NCBI RefSeq assembly: GCF_030060925.1
Contig: NZ_CP045455.1
Location: forward strand, 1,054,001 to 1,118,000
Length of the DNA stretch: 64,000 nt
Direction of reading: 5' to 3'
Source of the DNA: Spiroplasma sp. SV19
GTDB taxonomy: Bacteria; Bacillota_I; Bacilli_A; Mycoplasmatales; Mycoplasmataceae
Under the pieces are notes generated by a model. The model did no database searches and was not told where the DNA came from. It saw nothing but the letters and a program-made list of their open reading frames with translations. The translations under genes and the position numbers were made by a program. Shown here in pieces: positions 1 to 64,000 of this stretch (position 1 is its first letter; each line of letters opens with the position of its first letter).

Positions 1-46
1 TATTTATTTCATTAATAATAGTGCTATTTTCTTTTAACTCTTGCAT
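1..46 (-). CDS. 5' end of an unidentified gene running off the left edge
   Basis: A minus-strand ATG at 44-46 opens a frame of 15 codons (MQELKENSTIINEIN) that continues past the window edge. A weak purine-rich site (AGGGA) precedes it, and a TATAAT-like -10 box on the minus strand lies at 83-88, so it would be transcribed divergently from ung. Too little is visible to assign a family. Confidence 0.4.
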   Translation of the reverse strand, partial: MQELKENSTIINEIN

Positions 47-132
47 TTTTTCCCTACTTTATTTTATTAATAATCTATAGTAATTATATCTATTAAATGA
101 TTAATATTTTTTTGTTTTAAAAAAGTTTTTGA

Positions 133-138
133 TATAAT
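133..138 (+). promoter_or_regulatory. -10 box of the ung promoter
   Basis: TATAAT lies 64 bases before the ung start codon, in the divergent region shared with the minus-strand gene at the left edge. A TTGTTT at 112-117 could be the -35, though its spacer is short (15). Confidence 0.4.
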
Positions 139-201
139 TAACTTGCAAAAAATGAAAACTAATAATTACTATATTTAGAATAAGTAATAGGAGATAAGCC
201 A

Positions 202-864
202 ATGTGAATAAAGTATGCAGTTGGTTGAAGAGAGTTTTTTGATAATGAAATTAAAAAACCATATTTTCAACAATTGTTAAAAAATATTGATAGTGAGTAT
301 GAGAAAAATATTTGTTATCCTGCAAAAACAGATATTTTTCGGTTATTTACTTTAATTGAACCAAAAGATATTAAAGTTGTGATTATTGGCCAAGATCCAT
401 ACCACGGACCAGGGCAAGCTAATGGGTTAGCTTTTAGTGTTAATGCTGGTGTTAAAAATCCACCAAGTTTAGTTAATATTTTTCATGAATTGAAAAAAGA
501 TTTAGGGGTTGATCACCATGCTAGCGGTAATCTAGATCATTGAGTTAAAGAAGGTGTTTTTTTATATAATACCATTGGGAGTGTTGTTGCCAAGACCCCA
601 CTAAGCCATAAAGATATTGGTTGGACAACTTTTAGTCAGAATTTAATTATTTATTTAAATCAAATTCGGGATGACATTATTTATGTTTTATGAGGTAATT
701 ATGCGAAACAATATAGTGAGTATATTACGAACAAAAGTAATATTATTAAGGGTTCGCATCCATCACCTTTTAGTTATAATTTATTTAAAGACCAACAGTT
801 TTTTCTTAAAATTAATAATTTGCTTTTAAAAAATAAAAAAAACATAATTGAATGAAAAATGTAA
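202..864 (+). CDS. ung: uracil-DNA glycosylase (UDG family 1)
   Basis: Removes uracil from DNA, the first step of base excision repair in the cytoplasm. The 220-aa product has the family-1 water-activating motif GQDPYHG with catalytic Asp at about residue 65, then NPPSL, and near the C-terminus the DNA-intercalation motif HPSPFS. Length matches the family. The ATG at 202 was chosen because an AGGAGA ribosome site sits 9 bases upstream; the next in-frame Met would cut off conserved N-terminal residues. Two TGA codons fall inside the first dozen codons and more follow (for example at 541 and 691), all read as Trp. It stands alone between a divergent gene and a membrane protein gene. Confidence 0.96.
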
Positions 865-938
865 TGTATAATTGTATTATGTAAAATATTGACTCCACAA
901 AAGTTTTATTTTATCAGCATATAGATTGCGGGGATATT

Positions 939-1895
939 ATGAGTTTATTAACAACATTTAGCGATATATCGAAAATCTTATATAGTAATAAAATGGCATA
1001 TATTGCTAGTGGAATAATAGGCGCACTTTTTGTTATTTACGCTGTTTATAATGGTTTGTATTATTTAATTAATCCGAAACGTTATCATGGAATTCGTTTT
1101 ACAACAAAAAATATTGCATATATTACAATGTTATCAGCAGTGTCAGCAACAGTTACAATTATTATTTCAGTAACAGTGCCAATTACTGTTTTTCCGCCCG
1201 TTCGGATTGCTTTTGAAGGATTAATGGTAAAAATTAGTGGGTTTATCTTTGGCCCAATTGTTGGGTTATTGTCAGGAGTAGTAACAGATTTAATTGTTAT
1301 GTTATTTGTTCCTTCTTATATTCATGTTGCGTATATTATTGTTATTGCTTCATATGGTTTTTTATCAGGATGTGTTTCCTCAATTAACCGCGCCGTGGGA
1401 AAACATAAATGAGTTTTATTTCTGTTAACAAATATTTTTATTGTAATTTTTGCAACTTTTGCGGGAGTAATGACATGATTTTCACCAGTTGAAACAATTA
1501 CCTTATTTGCGGGGTTAGAAGTTAGCAAAGTTGTCTTACTTTATATTATTGGTTTTGGAACTGGGGGGACAATTGCTATTATTTGAATAATAATGTTTGT
1601 TTATCGCCACTTTGATAAAACCAAAAAACGCTATTGAGATTTAGTGGCCATTATTATGTTAGCTGTTATTAATGAGTATTGAGTCACAACACTAATATCC
1701 GCCTGGGGAGATATTGCATTTTTAACAGTTTCGCAAAACAAAACAAGTGGAACTGATGGTTATGGAGTAACAATGATTTCACGGTTGGCAATGGCACCGT
1801 TAAAAGTTCTATTTAATTCAGCAATTATTTATATTACGTACCGGGCTGTTTCACCATTGATCCATAAAGATACTAATGCCAGTTTACAGTATTAA
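939..1895 (+). CDS. ECF transporter S component, probably folate-type (FolT-like)
   Basis: A 318-aa membrane protein with about seven hydrophobic segments. The central stretch (FPPVRIAFEG then ISGFIFGPIVGLL with a following TDL) resembles the substrate-binding S components of energy-coupling factor vitamin transporters, in which a helix with IRI/VRI precedes a GPxxGxxxGxxxD element. These units capture a vitamin and work with shared EcfA/A'/T proteins, which are not in the window. The N-terminal extension of about 50 residues is long for the family. The next gene is glyA, which uses tetrahydrofolate; that supports a folate substrate but is inference only. Start supported by GGGG 7 bases upstream. 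Several TGA codons are read as Trp. Riboflavin or another vitamin is possible. Confidence 0.7.
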
Positions 1896-1904
1896 AAGAT
1901 AATG

Positions 1905-1936
1905 AAAAAATAACTTTATTTAAGTTATTTTTTTTG
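1905..1936 (+). terminator. Rho-independent terminator after the ECF S component
   Basis: AAATAACTT and AAGTTATTT pair around a short loop and are followed by a run of T, directly after the stop codon at 1893-1895. Confidence 0.7.
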
Positions 1937-1985
1937 TTTATGAATATATAATGGTAGTAGAAAAAATAGAATGGAGATGAAAATA

Positions 1986-3227
1986 ATGAAAGTAAACCCG
2001 CAAATTAAGGAGCTAATTAATTTAGAATTAAAACGTCAACAAGATCATATTGAATTAATTGCTTCGGAAAATTATGTTAGTGAAGCAGTTTTGGCTGTGA
2101 CAGGTTCAATTTTAACAAATAAATATGCTGAAGGATATCCGTTTCATCGTTATTATGGTGGATGTGAGTACATTGATCAAGTTGAACAATTAGCAATTGA
2201 TAAGGTGAAAGAATTGTTTCAAGCGGAACACGCCAATGTGCAAGCCCATTCTGGTAGTCAAGCAAATGCATCAGCCTATTATGCTTTATTACAACCGCAT
2301 GATACAATTTTAGCAATGGACTTAGCAGCAGGTGGACATTTAACGCATGGTCATAAGGTCAATTTTTCTGGTCGCTTATATAATTTTTATAGTTATGGTG
2401 TTGATCCAAAAACAGAAATGTTAGATTATGATGAAATTGAAAAAATTGCTTTAGAAGTTAAACCGAAATTAATTGTTGCTGGAGCAAGTGCTTATTCACG
2501 TGAAATTGATTTTAAAAAATTTCGCATTATTGCTGATAAGGTTGGAGCCTTATTAATGGTTGATATGGCCCATATTGCGGGGTTGGTTGCAGCTGGTTTG
2601 CACCAATCACCGATTCCATATGCTGATGTTGTTACTTCAACAACCCATAAAACATTACGTGGACCACGTGGTGGTTTAATTTTATCAAAACAAAAATGAG
2701 CTAAAAAAATTGATAGTGCTGTTTTTCCTGGTAATCAAGGTGGACCGTTAGAACATGTGATTGCGGCAAAAGCACAATGCTTTTTAGAAGCATTAGAGCC
2801 AGCATTTAACCAATATCAAGCTGAAATTGTCAATAATGCAAAAGTGTTAGCGACAACGTTAAAAGGTAAAAATCTGCGTTTGGTTGCTGATGGGACTGAC
2901 AATCATTTGCTAATGGTGGATGTAAAAAGTAGTTTAGGTATATCAGGACAGCAGGCAGAAGAAATTTTGCAAAAAATTGGTATTATTTGTAATAAAAATA
3001 TGATTCCTTTTGACCAAGAGTCACCAGTTGTTACAAGTGGAATTCGTTTAGGAACAGCAGCAATGACAACACGTGGTTTTGGAAGTAAAGAATTCCAACA
3101 AATTGGAGAAATAATTTATCATGTTTTAAAAGAACCAACTGAAGAAAATATTACAAAATATCAAGAGGAAGTAAAAAAACTTCTGCATGATTTTCCAATT
3201 TATTTGAACTGAACTTTAGCCGAATAA
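1986..3227 (+). CDS. glyA: serine hydroxymethyltransferase
   Basis: Interconverts serine plus tetrahydrofolate with glycine plus 5,10-methylene-tetrahydrofolate, using pyridoxal phosphate; the main source of one-carbon units. The 413-aa product shows the N-terminal [10 protein letters not shown], the [13 protein letters not shown] region and the PLP-lysine motif [12 protein letters not shown] (Lys at about residue 222), then the C-terminal [14 protein letters not shown]. The start at 1986 (MKVNPQ) is preferred over the in-frame ATG at 1971 because GGAG at 1973-1976 is a well-placed ribosome site for it. An in-frame TGA at 2698-2700 and another at 3210-3212 encode Trp, so a standard-code reading would cut the protein in two. 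No close operon partner on either side. Confidence 0.97.
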
Positions 3228-3252
3228 TTAATTGGAAATATGGGTTAAATTG

Positions 3253-3281
3253 TTGCTTATCAACTTGTTTTTAGTTATAAT
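3253..3281 (+). promoter_or_regulatory. promoter of rplM-rpsI
   Basis: TTGCTT (3253-3258), a 17-base spacer and a perfect TATAAT (3276-3281). It leaves a transcribed leader of about 50 bases before rplM. Confidence 0.7.
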
Positions 3282-3288
3282 ATTACTG

Positions 3289-3327
3289 CTTTATACATTG
3301 GACCCTGGTACGGAATAATGTTAGGAG
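3289..3327 (+). promoter_or_regulatory. possible L13-type ribosomal-protein leader
   Basis: Between the promoter and the rplM ribosome site lies a leader with the stretch ACCCTGGTACGGAATAA. Firmicute rplM genes often carry a structured leader (L13 leader, an autoregulatory RNA) in this position. The match is by position and general appearance only; a covariance search would be needed to confirm it. Confidence 0.3.
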
Positions 3328-3335
3328 GCAGTGAC

Positions 3336-3776
3336 ATGAGACAAACTACTATCTTGAATTCAGCAAAAGTTGAAAAAAAATGATATGTTATTGATGCTCA
3401 AGGTCTAGTTTTAGGACGTTTAGCAAGTAAAGTCGCAATGATCTTAAAAGGAAAAAATAAACCAGCGTATACACCTCATGTTGATTGTGGTGATAATGTT
3501 ATTATTCTTAATGCTGATAAAGTTAATTTTTCAGGAAATAAATTAAAGGGTAAAATTTATTATCATCATTCACAACACCCAGGTGGTTTAAAACGCACAA
3601 TAGCAAAAGATATGCTAGTTAAAAAACCAATTTATCCAGTTGAACACGCAATTAAAGGAATGTTACCAAAAAATAAATTAGGAAGCAAATTATTCCGTAA
3701 TTTATTTGTTTATGCTGGTAACGAACATCCACATGAAGCACAACAACCAATTAAGTTAGAATTAACTGATAAATAA
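3336..3776 (+). CDS. rplM: 50S ribosomal protein L13
   Basis: Large-subunit protein bound early to 23S rRNA during assembly. The 146-aa sequence has the family landmarks [16 protein letters not shown] near the N-terminus, [19 protein letters not shown] and the C-terminal [17 protein letters not shown]. The Trp of WYVID is encoded by TGA. ATG at 3336 is placed by a strong AGGAGG 7 bases upstream. It is followed after 11 bases by rpsI, the universal L13-S9 pair, and the two share the promoter at 3253-3281 and the terminator at 4201-4231. Confidence 0.97.
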
Positions 3777-3787
3777 AAGGAGCGAGT

Positions 3788-4189
3788 ATGGCAAAAAAAC
3801 AAGAAGTTATTTATCGTGGAACAGGAAGAAGAAAATCTTCTGTTGCGCAAGTTGTATTAACTCCTGGTAAAGGGAATGTGGTTGTAAATGGGAAACCAGC
3901 GTTAGACTTTTTCCCATATGCAACATTAGTGCAGGATTTGGAACAACCTTTAGAAATTACTGGTGTAAAATCAGAATTTGATGTTCGTGTTAAAGTATCT
4001 GGTGGTGGTTTTACTGGACAAGCGGGAGCAACAAGATTAGGAATCGCAAGAGCACTAGTTGAAGCTTCACAAGATTATAAAACCTTATTAAGACATGCGG
4101 GAATGCTAACTCGTGATGCGCGTATTAAAGAACGTAAAAAATACGGGTTACACGGAGCAAGAAGAGCACCACAATACTCAAAAAGATAG
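3788..4189 (+). CDS. rpsI: 30S ribosomal protein S9
   Basis: Small-subunit head protein whose basic C-terminal tail reaches the P-site tRNA. The 133-aa product has the N-terminal [14 protein letters not shown], the [19 protein letters not shown] core, and ends in [14 protein letters not shown]; the terminal SKR is the conserved tail that contacts tRNA. Full length, no TGA codon. Preceded by AAGGAG and co-transcribed with rplM. Confidence 0.98.
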
Positions 4190-4200
4190 GTATTTTTATC

Positions 4201-4231
4201 AAGAGGATATTACAAAAATGTCCTCTTTTTT
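4201..4231 (+). terminator. terminator of rplM-rpsI
   Basis: AAGAGGA pairs with TCCTCTT and a T run follows, 11 bases after the rpsI stop. Confidence 0.85.
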
Positions 4232-4281
4232 ATATTTTTATTGTTTTTGATGGCTTTGATTGTTATCTAGTATAAGTTTAG

Positions 4282-4287
4282 TATAAT
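4282..4287 (+). promoter_or_regulatory. -10 box of the helicase operon promoter
   Basis: TATAAT with TTGTTA at 4260-4265 as a possible -35 (16-base spacer). It lies 26 bases before the helicase start at 4314, giving a short leader. Confidence 0.5.
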
Positions 4288-4313
4288 TATATATGGATAA
4301 GAGGGGTGACTTA

Positions 4314-7300
4314 ATGGCGTTAACAGAATTTACAATTCAAGGAGATAAATTTAATGGCAAGAATTTATTATTAAATTTATACTTTTTAACAAATGCGAAA
4401 AGTAAATTTACTGATGATGATGTTAAGAACCTACGCTTAAAAAATATTACAACAGTGAATGGATTAGATCTTTTTTTAAAAAAGGATATTCATATTGCGG
4501 ATTTTTTTGTTAGTTTAATTAATGATCAGGCAAAGATTAAAAAAGATAAAACAGGAGGCACAAAAGAACTCTATGATATTTTAATTCGTTTTAAATCAAT
4601 TACGGGATTTGATGATATTTTAGATCCAAACTTGTCATTAACAATTCTTGGTGATATTGACCCCCAAATTGGGGTTGTTAATGTTAAAAACATTTTTTTG
4701 ACAGCAATGGAAAAAGAAAAACAGGAATTTGAAACAACAGCAACTGGTGTTGTCTTAGAAACGGCGGATAATTTTCGTCTTGATGACGCAAAGTTACGAA
4801 CTATTTTTGATTCAAATGTTTTTGCCAATATGAAGTTTTTAATTTCATCTTTTTCTGAAGAAAAAGAACGCTGATTACAATACCTTCAATTTCAAAGCCA
4901 GAATTTAGAATATAAACGGAATAATTCGTGCTTATATTTAACACGAAAATTAACAGAATACGTCAAAATTCCGAAAGCAGTTCCAACAATGGAGACCTTA
5001 CATGATGAACGCTTTTTAGCTCATAATTTTTGATATGTTAATAAAAAACATTTTGTTAATAAAAACATTAAAATTAACGCTTCCTTTGAAGAAGTAATTA
5101 TTATTGAGTTAGAATTAATTTTAGATGATTCTAATAAATATCTTGTACTAAGAGGATTAAATAATTTAAGTATTACTGGATTACAGATTAATCGAACATA
5201 TCAAAAAGAGACACCGTTAACATTATTTACCTTTAATTTTAGTGATAGTTATGCCCAAGATGGTGCGGATATTTATGATTTAGGGTTTAATATTACAGTA
5301 GCAAAAAATAATCAAAAGCCGAATCTTACTGTTGTTAAAGAATTAATGAAATTATATATGATTGAAAATAATATCACAAAAGAAAAAGAAATTGATCCAG
5401 AAACAATTAAATTAGTTGCTGATCATCTAAGTAAATATCAAATTATTAATTGTTTCTATGAAATAAAAAATGAGGATGATACGCCATTCAAAGAATTAGA
5501 TAACATGATTCCTGCTTATGGTTATTTAACTTATATTGGCAAAGGAGATTCAACGTTAATTCGTCGAAGCAATATCATTTTAGATAAAATTAGTAAAAAT
5601 GATGTTGCTAACCCTTATTTAATTAATTATATTTTTAATATTGAAGATGTTAAATTAAAATCACAGCAGCATTTGATCGCGTTAGAGCAATTACATTTTG
5701 CTTCTCCTAATTTGAATTTAAATCAAAAAAAAGCACTAGTTAAAGCACTTAATTCACAAGACATTTTTTTATTACAAGGACCACCGGGAACAGGGAAAAC
5801 AGAGTTTATTGCCGAATTAGTCTATCAGTATGTTAAACTGGGAAAAAAAGTTTTGGTGTCTTCGCAAAATCATACTGCGATTGATAATGTTTTAACAAGA
5901 TTATATAAGACACCAATGTTAGTGCCGTTACGTTTAACGGGCGAAGAAGTTCGTAAAAAGAATCGTTTTAATGATTTTAATCCAGACAAATTAATTTTCA
6001 ATAATTATCGCTTCATTTATTCACATTTAATGCGTCAGTACTTAACAAAATGAGATGCCATTGATTCTGATTATGAAAATCAAAAAAATGAGTTGCAAGG
6101 TCTTAAAGCTCGAGCAAAGATGCTTGAAAAGGAAATTAAAGATTATAATAGTTGAACCCAAAAGGTGAATGAGTTAGTTGCAGAGCAAGAATTATTAGGG
6201 AACCAAAAATTAGAATATGAAACTAGTAATCGAAGATTAAAAGTTGAAATTAACAATCTTGATAATGTGTTCGAATTTTTAGGTAATTTAAATTGAGAAG
6301 GGATGATTACTACAACAGGAGATTTGGTTACATTATTTAATAAGCATTTTGGTGCTTTAGTTCAAGAAAAGTTAGGTTTTCAATTTGATGAATCATATTC
6401 TTTAATAAGTATCTATCAACAATTATTAACAACAGTGGGGACTAATGATCCATTATTAACAAAAAAAGAACAAAAGTTAATAGAATTAAAAAATGTTAAT
6501 AAAGAGTTTCGTGATGATGTTTGACTTGAAGAATTTCAAACGCTACAAAATGAAATCATGGAATTAAAACAGCAACTTTCATTAAAACAAGAAAATGCTA
6601 TTTATCAAAATCGACAGCAGCAATTTAAAAAGGACCTTGAGAAGTTAAGAGGACAGTATGTCGAACAAATTAATAATAATGAAAAATTAATAAGTCAGAT
6701 TAATGTTAATAAAAATGAACAAGAAATATCATATTTAGAAATAGAACTTGCAACATTAAGTAGTCGCATCAATACTTTAAAAGTTGAAATTGAAAATATT
6801 GTTAATAGTATTAATCATATTTTTAACTTAAACTTAATCGTAAAAGATATTACGGCAACAATTAATGAAATTGATAAGGTTATTAATAGTATTGACCATG
6901 ATATGAAAACTATTATTAATGAGAAAGAAACAAAGGGTAGTTTTGTTACCAATATGATTACTTTCTTAGATAAAAATTATAATATTGCCGTTTTTTTAAA
7001 TCAAGAAGGAATTCAAAATGATCGTTTTACTCCAGCAATGGAACGTGATACTGTGAACTATGCTAATCAGTTTCTACAAGATAGTGTTAATGTTGTCGCA
7101 ATGACCGCAACTTCTAATCAGTCATATGCTCAAAGTAAAAATAAGATTTTACAAGATTATAATATTGCGGATATTGATATTAAAAAATTTGGATTTGACG
7201 TTGTTGTGATTGATGAGGTAAGTAAATTAACGCCAATGGAAATTTTTATGCCATTAGTATATGGAAAAGCTGTTGTTTTAGTTGGCGATTATCGTCAGTT

Positions 7301-8189
7301 ACCACCAATTATGCCATATCGAGAAGAAGATGTTGCTTTGATCAACGATATTTATAATGAAAATTATAGTTACAATGATTTCTTAGAGTTAGTAACTAAT
7401 TCAATGTTTAAAAAAATTATTTCAAAATGTGATGATTCAGTTAAAGAAATTTTAGTTAATCAATATCGTAGTCATGAGGACATTATGCGAATTGTCAATG
7501 TTTTTTATGAAAATCAGTTACAGTTAGGTGATCAAGTCAATCAAAATAATGAGAAGCAACATTATGTTACTGTTGAAAATAACCAAGGGCTAAAAATTTT
7601 TGACAGTAAAAAGGCGATTTATTGAATTGATTCAACAAAAGATGAGCACCAAAATTTTGTTTATGAGCAAGGTGAAAGTGGTAGTACTAGTCTTTTTAAT
7701 TGGTTAGAAATTAATTTAACAATTGAAACACTGCAGTTAATTGAAAAAGGATATAGTAATTTAACAACTAAATTAAAAAAACAGCCAAAAGTGGCAGTGA
7801 TTAGTTTTTATGGATTGCATGTAAAAAAACTACGAAAAGCTATTAGTAATTTAAAATTTAAAAATATTAAAGTTGATGTTTCAACTGTTGATGATTATCA
7901 AGGACGTGAAACCGAAATTGTTATTGTCAATACTGTTCGTAATCCCCAAAAACAACTGAGTGCTAATAAGGAATTTATTAAAAAATATGAGCGATTAAAT
8001 GTTGCTTTTTCACGGGCAAAGAATATGCTAATTATTATTGGAGCAATTAATTTCTTTGCTAATATTGATGTTGAGATTCCAACAATTATTAATCCGAATG
8101 TCACAACAACAATTAAAGCATATTATGAAATTTTACGAATTATTGATAATTATGGTCTTATTTGATATGCAAAAGATTTGTTATCATAG
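4314..8189 (+). CDS. UPF1/DNA2-like superfamily 1 helicase with coiled-coil insert
   Basis: A 1291-aa protein whose C-terminal part carries the motifs of UPF1-like SF1 helicases: Walker A GPPGTGKTEF (about residue 489), motif Ia SSQNHTAIDNVL, Walker B VVIDEVSK (about 967), motif III LVGDYRQLPP, motif IV NQYRSHEDI (about 1050), motif V DDYQGRE (about 1193) and motif VI NVAFSRAK (about 1229). It should hydrolyse ATP to move on nucleic acid. Between motifs Ia and II lies a charged, coiled-coil-rich stretch (about residues 590-900), much longer than usual for the family. The first 450 residues match nothing I recognise. GAGGGGTG at 4301-4308 selects the ATG at 4314. Many TGA codons are Trp. Two unknown genes follow closely; role unknown, possibly repair, RNA turnover or defence. 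Confidence 0.88.
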
Positions 8190-8205
8190 AAGTGAGAGGT
8201 AAAAA

Positions 8206-10580
8206 ATGAAATTAGGAATAGTTAAAGTCTATAAAAACTGAAAAAAATTATCAACAATTGTTGGTTATCAAACTCCAAAACGACCAGCTTTTTTTCAGTA
8301 TGTGATTTTAAATGCTATTGCTAATTATCCCGATAAAGAAAAATCATTAGCTAATATTTTACGTGAGGAATTACAAGTTTTTAACCTTAAAATTTACGCT
8401 GAATGTTTAAAGGATTTAATTGAAAAAGAAAATACAATTGAAATTAATTCGCAAGGATCATTAAATTATTTAGCTAATAGTTATGCAGAGCAAGAGTGAA
8501 TTGATCGAGCAATTGGCATTTTTTATATTTCAAAAGAGGCCTTACAAGCGCTGGAAAAAGGTTATTTACTAAGTAAAAACAATAACCGTGAGGCAACAAT
8601 TGATTTTGTTTTTGATATTTTCACTAATCAACGATATATTAATAATGAACATTTAATGTTAATAGAAAAAATTAATAATAATGACTTAATTATTTTTCCT
8701 GAATATGAGTCAAACATTACTGGAGATGATTTATTTAATTTGTTAGAAGAATATAAGACTAAACCCAATAAATATAATATGTTTAATAATGATACAACAT
8801 TTACTACAATTCGAAAGAAACAAGAAGAAATTAAACATAACAGTGACCAAATTAATAAATTATTAACTGATTTTTATGAAACAAAGGAAGTTGTCCTAAC
8901 TTTAACAACTTTTAAAGATATTAAAATGCAAGTTATGAATGATAAAAACCTACAAGAAGTTATTGATAATAATATTAATTTACGAACAAAAATCTTAGAT
9001 TATTTTTTAACAGCAATGACGAAAGACTTAACAACTGATTTTAATTTAAATATTCAAAAAATAGCGCCAAATACATTGGAAAGTGACTATCAACAAGACC
9101 CTCGTCATATTACTTCTACATTAATAAACCCGCAGTTTTTAGTTATTAATGCCGCGAATGTTAATCCAAAAGCAGTTTTAAATCATAAATATTATTTTGA
9201 TAATGATGTTCGTTGTATTATTTTTGTCAATGCAGAACAGAGTACTGAACTAAGTGATTTAACTGGTTCAATTCCAATTTTTTATTTAAGTAAAACAACT
9301 TGTCCGATTCATGATCATTTTTTAACATTATTTGTTAATGATAAAAATGAAACTGAATGTTATATGCTACAACCAACAGAATTAATAATGTTAAATCGTC
9401 AGATTATAACGGCACAAAAGTTTTTACCAGACTATAGTAGACTTTTATTTAAGAAAATTTTACAAAGTTTGCAAACTTTATTAAAAAAAGACCAAGAAAA
9501 TATTTATGAAACAATTCATAGTAATAAAGTTAATGATCTTTTCATTTATTGTTATTTAATTGATCTTCTAAATCAAAATGAAAATGCTTTTGATAATATT
9601 TTAAAAATATTAGTACTAGTGATGTTCAAAATAAGATTTCCCTTTTATACAAGTGTGAACAAATTTTAACTAATTTTGTTTTAAAACCAAATTATTTTAC
9701 AAAAATGCATTTGCTTTTAATTACTGTAATGAAGCAACAAGCAAAAGAACAACAAAATATTGTGAAGGGATACCAAGTTTTAACAGATAATAATTTATTA
9801 TCAGATAAAGAAGTTTTAAATATGTTACAAGAACTTTATCATTCAGATAATGTTACATTAAAGCAATTATTAGAATTAACTAATATTGCGAGTTCAACAA
9901 TTGTTGAAAAAATTTGAAATCAAAATTTATTTGCTATTTTAACTAAATTTTTGTTTGCCCTTAATAATGATAATTTACATCGGGAATTATTTGAAGAAAT
10001 TACAACCACAAATTTAAGTAAGAATATTACTCTATTAGTTAATTTGTATGGGTATGCCGAAGAGTATTTAAAGTATTTTAATGCAATGAAAAAACGCGAA
10101 ACAAGTGGTTTACAACGTCATTGACAAGAAATTTGAGTCAAAATTGCAACTATTCGTGATCGTTTTAAAAATATTAATTATGGTGCTGATTTAACAATTG
10201 AATTATTAAGGTCTTTATCACAATTAGAAGTGATATATAAAACTATTAAATTTAAAGATATGTTTAACTCTGAGTCAAAATTTCAAGAGTACCTTGATTT
10301 TTGCTATTTTGATAAAGCTGCGCTATATTTAATAAATAGGATGGAAGAAAGAATTACCACTATGTTAAAGTCAAAGGACCAACGCTTGAAAGGAATTAAT
10401 GAAAAATTATTTGTTTGTAAAGATCTTTTTGACAAAAATAAGTATAAGCAAATTATGTCATTATATTATGAACTACGATTATATTTATATTGTGAAAAAG
10501 CCCGCGATGAACAAAATGATAATAAAAACCGAGAGGCATTAAAAAAACTACAAATAGAAATAGAAGAGGTGTTAAACTAA
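8206..10580 (+). CDS. unknown protein, split by a -1 frame change near 9600
   Basis: Second gene of the helicase operon, 16 bases after it, with GAGAGG upstream of the ATG. The first frame runs to a TAA at 9667-9669 (487 aa). From about 9603 the -1 frame instead gives a natural continuation (NISTSDVQNKISLLYKCEQ...) to the stop at 10578-10580, making 791 aa in all. The switch coincides with T TTA AAA at 9600-9606, a classical -1 slippery heptamer in the right phase, so either programmed frameshifting or a lost A in the run of five A at 9603-9607 explains it. Residues about 25-110 look like a helical, possibly winged-helix, region; the rest is mostly helical, with a charged C-terminus. No TM segment and no family recognised. 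Confidence 0.7.
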
Positions 10581-11677
10581 TGAGTATGAGTGTTGAACAG
10601 GTAATGTATAATTACCAACAAAAAATTGAAAGATTAAGTTTAAATATTAATTTTGTGAAAGAGAATTTACAATTATTGTTACAGCAACTAAAAAATATTG
10701 ATGCTAGTGGGTTAAATTGCCAAGCAATTGAACAGTATTTGCAAGAATTAAATCAAATTCTTGTTGATTTAGAAACTAATCCGTTGGTGGCAGAATTTCA
10801 AAAGGTTAAACATGTTGAATTAGAATTAGCAAAACAAGTTAACTTTTTCTTGGAACAAAAAACATTACGGTTAGCAGAAATTCAACAAAAAATTGAAGTG
10901 TTAAAAGTAAAAGTGATTGAGGATGAAACAAAACAACGGTTAGTAAATTTAAAAAATCGTGTTAATTTGAATTATCAAACATTAGAGCAAGACTTATTAG
11001 CAATGTTTGATGATAATGTCTCAAAAGCTTTTATTATGAATTTTTTTAAAACAAACAAAAGTCGACTTGCTAATTTAGATCCAACAACAATTTCTGATCT
11101 TGTTCAAGAGGAAATTAATAATTACCGTACTTCGGTCGACTTTATGAAAAATCAGTATCTTAGTAGTTTTAAAACCCAAATTGGCGATGATAAATTTATT
11201 AATGCTGAATTAGCACCAATGTTAGAAGAATTTAGCCAAACGAGTGTTAATGATACGAATGCTTTAAATCAGAAAGCATTAGATTTACAAACTAAAATTA
11301 TTAGTCAGCAATTAGATGAATCAGCGCGCAAACATGCAATTGCGGCGATTTTACAAGCAATTCAAAAGCGTGGTTTTATTGTTGATAATAACGATATTCG
11401 AATTACAAAAGAAAATGATGATAGTTTGGTCATTGTTTATGCCAAAAAAGTGACTGGTGAAGAAGCAATTTTTAAAGTATATCTTGATGGGCGGTTCACT
11501 TATAAATTTGAAGGTTACGAAGGTCATGCTCATGATGTTGATGAACAACCATTTGTTAATGATCTATCGATGTATGATGTGTCTTTATCAAAAGAAATGA
11601 AGAAGACTTATTTAAACCCGGATAAAATAATGAATCAAGCAAAAATGCAAATTGATAGTAAAACAAAAAAGAAATAA
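10580..11677 (+). CDS. unknown coiled-coil protein, third gene of the helicase operon
   Basis: A 365-aa protein of unknown function. Its ATG overlaps the previous stop codon (TAATG at 10578-10582), implying translational coupling; an in-frame ATG at 10586 is an alternative start. Residues 1-130 are rich in Leu, Gln, Glu and Lys with heptad-like spacing, so a long coiled coil is likely. Residues about 255-325 form a compact alpha/beta-looking segment (RGFIVDNNDIRITKEND followed by an Asp- and His-containing stretch). No signal peptide, TM segment or catalytic motif stands out. The stop lies only 8 bases from the convergent permease gene, with no terminator between. Confidence 0.85.
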   Translation: MSMSVEQVMYNYQQKIERLSLNINFVKENLQLLLQQLKNIDASGLNCQAIEQYLQELNQILVDLETNPLVAEFQKVKHVELELAKQVNFFLEQKTLRLAEIQQKIEVLKVKVIEDETKQRLVNLKNRVNLNYQTLEQDLLAMFDDNVSKAFIMNFFKTNKSRLANLDPTTISDLVQEEINNYRTSVDFMKNQYLSSFKTQIGDDKFINAELAPMLEEFSQTSVNDTNALNQKALDLQTKIISQQLDESARKHAIAAILQAIQKRGFIVDNNDIRITKENDDSLVIVYAKKVTGEEAIFKVYLDGRFTYKFEGYEGHAHDVDEQPFVNDLSMYDVSLSKEMKKTYLNPDKIMNQAKMQIDSKTKKK

Positions 11678-11685
11678 GATAATAA

Positions 11686-13149
11686 TTATTTGTATTTACA
11701 GCGTTGTAAAAAATAATATAATCCAATTGCTGGGAAGATGAAGATAATTGTCAATGGGAAAACTAACGGTCAAGTTGGACGAGTATATATAGTGTTATTT
11801 CAGTTTATATTATATATTATTCCGTCTAGTTTATATCAATTAAATTCATTGTTAAAAAAATTAGAATAACCTCAAATATGATAAAAGTTATTGTCATCAA
11901 TTAATTTCGCAGCAGCTAAAGTATATTGACTAAATAAATTAAGAGCAAGAATCCCAGTCTTATATTTATTATTTTCAGCCACTTTTTTATAGTTATCAAT
12001 ATATTCTGAAAAATTAATGAATAGACTATGACCTGGGGCATTGTGGAGTTGCTGGAAAATACTAGTGATTATTACTTCAGTATTAAGGGCATGTTTTTTC
12101 TTAATTTCCATAAACATCTTTTTTTGAAATTGCCAACTATAGCGATAACTTCATAGAATCGGATTTTTAGTAATACTAGGGTCTATTCCGACTATATCTT
12201 GCTGGTAGAACATTTGATAGATTTTAATTTTTGTAGAAAACTGTTTGGAAAGGATAATTTGGACATTTTCCAAGGGACTTTGTGGTTGAATTACTGTTAC
12301 ATCTTGGTTAACATCAAAAAGTAGTGTTCTTTTTAAGTCATTGAAGTCGATTGCCTCGGAAAAAAGACCACTGTGCAATATTTTTTGATAATTATTTTTT
12401 TCCAGATATTTGTTTATAATTTGATGAAATTCGTTCCCATCATTTTTATTAATTGCATGATAAATGTTAGTATATGTCTCATTAGTTTTAAAAAGATTAA
12501 TTGCGGGATGTTCATGTTCTTTAATGATATTGATGACATTATGATCTGCAGTTGAAAAATAATGCTTGATATTTTTTGCTGCCATCAGTCAAGGTGTTAT
12601 TAAAACAATGATTGCTAAAAATAATGTTATTAAAGTAATAACACTTTCTTTCAAAAAATGACTAGCAATAATGATAATAAATAAAAATAATGGTAATGAG
12701 ATAAAAGAAATTAAGATGCCAACGCCATAGAGTTTTAAAAAAACTAAGGTATGTGTTCATGATGTTATTAGCAAATAAAATATTGTCGTAATGCTAAAAA
12801 TAATAGTATAGTAGAAAATCAAAGTAATTAAATTAATTAATAGTTTTTGAAGAATAATACTAGTGCGACTAAAAGGCTTTGTTGTTATTAAGAGAAATGA
12901 TGATTCTAAGATGGGGCGATTAAAGATGATAATATTAAGGTTACCAAGAAATAAAAATGGAAAAACAAAAAAATTTACCGCAAAAAATAGATATGAAATA
13001 AAAAACAAGTCAATATTTTTTGCATCTTTATTAAAAGTAATTGCCCCAGTTAAAAAAATACTTATTGATAAAATAATTAGGATTATTAATGTTACTCAAA
13101 AACTGATTGCCCTTTTAAGGAGAAAGAAGTCCATTTTTAAGATTCGCAT
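11686..13149 (-). CDS. ABC transporter permease with a large non-membrane domain
   Basis: A 487-aa membrane protein. N-terminal residues (MRILKMDFFLLKRAISFW) lead into a cluster of hydrophobic helices (+ strand 12600-13100). A hydrophilic segment of about 200 residues with KNI, HNVINIIKEHEHPAINLF and similar motifs covers roughly 11870-12585, and a last TM helix with a basic tail (LQRCKYK) ends the protein. This is the layout of ABC-2 type exporters. The ATG overlaps the stop of the ATPase gene (TAATG), so the two are coupled subunits of one transporter. Substrate unknown; the preceding small secreted-peptide frame is a candidate. Numerous TGA codons are read as Trp. Confidence 0.8.
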
Positions 13150-13913
13150 TATTCTTCACTCATTTCCTTTATTTTTTGATAAACACTTGCTTTATCAAGG
13201 GCATAATATTTCTCATATTCAGCTTGAATGTCTCAGATTGCAGTATTCTTTTTTTCTTTTTGAGCAATAATTTGGCCATGATCTAAAATAATAAAATGAT
13301 CGATATAATTGGCAAATTCGTTAAGAATGTGGGTAATAATAATAATAATTGTCTTACCATTCTTATGTAAGCTAACTAATAAATCAATTATAATTTTACG
13401 GGTTACAGCATCTAAACCGTCTGTTGGTTCATCTAAGATATAAATATCATGTTTTGATAAAAAACATTGTGCTAAAACTACCTTTTTGGCCATTCCTGTT
13501 GATAAAGTATTTAAAGATTGAAATGGTTTTAACTTAAAAAAATCAATCATATCCTTAATTTCTTCTTTTTCAATTTTATCTTGTTCTAATATACATCACA
13601 TTTTAAGATAATCAAAAAGATAAATTTTAGATAAGAAAACAGTTTTTTCTGGAGTATAACCAATTTTTTGTCTTGATAAAGGATTGGTATTGTCTAATCC
13701 GTTGATATGAATGCTTCCCTTTTGATGGGGAAATGCACCAAGAATAGTTTTAATCAATGTTGTTTTTCCAGCCCCATTATGACCTAAAATTCCATAAAAA
13801 CTTCCTTTCGGAATCGCAAGATTCATGTTAGTAAAAATTGTTTTTTTCGAGAATGATTGAGATAAATTGGTGATATTAATTGCCAGTTCTGTGAAATTAT
13901 TGTTTTTTTCCAT
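13149..13913 (-). CDS. ABC transporter ATP-binding protein
   Basis: A 254-aa nucleotide-binding subunit. Walker A is GHNGAGKTT, the signature motif is the variant LSTGMAKKV (usual LSGGQ), Walker B is IYILDEPTDGLD and the switch His is in ITHILNE. The family is the CcmA/NatA-like type that powers ABC-2 exporters, matching the permease directly downstream (stop and start overlap). The start is uncertain: ATG at 13913 (MEKNNN) is chosen, while an in-frame ATG about 40 bases upstream could add residues. Two TGA codons lie inside the frame, so a standard-code reading breaks it. Confidence 0.88.
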
Positions 13914-14037
13914 GCAGACTTCTTTTCTGTCAATTAGGAGATTGAAGATTTTCATTATTTTTTCATAGGTTAATATGAGCACTAACTAATGGGGTTATCA
14001 TTAGCAATGTTGAAAAAAGATGTAGTAACTTTTTCAT
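13897..14037 (-). CDS. possible small secreted peptide ahead of the ABC exporter
   Basis: A 46-codon frame starts MKKLLHLFSTLLMITPLVSAH and ends in a basic tail (QKRSLHGKKQ). It has a Lys-Lys start, a 14-residue hydrophobic core and a PLVSA-H site typical of signal peptidase I; there is no lipobox Cys. An AAGGGA ribosome site is 9 bases upstream of the ATG. Its end overlaps the start of the ATPase gene by 17 bases in another frame, suggesting coupling. Two TGA codons are read as Trp. It could be a secreted or exported peptide, a remnant of a signal-bearing gene, or chance. Confidence 0.4.
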
Positions 14038-14357
14038 ATATAAGATTTCCCTTCAAAATATATTATTTTATTTTTAAAATGTTAAAAAAGTAATTAAAAC
14101 CTTAAAGTTTTAAATAGAGAACATAGTTTTTATGCTTAAATTATACCAATAAAGCTTTAGTTCTTGTTTTCTTTTTAAAGAAAATTTATCGCTGTAATAG
14201 CAATTTTTTAGAATATACAGGGAGAAGAACATTTTAAATAATTTACGGGAAATAAATAGTATAATAGTTTATATTGCGATTAATTATTTTGAGAATCAGT
14301 TCCTACTTTTATTTTAAAAAAATTAAAATCAAAGTAATGATTAGAGGGAGAATATTA
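14038..14357. other. intergenic region between divergent exporter and AAA+ operons
   Basis: About 320 bases with no convincing gene. It contains a TATAAT at 14260-14265 that would serve the AAA+ gene (leader about 85 bases), and the AT-rich promoter zone of the minus-strand exporter operon. A GAGGGAG ribosome site lies at 14344-14350. Nothing else was recognised. Confidence 0.5.
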
Positions 14358-16178
14358 ATGAGTGTTAAAAGTAATTTAGATAAATTAAAAAATCAGATTG
14401 GGATTAAACGTTGTGTTATTCTTGAAGGAAATGTTAATGACATTTATCAAGCAAATAACACTTATGTTGGTTTAAAAGATAGGTTACGTGCATTATTAAA
14501 AGAAAAAGGCTTTAATGATATTTTTACGTGAGATCGAATTGATGGTTTATCGGGGGGAAACATTAAAAACTTAACTTTAACTGCTGAATCAGAGCAAAAA
14601 AGTCAAGAAGGCGAAGCTTATGATTTTGGTCAAGAATTAATTAATAACGCTAATGAGAAAAATAATGAACCAACGGGGCAATTTTTAACTTTAGCCGAGT
14701 TTTTTGCGATTGTTCGCCGTAATATGTTAACACCAAGTCCAAAAAAAGTTGCTTTTGTTGCTGATTTTTCAGATTATTTATTTTCAAATGAGCAAGCATT
14801 AAGTGAAGAAGAACGTGTTAACTTGATTTCTTTAAGTAAAGCTTTTCGGGATAAAAAATTTGATCAATCAGAAATAGTTGATTTTGATACGGCAATTATT
14901 TTTATTACTAATAGCGTTGGCAAGTTACCAACATCATTTTATTTACATAATCCAGATGTTACAACAATTACATTAACGAAACCAAATCGCGAAGAACGCG
15001 AAAAATTTATTTTAACAAATAAGAGCTTTTTTAAGATTACTGAAGATTTAAGTACAGATCTTTTAAAATTACAAGATATTTATGATACTATGGAGGGATG
15101 AACTTTGAAAGAAGTTTATCAATTAATTAAATTCTCAAACAATATTAATGAACGCTTACCGTTTGAAAAATTATTAAACTCTTATCAATATGGGGATAAA
15201 GTTTCACCATGAGAAGAAATGAATTATGAAAAATTAGCAACAATTGAAACAGAATTGAAAAAACGCGTTATTGGGCAAGACCATGCAATTGTTAAAGTCA
15301 AAAATGTTGTTTATAAAGCCTTTACAGGGTTGTCTGGGGTTCAATACTCTTCCAAACGAACAAAACCCAAGGGAACCTTATTTTTTGTTGGTCCAACGGG
15401 GGTTGGGAAAACTGAATTAGCAAAAGCATTAGCAAAGTTTTTATTTGGTGATGAAAAAAACTGTATTCGTTTTGATATGTCAGAATATAACCAAGAAGCT
15501 AGTGATCAAAAATTAATTGGAGCTCCACCAGGTTATGTTGGTTATGAAGAAGGTGGACAATTAACTAATGCCATTAAAGAAAAACCTTTTAGTGTTTTAT
15601 TATTTGATGAAATTGAAAAAGCGCATCCTCGAATTTTAGATAAGTTTTTACAAATTTTAGAAGATGGGCGTTTAACAGATAATAAGGGCCAAACTGTTAG
15701 TTTTTCGGATTCCTTTATTATTTTTACTTCAAATATTGGGGCAAGCGAAGTTGATGATAGTTTGCCATTCTTAGAAATTGAAAAACAGTTTATTCAAAAA
15801 GTTTCGGATCATTTTCGTACCGAATTAAGACGACCAGAGTTATTAGGGCGAATTGGTAATAATATTATTCCGTTTAATTTTATTAAAGATATTAGTTTTA
15901 AAGCAAAATTGATTACTCAAAAATTACGTCCAATTCAAGTGGCTGTTTGAGAAAAATATAAGGTTAAATTAGAATTCCTTCAGTTGGAACAAATTTTACC
16001 AATTATTATTCAAGATGCTGATGATAAAAAAGGGGGGCGTGATTTATTAAATAGTATTGAAAAGCATGTTGTTGATGGGTTAAGCTCCTTTATATTTGCC
16101 AATCAAACTAGTTTTAAAGCAGGTCAAACAATTTTGGCCCAAGCTAATGGTCACCAAATTGAGTATAATTTAAAATAA
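14358..16178 (+). CDS. AAA+ ATPase: degenerate N-terminal module plus ClpB-D2-like module
   Basis: A 606-aa protein. The C-terminal half is a full Clp/Hsp100 second-domain ATPase: RVIGQDHAI, Walker A GPTGVGKTE (about residue 345), pore loop GYVGYEEGG, Walker B LLFDEIEKAHP (about 417), sensor 1 FTSNIGAS, arginine-finger region RRPELLGRIG and a sensor-2 GGRDLL. The first 250 residues have an AAA-like shape (FVADFSDYLFS, then IIFITNS) but no Walker A, so this module probably does not hydrolyse ATP. ClpB N-domain and middle domain are absent, so it is not a normal ClpB. The radical-SAM gene starts 4 bases after its stop and a peroxidase follows. It likely remodels a protein partner; the target is unknown. 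Confidence 0.87.
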
Positions 16179-16182
16179 AAAA

Positions 16183-16806
16183 ATGAGTAATTTAATTAAT
16201 TTTAATCGCTTTGTTTCTTTTACAACAATTGAAGGTCCGGGAAACCGTTTTGCCCTATGAATGCAAGGATGCATTATTAATTGTAAAGGATGCAGTAACC
16301 AAGAGATGATTCCTTTAATTAATCGGAATGTGATGGAAGTGAGTGACCTTTTTAAAGCAATTAAGGATGCCCAAGAACGCTTTCAGATTGAAGGAATTAC
16401 AATTTTGGGCGGCGAGCCATTTATTCAACCCCGGGCATTATTGGAATTAGTGACGTTGTGTCAAGCAAACAATTTAACAGTGATTGTTTTTTCTGGCTTT
16501 TTATACGAGCTATTACAAGAAAAACACCCGGCAATTTTAGCTAAAATTGATATCTTAATTGATGGACCATTTATTATTGAAAAACTAGACAAAAAACGCC
16601 GCTTAATTGGTTCAACCAACCAGCGGGTAATTAAACTAAGTGATACTTATCAAAATAATGATTATTTTGAACAAAATATTATTGAAGCTGAATTTACTGT
16701 TACTAAAAATAATAGTATGATTATTAATGGCGATGGTGCACACCTCGTCAACAATGAAGAAACGATTTTAAAAAAAGAGGAGGACCAGAACGATGGGAGC
16801 ATTTAA
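16183..16806 (+). CDS. radical SAM protein, NrdG/PflA-activase-like
   Basis: A 207-aa protein with the [4Fe-4S] motif CIINCKGC (Cys 30, 34, 37) preceded by FTTIEGPGNRFALWMQG, and a glycine-rich SAM-binding ITILGGEPFIQP. This is the layout of small glycyl-radical-enzyme activases such as NrdG, which use SAM to abstract a hydrogen. No anaerobic ribonucleotide reductase or glycyl-radical enzyme is in the window. It lacks its own ribosome site, beginning 4 bases after the AAA+ stop, and its end overlaps the peroxidase gene by 14 bases, so the three are almost certainly co-translated. The C-terminal 40 residues are acidic and unlike NrdG. The true substrate is unknown. Confidence 0.87.
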
Positions 16807-17293
16807 ATTAGATGGTGATGTATTTTCACATATTAAACAAGATATTATTAAAGTTGGTGATAAATTAGAATTTAAAGCCACAAATGGCGATATGAGTGAT
16901 TTTCATATCGATGATGTTAGCGCAAAATATAAAGTTATTTCGTCAATACCAAGTATTGATACTAGTGTTTGTTATACACAAACAGTTAAATTTAATGAAA
17001 GTATGAAGGATTATCAAAATGCTCGTTTAATTACAATTTCAAGAGATTTACCATTTGCCCAAGAAAGATGCTGTGAATCATTTAAAGATGAAGCGCATTT
17101 CTTAATTTCGGATTATAATTATCGAGACTTTGGGGCAAAATCAGGATTAGTTTTTACTGATTCACAAATTTTGCCACGAGCTGTAATTATTTTAAACGAA
17201 AATAATATCGTTGAATATCTTGAAGTTGTTAATCCCGTTGGTAATGAACCAAACTATCAGGCGGTATATGATTTCTTAAGTAGTAAAAAATAA
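16793..17293 (+). CDS. tpx: thiol peroxidase (Tpx-type peroxiredoxin)
   Basis: Reduces hydrogen peroxide and organic peroxides via cysteines, with electrons from thioredoxin; cytoplasmic. The 166-aa product has the peroxidatic motif SIDTSVCYTQT (Cys 60) and the second Cys at 94 in QERCCES, spacing identical to E. coli Tpx (61/95), with an adjacent extra Cys 93. GAGG upstream of the ATG; the start lies inside the end of the radical-SAM gene. Its link to the oxygen-sensitive Fe-S protein before it suggests a protective role, which is inference. Confidence 0.94.
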   Translation: MGAFKLDGDVFSHIKQDIIKVGDKLEFKATNGDMSDFHIDDVSAKYKVISSIPSIDTSVCYTQTVKFNESMKDYQNARLITISRDLPFAQERCCESFKDEAHFLISDYNYRDFGAKSGLVFTDSQILPRAVIILNENNIVEYLEVVNPVGNEPNYQAVYDFLSSKK

Positions 17294-17294
17294 A

Positions 17295-17322
17295 AAAAGT
17301 ATTTTATAAAATACTTTTTTTA
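17295..17322. terminator. bidirectional terminator between tpx and hit
   Basis: A perfect inverted repeat (AAAAAAGTATTTT / AAAATACTTTTTT) with A and T runs on both sides. It serves both convergent genes; the hit stop codon abuts it. Confidence 0.85.
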
Positions 17323-17736
17323 TTTTAAGGTTAAAAGATCTTTGATTTCGTCAAGGTCGCGTAATTTTTCTTTATCAACATTCAGTTTAAAACCATAACC
17401 TTCTTCCTTTTTATATTTCGGAATAACATGTAGATGATAATGGAAAACTTGTTGAAAAGCTTCACTTTTTTCATTACTAACATAATTGATTCCAACAGGG
17501 TTTAAAACTTGATACATTTTTTGGGCAATTTTTTTGCCAACTGTTGCAACAGCTGCTAAATATTCATCGTCTGTTTCACTATAATAATCAAAGTGTTTTT
17601 TCGGAATTATTAGAGTATGGCCATCACTATTGGGGAATAAGTCTAAAAAGGCGTAAACAAGATTATTTTCATAAATTTTCTTGCTCGGAATTTCTTGGGC
17701 AATAATTTTACAAAAGATGCAATCACTTTTGTTCAT
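17320..17736 (-). CDS. hit: HIT family nucleotide hydrolase/transferase
   Basis: A 138-aa protein of the histidine triad superfamily, which hydrolyses or transfers nucleoside phosphate conjugates. It has the N-terminal zinc-ligand-like CIFCKI, the core LDLFPNSDGHTLIIPKKH and the catalytic triad HYHLHVIP. This is the Hint branch found in most mollicutes. A GGAGC ribosome site precedes the ATG. Single-gene unit convergent with tpx. Confidence 0.95.
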   Translation of the reverse strand: MNKSDCIFCKIIAQEIPSKKIYENNLVYAFLDLFPNSDGHTLIIPKKHFDYYSETDDEYLAAVATVGKKIAQKMYQVLNPVGINYVSNEKSEAFQQVFHYHLHVIPKYKKEEGYGFKLNVDKEKLRDLDEIKDLLTLK

Positions 17737-17809
17737 TTTGACATCAGCTCCTTACAAAACAATTATAACAAACTTCTGTGATGAATTAGCATATTTTATT
17801 GTGGTTATA

Positions 17810-17846
17810 AAAAACAAATTGCAAGATATTGCAATTATTTTTGTTT
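17810..17846. terminator. hairpin with flanking A/T runs between hit and lipoprotein gene
   Basis: AAACAAATTGCA and TGCAATTATTTTTGTTT form a mostly paired stem around a 6-base loop, with A and T runs. It lies between two divergent genes, where a terminator is not expected, so the role is uncertain. Confidence 0.4.
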
Positions 17847-17970
17847 AATTTTTTTCGATTTTTCTTTACTAGTCACTTTTAATTAGTGATCCTAAATTTC
17901 TTAATTTATGTTGTTTAAAAAAAGTATAATATATAATATAGTAAAATTTCAAATAAGGAAGGGCAATACT

Positions 17971-18429
17971 ATGCGAAAGTACTTAGTAATTAACATTTTA
18001 GGAACAATTGGGCTAACTGTAGCAAGTACAACTACATTAATTGCTTGTCATAAAGTGCAGTCCAAACTAGAGCGACAAATTAATGTCCAACAACCACCAA
18101 CAGGAAGTAACTGAGAACCGGTTTATGCAAATGATAATGCATTTAGGAGAATTGATTGTAAATATTATATTGTTATATGACATGGTTTATTTAATAATAA
18201 TTGAAAAATTAATAAATTTAATAATAATGTAGTTCAAATAAGAATTGATATGGTTAGTGATTGATTAATGAAAAATTTTGCTGATTTGCAAATAGGTTAT
18301 GGTCGAAGTTGAAAAGATTGAAAAAATTATCCACATTATTTTAAAGCAGTTTATCGTTGAAATAGAATTAATGATCCAAATCTACCAGAAATTAATAAAG
18401 ATGGTAATATTACAGATTGAAAAGAATAA
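17971..18429 (+). CDS. small lipoprotein, unknown function
   Basis: A 152-aa protein with a lipoprotein signal peptide: basic MRKY, a hydrophobic core and the lipobox TLIAC, which places the lipidated Cys at residue 26. After cleavage it would be anchored to the outer face of the membrane. The mature part is rich in Trp (many encoded by TGA), Asn and Asp, with no recognised domain. An AAGGAAGGG ribosome site and two TATAAT boxes (17925-17930, 17932-17937) precede it. Likely a surface protein, but no ligand can be inferred. Confidence 0.85.
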
Positions 18430-18558
18430 AAAATTGGCAAGTTTTTTTGATAAAAATTGAAAAATATTTAATAATTTTTTATTTTTTTAACAAATTTAGT
18501 ATTTTTTCTGTTATAATTAAATGCTATAAATTATTTAATAATTTCTTCAATTTTGTGG

Positions 18559-18564
18559 TATAAT
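18559..18564 (+). promoter_or_regulatory. -10 box upstream of the 74-aa protein gene
   Basis: TATAAT, 37 bases before the ATG at 18601. No good -35 was seen at the expected spacing. Confidence 0.45.
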
Positions 18565-18600
18565 ATATGTGTGTAGCAACCAGAATGAGGGGAGATGATT

Positions 18601-18825
18601 ATGATGGAAGATAATCGCACAAAAACAGCTCATGATGAAGCTAAAGAAATCGTTGGGCGATATCGCATGCTAGGGGAAGATATTTATGAATATCTTGAAG
18701 TGTTAAAACATCAAATTAGTCAACGTAAAAAAAGTTCTAAACCAAATGATTTAGAACAAGCGGCCTACTTTGAAGATTTACTAGCATCTGTAAAAAAAGT
18801 CTGAAATGAAAAATATCAAGACTAA
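18601..18825 (+). CDS. small acidic helical protein, unknown
   Basis: A 74-aa cytoplasmic protein (MMEDNRTKTAHDEAKEIVG...), highly charged and probably all-helical. No family recognised. AGGGGAG at 18588-18594 supports the ATG at 18601; an ATG at 18595 overlaps that site and one at 18604 is possible. One TGA near the C-terminus encodes Trp (VWNEKYQD). It is followed by its own terminator, so it is a single-gene unit. Clear promoter, ribosome site and terminator make it very likely real. Confidence 0.8.
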
Positions 18826-18844
18826 TTAAATGTTTCATATTATG

Positions 18845-18868
18845 AAAGCAAAGCAGTTTGCTTTTTTA
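18845..18868 (+). terminator. terminator after the 74-aa protein gene
   Basis: AAGCAAA pairs with TTTGCTT around GCAG and is followed by T-rich sequence. Confidence 0.75.
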
Positions 18869-18895
18869 TTTTTATCATAAAAAAAAGAAGATATT

Positions 18896-20599
18896 TTAAT
18901 CTTCTTTGACAATAAATGATCCAATTGCATCAAATAAAGTTTGTGAATAAACATTTTCTGGATTATAAGCAAAGACTAATGAATATAATCTTGTTTTTGC
19001 TGCTGTTTGCAAGTTTGATTGCTGAGCAAAAGTATACTCAATTCATTTTAAAATTTGTCCTTTTACATTTGAAATGTTTGTTGGGATTCCGTCTTTATCA
19101 TAAAGAGGTTGACCAGTTTCATCATATGTTCCTAAGTAACCTTTTTTGTTATATAACCATGATAATGAACGTTTAGCACCCCCTTGTTGGGCGACTCAAG
19201 CTTGATCAAGGTCAGTTGGTGTTCCTCCTGATCCATATCAAGTTAATGATAATGGTTTATTATTGGTAGCATTATTTTGATAATTGATATTCATGTTTTT
19301 CATTAAGTCAATTGTATAAATTGGTAAGACTAGAACAACTGATCCGTATTTTCGGTTAGCATCTAAAAATTGGTAACTTGATGGACTTGTTCCTTCTCCT
19401 GACTTAATAATCCCTGGTGTTGTTGCATCAATAACTTTTTGTTTATATGCATCAGCATTGTTTAACGTTGTAAAGATATCATTTGGATTTTTATTTTTAT
19501 CAATTCCAACAAAACCTTTAAAACCACTAAGACCAAAGATGGGATCAATTCCTTCGTTAATCATATTATCAAATACATCGCCACCTTTTGAGGTATTAAA
19601 CATATCTTTTAGGGTTTTTGTTAGAACATTTTCGTTATTTGTTAAATCAGTATTTAATGCTTCAACATTTTCTAATGGTTCACCACTAGCAAATAATTTA
19701 TCTAAACTAGCTTTGTCTAATTTTAATTCTCAAACCATTTTAACATATGAATTTCAGCGAGCACCACTAATTGTGTCTCATGATTGAATGGCATTAAATA
19801 AGGCACTATTTCGGTTCAAATAAATTTCTGTTTTATCACCACTACCATAACGTTTAACCTCATTTTGGTGTAAATAAGTTGCGGTAATAATTTTATCAAT
19901 AACAGCGGGAACTTCAACATGTTTATAGTAGTCATTAAAACGAATTTTTAAGGCAATTTTTTTCTGATCCTCTGTCATTTTATTAAAGTCACTATAGTTA
20001 CTTCCAGCTGACTTAATTTGAATTTCAAAGTTACTTTCACCTTGTTCTTTTCGTGATTTAGTATAATCTGGTGATGTTCCTGCTGTTTTTCAGAAATATG
20101 ATTGAACTCCACCAACATATCAATTTGCTGATTGGTAATCAGGGGCATATCCTTGTCCGGCAATTGTTAATTCTAATGGCGTATAATTTGATATTCCTGT
20201 TAAATATTTAGTATACAAATTATCAAGGGCAACTTGTTCAACAAAACTAACAATTTGTTTTGCTAAGACATTTTCTGGTTGACTAACATCGATTGTGACA
20301 CCAGTATAACGAGCTCTTGTTGCTTCTTCTGAGGCATAAAAGAATTTTGAAATATTAGTATCTAATAATCGCACGGCCATTGTTTTTAAGTCTGCCTTTG
20401 TAAAGATATCATTAAATGAATATTTTACATAGCTTGATTGATTTTCTGAATCAATTTGGGCAATAATTCAACGTTTAACTTCATCAGCAATTGCAGGATC
20501 ACTAAAACGTTCAAAGCTCTTTTTTCCACAAGCAACAACAGTAGTACTAGCAGAAGTAACAATTGTAATTGCGCCTAAAACACTTAGTAATTTTTTCAT
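18896..20599 (-). CDS. Spiroplasma lipoprotein (567 aa), second of a coupled pair
   Basis: A surface lipoprotein with signal peptide MKKLLSVLGAITIV and lipobox VVACG (Cys 24). The mature 540 residues are hydrophilic with scattered aromatics and no recognised catalytic motif; C-terminus is IVKED. Its ATG overlaps the stop of the 760-aa lipoprotein gene upstream (TAATG at 20597-20601), and GGGAGG within the end of that gene is its ribosome site. Several TGA codons encode Trp. The pair may form a surface complex or nutrient-binding proteins; no transporter gene is adjacent, so this is open. Confidence 0.88.
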
Positions 20600-22881
20600 T
20601 ATCTTCTACCTCCCATTGTGCTAAAGTCATCACGATATCAATTTTGATCACCGTTATTATAATATTTTGTTTTATCTGTTTCTCATGTTTTAAAATGATG
20701 GACTCAAAAGGCAGTCTGAGCAGGACTAGTATGAGTTCCTGAATAATTTGCTGTAATTTGTTCATCCCAATATTTTGACTGTGCAATTTTATCAACAATA
20801 TCTTTTGTTTTAATTTCTGCGGCAGGTCCGCCAGTTTTATAATCTTGGATTGTTTTATTTTCAGCTTCAAAACTAGTATATAAGCGTTGAACTGCTCCTC
20901 CTGATAAGTTCGTTGTCATTGCACTAATAATTAATGTAAATCAATCAGCATTATTTTTCCCTTCACCATCTTTAAAAGTAATAAAGTTTTTTAATCATTG
21001 GTCAGGAGCTGCTCCATTTTGGAGAATTTTATTATTAAAATTATTAAAAAAGTCATAAATTCAGAACCATCATGTTTTGTCATCGGTTGAACCAGAAGAT
21101 GAAGTTAATGTGGCATATTTTTTAACTTCGTCTAAAACCTTAAATTTAAGTTTACTAATACTATCATTATTAACTAAACTACGGTTTGTTAAATATCATA
21201 AATATTGGGCGTTAGCAAATTGGGTATTCATTTTTTGTTTTGTTTTATCTGTTGTTAAAATTTGTGATTTGTCAGACATTGCTTTATAGGCAATATTTGA
21301 ATAATTTAAGCTTTTAAATTGTCAGTCACTATTATAAGCATTATAAGATGTTGGCGTTGCGTCAGCTAAATATTCACGACCATCAAGATGGACTAAATTT
21401 AAACCATTTGTATCAAAGAAGGCAACAACCATATCACTTGTATTTCCAATTTTTCAGTTTCCACTAATTGCATCAGCAGTAGCTTTTCTACCAATGGCAG
21501 TTACTGCCTTATCTAAATCATCAGCTGGTGCAGCGGCTGTAGCACCAATGCTATCATAAACACTTGCTTTTAAAATATTAGACTTAACAGCATCTGCTTG
21601 CGTACTTAGGGTTAATAAGTCTGTTGATGGTGTTGCAGTTCCCTTAATATTGTTAATAAAATCATCTCAATTTGCTGCTGTTTTTAAAGTAGCTAAATCA
21701 GTATTAATTTGATCCTGAACATTTTCATCAAAACTATCTTTTGTAAAACCTGTATCAGTTGGTGTTACACCTGATTTAAAAGCATAAGTTATTTTTGATA
21801 CTGCTAAAGGTTTTTCATTTTGAAATCACTTTTCAATAAGATATTTTTGAAATAATGAATATTGTCCAGGGTCATATGATTGTGCTAAAAGGGGCGTTCC
21901 AATTGATGTTGAACTTGGATCAGTAAAAACAGGTGTTGATACTGGTGGGTATTTAACCATATATTTAGTAACATCATATCCTTCTGTCTTTAAGTTTGTT
22001 GCAATTGTGTCTAAACGAGTGTTAATTTCGGTAACTGTTAATTTGCTTAAATCAGCGCCAAAACTTCCGCTTGTGCTGTCTCAACTAAAAGCCAAAGCTA
22101 CTTGTGTTCGTGAGTTTTGGTCATTAGTATTTCAATCTTTTGCTTGTCCGCCTCCTTTAAGAAAATCAGCAAAAGAACTTAATTTAGTTACTGATGTTTC
22201 TGCTGTATTAGTTTGATATGTACGCATGTTATTATTTAACAAAATGTTAGTTAACATTTGCGTTGCACTAATTCCACCATCAGCACCAGTTGTCATAATT
22301 GCCGCTTTATAGTTTTGTTCTTCAATTTCATATTTTCTATTTCCACTAGCACCAGAAATATCTTTATAATTTGAGTCTAAAAAATCATGATATTTTTTTT
22401 CTCAATTTTTTTGGTCGCTATCTTTAAAACTTTGTTTCTTTTTCTCAACAGTATTGTTTGTGTTTTGAACTAATAAGTTTCATTGATCTTTTAAAATATC
22501 TTTTAGATCTTTATAGTCTGCAATATCACCAACTGTTGTTTGTTTAGTTGGGAAAAATTTATCTGGGTTTGCTAAAATCGCCACACTTAAAATTTGCATT
22601 AATTGCACTGACATTTTAATTCTTGTTGCACCATCTCATTGTGAGGGGTCATTTGTTCATTTTCCATTTCCGGCATCAACAAAGGGGTTTGCTAAAACAC
22701 TCCAAATATCTGGGGAAGTAATTTCCTTCCCACCATAAATTCCGGGAATTCAAGCTCAAATACTATCACCATTCCCATTTTTATGCTGGTTGTTTTTTTC
22801 CTTATTATTACAAGCCACCACTCCCGAAACTGTTGCTCCGACTATTACCATACTGCTCAGTATTGATAAAAGTTTTTTCAT
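20599..22881 (-). CDS. Spiroplasma lipoprotein (760 aa), first of a coupled pair
   Basis: A large surface lipoprotein: MKKLLSILSSMVIVGATVSG leads to the lipobox VVACN (Cys 25). The mature protein has NNQHKNGNGDSIWAWIPG just after the anchor, then over 700 hydrophilic residues rich in Thr, Asn, Lys and Trp, with no family recognised. GGAAGG lies about 9 bases upstream of the ATG. The promoter is at 22959-22988 and the operon is read away from the suf operon. The downstream 567-aa lipoprotein is translationally coupled. Its size and exposure suggest a major surface antigen or ligand-binding protein, which is inference. Confidence 0.88.
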
Positions 22882-22958
22882 TTTGCTTCATCCTTCCTTT
22901 TGACTTTTCATTTTTTTGTACTTTTTGGTAAAAAATACTAAGTACATTCTATTAAAAA

Positions 22959-22988
22959 ATTATAATAAAGTCTACTTTTATTGTACAA
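22959..22988 (-). promoter_or_regulatory. promoter of the lipoprotein pair
   Basis: On the minus strand TTGTAC (22983-22988), an 18-base spacer and TATAAT (22959-22964). The -35 and spacer lie inside the perfect palindrome at 22964-23005. Confidence 0.55.
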
Positions 22989-23005
22989 TAAAAGTAGACT
23001 TTATT
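22964..23005. repeat. perfect 42-bp palindrome between divergent operons
   Basis: A 21-base arm starting AATAAAGTCTACTTTTATTG is followed with no loop by its exact reverse complement; the centre is GT|AC at 22984/22985. It sits between the start codons of the lipoprotein pair (minus) and sufC (plus) and overlaps the -35 of the former. A large operator for a dimeric regulator, or a cruciform, fits the position better than a terminator. Confidence 0.85.
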
Positions 23006-23070
23006 TTTAAAAAAATAAAGATATTTCACTTGGAAATGCTGTAAAAGACTCTTAAAAAGGAGGGGTAAAA

Positions 23071-23886
23071 ATGCAAAAAATTGAAATTAAAGATTTGTTT
23101 GTTTCTGCTGATAATGAGATGATTTTAAATGGATTAAATTTAACTGTTAATATTAATGAAATTCATGCTTTAATGGGGCCAAATGGAAATGGGAAATCAA
23201 CTTTGTTGTCAACAATTATGGGGCATCCCAGTTACACTGTTGAACGTGGTGATATTTTAATTGATGGGGAAAGTATTTTAGATAAAACAGTTGATGAGCG
23301 TAGTAAAATGGGGGTTTTTTTCGCAATGCAATCACCAGTTGAAATCTCGGGAGTTTTAAATTTAGATTTTTTAAAAGCAATTATTAATGCTCATCGTGAT
23401 GCTCCAATTAAGTTACCACAATTATATAATGATATTAACCATAATATTAAGAATTTAAAAATTGATGATAGTATGATTCGCCGTTATTTAAATACTGGTT
23501 TTTCGGGGGGAGAAAAGAAGAAGAATGAAATTTTGCAATTAAATTTGTTAAAACCAACGCTAGCTTTAATTGATGAAATTGATTCGGGGTTAGATGTTGA
23601 TGCTTTAAATGTTGTTAGTGCTGAATTAAATAAAATGCTACAAGAAAATTTTTCAGCAATTATTGTTTCACATTATGATCGTTTTTTTAATTTAGTCCAG
23701 CCAACACATGCCCATGTCATTGTTAAAGGGAAAATTGTTAAAAGTGGTGATTATAGTTTAGTTAAAAAAATTAATAAAGAGGGTTATGAATGATTATTAC
23801 AAGAATTAAATTTAACAATTGATACTAAAACCGTAGAAGCAAAACCTTTAACTGGAATTGGTTGTGCTGCGCAAAAAGGAAAATAA
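23071..23886 (+). CDS. sufC: SufC, ATPase of the SUF Fe-S cluster assembly complex
   Basis: ABC-type ATPase that binds SufB and SufD and drives conformational change for Fe-S cluster assembly in the cytoplasm. The 271-aa product shows Walker A GPNGNGKST, the Q-loop in FFAMQSP, signature FSGGEKKKNEI, Walker B LIDEIDSGLDVDAL and the H-loop VSHYDR, with the SufC-specific EIDSGLD. It carries a short C-terminal tail ending GCAAQKGK. Strong AGGAGGG ribosome site. First gene of sufCDSUB; a TGA at 23791-23793 encodes Trp. Confidence 0.96.
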
Positions 23887-23888
23887 TA

Positions 23889-24722
23889 ATGCGAGTTTTA
23901 CTAAATCAGAGCGAAACAATTATTAGTGATAATCTTTTAATTAGTGACACAACCCAAAATGTAACAATTGAGAACATTAATCCTGGTGAAGTTATTAATC
24001 TTAATTTTCCAACTGATGTTGTTAATAAAACTTTTTTAATTTTTTTAAATTTAACGGCCGAAGCCACAATTAACTATAATATTCCTGCTCAAAATCAAAT
24101 TAATATTATTAATATTTATAAAAAACGTGAATGTGAGCAAGTTGCTAATCTTTTTTATAATGTTTTAGAAAAAAGCCAGGTTAATGTTTATCATTTGAAC
24201 ATTGTTAACAGTAATATTACGGAAAATGTTACTTTCAATTTGCAAGGCAAGCGGAGCACCCTTAAATATTATTTAGCAAGTTTATCAACTCATAATTATC
24301 ATAAAAATGCGATTATTTATGCTCATCACTTGGCACCAGCAACCGAAAGCAATATTAAAACCTATTCAATTGCAAAGGATAATTCCTTACAAACAGTTAA
24401 ATGTACTAGTCACATTGAAAAAACAATGAGTAAATCAGAAGCTCATCAGGAGTTAAGGTTATTAGTTTTTGATAAGACCTCAAAAGCAATTTCTGACCCA
24501 ATTTTATTAATTGATGAAAACGACATTAAAGCCAGTCATGCTAATGCCGTGGGCATGTTAGACCCCGAACAAATCTTTTATTTACAAACAAGGGGATTAA
24601 CAGTTAACCAAGCACGAAAATTAATTTGTATGGGTTATTTTAAAAATGTGATTGATGCAATTGAAGATGAGACATTACAAAAAAATATTATTGATGAAAT
24701 TGATAAAGAAATTGGAGAATAA
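23889..24722 (+). CDS. sufD: SufD, SUF scaffold subunit (short form)
   Basis: Partner of SufB and SufC in Fe-S assembly. The 277-aa protein is clearly shorter than the usual 400 or more residues, mainly at the N-terminus. It retains the beta-helix core and the C-terminal motif shared with SufB: SHANAVGMLDPEQIFYLQTRGL and QARKLICMGYF. Two bases separate it from sufC and AGGA precedes it. The start at 23889 is preferred; an upstream in-frame ATG lies inside sufC without a good site. Identity as SufD rather than a SufB copy rests on size and gene order. Confidence 0.85.
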   Translation: MRVLLNQSETIISDNLLISDTTQNVTIENINPGEVINLNFPTDVVNKTFLIFLNLTAEATINYNIPAQNQINIINIYKKRECEQVANLFYNVLEKSQVNVYHLNIVNSNITENVTFNLQGKRSTLKYYLASLSTHNYHKNAIIYAHHLAPATESNIKTYSIAKDNSLQTVKCTSHIEKTMSKSEAHQELRLLVFDKTSKAISDPILLIDENDIKASHANAVGMLDPEQIFYLQTRGLTVNQARKLICMGYFKNVIDAIEDETLQKNIIDEIDKEIGE

Positions 24723-24724
24723 GT

Positions 24725-25954
24725 ATGATTGATTATAAAAAAATTAGAACCGAATTTCCTTTTTTTAAAAATAACGCTGATCAAATTTATCTTGATAGTT
24801 CAGCCACTAGTTTAAAACCTCAAGTTGTGATTGATGCAATTAATAATTATTATACTCATTATGGCACTAATCCCCATAATATTGATAGTGATTTAGGTTA
24901 TGAAACAAATGTGCAATATGAAATGATTCGGCGTAAGATTCAACATTTTATTAATGCTAAAAAAGATAAGGAAATTATTTTTACCCCTGGTGCAACATAT
25001 AGTTTGAATCAAATAGCGTATGGTTTAAGTGACTTTCTCTATGAGGGAGATGAAATTTTAATTACAAAACAAGAACATGGAGCAAATATTTTGCCGTGGT
25101 ATCGTTTAGCATCAGAAAAAAAAGCGCATGTGAAATTTTTATCAGAAACAAATTTTAAAATTGATTTAGAGCAATTAGCAAAAGTAATTACGCCTAAAAC
25201 AAAAATTGTTTCTTTTGCTAATGTTCCTAATATTTTAGGTTATGAAAATGATCCGATAGCAATTATTGCGGTGATTAAAAAAATTAATCCAGAAATTATT
25301 GTTGTCGTTGATTGTGCTCAAGGAATTATTCATATGCCAACTGATGTTCAAAAATGAAATGCTGATTTTATTACTTTTTCTGCTCATAAAATTTTTGGAC
25401 CAACCGGAATCGGAATTTTATGAGGAAAAGAAGAGTTATTATTAAAACTAAAACCATTAATTCTTGGTGGTGGGATGAATGCTCGCATTGAAAGTAATGG
25501 CTTGGACTATCTTTTAAAAGGCTTGCCAGAACGCTTAGAAGCTGGGTCAGCTAATATTGGTGATATTTTTGGTTTTGGTGCTGCGATTGATTTTGTCAAT
25601 ATGCTTACGTTAAAAGAAATTATTAATTATACGCATCAGTTAAAACAATATGCGCTTGAACAATTTCAGCAAAAATTACAAGATAAGGTTATTATTTATA
25701 ATGCTGATGCTAAAGCGGGCACATTAGTTTTTAATGTGAAAGGTGCTTTTTGTCAAGATGTTGCTACTCACTTAGGCAGTCGTAACAAAATTATGGTTCG
25801 CAGTGGTGATCATTGTGCTCGTTTAATTGGAGAAATTATTCCAGATAAAAATACGATTCGCGTTAGTTTTTCAATTTATAATAGTCATGAAGATATTGAC
25901 TGATTAGTAACAGCGTTAGCAAATGAAACAGATTTTTTAGGAAGGTTGGTTTAA
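24725..25954 (+). CDS. sufS: SufS, cysteine desulfurase
   Basis: PLP enzyme that takes sulfur from cysteine as a persulfide and hands it to SufU. The 409-aa protein has the N-terminal IYLDSSATSLKP, the PLP-lysine in FSAHKIFGPTGIG, and the catalytic Cys in the short loop VRSGDHCARL, as in group II desulfurases. GGGMNARIE and LEAGSANI are also diagnostic. Two TGA codons (25355 and 25422 regions) and one near the end encode Trp. It begins 2 bases after sufD and its stop touches the sufU start. Confidence 0.96.
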
Positions 25955-26410
25955 ATGGAATTTGATAAAAATGATCCGATGTTTTTACGCCAAATTATTA
26001 TGGAACATTATTCAGAACCACAATACAAAGGATTAACTAAAGAACCAACAGCACATTCAATTCACCAGGCTTCTGAATCATGTATTGATGATATTCATTT
26101 AGAATTAATTGTTACTGACCAAAAAATTATGATGGCACGTTTTGACGGTGTTGGGTGTGCTATTTCAACCGCATCAACAGATATTATGGCCCAGGAATTA
26201 GAGGGAAAAAGCATTCATGATGGTTTAGCAATTATTGACAATTATCTTGCGATGGTTTTTGATCAACCCTATGATGAAACAAAGTTAAATGACCTAATTG
26301 CTTTTATTAATATTGCAAAACAACCCAATCGAATTAAATGTGCCACAATTGGTGTTACTGGTCTTCAAACGCTATTATTAAATTTATTAAACACAAATAA
26401 CAAAAAATAA
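25955..26410 (+). CDS. sufU: SufU, zinc-dependent sulfurtransferase / IscU-like
   Basis: Accepts persulfide sulfur from SufS; Zn ligands and reactive Cys are in the IscU fold. The 151-aa protein has NDPMFLRQIIMEHYSEP, the first Cys-Asp pair in SCIDDIHLEL, a second Cys in GVGCAISTAS, and a third in RIKCATIGVTGLQ. The usual C-G-D is C-I-D here, a conservative variant. It starts directly after the sufS stop codon, with AGGAAGG inside sufS as its ribosome site. Confidence 0.93.
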   Translation: MEFDKNDPMFLRQIIMEHYSEPQYKGLTKEPTAHSIHQASESCIDDIHLELIVTDQKIMMARFDGVGCAISTASTDIMAQELEGKSIHDGLAIIDNYLAMVFDQPYDETKLNDLIAFINIAKQPNRIKCATIGVTGLQTLLLNLLNTNNKK

Positions 26411-26425
26411 GGGAGGTGTTATTTA

Positions 26426-27838
26426 ATGCCAAAATTAAAACAAGAGAAACAAATTAAAGAAATTTCAAGTTATAAGTATGGTTTTAGTGATGGAGATATT
26501 TCTTACTATAATACAGGGAAAGGTCTTAATGAGGATATTATTAATGAAATTTCTGATCATAAAAATGAACCAGAATGAATGCGAGAGTATCGTTTACAAT
26601 CATATCGTAATTTCTTAAAAATTAACAACCCAAGTTGGGGACCAAATTTAGAATTTATGAATTTTGATGATTATGTTTATTATATTAAAGCAACTGATCA
26701 CATTGCTACAACGTGAGAAGAAGTTCCTGAGAAAATTAAAAATACTTTTGATCGTTTAGGATTACCGGCTGCAGAACGTGATTATTTAGCAGGAATAAAA
26801 GCCCAATATGATAGTGAACCGGTTTATGGAAGTATGTTAAAAGAAGTTGAAGAAAAAGGAGTTTTCTTTTTAGACTGTGATACAGCGCTTCGTGAACATC
26901 CAGAGTTATTTAAAAAATATTTTGGAACATTAGTCCCAAATACGGATAATAAATATGCTGCTTTAAATAGTGCTGTATGGTCAGGGGGCTCATTTATTTA
27001 TGTTCCCAAGGGAGTTAAATTAGAAAAACCATTGCAAGCTTATTTTCGAATTAATTACCAAAACAGTGGGCAGTTTGAACGAACATTAATTATTGTGGAA
27101 GATGATGCAGAATTACATTATATTGAAGGATGCACGGCGCCAATTTATTCACGTGATTCTCTTCACGCGGCTATTGTTGAAATTTTTGTCGGTAAAAATG
27201 CTAAAATGCGCTATACAACAGTGCAAAATTGAAGTGATAATGTTCTAAATTTAGTAACAAAACGAAGCATTGTTGAAGAAAATGGACAAATGGAATGAAT
27301 TGATGGTAATATTGGGTCAAAAATTAATATGAAATATCCAAGTGTTATTTTAAAAGGAAACAATAGTAAAGGGCAGTGTATTTCGATTGCTGTGGCAAAA
27401 GAAAATGTAATTCAAGATGCGGGTTCAAAAATGATTCATTTGGGGAAAAATACTTCTTCAAAAATTATTTCTAAATCAATGACCTTTAATGGGGGAACAG
27501 CCAATTATCGTGGTTTAGTCCATATTGGACCAAAAGCACAGTATTCAAAAGCACGAGTAGAATGTGACACCTTAATTTTAGATGGCAAATCACATTCAGA
27601 TACAATTCCACAAAATAAAGTTTATAATAATGAATCACAAATTGAGCATGAAGCAACCGTTAGCAAAGTTTCTGAAGAACAATTATTTTATTTACAAAGT
27701 CGTGGTTTATCAGAACAAGAAGCTTTAGAAATGATTATAATGGGGTTTTTAGAACCTTTTACAAGAGAACTTCCAATGGAATATGCTGTTGAGTTAAATC
27801 AATTAATTAAAATGGATATGGAAGGTAGTGTTGGTTAA
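26426..27838 (+). CDS. sufB: SufB, Fe-S cluster scaffold
   Basis: Core scaffold on which Fe-S clusters are built with SufC/SufD. The 470-aa protein includes [19 protein letters not shown] near the N-terminus, [37 protein letters not shown], the conserved HYIEGCTAP Cys motif, and the C-terminal [26 protein letters not shown] ribosome site 9 bases before the ATG. Its stop codon overlaps the start of the next gene (TAATG). TGA codons at Trp sites occur in the first 100 codons and near 27230 and 27295. Confidence 0.97.
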
Positions 27839-28389
27839 TGTCAGGTAATAATAAGCAACAAATCCGACAAGAAAAAATAACCTTGCGTCAAAAGATTACG
27901 CCATCATTGCGAAAACAAAAAGAGCAACAAATTTTTAATTGCTTTTTTGATAATGATATAATTCAAAATAGTAGAAATATTGCGCTTTATTATTCAATTA
28001 AAGGAGAAGTTGGCACAACTTTAATTATTGAAAAATTATTGGCAGCAAAAATCAATGTTTTTCTTCCCCGAATGGTAGAAAATGATTTACAATTTTATCA
28101 AATTACTAATTTAACTGCTGATTTAGAATTTAATCAACGGTATGGGCTTTATGAACCACTAATTACATTGCCCTTAATTAATAAAAACGAAATTGATATT
28201 ATTGTTGTGCCAATCGTTGCGTTTGATCAAAATTATTTTCGGTTAGGCTATGGGAAGGGTTATTATGATCGTTTTTTAAAGAATTATCAAAAAACAGTAA
28301 TTGGGTTAGCTTTTATTGAACAATTAGTACCAGAACCATTACCAATTGAAAAACATGATGTTAGAATTGAAACAATTATTAGTGCTTAA
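27838..28389 (+). CDS. 5-formyltetrahydrofolate cyclo-ligase
   Basis: Converts 5-formyl-THF to 5,10-methenyl-THF with ATP, salvaging stored folate. The 183-aa protein has the N-terminal KITLRQKITPSLRKQKEQQ, the central IALYYSIKGEVGT, and the signature YFRLGYGKGYYDRFL. The start overlaps the sufB stop, so it is translated with the suf genes. Together with glyA and the ECF S component at 939-1895 it makes a folate theme, though not one operon. No missing residues noted. Confidence 0.94.
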   Translation: MSGNNKQQIRQEKITLRQKITPSLRKQKEQQIFNCFFDNDIIQNSRNIALYYSIKGEVGTTLIIEKLLAAKINVFLPRMVENDLQFYQITNLTADLEFNQRYGLYEPLITLPLINKNEIDIIVVPIVAFDQNYFRLGYGKGYYDRFLKNYQKTVIGLAFIEQLVPEPLPIEKHDVRIETIISA

Positions 28390-28406
28390 TTAGACAAGGA
28401 GTAACC

Positions 28407-29201
28407 ATGAATTTGCCATTATTACGGATTGTTAGTAAATATTGATTTAAATCATTACATACTTATTTAATAACATTAGTTTTGCCCGTGCTACTATACT
28501 TTATTAGTGTTCGTGTTACTAATATGTTTAATAGTAATGCTAGTTATTTAGCATTACCAGGGTCAATTTTGCTGGTTGGTGTTTTAAATGGAATTCTTGA
28601 TTTATCAATTGCTTTTTATGAATTCCGAAAAACAAGTTTTGCTCGGCAACTACATTTATTAAAAGCATCAATGTATCAATTAGTTTTTGTTTTAATTTTA
28701 ATTAATGTGATTACTAGTTTAGTCGGATCATTATGATTATTTTTAATTGCTTTTCTAAGTTATGGCGAAGCAATTCATGTTGAATGAATTAACTGGTTTA
28801 GTTTTTTTTGAGCAATTATTTTAGGATCTTTAGTTGCTTCTTTAATTGGAATTTTAGTTGCTCTTTGTTCGAACGATTTAAAAGTTATTTTAGTAACTGC
28901 AATTACTGTTTTTTTAGTTTTTGCTTTTTTAGCAGGATTGTTTTTTCCCCTTGGGGTTGTTCGTAGTGATAAAATTTTAAATATTATTGGTTATTTATTA
29001 GTACCAAGTTATTCATCGTCAATTATGGGAAGTGCGTTCTTTTGATCAGTTCCGGAATGAATTTTAGATTCTAATCTATATCCAAATTTAACATATTTTG
29101 CTGAATTACATAATATTTGATTACCAAGTTTAATTAGTCTTACTTCTGGTCTTGCTTTTTTTAGTTTAATTTTTGTAATTAATTATTATCAAGATAAATA
29201 A
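28407..29201 (+). CDS. ABC-2 type permease-like membrane protein
   Basis: A 264-aa membrane protein with about six hydrophobic helices. An N-terminal SKYWFKSLHTYLITLVLPVLLYFISV, a second helix LPGSILLVGVLNGILDL and a central KSSFARQ-like linker (FRKTSFARQLHLLKAS) match ABC-2 transporter permeases, but no ATPase gene is adjacent. An AAGGAG site precedes the ATG. It follows the cyclo-ligase by 17 bases, so it probably ends the suf transcript; the cobalamin riboswitch begins 40 bases after its stop. Function unknown. Confidence 0.75.
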
Positions 29202-29240
29202 AATATGATATGATATTTTTAGACAATTTAATATATAGTT

Positions 29241-29413
29241 ATTTAGAGTTAGGGAATGAAGTGCAAATCTTGAGCTGTCCCAGCAACTGTGATATGGACG
29301 AACACCATAAGCCACTGAAAATATTTTTTGGGAAGGCGGTTAGTAGGATGAAGTTAAGCCAGTAGACCTTTCTAAATTTAATTAGTCTTATTATATAACT
29401 CCTGGGTGTGAGT
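29241..29413 (+). promoter_or_regulatory. cobalamin (B12) riboswitch with P13 hairpin
   Basis: An RNA element with the hallmarks of the cobalamin riboswitch. In order: P1 arm ATTTAGA (29241-29247) paired with TCTAAAT (29371-29377); AGGGAATGAAGTGCAAATC and GAGCTGTCCCAGCAACTGT in the core; hairpin P5 ATGG-ACGAACA-CCAT; GCCACTG, then GGGAAG; GATGAAGTTAAGCC; and the B12 box AAGCCAGTAGACC. Downstream, ACTC and GAGT (29398-29413) enclose a loop GGTGT that can pair with the ACAC of L5, the kissing loop used by these switches. A terminator follows at 29457-29482, so binding would shut off the lipoprotein gene at 29545. E. coli btuB and other known examples share the core in the same order. Confidence 0.9.
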
Positions 29414-29456
29414 CATGTAATTATTTTGCAAACAAATAATTTAATGATTGTTATAT

Positions 29457-29482
29457 AAAAAGCATTTTGGGAATGCTTTTTT
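29457..29482 (+). terminator. terminator of the riboswitch expression platform
   Basis: AAAAAGCATT pairs with AATGCTTTTT over a 5-base loop with trailing T. It sits between the riboswitch and the lipoprotein start codon, so transcription must pass it to reach that gene. A second possible hairpin (AATTATTT / AAATAATT, about 29421-29441) may act as the competing antiterminator element. Confidence 0.7.
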
Positions 29483-29544
29483 GTTTACTGTAACTAGAAT
29501 TAAATTGTCAATTGCTAATCTGCTAGAAAGAGTTCAAAAAGAAT

Positions 29545-30528
29545 ATGAAAAAAATACTAATGGTGCTATTGAGTAGTGCATTTATTTTGTCTCCAACTGC
29601 CACAATTATTGCTTGTAAAAATATTGATGAGTTTATTTCATATCAAGATCCAGATTGGATTTATCAGATGAAAACTGCTGCATCAGAGCAATTTACCGTT
29701 GGTTATGATAATTATTATTTACCATCGGCAAGAAGTAGCATTCAAAAAGACAATTGGTTAGATCTTAACCAAGAAAGTCATGTTTATGTCTATTTTAAGA
29801 ATATTACCAATATTGATGAAGTGATGAAAAAGTTATCATTTGGTGATACTGCTAATATGCGACTTGTAACTCAGATTTATGAGCCAATAATATTTACTAA
29901 AACCAATAATGGTATGTATATTTCTGATCCCTTTTTAACACAAAATACGGCTGTTGGAGAATATACAATGATGGCACAAGATAAGTGACAAGACATTAAA
30001 AATAGCAAAAATATGAAGCAATTAAATGATCGCTTTCAAAAAGAGTTTGAACAATATGGAACAATTGCTGATTCGCATCCAGTTCAAGGAGTAAATGGAA
30101 CAAAATTTGTATGATGAGACTCAAATCGATGAGAGAGCTTATTGCAAACAGATATTCAAAAGGCAATTTATGGTGTTTGAAGTAGCACTGAAAACAAAAT
30201 TCAAGTGGGAATGAACATTCCATTAAGCCTTGTAAGTAAAGGTTCAATCAAAGTGTCCAAGACAGATGTCCAAAATGTATTTCGGATTGATTTAAATTAT
30301 CAAGAAGATTGAATAAATAATAGCTTTAACAAAATAAAATACCTACTACCCCACTGAGGTTTTTATTTTAAAATTAAAGGTGAAAATAATGCCCAATATG
30401 TTTCACCACAACTAATTCCTGCAATTAATAATGCCTTTCGTGCGTCTAACATTTTGACATATTTAAAATCAAAAAAAGTAAATTCTTTTAATACTGAAGG
30501 TTATAAAAATGCCAAAATAATTTCATAG
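29545..30528 (+). CDS. lipoprotein under cobalamin-riboswitch control
   Basis: A 327-aa surface lipoprotein: MKKILMVLLSSAFIL then lipobox IIACK (Cys 24). The mature protein contains FISYQDPDWIYQMKTAASEQ and several Trp-rich strands (many TGA-encoded). No known domain was recognised, and it does not look like BtuF. Because the B12 riboswitch and terminator lie directly upstream, it may bind or import cobalamin or a cobalamin-linked compound; this is inference from regulation. The ribosome site is weak. A small membrane protein follows but has its own possible TATAAT at 30537-30542. Confidence 0.85.
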
Positions 30529-30571
30529 TTTTCCGGTATAATTAATTTAATTATTGAAAGGAGAAAAAAAT

Positions 30572-30922
30572 ATGAAAAATTTGACATGACCAAAGATTTT
30601 AATGTTTATTGGTGCGGCTTGAATTATTATAATTGGAATCTTGTTTGCAGCAGGTGTTCCAACAAAAACTTCAATTTATGGTTGAGATACAAGTTGACCA
30701 GTATTACTGATTCTAGGGATTTTATATATTTTAGTTCCGCTATCAGTTAAACCGGGATTTTGATCACTATTGTGAGCTTTAGCAATTACTAGTTTAGCAG
30801 TCATTTTCCTAATTGGATTCTTTGTTAAAGCAGATTATCAATCACCCTGAACTTATTTAGGGGCCATACCTAATCTTTTCATTGGAGTTGGAGCATTAGG
30901 TTGGATTTTTGTCCATGAATAA
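30572..30922 (+). CDS. small membrane protein, unknown
   Basis: A 116-aa protein with four predicted TM helices (ILMFIGAAWIIIIGILFAAG; the WPVLLILGILYILVPLS region; a helix around LALAITSLAVIF; and NLFIGVGALGWIF). No charged residues inside the helices and no known family. GAAAGGAG lies 8 bases before the ATG. Eight TGA codons would break it in the standard code. It could be a membrane partner of the preceding lipoprotein, but a TATAAT between the two genes suggests independent transcription as well. Confidence 0.78.
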
Positions 30923-30940
30923 AAAATTTTAATTTTTATG

Positions 30941-30985
30941 AAAAAATGACATTATTTACCATTAATGTCATTTTTTTTTTTTTTT
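30941..30985 (+). terminator. strong terminator with a T15 run
   Basis: AAAAAATGACATTA pairs with TAATGTCATTTTTT and continues into a run of 15 T. Confidence 0.85.
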
Positions 30986-31072
30986 GTTTTTAAGTTATTA
31001 TTTAATTAAGAATATAAACAAAGTAAAAAAGGCAAAAATATGATGGGGGATTATTTTAAAAGGAGATGACTT

Positions 31073-31957
31073 ATGAGTTCATATCAAGACGTAATATTAG
31101 ATTTAAGTATTTTATCAGAACAAGAATTAGATTTTTATAATTTTACAATTCAAAACTACCATTTTTTAATTAACTCCAATTTAAAAGCTGTTAGTTGTCG
31201 TTATGGGGTTGGAATGAGCTTTATTTATGCTTTCTTCAAAAAAATAAAAGTAAGCGGGCTTCGTGATTATGTTTATAAATTGGGGATTTTAAAAGGAATT
31301 AGTTTAGCAAATATTTCTGATTATAATAAGGATAATAATATTTTAGAAAAAATTCAAGATAATTATCAAGTTTCCAATTATATTAATGCTTTAATGTTTG
31401 ATGACCAACAAAAGAAAATTAATTGTTTGTTAGATGAAATTAATCGAGCAAAAAAAATTTATGCTTTTGGAATGGGACACAGTCTAATTGCTTTAAATGA
31501 TTTATGTGGAATGTTAACTCATTTTGGGTATTCGACTTCAATCCTAGAAAAGGGAAAAAATATTGTCACAAGTAAAATTTTAAAAATCACGAAAGATGAT
31601 CTTTTAATTGTATTTTCAATGCGGGGTTTGCATGCGTTTACGCAAAAATTATTGGCTTTATTAAAACGTGAAAAAATTAAGGCAAAAATTATTTTAATTA
31701 CAAGTAACCCCCAATCAACTTTATTAAAATATAGTGATTTAACTATTTATATTGATAATCAAGTGCGAAGAATTAATGACATTGAAAGTAATTTAATTTT
31801 TTCACCATTATGAAGTTTTCTTTTTTTCACTGATTATTTAAAAAATTTATTATATGAAAAAAACAAGGAAAAAATTGATCAGTGCGACAGTTTCTCAAAT
31901 GAAATGGAAAGTTGACATAACAATAAATTATTACAAAAACAAAAAAGAATGGAATAG
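31073..31957 (+). CDS. RpiR-family transcriptional regulator (HTH plus SIS domain)
   Basis: A 294-aa regulator. Residues about 20-70 are an RpiR-type helix-turn-helix (AVSCRYGVGMSFIYAFFKKI) and residues 125-230 a SIS sugar-phosphate binding domain (KKIYAFGMGHSLIALNDL and later ILITSNPQSTLLKYSD). It should sense a phosphorylated sugar. Position directly upstream of the PTS/alpha-mannosidase operon suggests it controls that operon. AGGAGA precedes the ATG. The C-terminus is a charged tail and the stop codon lies inside the terminator hairpin. Confidence 0.9.
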
Positions 31958-31972
31958 TATTCCATTCTTTTT
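31944..31972 (+). terminator. terminator of the RpiR gene
   Basis: AAAGAATGGAATA and TATTCCATTCTTT form a 13-bp stem with one-base loop, then T-rich sequence. It overlaps the last codons of the regulator gene. Confidence 0.8.
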
Positions 31973-32035
31973 ATTAAAATTACCGATATAATTTTGAAAT
32001 GCATACAATTAAATTGCGATATAGGAGGAATAATA

Positions 32036-32830
32036 ATGCGAAAAATGCTTTTAAAGTTATCGGTTGTAGGTTTAACGATGAGTTCTGTTTCACCAGTAGT
32101 TGCTTGTTCATGAACAACACCACCATTAAAAGTTGAACAACTTCGTCAGATTATGGCACATTTACAGTCTCAATCAGGATATAACAATCACAATCCAGGG
32201 TCTATTGTTGATTTAGGCATTATCGGTACGTTACCAATGCCAAAACCAACCATAGATGATTTACAGAATCCAACGGATCAAAAAGCAATCACTAACGCAC
32301 GAACAGCTTCTGATAATATTACGAACCTTGTTAGTACTTATGTTACAAATAATGTTAATCAGCAAAAAAGTTTAACAGGAACTGATGATAGTAATTTTTA
32401 TCAAAACAATAATCTTAATGCTAGTTTGTTTAAAGCGGCCTATTTTTCAGTTCGGATGGCAAATATTTATGGAATTAATGATGCTTCAACAACCTCCAAA
32501 TGATTATATGATGGGGTAAGTAACCCTGATGTAATGACTAATTTTAAGTGAAAAGATAAAAATGATACAATAATAACTTTTTCAAATCAAAATCAACTTC
32601 CTGCTGAGGGGCAAGGAGGTAATTACTCTTATTTAAACATTGATAAACTATGAGAAAAAGGAAAAATTTTTAATCTAGATACTACTAATAATATTATTAT
32701 CTTATTAAAAACTTATCAAAAGACAAATACTTTTGTTTATACCATTCGTTTTTTAATTACTTTTTCTCCACAAGCAAAATTTAACTTTGATCCAATTTAC
32801 TTTTATGTTTCAGCAGATTTTAGTGATTAA
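32036..32830 (+). CDS. lipoprotein heading the PTS/mannosidase operon
   Basis: A 264-aa surface lipoprotein: MRKMLLKLSVVGLTMSSVSP and lipobox VVACS (Cys 24). The mature protein is Asn/Thr-rich with no recognised domain. AGGAGGAATA precedes the ATG and a TATAAT lies at 31987-31992. Twenty bases separate it from the PTS gene, which has its own AAGGAGG, so it is the first gene of the operon. A sugar-capture role is plausible by context but unproven. TGA codons encode Trp at 32110-32112 and later. Confidence 0.83.
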
Positions 32831-32850
32831 AAAAGGAGGAATAACAAAAA

Positions 32851-34713
32851 ATGGATAAAGATAATAAAAAAATTAAGATTGTGGCAATTACAGCTTGTGC
32901 TGCTGGAGTTGCGCACACTTATATGGCTGCTGATGGTTTGAAAAAAGCAGCAGTTGAAAAGGGCTATGAAATTTATGTCGAAACGCAAGGCACAATTGGT
33001 GCTGAAAATGCTTTAACCTTAGAACAAATTGCGGAAGCCGAGGTTGTTATTATTGCTGCTGATGTCAAGATTGATTTATCTCGTTTTAATGGAAAACGCG
33101 TTTTCAAAACCGGTGTTAACGCAGCGATTAAAAATCCGAGGGAATTAATTATTCAAGCATTAGCAGCAGCGACTATTTATGGCGCGAAAGGAACAAAAAC
33201 AGGGGTTGTTACATTTGGGACAACCAAAAAACGAGGTGTTTTATCGCACTTAATGACGGGAATTTCTTGGATGATTCCAATGACAATTGCGGCAGGGATT
33301 TTAATGGCGATTGCAAATTTATGTGCTTTTCAAACTGAGTATGTTGATAATTATGGTGATTATGGACAGAATTGAGTTTTATCAACTCGTAAATTACCAC
33401 AATTTTTAATGGATGTTGGCGCATTAGGATTTAAATTAATGATTCCATTATTTGCTGGATTTGTTGCTTATTCAATTGCAGATAAACCAGGAGTAGTTCC
33501 AGCAATGATTGCTGGTTGAATTATTAATGATAACAAAATGTTAGGAATTAATGTCATCGTAGGAACCACTAATTCGCCAATTGAGCCAGGAGCTGGTTTT
33601 ATTGGGGCAATTATTGTTGGATTAATTAGTGGTTATTCGGTGCAATTATTAAAAATTATTCGTTGGCCAAAAGTTTTACAACCAATTGAGCCATTAATGA
33701 TTATTCCAATTTTAGGAGTCTTTATTATGGCAACATTAGTTAAATTTGTAATTGGGGCTCCAATTGCAGGTTGAGTATTAGCAATGTTTGATGGGTTAAA
33801 TAATCTTCAAAATAAATTTCAATCAACTGGCATTATTATTGCTTTAGTTGTCGCGATTATGATTTCGTTTGATCTTGGTGGACCATTGAATAAAACAGCG
33901 TTAGTATTTGGAACAGTTATTTTTTATCAGACATTAGCACAGGCAATGGCAGAAGGAAAAACATTTTGAGATGCCAACTTTATTCCGGGAACCGCAGCGC
34001 AAGCAGCGATTTCAGTCCCACCATTAGGAATGTGACTATCAACAATTATTTTCAAAAATCGTTACCCAAAAAATCAACGAATTATGGGGAAAGCTGCTTT
34101 TGGAACAGGAATGGTTGGAATTACTGAAGGGGCTATTCCGTTTGCTGCTGCTGATCCAATTCGAATTATTCCAGCTAATGTTATTGGTTCTGCTGTTGCC
34201 GGAGTTTTAGTAACAGTATGGAATGTAAAATTTGCGGCAGGATTAGGATCACCATTAGGAACATTTTTGGGTTATATTCAACAGAATTCAGCACCACATT
34301 GGCCGATGGCATGAATTCTCGCAATTTTGATTGGAGTAGTTATTACAGCTGTTATTGCTGGCTTGCTAAAACCAAGAATTAAAGGTGAAGAAGCAGAGTT
34401 ATTAAAAACTGAAAAACTAGCCCGTAAACTTGCTGTTAAAAATGGTTGGCATAATGTTAAATTATTTTTTACAAAACCTAAACTTGCTTGGCAAAAGTTT
34501 AAAGGTTGGTGAAAACAATTGTGACGAATTCGTGCTCAAAATGCAAAAGAATATTGAAACTGAATTGGGACAAATATTAAAAACTATTTTGTTGGATGAG
34601 GGCAGTCGTTGAAACAAGGGTGACTTTCTTTTACTAATCTTTTTAAAAGTAAAAAACATAAGAAAAAAAATTCAGCAATACCAATTACAAAAGACAATGA
34701 GAAAGCAGAGTAA
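32851..34713 (+). CDS. PTS fructose-family IIBC, likely mannosylglycerate type (MngA-like)
   Basis: Imports and phosphorylates a sugar. The 620-aa protein starts with an IIB domain (ITACAAGVAHTYMAADGL, phospho-Cys 16) followed from about residue 125 by a multi-helix IIC domain (GISWMIPMTIAAGILMAIAN, LGGPLNKTA, GITEGAIPFAAADP) and a basic C-terminal tail of about 70 residues. The IIA domain is separate (37412-37870). A GH38 alpha-mannosidase follows immediately, as in the E. coli mngAB pair for 2-O-alpha-mannosyl-D-glycerate; substrate is inferred from that and other mannosides or fructose are possible. Many TGA codons, especially in the Trp-rich tail. Confidence 0.85.
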
Positions 34714-34722
34714 TCTATAAAA

Positions 34723-37410
34723 ATGAAGAAATGAAAAATTATGGTTGTTCCCCACACCCATTGGGACAAAGAATGATATTTTACAAAACAAGACTCTGAT
34801 GTCATTCTTTGCTCAAATATAGAACAATATCTAACTTTATATCAGGCCAATAAAAATTGTTTTAGTTTTACCTATGATGGTCAAACATCAATTATTGATG
34901 ATTATCTCACTTATCATAGTCACGAAGTTAATTCGTTGCTATGAGAAAGTTTAGCAAAGAAAAAATTAATTATTGGTCCATGGTATACGCAACCAGATTT
35001 ATTTAATTCAACATCAGAATCAATTGTCCGAAATTTGTTATTAGGAATTAATGTTGCAAAAAGATATCGGGCTGATTATTTACGAGTTGGTTATGTTCCT
35101 GATTCTTTTGGGCATAATGGTCAGATGCCGCAAATTTTTCAACAATTTGGGTTGGAACATTTTGTTTATTGACGAGGAGCGCACAGTAATGATTTATTAA
35201 ATTCTGTAGTACATTGATGAGAAGGAATTGATGGGACAAAAATATTAGCCTATAACTTTTATTTTGGATATTGGGTTATGGGTAGTTTTTTTCCATATCA
35301 AAATTTAACATTGACAAATTTACGTAAGCAAGCAAAAAATTTTTTACAAAATTTTACTGATATTCTTAATACTTTAAAACAAAAACTTGGTGGAGTAACA
35401 AATAATTTGTTAATTCCTTTTGGTGGTGATCAAGCACCAGTAACAAAATTATTGCAAGAATTCATAAATGAATTAAATGATGTTGATAATGAACATGAAT
35501 GAATATTATCTGATTATGATCAGTATTTTGCAACAACAAAATTTAATAGATTAGTAACAGTTAATGGTGAATTAAAGACACCAGCTTTTGCAAGAATTCA
35601 TAAAACAATTGCTTCACAACGAGTTGATTTAAAAATTAAAACTAAACAATTAGAATATAATTTATATAATAAGTTAGAACCCTTGGCAACATTTTTTTAT
35701 TTGCAAACAAATGTTTATCAACATGAAATTATTGAACGAGTTCTAAAATTGTTAACAACTTCACAAGCCCATGATTCTTTGGGAGGATGTAACAGTGATA
35801 TGACCAATGCGGATATTAAAAACCGTCTTGCTCAAGCTAATGATTTAGTTGAAAGCTTAACAACAAAATTGCTAAAGGTAATGGCGCATCAGTTTCAACT
35901 AAGCGATGAAGAATTTATTATTTTTAATCCACAATTAAATGCGTGTCAAGTTAAAAATAATTTTGAGGTAACATTATTTAGCAAAAAACAATATTTCGAA
36001 ATTATTGATCAAAATCAACAGCCCGTTAATTTTATTGTTACAAAACAAAAACATCATCAAGGTGGGCAAAATGTTATTGCAACAAAGAATGGGGAAATAA
36101 ATGTTGCCTTAGATAGTTTTTTTGAAACAAAAATTATTATGTTAGACTTAAAGATTTCGTTATTTACTTTTGCCAAATTTAAACTAGTTACTACTAATAG
36201 TAAAAATAATTGCTTACAGCCAAGTAAGGAGATTAAAACAAAACGGTGAGAAATTAAAATTAATCAAAATGGAACGTTAGATATTTATGATCAAAAATTT
36301 CAGATTCATTATCAAAATCAATTCTTATTAGTTGCTGATCATGACTGTGGTGACTCCTATGATTATTCACCTTCAAAAAATAATTCGTTATCTATTAATG
36401 AATTTGTTACTTCAACTGCTGAGATTAATACACAACAGGATTATTATTTTCTAACATTAGAAAATAAATATTTAGTATCAGTTAAAGAAAATAACAAAAA
36501 ACAAGAACAAACTTTTAGATTAGATTTTGAAATTAATAATACTGATGAAATCAAAGTTAAGATTAAGACAAAAAATATTGGAACTGAAATTAGATGACGG
36601 ATTAAAAATGAAATACCATTTTTAACAACACATTCTTATGCTAATCAAGCATATAGTACGATACAACGACCAACGCAATTAACAGCAGATTTAAAAGTTT
36701 GACAACACGAACATTGAAAAGAAAAGCCAGTGGCAATTGAAACTAATGAGTCATTTGTTTATTTACAACATAACAAAATTAAAACAGGTTATCTTACTTG
36801 TGGCAATAATGAATATGAAGTCACTAACCAAGCAAAAGGGGTTGCTTTATGAATTACATTATTTCGTTCTGTTCCTGTTTTGGGACGAGATGAATTAATT
36901 AATCGCCCTGGTCGTGCATCGGGAGTGAGTGAGATAACGGTTTTTACTAATGATGCACGATTATTAACAGATTTAAGTTTCCAAATGGTTTGGTTTTCAA
37001 CAACTAATCAAGAAATCTGAAATCGGGCTGAAATAATGAATACACCAACCATTTTTTATCAAAATCAAAAGTTAAATTCAATTTTTCATCATGCTGATCA
37101 TTTTTTAATTGCTGATTTAAATACTTTTACATTTAAAAAGCAAAAACAAGTTTTGCCATTTTTTAATTATGACAATTTTACAATTAAAGCAATTAAAAAA
37201 CATGAGACACGCCAAACAATTGTTGTGCGGGGGTTTAATAATAGTGACAATAATATTGTGTTAAATTTTGCAAAGATAGCTAATGCAAATGTACAAGTCA
37301 ATGTTCTTAACTTATTAGAAGATGTTATCGTTGAAAATATTACAGCCGATACATTAACTAAATATCAAATTAGAACTTATGAAATTATCATTAAGAAAGA
37401 AGGAAACTAA
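34723..37410 (+). CDS. GH38 alpha-mannosidase, likely mannosylglycerate hydrolase
   Basis: Hydrolyses an alpha-mannoside, probably the phosphorylated product of the PTS. The 895-aa protein has the GH38 zinc motif PHTHWDKEW (residues 10-18), the catalytic nucleophile in GYVPDSFGHNGQMP (Asp about 127) and QAHDSLGGCNSD, then beta-rich C-terminal domains. It matches E. coli MngB in length. It starts 10 bases after the PTS gene with no clear ribosome site. Context of IIBC, IIA, ROK kinase and RpiR favours mannosyl-glycerate or a similar mannoside. TGA codons encode many Trp residues. Confidence 0.9.
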
Positions 37411-37411
37411 A

Positions 37412-37870
37412 ATGAATCAAAAACTATTTAATATTAATCATATTTATTTAAATGTTGCTAGTACAACAAAAAAAGACGCTTTTAATTTTATTGCAGCTTC
37501 TTTTGTTGAAAATGATGTTAGTTTAAATTTTAAAAAATGTTATAAAGGATTAATTCATCGCGAAAAAGAAGGATCAACAGGATTTAATGATGGGATTGCA
37601 ATCCCACATGCTAAAGTAAAAGAAATTATTCAACCAGGGATTTTTGTTTATCAATTTGCAGAGCCAATTGCTTGGAATTCAATTGATGGTTCAAAAGTAA
37701 AGGTCGCAATTGGTTTGGCAATTCCTGATGTGAGTTCAGGAGTAGAACATATTAAAATGCTTTCTTCTGTGGCGCGAAAATTAATAGATGATGATTTTCG
37801 TAAAAATTTATTTAATGCAACAACAAAAGAAGCCATCTTAACATTAGTTAATGAAATTGAAATTATTTAA
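37412..37870 (+). CDS. PTS IIA component, fructose/mannitol family
   Basis: A 152-aa phosphocarrier with the family active site DGIAIPHAKV (phospho-His at about residue 66). It would take phosphate from HPr and pass it to the IIB Cys of the nearby IIBC protein, which lacks its own IIA domain. The start at 37412 follows the mannosidase stop by one base, with AAGAAGG inside that gene. Full length for a stand-alone IIA. Confidence 0.93.
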   Translation: MNQKLFNINHIYLNVASTTKKDAFNFIAASFVENDVSLNFKKCYKGLIHREKEGSTGFNDGIAIPHAKVKEIIQPGIFVYQFAEPIAWNSIDGSKVKVAIGLAIPDVSSGVEHIKMLSSVARKLIDDDFRKNLFNATTKEAILTLVNEIEII

Positions 37871-37872
37871 TA

Positions 37873-38730
37873 ATGAATTTAGTGTTTGATATTGGTGGCT
37901 TAAGTACAAAATATATTCTGTTTGATCAAAAGAAAATGATAATTTTACAAGATAAATTTATTTATGGTGGTTTAATTAATCATAAAACAATTGAAAAAAT
38001 TATTACACAAATTTACTATAAAATAATTGGAGACTATCACGTTAAAAATATTGCAATATCTTCCTTAGGTGTTATTAATACTGTTACAGGAGAGATATCA
38101 GGATTGGGAGCAATTAAAGATTATCATTTAGTAAATTGAAAAACATTTTTTAAAAATAAGAATGTTAATGTTTATTTAGAAAATGATGCTAATTGTGCTG
38201 GTTTATATGAAATTAGTGTTGATTCTACTTTAGTAAATGCAATGCTATTTATTGTTGGAACTGGTTTGGGGGGAGCCATCATTATTAATCGTGAACTATT
38301 TAAGGGGAGTCATTTTCAGGCGGGTGAATTTGGTTGTGGTTTAGAATTTATTCAAAATAATGAATATTATAATACTTCAACACAAAGCTCAACATATTCA
38401 ATTGTTAACCGCTTTACTCAAAAAGGGGGGGCAGCACAAACTGGCCAAGATATTTTTTCTTTATATGAAATTGATGATAGGGCAAAAAATAGTATTGATG
38501 AAATGATTTATTATTTGGCAAAAACAATTGTTAATAATGCTTTTACATTGGACCCAGATACTATTATTATTGGTGGGGCCGTATCAGAAAACAAATTGTT
38601 TTTTAGACTATTAAATCAGCAAGTAGCAGTGGTAATGCTAAAATCAGGAATGAAACAACATTTTATTATTAGAACGTGTACTAAAAATAATGATGCCAAT
38701 TTGTATGGTGCTTTAACATTAATTAAATAA
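37873..38730 (+). CDS. ROK-family sugar kinase
   Basis: A 285-aa protein with the ROK ATP-binding DIGGLSTKYILF at the N-terminus, ENDANCAGLYE, a second phosphate loop VGTGLGGAIIIN and IIIGGAVSEN. The zinc-binding Cys cluster of classic ROK kinases is missing; the region reads AGEFGCGLEF. It starts 2 bases after the IIA gene. In this operon it may phosphorylate the other product of mannosidase cleavage or free mannose; substrate not determinable. It ends the operon, with a terminator 110 bases on. Confidence 0.87.
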
Positions 38731-38840
38731 TATATTGTTTGAATGTTCAACAATTTAGATTACTATAATTTTATCTAGTTTGTTTAAAATCTTTCTTTGG
38801 AAGTGTACTTTCTAAATAGGACAAAAATTTAATAAATAAT

Positions 38841-38872
38841 AAAAAGATGATTTTTATAAAATCATCTTTTTT
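38841..38872. terminator. terminator of the PTS/mannosidase operon
   Basis: AAAAAGATGATTTT and AAAATCATCTTTTT form a 14-bp stem followed by T run. Its symmetry would also stop transcription from the minus-strand pseudogene. Confidence 0.8.
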
Positions 38873-38894
38873 CTTTATACTAAAACTGATTTTA

Positions 38895-39277
38895 TTATCC
38901 TAAAATATCTATTGCTTCTTGTAAATTAGGTATGATAAATTTTGCTATTATTTGTTTTTTATCATAAGTTGATCAAACTCTAAACATTTTAATTGTCTCG
39001 TTAGCTGCTGCTTCAGTTTTTTATTTAGCGGTTTGATTTGTCATCTTTGGAGTAGCTGCATCAATTTCTCAAATCGCTTCTCGCATAATGTTATCAATCA
39101 TTTCACGCGAAATTTATTCATATGCATAATAAACTATTCCAATAGTTGAAATTAACAATGTTTTTGCATCTCTATCTTGTTGTTCAACATTAATAGTATT
39201 TTTGTTAGTTCAGATATTGGTGTTGGAATAGTTATTCCAATTGTTCCTAATCCTAATAAACTTAGCAAAATTTTTAT
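38895..39277 (-). pseudogene. decayed lipoprotein-like gene
   Basis: On the minus strand the frame reads KILLSLLGLGTIGITIPTPISELTK, typical of a Spiroplasma signal peptide start whose ATG is now ATA (39275-39277). A frame change then leads to a region ending VYYAYE, then an in-frame TAA, IMREAIWEIDAATPKMTNQTAK, another TAA, and ANETIKMFRVWSTYDKKQ to a final stop at 38895. With two real stops, a frameshift and a lost start codon the gene is dead. Its former family was not identified. Confidence 0.6.
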
Positions 39278-39604
39278 ATCTTATTATCCCTTTTTTCCGT
39301 CCCCTTCGACTCTTAAATCTTTGAGACAAGTTTTGCCGATTACTAAAAATGATAATATGATAATTGTTACATTTATTATTTTACTATTCATTTTTATTAA
39401 TTGACAGAAAAATAAACTAAATAATATAAAAAGATTCATTATGGTTCTTTTCACGAATAAATATTTATTATTTAGCAAAATAATAATCAATGATGTTTTT
39501 AACTTTATATGACATAATTTGAAATTATATGTACCACTTGTTTTTTTTTTTTTTTTTTGTATAATCACTTCATATCTGATGAAAAATATGTGAGGTGTTA
39601 AATA
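39278..39604. other. intergenic region with a T18 promoter
   Basis: About 330 bases between the pseudogene and the 537-aa lipoprotein gene. It has no convincing gene: a 94-codon minus-strand frame here (start GTG, no good ribosome site) is judged spurious. Its notable content is the homopolymer promoter at 39538-39565. Confidence 0.5.
39538..39565 (+). promoter_or_regulatory. promoter with an 18-T tract as spacer
   Basis: TTGTTT (39538-39543), 16 bases that are nearly all T, then TATAAT (39560-39565). The T tract covers 39541-39558 (18 T). Slippage in it would change the -35/-10 spacing and thus output, as in phase-variable mycoplasma Vlp promoters. Confidence 0.6.
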
Positions 39605-41218
39605 ATGAAAAAAATATTAATGATATTAGGAGTTTTAAATTTTAGTGTTGTTAGTCCAAGTTTAATAGTTAGTTGTGTTACGAAACAAAGTCCTAGTCAA
39701 GATGAAAATAATGGTATTGATTATCAAGGTGATTTAAAAATTTTAAATGAAATTACTAAAAAAGTTAGTACTGCATTTCAAAAGTATGCAATGGAAAAAT
39801 CATTAGTTGATATTAATGATTATTCAACTGGGAACCTTGAAAAGTTATTTACAATGGTTAATAGCAATCAACCACAACAGCAATTGAGTTTAAATGATGA
39901 AAATATTACTTTAGGGTTAACTGTATTAATCAATGGTTTTAAGGCAGTTTTTGATAATGTTAATCGTGAAATTGCTAATCAATATTCAAATTATTATATT
40001 GATACAATGCCTTTAAACGTTGATTTAAAAGATTATCAATTTATGTTAAATTACATTGATATTGCTAAATTGGGTTCTTTAGTAAAAATTGATATTAAAA
40101 ACTTAAAAGGGGTTCGTTTAGATTTTAAATTGGAAGTTAAAATTAAATTTAAAACATTAGAGACAGTTGTTCCTTTTTTAATTCAGTATACTATTACAAA
40201 TGATAAAGAAAAAATGCATGAAATCTTAACAGCTGTAACGGGAGCTGTTTCTAAAACAATTGTTAAGTTTTTTAAGACATTGGCTGAAGATATTATTGTG
40301 GATCAGAATCCCGCTTTTCGAAGTATTTATGAAAACTTTGATTTAAATTATGCATTTGATCATAGCATATTAGATACAATTGTTCAAAAAGAATTAGATG
40401 CAGCATTACATGCTGACAATGAACTTGGTGACATTCGGAATAGCATTACCTATGCCAAGGATGAAAAAATTTTAATTTTATTGAATTCGATTATTAATCC
40501 AGATACAAATGGTGTTACACCAGTTATTCCTGATGATGAAACATATACATGGGTTAATACTGGTTATGCGCCTGATAAATTAACGCCAGAAAATTTTTTA
40601 GAATATTATGGTGAGAAACTAAATATTTTAACAAGTACTTCTGGTCCAAAATTACAGTTAGGACAGTTTAAAATTAACTTAGCAAAAATTTTAGTAGCAG
40701 GAGTTCCATTATCTGGTGTTGTATTAAATGATGGTAAATCATTTTATTTAAGTGTGGGAATTACTCGTGATGGAATGATTGAAAAAATCAAGAATTTTGG
40801 TCGAATCATTAGTACCTTTTATCAATATTATAAAATTACTTGGGATATCAAAGTTTGAAGAGAAGGAGCTTTATTTTTAGATGTTCCTTTTTGAAATGAT
40901 TTAGAAAAGCAAGTTAAGAATGATAGATTATCACATCGAAAAATTTGAAGAATTTTATTAAATAAATTTAAAAATGATTCACAAATTAAAACTTTGCCAG
41001 ATATTGATAAGTTCTGAGTAACAACAGAAGTTGATGATTTGGTTCCTGTTATTGGACGTGACCGGTCATTAAGCATATATGCAAGTAGAAAGTATAGTCT
41101 ACGATTTAATTTTGGGGTTAATGCAACAACAAATAATATTTACTATACGCCATGACCAGTAGAAAAATATGGAATTGCTTTTAAACCAACAGATTATGTT
41201 TATCCTAAAGCAAGTTAA
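39605..41218 (+). CDS. surface lipoprotein, paralogue of the 47604 gene
   Basis: A 537-aa lipoprotein: signal peptide MKKILMILGVLNFSVVSP and lipobox IVSCV (Cys 24). The mature part shares motifs with the 47604-49172 protein: NREIANQYSNYYI, the GVRLDFKLEVKIKFK strand, and KLTPENFLEYYGEK. Both genes have a long T tract at a near-identical distance (46-48 bases) from the start codon. A GAGGTG ribosome site precedes the ATG. Domain function is unknown. TGA codons encode Trp in the C-terminal third. Likely a surface antigen subject to on/off switching. Confidence 0.88.
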
Positions 41219-41288
41219 CATTATTTTTTAAAAACTTTATTGGAGAAGTGGTTCTTTCTCTAAAATACAATGATAGGATGAAATAAAG

Positions 41289-41318
41289 TTGCTTTTTCCT
41301 AACTTATTGTTATATAAT
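41289..41318 (+). promoter_or_regulatory. promoter of rplK-rplA
   Basis: TTGCTT (41289-41294), 18-base spacer and TATAAT (41313-41318). The leader of about 95 bases before rplK contains a possible hairpin: TGTGGT near 41358 pairs with ACCACA near 41388, enclosing GTAAT/ATTAC arms; it could be an autoregulatory leader. Confidence 0.55.
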
Positions 41319-41420
41319 TAATTAGGCATTTATTCTATTTGATAGAATGTGCTTAAATGTGGTAGTAATTTTAATATTACGTTTGGACCACAGCGAGAAT
41401 TCAAAAGGAGGAAATTGCTC

Positions 41421-41855
41421 GTGGCAAAGATTACTAGAATTGCAAAATTAGAATTTCAAGCTGGACAAGCAAAACCGGGGCCAGAGTTAGCTTCATTAGG
41501 AATTAACATGCCGCAGTTTTGTACCCAGTTTAACGATGCAACAAAAGACCGTATGGGTGATGTTGTACCAGTTGTTATTACAGCATTTGATGATAAATCA
41601 TTTAAATTTGAATTAAAAACTACTCCCGCAGCAGTCTTATTAAAGAAAGCTGCTAAAATCCAAAAAGGATCAGCAAAGGCAAAGGACGAAAAAGTTGCAA
41701 CTATTTCAGTGGATGAAGTTCGTAAAATTGCGGAATATAAGTTGGTTGACTTAAACGCAAATGATGTTGAAGCGGCAATGAATATTATTGAAGGAACTGC
41801 CCGTAATATGGGAATTGTTGTTGAAGGTATGCCAAGTAAGAAGGAGAAAAACTAA
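41421..41855 (+). CDS. rplK: 50S ribosomal protein L11
   Basis: Part of the GTPase-associated centre of the large subunit. The 144-aa protein has [30 protein letters not shown] and the C-terminal [16 protein letters not shown] start at 41421 with AGGAGG upstream is supported by homology ([12 protein letters not shown]). Followed after two bases by rplA, the standard pair. Confidence 0.97.
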
Positions 41856-41857
41856 CG

Positions 41858-42544
41858 ATGGCAAAATTTGGGAAAAAATATAATAAAGCTGTTGAATTAG
41901 TAGAAAAAAACAAAGTTTATCCAATTACTGAAGCAATTGAATTGGCAAAGAAAACCGCAACAACAAAATTTGATTCAACAGTGGAAGTTGCATTTAATTT
42001 AAATGTTGATCCACGTCATGCTGACCAACAAATTAGAGGAGCTGTTGTTTTACCAAAAGGAACGGGAAAGACACAACGAATTTTAGTCTTAACAAATAGC
42101 AAGGAAGCTGATGCAAAAGCAGCAGGAGCAGATTTTGTTGGAGGAAAAGATTTAATTGAAAAAATTCAAAAAGAAAATTGATTTGATTATGATGTAATTA
42201 TTGCAACACCAGATATTATGGCTGAATTAGGAAAAATTGGGAAATTATTAGGACCAAAAGGTTTAATGCCGAATCCTAAAACAGGAACTGTTACACCTGA
42301 TGTTACAAAAGCAATTGATGATGTTAAAAAAGGAAAAGTTGAATATCGTGTTGATAAAAATGGAAACATACATTCAATTATTGGAAAAGCATCATTCAAA
42401 GCAGAAGATTTAAAAGCTAATTATGATGTAATTTATGAAACAATTCGTAAGGCAAAACCAGCTGCTGTTAAAGGAGCATATATTAAAAATATTGCTGTTA
42501 CAACAACAATGGGACCAGGCATTAAAGTTTTAATTGAATTATAA
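41858..42544 (+). CDS. rplA: 50S ribosomal protein L1
   Basis: Forms the L1 stalk and helps release deacyl-tRNA. The 228-aa protein has [32 protein letters not shown], the RNA-binding [19 protein letters not shown] and the C-terminal [10 protein letters not shown]. It has one TGA (about 42179) encoding Trp. Co-transcribed with rplK. Confidence 0.98.
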
Positions 42545-42550
42545 GATTAT

Positions 42551-42578
42551 TAAAAAACTAACTATTGTTAGTTTTTTA
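42551..42578 (+). terminator. terminator of rplK-rplA
   Basis: AAAAAACTAAC and GTTAGTTTTTT over a TATT loop, followed by T. Confidence 0.85.
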
Positions 42579-42687
42579 ATTTGTCAAAATTTTCCACTAT
42601 TATTGTATAATATTATAGTAATTAAGGCTATAATATCAGTAGTACAAAAGTACATTATTTAGAAAAAATGAGAGGAGACACAAATTA

Positions 42688-43902
42688 ATGCATTTATATT
42701 TACAAGCGGATGTTGGAAAAGCGGTTATTGATACTTTAAAAGCATGAGGGTTTTGAAGTGCAATTATTGCGACAATGTTTGTGATTTTTTTGGGTTGATT
42801 TTTAACAAAACGGGGAACTTTTAAAAAGGACTGAGAAGCAGTTTTAATTAAAATTGTCATGGTTGTAGGGTTACCGTCTTTAGCATTTAATGGCTTTATG
42901 GCTGATACAACTGTTGAACAAGTTAAAACACAAGCAGCAATTTTATTAGTTGGATTTTTATTCTATATTATTTTGGGAATTGTTGCAAAATACTTTTACA
43001 TTAAGTATGACCAAGATGTTAGAGATACATTAGCAATGTGTACTGTTTTTGCCTCAACTACTTTCTTCGGAATTCCAGTTGTGACTGCTTTATTTGGAGC
43101 AGGGAAAGCAGCTTTGCCAGCTAATGTCTTTAATATTCCGTATCGAGTATTCTTATATTCATTAGGATTTATTGTAATGAGTAAACCAGTAACAGGGCAG
43201 TTAGCAGCTGTTGGACAGACCGTGTCAGAAACGGTTATTGATGCAAAAGTGGATCCAACTGGTTATGCACAAGTAAAAGCTGAAATGCGTGCTAAAAAAA
43301 TGGCAACAGTTAAAGCAAACTTAAAACAAATTTTTGTTAATCCAATTTTAATTGCAACAATTATTGGATTTATCTTTTGAGTAACACAGTTGATTCCAGG
43401 AATTGCAGTGGTTCCAGATCAAAATGCAATTGGTAGCGGAAAATTATTTTCACCATTATGATTAGATAATACTTTCCCACCATTATTTAAAATAACAAAA
43501 ACATTAGAAGGAGTCTGTACCCCATTAGCTTGATTAGCAATTGGAATGACATTAGCGAAAGGAAAAATCCGTGAAGCAATGCAAGACAAAAAAGTGTGGT
43601 ATGGAATGATGATGAAAGTTATTTTAGCACCAGTTGTTGGATTGGTATTAGCAGTTATCTTTGCTGTAATTGGAAAACAAACTGGAGCATGAAAATTAGA
43701 TTCAATTGGGTTAGCGGTTATTGTTATTATGTTAGCAGCACCATCAGCTTCGGTCATTGTTGCATATTCAATTGGTTATAATAAATGACCAATGTTAACA
43801 AGTAACTTAACATTAGTTTCAACTTTATTTTCAATTATTTCGTTACCATTCTGAGTAATTATTACAACAGCAATTGGGGCGACTTCATTATTTACATATT
43901 AG
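42688..43902 (+). CDS. AEC-family organic-anion transporter
   Basis: A 404-aa protein with about ten TM helices typical of the auxin efflux carrier family (malate/malonate permeases). Features: VVGLPSLAFNGFM, FASTTFFGIPVVTALFG, the central hydrophilic loop, and a C-terminal TPLAWLAIGMTLAKGK and SASVIVAYSIGY. The next gene is a 2-hydroxyacid dehydrogenase with 12 bases between, so the transporter probably carries malate, lactate or a related acid; the substrate is inferred. GAGAGGAG precedes the ATG, promoter with TATAAT at about 42605. TGA codons encode Trp throughout. Confidence 0.85.
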
Positions 43903-43914
43903 GAGGAAATAACA

Positions 43915-44919
43915 ATGAGTGCAAAAATTAAAATGGTTTGTTATGGAGTTCGTAAAACTGAACGACCACTTTTTGAACAGTTAAATGAAAAGTACGGCTA
44001 TGAATTGACTTTAATTGAAGAATATTTAACAAAAGATAATATTGTAACAGCGAAAGGTCATGATGCTGTCATGGTGCGCGCTAATTGTGATTGTTATGAA
44101 GAAAACTTATTAAAAATGCAAGAATATGGTGTTAAATATTTATTAACAAGAACAGTTGGATATAATCATATCGATTTAACAAAAGCTCATGAATTAGGTT
44201 TTAAAATGGCCTATGTTCCAGGTTATTCACCTAATGCTGTAAGTGAACTAGCGGTTGCAATGGGGAATGCGTTATTACGAAATTTATTTTATATGGCAAA
44301 TAATGAAAGTAATACTAATTTTAAAGTTGATGATTTTATGTTTACAAAAGAAATTCGTAATTCAACAATTGGAATTATTGGGACAGGACGGATTGGTTTT
44401 GAAGCAGCAAAAGCATGGCATGGCATGGGTGCAAAAGTTTTAGGTCATGATATTTATGAAAATGATGCAGCAAAAACAATTTTAACTTATACGGATTTAG
44501 ACACCTTAATTAAGGAATCTGATTTAATTTCATTGCATTGTCCATATATTAAAGATCAAAATCATCATTTAGTTAACAAAGAATTTTTAGCAAAAATGAA
44601 ACCAGGGTCAGTTTTAATTAATGCGGCACGAGGTCAATTAATGGATAGTGAAGCTGTTTATGAAGCAGTAAAATCAAATCATTTAAAAGGGGTTGGGTTA
44701 GATGTTTTAGAAAATGAAGGTGATGTTTTCTTTAAAGATTTTAAAGGTGAAAAAACACCAGATGACATTACTAATAAACTGTTAACTTTATATCCACGTG
44801 TAATTATTACACCGCATGTTGGTTCATATACTGATGAAGCGGTCAAAAACATGATTGAAACAACATATGAAAATTTAAAAGAAATTTTAACAAATGGTGA
44901 AACAAAAAATAAAATTTAA
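43915..44919 (+). CDS. D-isomer-specific 2-hydroxyacid dehydrogenase, likely D-lactate dehydrogenase
   Basis: NAD-dependent enzyme reducing a 2-keto acid to a D-2-hydroxyacid, probably pyruvate to D-lactate, which regenerates NAD in fermentation. The 334-aa protein has the Rossmann motif TIGIIGTGRIGF, the catalytic Arg in NAARGQL, Glu in LDVLENEGDV and His in IITPHVGSYT. The substrate loop TRTVGYNHID is D-LDH-like. AGGAGG 8 bases upstream. Paired with an organic acid transporter. Confidence 0.9.
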   Translation: MSAKIKMVCYGVRKTERPLFEQLNEKYGYELTLIEEYLTKDNIVTAKGHDAVMVRANCDCYEENLLKMQEYGVKYLLTRTVGYNHIDLTKAHELGFKMAYVPGYSPNAVSELAVAMGNALLRNLFYMANNESNTNFKVDDFMFTKEIRNSTIGIIGTGRIGFEAAKAWHGMGAKVLGHDIYENDAAKTILTYTDLDTLIKESDLISLHCPYIKDQNHHLVNKEFLAKMKPGSVLINAARGQLMDSEAVYEAVKSNHLKGVGLDVLENEGDVFFKDFKGEKTPDDITNKLLTLYPRVIITPHVGSYTDEAVKNMIETTYENLKEILTNGETKNKI

Positions 44920-45034
44920 TTTAAGATAACTTTGAAAATTATAAAAAATAACAATATAAATTATTTGTTTAATTGGTATTTTCCTAGTGACAGCAAATAA
45001 TTTGTTTGTTTTATAGAAATTATTTACAAATTAT

Positions 45035-45079
45035 TTGATAAAAGACATTAAAGTCTTTTTTTTTTTTTTTTAATATAAT
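45035..45079 (+). terminator. terminator with T16 tract, followed by a -10 box
   Basis: AAAGAC (45041-45046) pairs with GTCTTT (45053-45058), then 16 T (45056-45071). TATAAT follows at 45074-45079, and TTGATA lies at 45035-45040, an arrangement (TTGATA, T tract, -10) that recurs before the lipoprotein at 47604. It may therefore be a terminator that doubles as a promoter for the gene at 45191. Confidence 0.55.
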
Positions 45080-45190
45080 TATGCTTATATTTAAAAATAT
45101 ATTATAATTTTAGTTAGTACGAAGCTATAAAATTATTTCTGTTTAAAATTAATTCTGTTACTTAATTTAAAAGAAAAGGGAGATTTTTAA

Positions 45191-45550
45191 ATGCGTAAAG
45201 ATACTTTACAGCCGATGTGTAATAATTGTTGTCTTAATTTTAAGGCATTTCATAAGAACTGAAAATTAAGCAATCAAAATAATAAATTATTTATTTTTTG
45301 TGTCCAAAAAAAATTAAAAGCAACCGGTGGGAAACTTGACTTAACTGAGTTAATTCCAAATTATGCTTTTCTTTGTGGTGAAAGATGATTTGTGGTTTAT
45401 AGTGCGACAAAACTGCACCAAATGTCAAAAAATACTTATCAGAATTTTAATTTTAATAACCATACTTTATTTATTGGAATTTATTGATACCGAATTTTTA
45501 CGAATGGAATTATTAAAAGTCGTTGATATAATATGCTGTGTTATTTGTAA
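45191..45550 (+). CDS. small Cys-containing protein, unknown
   Basis: A 119-aa frame that appears only when TGA is read as Trp. It starts MRKDTLQPMCNNCCLNFKAFHKN and includes KLDLTELIPNYAFLCGERWF; the C-x-x-C-C and later Cys may bind a metal. GGGAGA precedes the ATG at 45191. No family recognised. Confidence is moderate because codon use is unremarkable and the C-terminal third is rich in Asn, Phe and Tyr; it may be a remnant. Confidence 0.55.
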
Positions 45551-45689
45551 AAAGACAAGATATTTTTTATTTTAATGGAAAAAATTAATCGTTTTATTGT
45601 GAAAACTGTGTTTAAATTGCAACAATTTTCCAATTTTCAGTATATAATAAAAATAGTTTTAGTAGAAAGAGAAGTGAGGAATTTTTATT

Positions 45690-47423
45690 ATGTCAAAAAA
45701 ACTGCACGGGATAGGTGCTAGTAATGGAATTGCAATTGCAAAAGTTTTTAAATTAGAAGAACCAAAATATGAGGTTTTAAATAATACGGTTTCTGATTCA
45801 GCTAGTGAAATTAAAATTTTAGAAGCAGCGATGAAGAAAGCAAATACTGATATTGAAAAATTACAAAAAATTGCGTTAGAGAAATTAGGGGCCGAAAAAG
45901 CGGCGATTTTTGAAGCTCATAGTCAGATTTTGCATGATCCAGCAATGATTGATGAAGCAAAAAACATGATTAATAATGACAAAAATAATGCAGCGTATGC
46001 AATTCATACGGTTGCCCAGAAATTTATTGCAATGTTTGCTGGAATGGATGATCCATACTTTAAGGAAAGAGCAGCCGATATTAAAGATGTAACTGACCGG
46101 TTAATTAAATATATTTTAAATGTGCCAGTATTAGATTTAGCAACAATTAATGAGGAAGTCATTATTGTAGCAGAAGATTTAACACCATCACAAACAGCTC
46201 AATTAGATCCTAAGTTTGCAAAAGGATTTAGTTGTGATATGGGAGGAAGAACTAGCCATGCTGCTATTATGGCCCGTAGTTTAGAAATTCCGGCTGTGTT
46301 AGGACTAAAAGATGTCACAAAACAAGCAAAACATAATGAAGCAATAATGATTAATGGTACAACTGGCGAAGTTATTTTAACTCCATCAGCTGATGAAGTT
46401 AAAACTTGAACGGCAGAAAGAACAAAGTTTTTTGAATTGCAACAAGAATTATTAGCTTTTAAAGATAAACCGACAATATCAAAAGACGGTTATCAAAAAT
46501 TTGTGTTAGAAGGTAATATTGGGGCACCCAAAGATGTACAAGGTGTCTTGGATAACGGCGGACAAGGAATTGGACTTTTTAGAAGTGAATTTTTATATAT
46601 GGATAATGATCATTTTCCAACCGAAGATGAACAATATGAAGCATATAAAGGTGTGTTAGAAGGAATGGAAAAACGCCCAGTTATTATTCGGACATTAGAC
46701 ATTGGGGGCGATAAAAAATTGTCGTATTTTAAATTTCCAGAAGAAATGAACCCATTTCTAGGTTATCGTGCGATTCGTTTATGTTTGGATAAAACTGATG
46801 TGTTTCGAACACAATTACGAGCTTTATTACGGGCAAGTGTGCATGGAAAACTTGGTATTATGTTTCCAATGATTGCTACTGTTGATGAATTTAAAACAGC
46901 AAAGGAAATTACATTAGAAGAAAAAGCAAATCTAATTAAAGCAGGACATCAAGTTGCAGATAATATTGAAATTGGAATGATGATGGAAATTCCATCAGCG
47001 GCTGTTTTAGCTGACCAATTTGCCAAACATGCTGATTTCTTTTCAATTGGAACTAATGATTTAATTCAATATACAATGGCCGCTGACCGAATGAGTCAAT
47101 TTGTAGCTTATTTATATCAGCCGTATAATCCTTCAGTTTTACGTTTGATTAAAACAATCATTGATGGAGCCCATAAAGAAGGCAAATGAGTTGGAATGTG
47201 TGGGGAAATGGCGGGTGAAGAACAAGCAATTCCGCTTTTAATGGGAATGAAATTAGATTATTTTTCAATGTCAGCCACAAGTATTTTAAATGCGCGACGA
47301 ATTATTAGTAAGTTAGAAGTGCCAGCGATGGAACAATTAGTAGTAAAAGCGTTAACATGTCAAACAGCTGATGAAGTATTAGCTTTAGTGGAAAAAACAA
47401 CAAAAAATGCTTTAAATGTTTAA
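45690..47423 (+). CDS. ptsI: PTS enzyme I (phosphoenolpyruvate-protein phosphotransferase)
   Basis: First enzyme of the PTS: takes phosphate from PEP and gives it to HPr. The 577-aa protein has the N-terminal [14 protein letters not shown], the phospho-His domain [13 protein letters not shown] (His about 190), [12 protein letters not shown], and the C-terminal catalytic [16 protein letters not shown] and MCGEMAGE. A single-gene unit with its own terminator (47426-47452). It should supply all PTS components here, including crr at 49969 and the IIA/IIBC at 32851-37870. TGA codons at two Trp positions. Confidence 0.98.
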
Positions 47424-47425
47424 TA

Positions 47426-47452
47426 AAATAACACTAAATAGTGTTATTTTTT
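47426..47452 (+). terminator. terminator of ptsI
   Basis: AAAATAACACTA and AGTGTTATTTT form the stem, then T run. Confidence 0.85.
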
Positions 47453-47521
47453 TGTTATTTTTAAATTGACGTACTATTTCTGCAAATTATTTGCAAATAA
47501 CTATTTTAAAATACAAAAAAT

Positions 47522-47567
47522 TTGATAAAAGCACATTTTTTTTTTTTTTTTTTTTATTAAATACAAT
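47522..47567 (+). promoter_or_regulatory. T20 tract in the promoter of the 47604 lipoprotein
   Basis: TTGATA (47522-47527), a run of 20 T (47536-47555) and TACAAT (47562-47567). The tract is 48 bases from the start codon, versus 46 for the T18 at 39541-39558 before its paralogue. Which hexamers are used is uncertain because the TTGATA-TACAAT gap is 34; the -35 probably lies inside the T tract. Confidence 0.5.
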
Positions 47568-47603
47568 TAAAGTGTAAGTATTTTTTGGAAAAGGGGTAAA
47601 AAA

Positions 47604-49172
47604 ATGAAAAAATTATTGACAATTTTAACGACGGTTAGTTTATTAACACCAACGGTTAATACAATTGTGAGTTGTAGCAAGGAACCAAAGTATATTCCTG
47701 ATGATGATTCAAACCAAACCATAAATGATGTTGAAACGATAAATAAAATTAAGGAACGTGTTAAGAAACACTTTCAAGCATGATGGAATGCAAAATCAAC
47801 GATTGATATTACTGCTTATTCTGACCAAGTTGCAAAATTTGAAGAATTAGTTACTAGTTTAAAAACTAATGATGGTCAAGTTTTAGTTGGCACAGCAATT
47901 AGTCAGTACCGTTTTCTTGATCAATTAGTAACTGCATTTAGAGTTGAGTTTAATAACTTAAATCGTGAAATTGCCAATGAATATTCTAACTTTTATCTTA
48001 ATACGACTCCGTTAGCATTGGAAGCAAATGATATTGTTTTTACTCTACACCATATTAATTTTGACAATTTAGCAAAATTAATTACCGTTAATAACAATAG
48101 TATTATGGGAATTACAATTAATTTTGATATTAAATATCAAGTTAAATTTAAAGATTTTGAGCAAGATGATAAAATAAACTGATTGGTTGTTATTTGTAAT
48201 GATTTAGAAGCATTAAGTGGAATTCAAAAGAATCTTGAAAATTATTTTCTAATTTTTGTTGATGACCTTTTTGAAAAACAAAAGTATGAAATTATTGATA
48301 ATTTAAATCGTGATTTTGACACTGTGAATAAAAATAATACTATTTGACCAATTATTACTCAAGAATTAACAAAAAGAGGAGTTTTATTTAAGACTTCTCC
48401 TGACTGAAGTTATTTGTCATCCACATTTGGGCTTGTAAGAACTGTAGGCAAATCAGATTCCGTTTTATCATGAGCTGGTGAAGGTTATGATTCACAAAAA
48501 TTAACTGTTGAAAATTTTTTAAAATTTTATAAACGAAAATATTTTACAGCAACGCTTCAAGATGATTATTATGTTAAAGCAAATTTTGCCTCTTTTTATC
48601 CAGGTAGTTTCACGATTGAAAACTTACCGTTTAATAATAAAAATAGTTGGAAAAAGTTAAAAACACCAATTAAAGTGTTAATGCCCAAAGATTTTATTGA
48701 CGAAAGACTAAATCAATTTGCCGAAACAACAATGGAATTATGACAGTATTATCAAATTGAAACATATAATGATAAATTTGTTTTTAAAATGACTCAAAAT
48801 GATTTTGATAGTTTAGCAGAAAAGGCAAATGATTTTCAGGGCCCAGACAATAATTCATTTGCAAGTTTATTACCGTTTTTTAGAACTGTTTTTAAAATAT
48901 TTAATGACAAATTAGATCCGAAAATTAAATCTGATACAAGAGTTGTAAATAATTCTGCGGCTGTGGTCAATATTAATTTAGCAAAAAGTTCAAAGGCGCT
49001 GATTTTTCAATTACTTCGAAAAAAACATAAAGATAATTATTATAATTGGTTAGATGTTAACTTTAGTTATAATAGTTTTGCTTATAGTTTTTTCTTTAAA
49101 CCAAATGCGAATGAAACAAATACCGATAAGGGTGATGAATTTTTACAAACAATTGAATTTAAAGTTGTTTAA
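47604..49172 (+). CDS. surface lipoprotein, paralogue of the 39605 gene
   Basis: A 522-aa lipoprotein: MKKLLTILTTVSLLTPTVNT and lipobox IVSCS (Cys 24). It shares NREIANEYSNFYL, INFDIKYQVKFK and KLTVENFLKFYKRKY with the 39605 gene, so the two are paralogues about 8 kb apart. AAAGGGG ribosome site. Mature part is hydrophilic with no enzymatic motif. TGA codons at several Trp sites. The T20 tract upstream suggests phase-variable expression. Confidence 0.88.
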
Positions 49173-49204
49173 TTTATAATCATAGAGAAGATAATATTTT
49201 TAAT

Positions 49205-49233
49205 AAAAAATACATAATTTTATGTATTTTTTT
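49205..49233 (+). terminator. terminator of the 47604 lipoprotein
   Basis: AAAAAATACATA pairs with TATGTATTTTTT, T run follows. Confidence 0.8.
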
Positions 49234-49596
49234 AATTATGTATGTAATTTCTATGTTGTAGCATTGATTTTTTCTATTTTCAAGCATTTGAACAATAGGT
49301 TAAATAATATCTTGAATATTAAAACTAATTGAATTCAAAGATAATTTAAACATAGTTGTTTGGTTTTAATGTTACATTTAAAATTATGTTTAATAGTGGA
49401 ATGACACTCACTAGCGTTAATAGTTTTCTTCGAATGTCTAGATAATTTAGTGTATAATTATTTATGTTATTTAAGTAATTATTATATAAGTACTTTTAAC
49501 GGGTAAACTTTATGTCCTGTTGTCAGTATTTATGGGGTAAAGGATAAAGAGGTGGTCTAATGGTTTATCTCTTTATTTGTTGAATAGGTGATTTTA
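49234..49596. other. intergenic region with a long leader for the small membrane protein
   Basis: About 360 bases without a convincing gene. A TATAAT at 49453-49458 would start a leader of about 130 bases. The leader has complementary segments (ACTTTATGTCC near 49508 and GGATAAAG near 49543, allowing two bulged bases) and a GGTAAA repeat, so a structured leader RNA is possible, but no known riboswitch was recognised. The first 200 bases show nothing. Confidence 0.35.
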
Positions 49597-49884
49597 ATGT
49601 TTTATTTAAATGCGCAAGTAAGTAATATCCCCATCCCAGTTTTAATTGTTTTGACTGTGTTGTTTACGTTGTTGTCAATAGCAAGTGGTGGTTGGTGATG
49701 ATGACAGTGGCGGAAAATTCGCCGCAATCGGCATGATGATGGTTTTGCAACAAAGCAAAAATTAACAGTACGGGCGGCTTTTCAAAAAAATAAATATTTA
49801 ATGCTTTTTTTATGTTGTTTGTTTTGTTTAATTGGTTTAATCTTAGTTTTAGTTAATCAATTGCTTGATTTTCCCCTGTTTTAA
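49597..49884 (+). CDS. small two-helix membrane protein, unknown
   Basis: A 95-aa protein visible only with TGA as Trp: MFYLNAQVSNIPIPVLIVLTV, a TM helix, a Trp cluster (four Trp in a row, three from consecutive TGA), a basic loop KIRRNRHDDG, and a second TM helix (LMLFLCCLFCLIGLILVLV). AGGTGA lies before the ATG at 49597. It sits between a long leader and crr. No family recognised. Confidence 0.7.
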
Positions 49885-49968
49885 AAATAGACAGTAAATT
49901 TAATTAATTTATAGTATACTAATTATATATAGCAGCGTTGTCTGATTAAAGAATAAGGAGAAGAAATC

Positions 49969-50451
49969 ATGGGATTATTTAGTAAAAAATCAAAAGAACT
50001 TGAAATTATTGCCCCAGTGGATGGTGAAATTATTGCTTTAGATAAAGTTGAAGATGAAGTATTTTCACAGAAAATGTTAGGTGATGGCTTAGCAATTAAA
50101 CCAAGTGCAGGAAATTTTGTGGCACCAGTTGCCGGGAAATTAATTACTGTTTTTCCAACAGGACATGCCTATGGAATTAAAAGTAATAATGGTGTTGAAA
50201 TGCTATTGCACATTGGAATGGATACTGTTTCATTAGATGGCAAAGGTTTTGATATTAAAGTGAAACAAGATGATAATGTAAAACAAGGAGACTTGTTGTG
50301 CGAAGTTGATTTGGCTGTTTTAAAAGCAGAAAAAGTACCAAGTTTAGATACACCAATTGTTTTTACCCCAGAAACAATGAGCGGTAAAACAATTACCATT
50401 GTTAAAGAAGGAAAAGTAAAACAAGGGGAAGTTATTGCTATTATTAAATAG
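49969..50451 (+). CDS. crr: PTS glucose-family IIA component
   Basis: A 160-aa IIAGlc: APVDGEIIALD, KPSAGNFVAPVAGKLI, and the phospho-acceptor His in NNGVEMLLHIGMDTV (His about 81), with the partner His in FPTGHAYGI. It would transfer phosphate from HPr to a sugar-specific IIB/IIC and, in Firmicutes, can regulate carbon use. AAGGAGAAG ribosome site. Single gene with a terminator at 50462-50500. Confidence 0.95.
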   Translation: MGLFSKKSKELEIIAPVDGEIIALDKVEDEVFSQKMLGDGLAIKPSAGNFVAPVAGKLITVFPTGHAYGIKSNNGVEMLLHIGMDTVSLDGKGFDIKVKQDDNVKQGDLLCEVDLAVLKAEKVPSLDTPIVFTPETMSGKTITIVKEGKVKQGEVIAIIK

Positions 50452-50461
50452 AAAATAAGTG

Positions 50462-50500
50462 AAAATAAGTGATTTTTATGATAGAATCACTTTTATTTTT
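50462..50500 (+). terminator. terminator of crr
   Basis: AAAATAAGTGATT and AATCACTTTTATTTT form a stem with T-rich end. Confidence 0.75.
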
Positions 50501-50560
50501 TAAGATAACTAACATTTTGCAGTGTTTTTGTTATAATTGTTAACAAGGGGAGACAATGAA

Positions 50561-54200
<3,640 letters not shown>

Positions 54201-54201
54201 T

Positions 54202-54495
54202 ATGGCAAGAATTACAAAAGAAGACTTACGCTTATTAGCAAATGACATTATGCTAGATTTAAAAGATGAAGAATTAACGAAACTAAGTAAAGAGTTTGAT
54301 GTTATTTTACAACAAATGGATTTGGTACAAAAAATTGATACAACTAATGTTCATTCAATGCATTTTCCGTTTGAATTAACTGTTGATTATTTACGAGAAG
54401 ATGATGAAATTGTTGTTTCTTCACAAACAGAAATTTTAGCAGCGGCGCCAGAGACAATGAATGATTATATTTTAATTAATAAGGTGGTTACATAA
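54202..54495 (+). CDS. gatC: aspartyl/glutamyl-tRNA amidotransferase subunit C
   Basis: Small stabilising subunit of the GatCAB complex that converts Glu-tRNA(Gln) (and Asp-tRNA(Asn)) to the amide. The 97-aa protein starts MARITKEDLRLLANDI and contains the typical MHFPFELTVDYLREDDE segment. It begins one base after ligA with AAGGAGGA inside ligA. Followed immediately by gatA. Confidence 0.95.
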   Translation: MARITKEDLRLLANDIMLDLKDEELTKLSKEFDVILQQMDLVQKIDTTNVHSMHFPFELTVDYLREDDEIVVSSQTEILAAAPETMNDYILINKVVT

Positions 54496-54496
54496 T

Positions 54497-55969
54497 ATGT
54501 CATATTATTCAATTAAAGAATTACATCAACTTTTGATTGCAAAAAAAATTACGCCATCCCAAATTGTTAAAGAAGCTCTTGCTAATTTAGTTAAGCACCA
54601 AGTTTTAAATGCAACAGTAACTGAGTTAACAACTGAGGCAGCGGCGCTAGCTTTAGAATTAGATCACTTGCCAGTACCAACAGATAATTATTTGTTCGCC
54701 TTACCATATTTTGCAAAAGATAATTTTGCAACAAAAGGGATTTTAACAACAGCAAGTTCAAAGATTTTAGAAAACTTTGTCCCAACTTATGAATCAACAG
54801 TAACTAATATTTTAAAACAAAATAATAGTATCCTTTTGGGGAAAAGCGCATTAGATGAACTCGGAATGGGTGGTCATGGATTATATGCGTTAACTGGTGA
54901 TGTGTTAAATCCGTGAGATTTAACACGAATTACGGGGGGGTCATCATCAGGGTCAGCAGCATTAGTTGCTGCTGGGGTGGTACCTTTTGCGTTAGGAACA
55001 GATACTGGTGATTCTGTTCGGAAACCAGCCGGCTATTGTGGGATTGTCGGATTTAAACCAACATATGGTTTAATTTCCCGTTATGGTGTCTTTCCTTATG
55101 CGCCGTCATTAGATACAGTTGGTTATTTTACCCGAACTGTGGAAGATAGTGCAATTGTTTTTGATTATTTAGCCCAAGAAGATCATCAAGATGCTACTTC
55201 GCTAAAAAGTAAAGAACAAAACTATTTTAAAAATTTATCAGGAGCAGTTAAACACCAAAAATTTGCTTATTTAAAAAATGCGCACTTATTATTACCAGAG
55301 GAAATTAAAACACATTTTGATAATTTATATGCCCAATTAACAGCACAGGGAATTACGATTGATGCAATTGATTTTCCAGAAGACTTGTTAAAAGCATTAT
55401 TACCGGTTTATATGGTCATTTCTTTTGCTGAAGCAGTAAGTAGTCACTCAATGTTAGATGGAATCAATTTTGGAACACGAGTTGATGGCGATAGTTATCA
55501 AGCAGTGATGATGAATTCTCGAACAGAAGGATTTGGACATGTTGTTAAACGCCGTTATGTAATTGGTTCATATGCCTTATCAAAAGAAAACCAAACCTTA
55601 TTGTTTTTAAAAGCAAAACGAGTTCGTCGATTAATTGTTGACGCTTTAACAGCGGTTTTTAAGGAATATGATATTTTATTATTACCAGCAGCATCAAGTA
55701 TTGCGCCGAAGATTAGTGCTATTAAGGATCAAATTTTAACCGAAGCGGAATTGGAAAATTACGTTGATGATTTATTGGTGTTAGGTAATTTAATGGGGAA
55801 TCCGTCCTTAACATTGCCACTTGCTTTTGTTGATAATATGCCAATTGGAATTAACGTTAACGCAGCTCCGTTTGCTGATCAAAAGGTCTTTAATGCAAGT
55901 TTATTACTAGAAGAAATAATTGGAATTAAAAACAGCGTTGCTCCAGAAGGAGGAAAAAATAATGGTTAA
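54497..55969 (+). CDS. gatA: aspartyl/glutamyl-tRNA amidotransferase subunit A
   Basis: Amidase subunit that releases ammonia from glutamine for transamidation. The 490-aa protein has the amidase signature with catalytic Lys in PYFAKDNF and Ser residues in GGSSSGSAALVAAG and TDTGDSVRKPAGYCG. Two TGA codons are Trp sites (including 54914-54916). Starts one base after gatC. Its end overlaps gatB by 8 bases. Confidence 0.97.
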
Positions 55970-57404
55970 TTTTGAAGCAGTAATTGGAATTGAAAATCAT
56001 GTTGAATTAAAAACAAAAACAAAAATGTTTTCATCGGGTCCTGTTACTTATGGTGCTAAACCAAATAGTATGGTTAATGTGATGGATGTTGGTTATCCGG
56101 GTGTGATGCCAACAGTTAATAAAAAAGGAGTTGAATTAGCATTACTTGCTTGCCAAGCACTTAATTTAACGATTGATCCAATTGTTCAATTTGATCGAAA
56201 AAATTATTATTATCCTGATTTGGCAAAAGGATTTCAAATTACTCAACAATACTATCCAATTGGTCGCAATGGGCATTTAACAATTACTGATGAAGATGGG
56301 ACATCGTTGCAAATTGCGATTGAACGGTTACATATTGAAGAAGATACTGCAAAGCAATTACATGAAAATGTAGGTACTTTATTAGATTATAATCGTGCGG
56401 GGATTGCTTTAATTGAAATTGTGACACAACCAGTGCTCCGATCAGCTTTTCAAGTGCGAAAATATTTAGAAGCGCTACGAGAAATTTTAATTTATACGCA
56501 GGTTAGTGATGCAAAAATGAACGAAGGTTCCCTGCGCTGTGATGTTAATATTTCATTACGACCAGTCGGGATTTCAACTTTTGGAAATAAAGTTGAGTTA
56601 AAAAATTTGAATTCAATCGCTAATGTTGAAAAAGCAATTGAATATGAAATTAAACGCCAAACCGAAATTTTATTAATGGGACAAACAGTTGAACAAGAAA
56701 CGCGTCGCTTTGATGAAAAAACTAAAACAACGGTTTTAATGCGTAAAAAAACAGATGCGACTGATTATAAATATTTCTCAGAGCCAAATATTTTTCCAAT
56801 TCAATTATCATCAACTTGGATTAATGATGTGTTAGAGAAGATTCCTGAATTGCCAGCAGTTAAACGTCGACGTTATTTAACGGAATTAAAGTTAAAAGCG
56901 ACTGATGTTGATATTATTTTACAAGATTATGATTTAATGACTTTTTTTGAAGCAGCAATTCAGTTATCATCCCAATATGAAACAATTGTCCATTATTTAA
57001 TTGGTGATGTTGCAGCTTATTTAAATCAAAAAAATTTAGGATTAGGAGAAACAGCATTAACACCACAAAATTTAGTGGCAATGATCAAGTTAGTTGCCAA
57101 AAATATAATTTCTAATAAACAAGCAAAAACAGTATTACAACGGATTTTAGTCGAAGATTATCCTCCCGAAAAAATTGTTGCTGATTTAGGGTTAAGACAA
57201 GTTAGTAATCCAACAGAAATCAGAGCAATTATTGAACCAGTTTTTGATAGTAATTTAACAATGTTAGAACAGTATGAACAACGTCCAGAACGAGTTATTA
57301 AGTTTTTTATGGGTGAATTAATGAAATTAACAAAAGGTCAAGTTGCCCCTGAAATTGGGCAAGAAGTCGTTCTTGAGTTAATTGCGATAAAACAAGCAAA
57401 ATAA
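55962..57404 (+). CDS. gatB: aspartyl/glutamyl-tRNA amidotransferase subunit B
   Basis: Kinase/transferase subunit that activates the tRNA-bound carboxylate. The 480-aa protein has the N-terminal GIENHVELKTKTKMFS, FDRKNYYYPDLAKGFQITQQYYPIG, RLHIEEDTAK, NRAGIALIEIVTQP and a helical C-terminal YqeY-like tail domain. Preceded by AGGAGG; start lies inside gatA. Ends in a terminator shared with convergent ktrA. Confidence 0.97.
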   Translation: MVNFEAVIGIENHVELKTKTKMFSSGPVTYGAKPNSMVNVMDVGYPGVMPTVNKKGVELALLACQALNLTIDPIVQFDRKNYYYPDLAKGFQITQQYYPIGRNGHLTITDEDGTSLQIAIERLHIEEDTAKQLHENVGTLLDYNRAGIALIEIVTQPVLRSAFQVRKYLEALREILIYTQVSDAKMNEGSLRCDVNISLRPVGISTFGNKVELKNLNSIANVEKAIEYEIKRQTEILLMGQTVEQETRRFDEKTKTTVLMRKKTDATDYKYFSEPNIFPIQLSSTWINDVLEKIPELPAVKRRRYLTELKLKATDVDIILQDYDLMTFFEAAIQLSSQYETIVHYLIGDVAAYLNQKNLGLGETALTPQNLVAMIKLVAKNIISNKQAKTVLQRILVEDYPPEKIVADLGLRQVSNPTEIRAIIEPVFDSNLTMLEQYEQRPERVIKFFMGELMKLTKGQVAPEIGQEVVLELIAIKQAK

Positions 57405-57429
57405 AAAGATGGTTATTTACCATCTTTTT
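57403..57429. terminator. bidirectional terminator between gatB and ktrA
   Basis: AAAAAGATGG and CCATCTTTTT form a 10-bp stem with A and T runs on both flanks; it overlaps both stop codon regions. Confidence 0.82.
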
Positions 57430-58114
57430 CATATTCATGCTCAATTTTTTGCAGTTTAATGGTCAAATCATTAATTGCACTGATTTTAGCAATAAATAAT
57501 AATTCATCATCCAATTTTATTGTATCAACATCTCCTGGTAAAATAACTCGTCCTTTGCGCTTAACATAAACAATATTATAATCTTTATTATTAATAAAAC
57601 GTAAGTCAGATAGTGATTGGCCTTCAATACTTGGATCAGTTACTTGAATGGTTAATGATGCATAGTTTTCATCAACAGTTTGAATTTCAATTTCAATATC
57701 AAACATTGCTTTTGTCGCAGTAATACTTCCAGCCATGGTATCGGGTTGGACAATATTGGTAATTCCTAATGCTTTTAAAATTCGTGTATGACGAATATCT
57801 TTTGATTTTGCAATAATATTGGTAATTCCAATATCTTGTAAACCAATGATGGTTAAAACACTAGCTTCAATATTACTTGCCATAGTAACAATGATTGTAT
57901 CATATTGATCTAATCCTTGTTCAATTAAATTTGCCTTAACTGTGGAATCTAATGCGACACCATCAACTTGGTCATAACTAGCAATCATATTATTAACTTT
58001 GGCTTGATCAACATCAAAAACCATAATATGTTGTTTTCGTACAATTAATGTCTCAATGATTGAACGACCAAAGTTATTTAGTCCAATAATTGCAAAACTT
58101 TTTCTTCGTGCCAT
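57413..58114 (-). CDS. ktrA: KtrA, NAD-binding regulator of potassium uptake
   Basis: Cytoplasmic RCK subunit that gates the KtrB channel. The 233-aa protein has the Rossmann-type FAIIGLNNFGRSIIETL, VFDVDQAKVNNM and VALDSTVKANL, then an RCK_C domain with VYVKRKGRVILPGDVDTIKLDDELLF. It is encoded divergently from ktrB, with about 100 bases between start codons, an arrangement that allows joint control. GGGGGAG lies upstream of the ATG. Confidence 0.95.
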   Translation of the reverse strand: MARRKSFAIIGLNNFGRSIIETLIVRKQHIMVFDVDQAKVNNMIASYDQVDGVALDSTVKANLIEQGLDQYDTIIVTMASNIEASVLTIIGLQDIGITNIIAKSKDIRHTRILKALGITNIVQPDTMAGSITATKAMFDIEIEIQTVDENYASLTIQVTDPSIEGQSLSDLRFINNKDYNIVYVKRKGRVILPGDVDTIKLDDELLFIAKISAINDLTIKLQKIEHEYEKDGK

Positions 58115-58217
58115 TGAATGCTCCCCCTTATTGCAATTTTAATTATACTATTTTTTTTATTATTAGCAATAATTAGTGCTTGTAGTATATAATATTAATG
58201 AAAGAGGGGCGTAAACG

Positions 58218-59804
58218 GTGTTTTATCAGTTATATTTTAAAAATATTTTTAAAAGAAAAAACGATAGTAAGCGACAACGTAATAATGACCCGGGAGCACC
58301 ATTAACACGGCGACGTCATTGGTTACCTTTCTCAAAGATAGCGGGAAGATTATTTTTAGTTTATATTTTAATTGTTTTTTTAGGGGGATTATTATTATCA
58401 ATTCCAGGCTTTGTTAATAATGTTAACCGAGTGGTTCGTGATGGCTATGGTAATATTTTAGGAACTTATAATTTTTCATGAAATTATTTAGTAGGATTAT
58501 TTACTGCCTCAAGTGCTTTTTCTGATACAGGGATAACCATTAGTAATCCGGCTGCTGATTATAGCTTTTGAGGACAATTAGTAATTTTAATTTTAATTCA
58601 AACTGGTGGTTTTGGAATTGTTACCTTTAAAATCATGATTTTCGTCTGATTAGGACGACGAATTTCAATTAAGGATAAAATGTTGGTGCAAGGAGAACGT
58701 GGAAGTAGTAATTTTGGTCATACTGTTGATTTAATTAAAAATAGTTTTATTTTTTTAATTATTTTAGAATGTTTTGGCGCAATTTTATTATTTTTTAACT
58801 TTTATTTTTCATCGGCATCAATTGAAGGAAAATATATGATAGATAATGTAACCTATCATAATTTTTGACGAAGTTTATGGAGTGGAGTTTTTCACTCGAT
58901 ATCTTCAATTAATAATGCTGGATTTGATATTATTGGAAATTCATCATTAATGCCTTATAATAGTAATTATTTTATGCAATTTGTTTTTATGTTCCAATTT
59001 GTTATTGGAGGATTAGGGTTTCCAACTTTTTATGACTTAAAACGTAAGTTTGTTGCTTGACGCCGAAAAGAACATGCTAAATTTACTTTATTTACAAAAA
59101 TTAATTTAATTACTTATGTCGGATTATCAATTGTGGGAGTTTTTAGTGTTTGATTAATTGAGTTTACTAATCTTAATGCTACTGCGGGTGCTAATGGTCC
59201 ATACATTGAAAGTATTCTACGAAATTCAACATCAAATTGAAACGGATTTATGAATATTTTCTTTAATACAATGTCAACCAGAAATGCTGGATATTCAACA
59301 GTTGATATGAGTAAATTTTTGCCCGGATCACGAATCGTGATGTCAGTTATGATGTTTATTGGATCAGCACCATCATCAACTGCGGGGGGAATTCGAACAA
59401 CAACTTTAGCAGTTATTATTATCACGGTTTGATCCATTATTCGGAATAATAATAGTGTTAATGTTTTTAAACGAAAAATTCCAAATGAAACTGTTAAACG
59501 AGCACTAGCTGTAACAACAATTTCAGGAGCGCTAATTATGGGAGCTGTTATTTGTATTAGTGCTGAAAATCCTAATATTGATGTTTTAAATGCCTTCTTT
59601 ACAATTTGTAGTGCCTTTGGAACAACAGGATTAAGTACTTTAAGTTTTCCAGAGTTATATAATTTAGGGGTTTTAAGTACCTTAGTCTTAATTTTATTAA
59701 TGTTTATTGGACAGTTGGGAGTTTCATCAACATTATTAGTTTCAATCCGTGGAAGTGGAGAGAAAGAATATAGTTATGTTGAAGAAAATATTTTAATTGG
59801 TTAG
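58218..59804 (+). CDS. ktrB: KtrB, potassium channel/transporter subunit
   Basis: Membrane pore protein for sodium-linked potassium uptake, regulated by KtrA. The 528-aa protein has TM helices with selectivity-filter-like segments ASSAFSDTGITIS, ISSINNAGFDIIG, NTMSTRNAGYSTVDMS and FGTTGLSTL, the four repeats expected for TrkH/KtrB proteins, and a GGIRTTT loop. A GTG start at 58218 with GAGGGG upstream is preferred; there is a basic N-terminal tail. TGA codons are Trp. Confidence 0.93.
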
Positions 59805-59851
59805 TTTTTTAGAAAATAACTATTTTCCCTTGTTTAAAATGATATCTTTTG

Positions 59852-59857
59852 TATAAT
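59852..59857 (+). promoter_or_regulatory. -10 box of the tRNA-Ser promoter
   Basis: TATAAT 17 bases before the first tRNA base. Confidence 0.6.
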
Positions 59858-59874
59858 ATATAAGGTATCAATTT

Positions 59875-59965
59875 GGAACAGTACTCAAGTTGGTGAAGAG
59901 GGCACCCTGCTAAGGTGTTAGGTCGGGTAACCGGCGCGAGAGTTCGAGTCTCTCCTGTTCCGCCA
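59875..59965 (+). tRNA. trnS: tRNA-Ser (anticodon GCU)
   Basis: A 91-base class II tRNA. Acceptor arms GGAACAG (59875-59881) and CTGTTCC (59955-59961) pair perfectly, with discriminator G and encoded CCA (59963-59965). The anticodon loop CTGCTAA holds GCT (59909-59911) flanked by a GCACC/GGTGT stem; the T loop is TTCGAGT; and a long variable arm (TCGGGTAACCGG region) is typical of serine tRNAs. Reads AGU/AGC codons. Confidence 0.97.
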
Positions 59966-59996
59966 TTAATTTATTGATTTTAAACTAAAAAGAAAC

Positions 59997-60030
59997 AAAA
60001 AGGAGTTATAATATACCTATAACTCTTTTT
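59997..60030 (+). terminator. terminator after tRNA-Ser
   Basis: AAAAAGGAGTTATA and TATAACTCTTTTT form a near-perfect stem followed by T, 31 bases after the tRNA. Confidence 0.78.
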
Positions 60031-60082
60031 AAATTATTGGTATAATAAACTTGTTAAGATGATGCAATAAAGGGGAAACATA

Positions 60083-61621
60083 ATGAAAAATTGATTAAAA
60101 ATTATTTTATCAATGATTTTTTTATTTGGAATGGCAATTATGGGATTAATAGTGGTAACCATTATTTTTAATGTCAATTTTGGATATATTTTTTTAGGAA
60201 TTGTCATTATTGATTTAATTTTTTCATTCTTTTTCTTTTTTTCAAAACGGCGTTATGAGGTTAAGTTTTCTTGGATTATTTTTATTAATTTTGTGCCTTT
60301 TATTGGGTTATGTTCGTATGTTTTTTTTGGGCGTAAATATCATTATTCAAATGAAAAATCATTATTATACAATCATTTAAATAAATTAGAATATAATACT
60401 TATACTGAAAAAAACAAAACGAGTTTAACAGAATATACAAGTTCTCAACAGAAATTTGGGAATGTTGTTGAATTACTAATGCATAATGCTAATAAACCAT
60501 TATATCAAAATAATAGGATTGAAATTTTAACAAACGGAACACGGGTTTTTAAATCGTTACTAACTGATTTGCAACAAGCACAAGAATATATTTTGTTAAC
60601 TTATTTTATTGTTGCTGATGGTGAACTATTTGAATCATTCTTAGCAGTTTTAAAGGAACGGATTACAGCTGGGGTTCGAGTTTATATGATTTATGATCAT
60701 GTTGGTAGTTATTTTAAAATTAGTAAAAAAAGTATCAAAAAATTAATGAAAGCTGGGGTTCAAGTTCATAAATATTTGCCAATCATTACACCCTTTATTA
60801 GTGGGAATGCAAATTATCGTAATCACCGGAAAGATGTTATCATTGATGGTTTAATTGGGTATACGGGGGGAGTTAATTTAGCTGATTTGTATGCTGATAA
60901 ATCATGAAAATTTGGAATTTTTCATGACACCCAAGTTCGTATTGAAGGAGAAGCTGTTCGTGGCTTAGAAGTTATTTTTGCAGATGATTGGTATTTTGCC
61001 ACAAAACGTCATGAAAAAATTACTGAATTAGAACCAAAGGTTCTTGCTGCAAAAAAATATAATATTAGTGGAAAGTCACATTTGCAAATTGTTAATCATA
61101 GTCCTAGTATTGATCATTCAATTACAGAAGACTTATATATTTCGTTAATTAATAAAGCACGAAAAAGAATTTGATTATCAACTCCATATTTTATTCCACC
61201 AAATGAAGTTATTCAAGCTTTGATTTTAGCTGCTCGTGCAGGAGTTGATGTGCGTTTAACGATTCCAGGTTTAACAGATAAAATCTTTGTGTTAGATTTA
61301 ACAAAAAGTTATTGTAAAGATTTGATTGCTAATGGTGTTAAAATTTATGAAATGAATAATATGTTTAATCATAATAAAATTGCGATTTTTGATGATGAAG
61401 TGGCTGTGATTGGAACATGTAATTTAGATTATCGAAGTTTCTTTTCTGATCATCAAACAACAGCTGTTATTTATGACCCAGCAGTTGTAGCAAGTTTTAT
61501 TCCGCGCTGAGAATGAGATTACCAACATGCCATTTTATGACATGAGTGGCCAATTAAATATAAGCCACTAAGTTATCGTTTATTATTAACATGTTTAAAA
61601 TTAGTTGCGCCAATCTTATAA
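60083..61621 (+). CDS. cls: cardiolipin synthase
   Basis: Makes cardiolipin from phosphatidylglycerol in the membrane. The 512-aa protein starts with two TM helices (WLKIILSMIFLFG, FGYIFLGIVIIDLIF) and has the two phospholipase-D HKD motifs: HRKDVIIDG and HNKIAIFDD followed by IGTCNLDYRS. Length and order match bacterial Cls. AAAGGGG ribosome site. TGA codons encode Trp at several sites, notably the C-terminal WEWDYQHAILWHEWP. Confidence 0.95.
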
Positions 61622-61679
61622 GTTAAGGAAAAATCAAGTATAATTTTTTTGTATAGTTATTATTCAAGGAGGGTTAATG

Positions 61680-62372
61680 ATGTTATTTAATAAATTAAAA
61701 AAGAAAGATGATGACAAAACCGTAAGCGATGATAAAAAAGCAAAAAAACGAAATTTATTACAAGAAGAATTATCAGCAACGGATAATTTAGAAACAAGTT
61801 TATTTGAAGATGATGATGACGATCAAGGTAAGATTAAAGCTGGCTTTGGTTTTAAGCGTCGTAAAACATATAAAATTATTAAAGAATTAAATCGTCAACG
61901 AATTAAATCGTTATTATTTTATACTGACACTAGTAATGTTTTACGACAATTAGAATTTGGATTACAACCAGTTCAGAATATTCATTTGGCAAAAGAAAGT
62001 GAATATATTGTTTGAACTTATTTAGAAAAACCTGATCATTTGGAATTTGAATTAGACAATTCAACCCGTCATTATTTTTGAAGTTGAGTTGCAGAACAAA
62101 AAGTTGATCCAACTCAAATTGCTGTTATTGCGATTGATATTAAAAAGTTATTTACTTTAACAAAAAAAGATTGAGAATATGATGATGTTACTCGTCGAAT
62201 AAAAATTTTTGAAGATGTTCATCCTGAAGCCATTCGTTGAATTTTAATGAAAAATAATCAGTATTTAAATCGGATTCAAACGTATGTTAAAAGTAATCAT
62301 TTAAGTCTTAAAGTTTTTCAAGGTGAAAAAGGAAATATTTCTGATCTTTTAACAGAAAATAGAAAGAAGTAA
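61680..62372 (+). CDS. unknown protein with basic/acidic N-terminal region
   Basis: A 230-aa cytoplasmic protein. The N-terminal 65 residues are low-complexity charged (KKKDDDKTVSDDKKAKKR, then FEDDDDDQGK). The rest looks folded: RKTYKIIKELNRQRIKSLLFYTD and a C-terminal KVFQGEKGNISDLL. No family recognised. AGGAGGG at 61667-61673 supports the ATG at 61680 (an in-frame ATG at 61677 is equally possible). It sits 3 bases before proS, so the two are co-transcribed. TGA codons encode Trp. Confidence 0.85.
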
Positions 62373-62375
62373 ATT

Positions 62376-63797
62376 ATGAAGAAAAAGTTAGATAAAATTA
62401 CACCACGAGAAACTGATTTTGCCCAGTGATATACGGACATTGTTTTAAATGCTGATTTAATTAGTTATGGTGCTGTTAAAGGAACAATGATTTTTAAACC
62501 TTATGGTTATGCAATTTGAGAAAGCATTCAGAAATTTTTAGATGTAGAATTTAAGAAAGTTGGAGTCAAAAATGTTTATTTTCCGTTGTTGATTCCAAAA
62601 ACTCTTTTTAATAAAGAAAAAGACCATATTGAAGGGTTTTCACCTGAAATTGCAACTGTCACAAAGGTTGGCGACAAAGTTTTAGATGAAGAACTTTATA
62701 TTCGACCAACATCAGAAGTTCTTTTTGGGACCTTTTTTAGTAAAGAAATTCAAGGTTATCGTGACTTGCCATTATTATATAATCAATGAGTAAATGTTTT
62801 GCGATGAGAAAAAACAACCCGACCTTTTTTACGAACTAGTGAATTTTTATGACAAGAAGGTCATACAATTCATGCAACAAAGCAAGAAGCGCGTGATTTT
62901 ACTTTAAAAATTTTAGATATTTATGCTGAATTTGCCCAAAAAACATTATTATTACCAGTTATTAAAGGGCAAAAAACAGAGCGTGAAAAATTTGCTGGTG
63001 CCGAAGAAACATATACGATTGAATCGTTAATGTATGATGGTCAAGCTTTACAATGTGGAACTAGTCATTATTTTGGTCAAAATTTTTCAAAAGCTTTTGA
63101 TATTAAATTTGCAAATCAACAAAATGAATTGGAAAATGCTTATTCAACATCATGGGGGGTTTCAACCCGTTTAATTGGTGGAATTATTATGACCCATAGT
63201 GATGACAATGGGCTTGTTTTACCACCAGCGATTGCACCAACTCAAATTATGATTTTACCAATTGCCAATGATCATCCACAGTTGCAAGTTGCTCAAAAGT
63301 TACAAATTGAGCTACAAGAATATCGTTGTGAAATTGATCAGTCAGATAAAAGCTTTGGTTTTCGTGCCGCGAATGCTGAAATTAAAGGGATTCCCTTGCG
63401 AATTGAAGTGGGACCTCGTGATTTAGAAAAAAACCAAGTGACAATTGCGCGGCGTGATACTTTTGAAAAATTTTCTGTGCCATTAACTGCAGTAAAAGAA
63501 ACTGTTGCAAAGATACTATCTGAGATTGCAACAAATTTATTTCAAAGAGCACTAGATAACCGTCAGCAACGGACACAAGAAATTACAACTTATGATGATT
63601 ATTTAAAGGCACTGGCAAAAGGGAATGGTTTATTTTTAGTACCATTCTGTGGTCGAATTGAATGTGAAGATGTGATTAAAGCAGAGACACAAACAACTTC
63701 TCGTTGTATTCCCTTTGATGTAACACCACAAAAAGCAGTTTGTTTTCATTGCGGTCAATCAGCGGCTAATCTAGTTTACTTTGCTCGTGCTTATTAA
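62376..63797 (+). CDS. proS: prolyl-tRNA synthetase, eukaryote/archaeal type
   Basis: Charges tRNA-Pro. The 473-aa protein is the short form without the large bacterial editing insertion: motif 1 region KGTMIFKPYGYAIWE, LYIRPTSEVLF, motif 2 [32 protein letters not shown], motif 3 GGIIMTHSDDNGLVLPP, an anticodon domain (FGFRAANAEIKGIPLRIEVGPRD) and a C-terminal Cys-rich zinc region (CGRIECED, CFHCGQS). TGA codons at several Trp sites. Starts 3 bases after the unknown protein. Confidence 0.97.
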
Positions 63798-63805
63798 TTT
63801 CAAGG

Positions 63806-63846
63806 AAATCTCCTTAATTTTTGGTAAATGCTAATTAAGGAGGTTT
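63806..63846 (+). terminator. 14-bp hairpin after proS that includes the next gene's ribosome site
   Basis: AAATCTCCTTAATT (63806-63819) pairs with AATTAAGGAGGTTT (63833-63846) with one G-T pair; T-rich sequence follows. It looks like a terminator, but the right arm also contains AAGGAGG at 63837-63843, the best ribosome site for the next frame. See findings. Confidence 0.6.
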
Positions 63847-63851
63847 TTATT

Positions 63852-64000
63852 TTGTTTGGTGGAAATTTTATTGACCAACCATTAGCAGTACTTAATTCGT
63901 TTCAGTTTGCTCCTAACAATGAAATTAATTTAGCATTAGATTTTACAATTCCCCTGTTTAGTTTTGATAATGGCGATAACAATCAAGCTTATGCTTTTTA
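63852..64000 (+). CDS. 5' end of an unidentified gene (TTG start)
   Basis: From TTG at 63852 a frame of about 49 codons is open to the window end (FGGNFIDQPLAVLNSFQFAP...). AAGGAGG lies 8 bases upstream. No ATG lies in frame, and the first residues match no family I can name. Which protein follows proS in this genome cannot be read from the fragment. Confidence 0.45.
   Translation, partial: MFGGNFIDQPLAVLNSFQFAPNNEINLALDFTIPLFSFDNGDNNQAYAF

Follow-up and report, generated by a model that had tools for sequence, protein, structure and literature searches.

A cobalamin riboswitch upstream of a Spiroplasma lipoprotein gene and its probable place in a vitamin B12 regulon

Mollicutes are usually regarded as B12-free. 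The locus studied here, within a stretch of 64,000 nucleotides from the genome of Spiroplasma sp. SV19 (the window; positions are counted from its first letter), raises the question of what a cobalamin riboswitch would control in such an organism, and what the lipoprotein encoded behind it would do. The SV19 genome (G000) is a single contig (C1) of 1.46 Mb in which TGA is read as tryptophan. The reading that we regard as fairly probable is that the element acts as an OFF switch in a Spiroplasma B12 regulon, and that the lipoprotein is a surface accessory for corrinoid capture or uptake serving NrdJ, the adenosylcobalamin (AdoCbl)-dependent class II ribonucleotide reductase.

The window element is, on its sequence features, a genuine cobalamin riboswitch of a known kind, with cobalamin as its presumed ligand, as the first-pass annotation of this DNA had claimed. 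The covariance-model search gave a significant match (cmscan, E 3.5e-20), positions 29204-29389 of the plus strand covering the RF00174 model in full (1-189 of 189) at 87.3 bits against a gathering cut-off of 31.5, and the same interval was recovered again in a whole-genome RF00174 search. The core motifs AGGGAA (29251-29256), GTGCAAATC (29261-29269), GCTGTCCCAGC (29274-29284) and GCCACTG (29311-29317), as well as the B12 box GCCAGTAGACC (29358-29368), were located where that annotation had placed them, while its start at 29241 falls inside the element, which begins at 29204.

The P13 hairpin (ACTC-CTGGGTGT-GAGT, 29398-29413, plus strand) was likewise present as described, but the kissing pair assigned to it, ACAC of L5 with GGTGT, had been misassigned. 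ACACC and GGTGT are present by letters in the window, but this pairing is lost in most relatives and its score was reached by 1064 of 2000 permutations over 46 sites, as expected by chance. The conserved pair joins CCCAG on the L5 side (29279-29283, plus strand) to its in-register complement CTGGG in the P13 loop (29402-29406). Nearly all sites displayed CTGG or CTGGG in L13 and CCAG or CCCAG in L5, and elements of the type found at 928285 carried a compensatory CCTAG/CTAGG pair. Over 45 sites (14 distinct pairs, partners shuffled), in-register pairing averaged 5.43 bp against 4.66 bp in permuted pairs, and 5 of 5000 permutations reached 5.43, a figure to be read as a guide rather than a probability since the sites share descent and the loops were located by motif patterns.

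The expression platform contains an intrinsic terminator at 29457-29482 of the plus strand (AAAAAGCATTTTGGGAATGCTTTTTT), made of a stem of 11 bp with a T run behind it, and with a folding energy of -8.6 kcal/mol; its z-score is -4.0, and no shuffled sequence out of 200 was equally stable. It leaves 62 bases before the start of the lipoprotein gene at 29545, in line with the roughly 60 bases noted earlier, and is missing from the list of the pattern scanner because that program demands at least three G-C pairs. No antiterminator emerged when the leader was folded: the terminator was predicted with and without P13 forced, and a 9-base helix (TTATATAAC/GTTATATAA) that competes with P13 leaves it in place. 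As no antiterminator was found, we infer the direction of control, a transcription-terminating OFF switch, from the class to which the riboswitch belongs and from the genes behind it. With AdoCbl scarce, the leader would be read through and the lipoprotein made together with the small membrane protein encoded after it; with AdoCbl plentiful, the L5-L13 kissing loop would form and the terminator would stop the transcript. The window element thus resembles its class in the B12 box, the P13 hairpin with a co-varying kissing loop and the downstream terminator, and differs from it in having an uncharacterised Spiroplasma lipoprotein as target and no antiterminator found by folding.

The open reading frame of the lipoprotein (29545-30528, plus strand) was confirmed and encodes 327 amino acids under code 4. 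The protein carries a lipoprotein-type signal peptide whose cysteine, Cys24, is invariant in six homologues. Searches of Pfam, NCBIfam and PDB returned no family, no convincing match and no known corrinoid-binding family, bearing out the earlier remark that no B12 domain is recognised in it; a DUF4430 identity was also considered and is unsupported, with no match to that family. An AlphaFold prediction from the window protein with pieces from S. poulsonii and S. phoeniceum reached a pLDDT of 31, failing because the relatives' input sequences were broken fragments only. The small membrane protein (116 amino acids, 30572-30922, plus strand) lies 3' of the lipoprotein gene, and an ABC-2-type permease (28407-29201, plus strand), assigned by ABC2_membrane matches and synteny, lies 5' of the riboswitch. 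The window permease matched ABC2_membrane at 1.8e-4, below the Pfam cut-off, and one homologue at 2.7e-7.

The premise that a mollicute would not depend on B12 proved wrong for SV19, which encodes NrdJ, the adenosyltransferase BtuR (PF02572) and a CbrT homologue, with no other reductase found. NrdJ scored 1314 bits with NF005991 (cut-off 854) and 559 with TIGR02504 (cut-off 400). It was the only ribonucleotide reductase large subunit found in this genome, in a search that picked up NrdE elsewhere, and profile searches found neither NrdF nor NrdD in the genome, which is rated 99.98% complete. The CbrT homologue (C1:1351998-1352498) is an S-component match whose family matches 6FNP_A, an experimentally shown B12 S-component (E 6.9e-14), and EcfT of the energising module (PF02361) is encoded at C1:683123-683830. 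The vitamin would serve NrdJ, the sole reductase found in SV19. CbrT was present in 19 of the 20 NrdJ-bearing genomes, and its only strong matches outside them came from one genome (G045) whose NrdJ is broken; a family of DUF4430-like proteins showed nearly the same distribution. A CbrT/DUF4430-like fusion suggested by eye in G004 was unsupported by profile comparison. No PduO-type adenosyltransferase was found among the 60 genomes.

The single NrdJ-bearing exception, S. poulsonii MSRO_BK (G022), has intact NrdJ and BtuR, and CbrT was not found genome-wide (loci L048, L050, L086, L091). The DUF4430-like gene behind one of its switches matches over its first 34 residues only, and the B12 uptake side of this genome seems to be decaying.

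Four RF00174 elements were found in SV19 by whole-genome search. One precedes a DUF4430-like protein and the CbrT homologue, whose neighbour nrdJ runs convergently; the window element precedes the lipoprotein and the small membrane protein; a third (C1:377426-377597, minus strand, L034) precedes a deoxynucleoside-salvage operon; and the fourth (C1:928285-928451, minus strand, L035) precedes a secreted DUF4430-like protein, a lipoprotein unrelated to that of the window and an ABC-ATPase-like gene. The salvage operon comprises deoD, a deoxynucleoside kinase, a transketolase (assigned by eye), a KDPG-type aldolase and a deoxyribosyltransferase-like gene, and is also switch-led in seven relatives (G015, G017, G018, G020, G022, G023, G025). 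DUF4430 (PF14478) gave weak matches for three of the eight small proteins behind switches (best 9e-4). Of the switches other than that of the window, one would control a transporter (DUF4430-like protein with CbrT), one a further locus with a putative role in capture, and one the salvage operon, which could supply deoxynucleotides without B12. Elsewhere in the window, positions 939-1895 encode a membrane protein that resembles ECF S-components and matches the folate-family model TIGR04518 weakly, below its cut-off.

Since the window switch is one of four, and since the only detectable reductase needs B12, the lipoprotein probably takes part in B12 uptake, and its distribution is consistent with that role. 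Intact homologues were found in six genomes (G000, G014, G016, G018, G023, G026), all bearing NrdJ. Broken copies were found in G015, G017 and G020 (S. phoeniceum P40), all without NrdJ, and in G022, where NrdJ is present and the lipoprotein is frameshifted; in G019, also NrdJ-bearing, no full copy was detectable. As these last two genomes display, the lipoprotein is non-essential for B12 use. Within the genus, six of eight NrdJ-bearing species and none of six NrdJ-lacking species had an intact copy (Fisher 0.0097, a test that, as for all our gene co-occurrences, ignores phylogeny). The remaining genomes searched gave nothing beyond signal-peptide matches; the family is restricted to one genus. 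A common origin of the switch-linked lipoproteins was also tried and rejected, only their signal peptides aligning with the window lipoprotein.

Gene order points the same way. In G016 a single operon holds a switch, a DUF4430-like gene, cbrT and a lipoprotein homologue (34% identity to the window protein), the genes lying 3-4 and 11-12 bases apart. Homologues of the small membrane protein, 68-98% identical, follow the lipoprotein in G014, G015, G017, G018, G020, G023 and G026. The switch stands between the permease and the lipoprotein in G000, G018 and G023, and the order in G014 and G026 is switch, permease, lipoprotein and small membrane protein; these arrangements tie the three genes to one another and to B12. 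The partner of the lipoprotein would be an ECF transporter of the CbrT type, perhaps joined by the permease encoded nearby. The first-pass proposal of a cobalamin-binding or uptake function for the lipoprotein is accordingly supported by its regulation, by the G016 operon and by its loss along with NrdJ, although no B12-binding domain was found in it; the proposal that the small membrane protein belongs to the same system has constant adjacency to the lipoprotein as its sole support.

A role in B12 capture, likely as it appears from these comparisons, has to be weighed against other functions for a gene under a B12 switch. The lipoprotein could serve a B12-independent bypass, capturing deoxynucleosides, DNA or nucleobases when B12 runs short, and the RF00174 element in front of the SV19 salvage operon does place bypass genes in the same regulon. 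We nevertheless consider this unlikely: the NrdJ-lacking G015, G017 and G020 retain the switch-led salvage operon and have lost the lipoprotein, which weakens the link between the two, and the G016 homologue sits in the CbrT operon, away from salvage genes. A comparably low probability is given to a host-facing surface protein for which the B12 level would be a mere cue of the host compartment, with no handling of B12 itself. Confinement of the family to one genus and its lack of any known domain would suit such a protein, as Spiroplasma genomes are rich in fast-evolving lipoproteins; its co-loss with NrdJ, its operon link to CbrT, the small membrane protein always alongside and the permease present in most relatives speak against it.

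A third alternative would see in the riboswitch a decaying relic that regulates nothing in SV19, as RF00174 remnants before nrdF in four NrdJ-lacking genomes (G033, G038, G039, G040) and the persistence of elements in several NrdJ-lacking species might suggest. This seems very improbable for an aptamer that is full length at 87 bits, with kissing pair and terminator intact and an open gene downstream, in a genome where NrdJ, BtuR and CbrT are all present. Corrinoid capture in the service of NrdJ is therefore retained as the preferred function. Only tentatively, and with rather less confidence than an even chance would warrant, we extend it to a wider proposal: that wall-less bacteria have a new type of surface system for corrinoid capture or transport, with no relation to BtuF, composed of the lipoprotein, the small membrane protein and the permease of ABC-2 type, and that in SV19 NrdJ makes the DNA precursors with switch-controlled salvage as the only fallback.

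The system can be compared with that of Lactobacillus delbrueckii, in which ECF-CbrT has been shown to transport cobalamin and is encoded in a cluster nrdJ-cbrS-cbrT-pduO (PMC5997447). Spiroplasma likewise has a CbrT homologue, beside nrdJ in several genomes, and the same logic of a B12 auxotroph. In contrast, its adenosyltransferase is of the BtuR rather than the PduO type, its cbrT is preceded by a DUF4430-like gene, and the genus of the window adds lipoprotein families without known relatives. DUF4430 is mentioned in a study of animal B12 binders (PMC4350170). Streptomyces coelicolor, which also has NrdJ, carries a B12 riboswitch on nrdABS (Borovok et al. 2006, as reported in PMC4991794), that is, on a B12-independent route to deoxynucleotides, and nrdFIE (class Ib) and nrdDG (class III) take this place in Spiroplasma relatives, where switches were found 5' of both as well as of the deoxynucleoside-salvage operon. 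SV19 differs in that no class I or class III enzyme was found and a switch controls deoxynucleoside salvage instead, so that B12 appears to govern salvage rather than an alternative reductase. Searches of the open-access literature found no paper linking Spiroplasma with a cobalamin riboswitch, none that connects such a riboswitch to a deoxynucleoside kinase, and, as far as titles and abstracts tell, nothing on such a circuit in work that combines Spiroplasma with either cobalamin or a class II reductase.

As far as gene content can tell, Spiroplasma sp. SV19 appears to have a B12 circuit that serves class II ribonucleotide reduction, with salvage as an apparent fallback. B12 appears to be tied to DNA synthesis in this genus through a circuit of switch, uptake and enzyme that has been gradually lost in some species; B12 would be predicted to limit the growth of species with NrdJ only, and the lipoprotein is a new candidate corrinoid-binding family.

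RF00174 matches were found in 25 of the 60 genomes of the family (21 with matches above cut-off) and in 43 of 320 genomes of the whole order. Five genomes in which NrdJ was not found (G015, G017, G020, G021, G025) have elements above cut-off, mainly before the salvage operon. The nrdF remnants of G033, G038, G039 and G040 (L078-L081) are sub-threshold, as if the switch decays after the B12 enzyme has been lost. NrdJ, BtuR, CbrT and DUF4430-like genes occur with no RF00174 match in five other genomes (G047, G048, G049, G056, G059), in the first three of which they are compactly clustered. Further from Spiroplasma, RF00174 elements were encountered in families f9 and f11 of the order (G305-G319), with one or two per genome.
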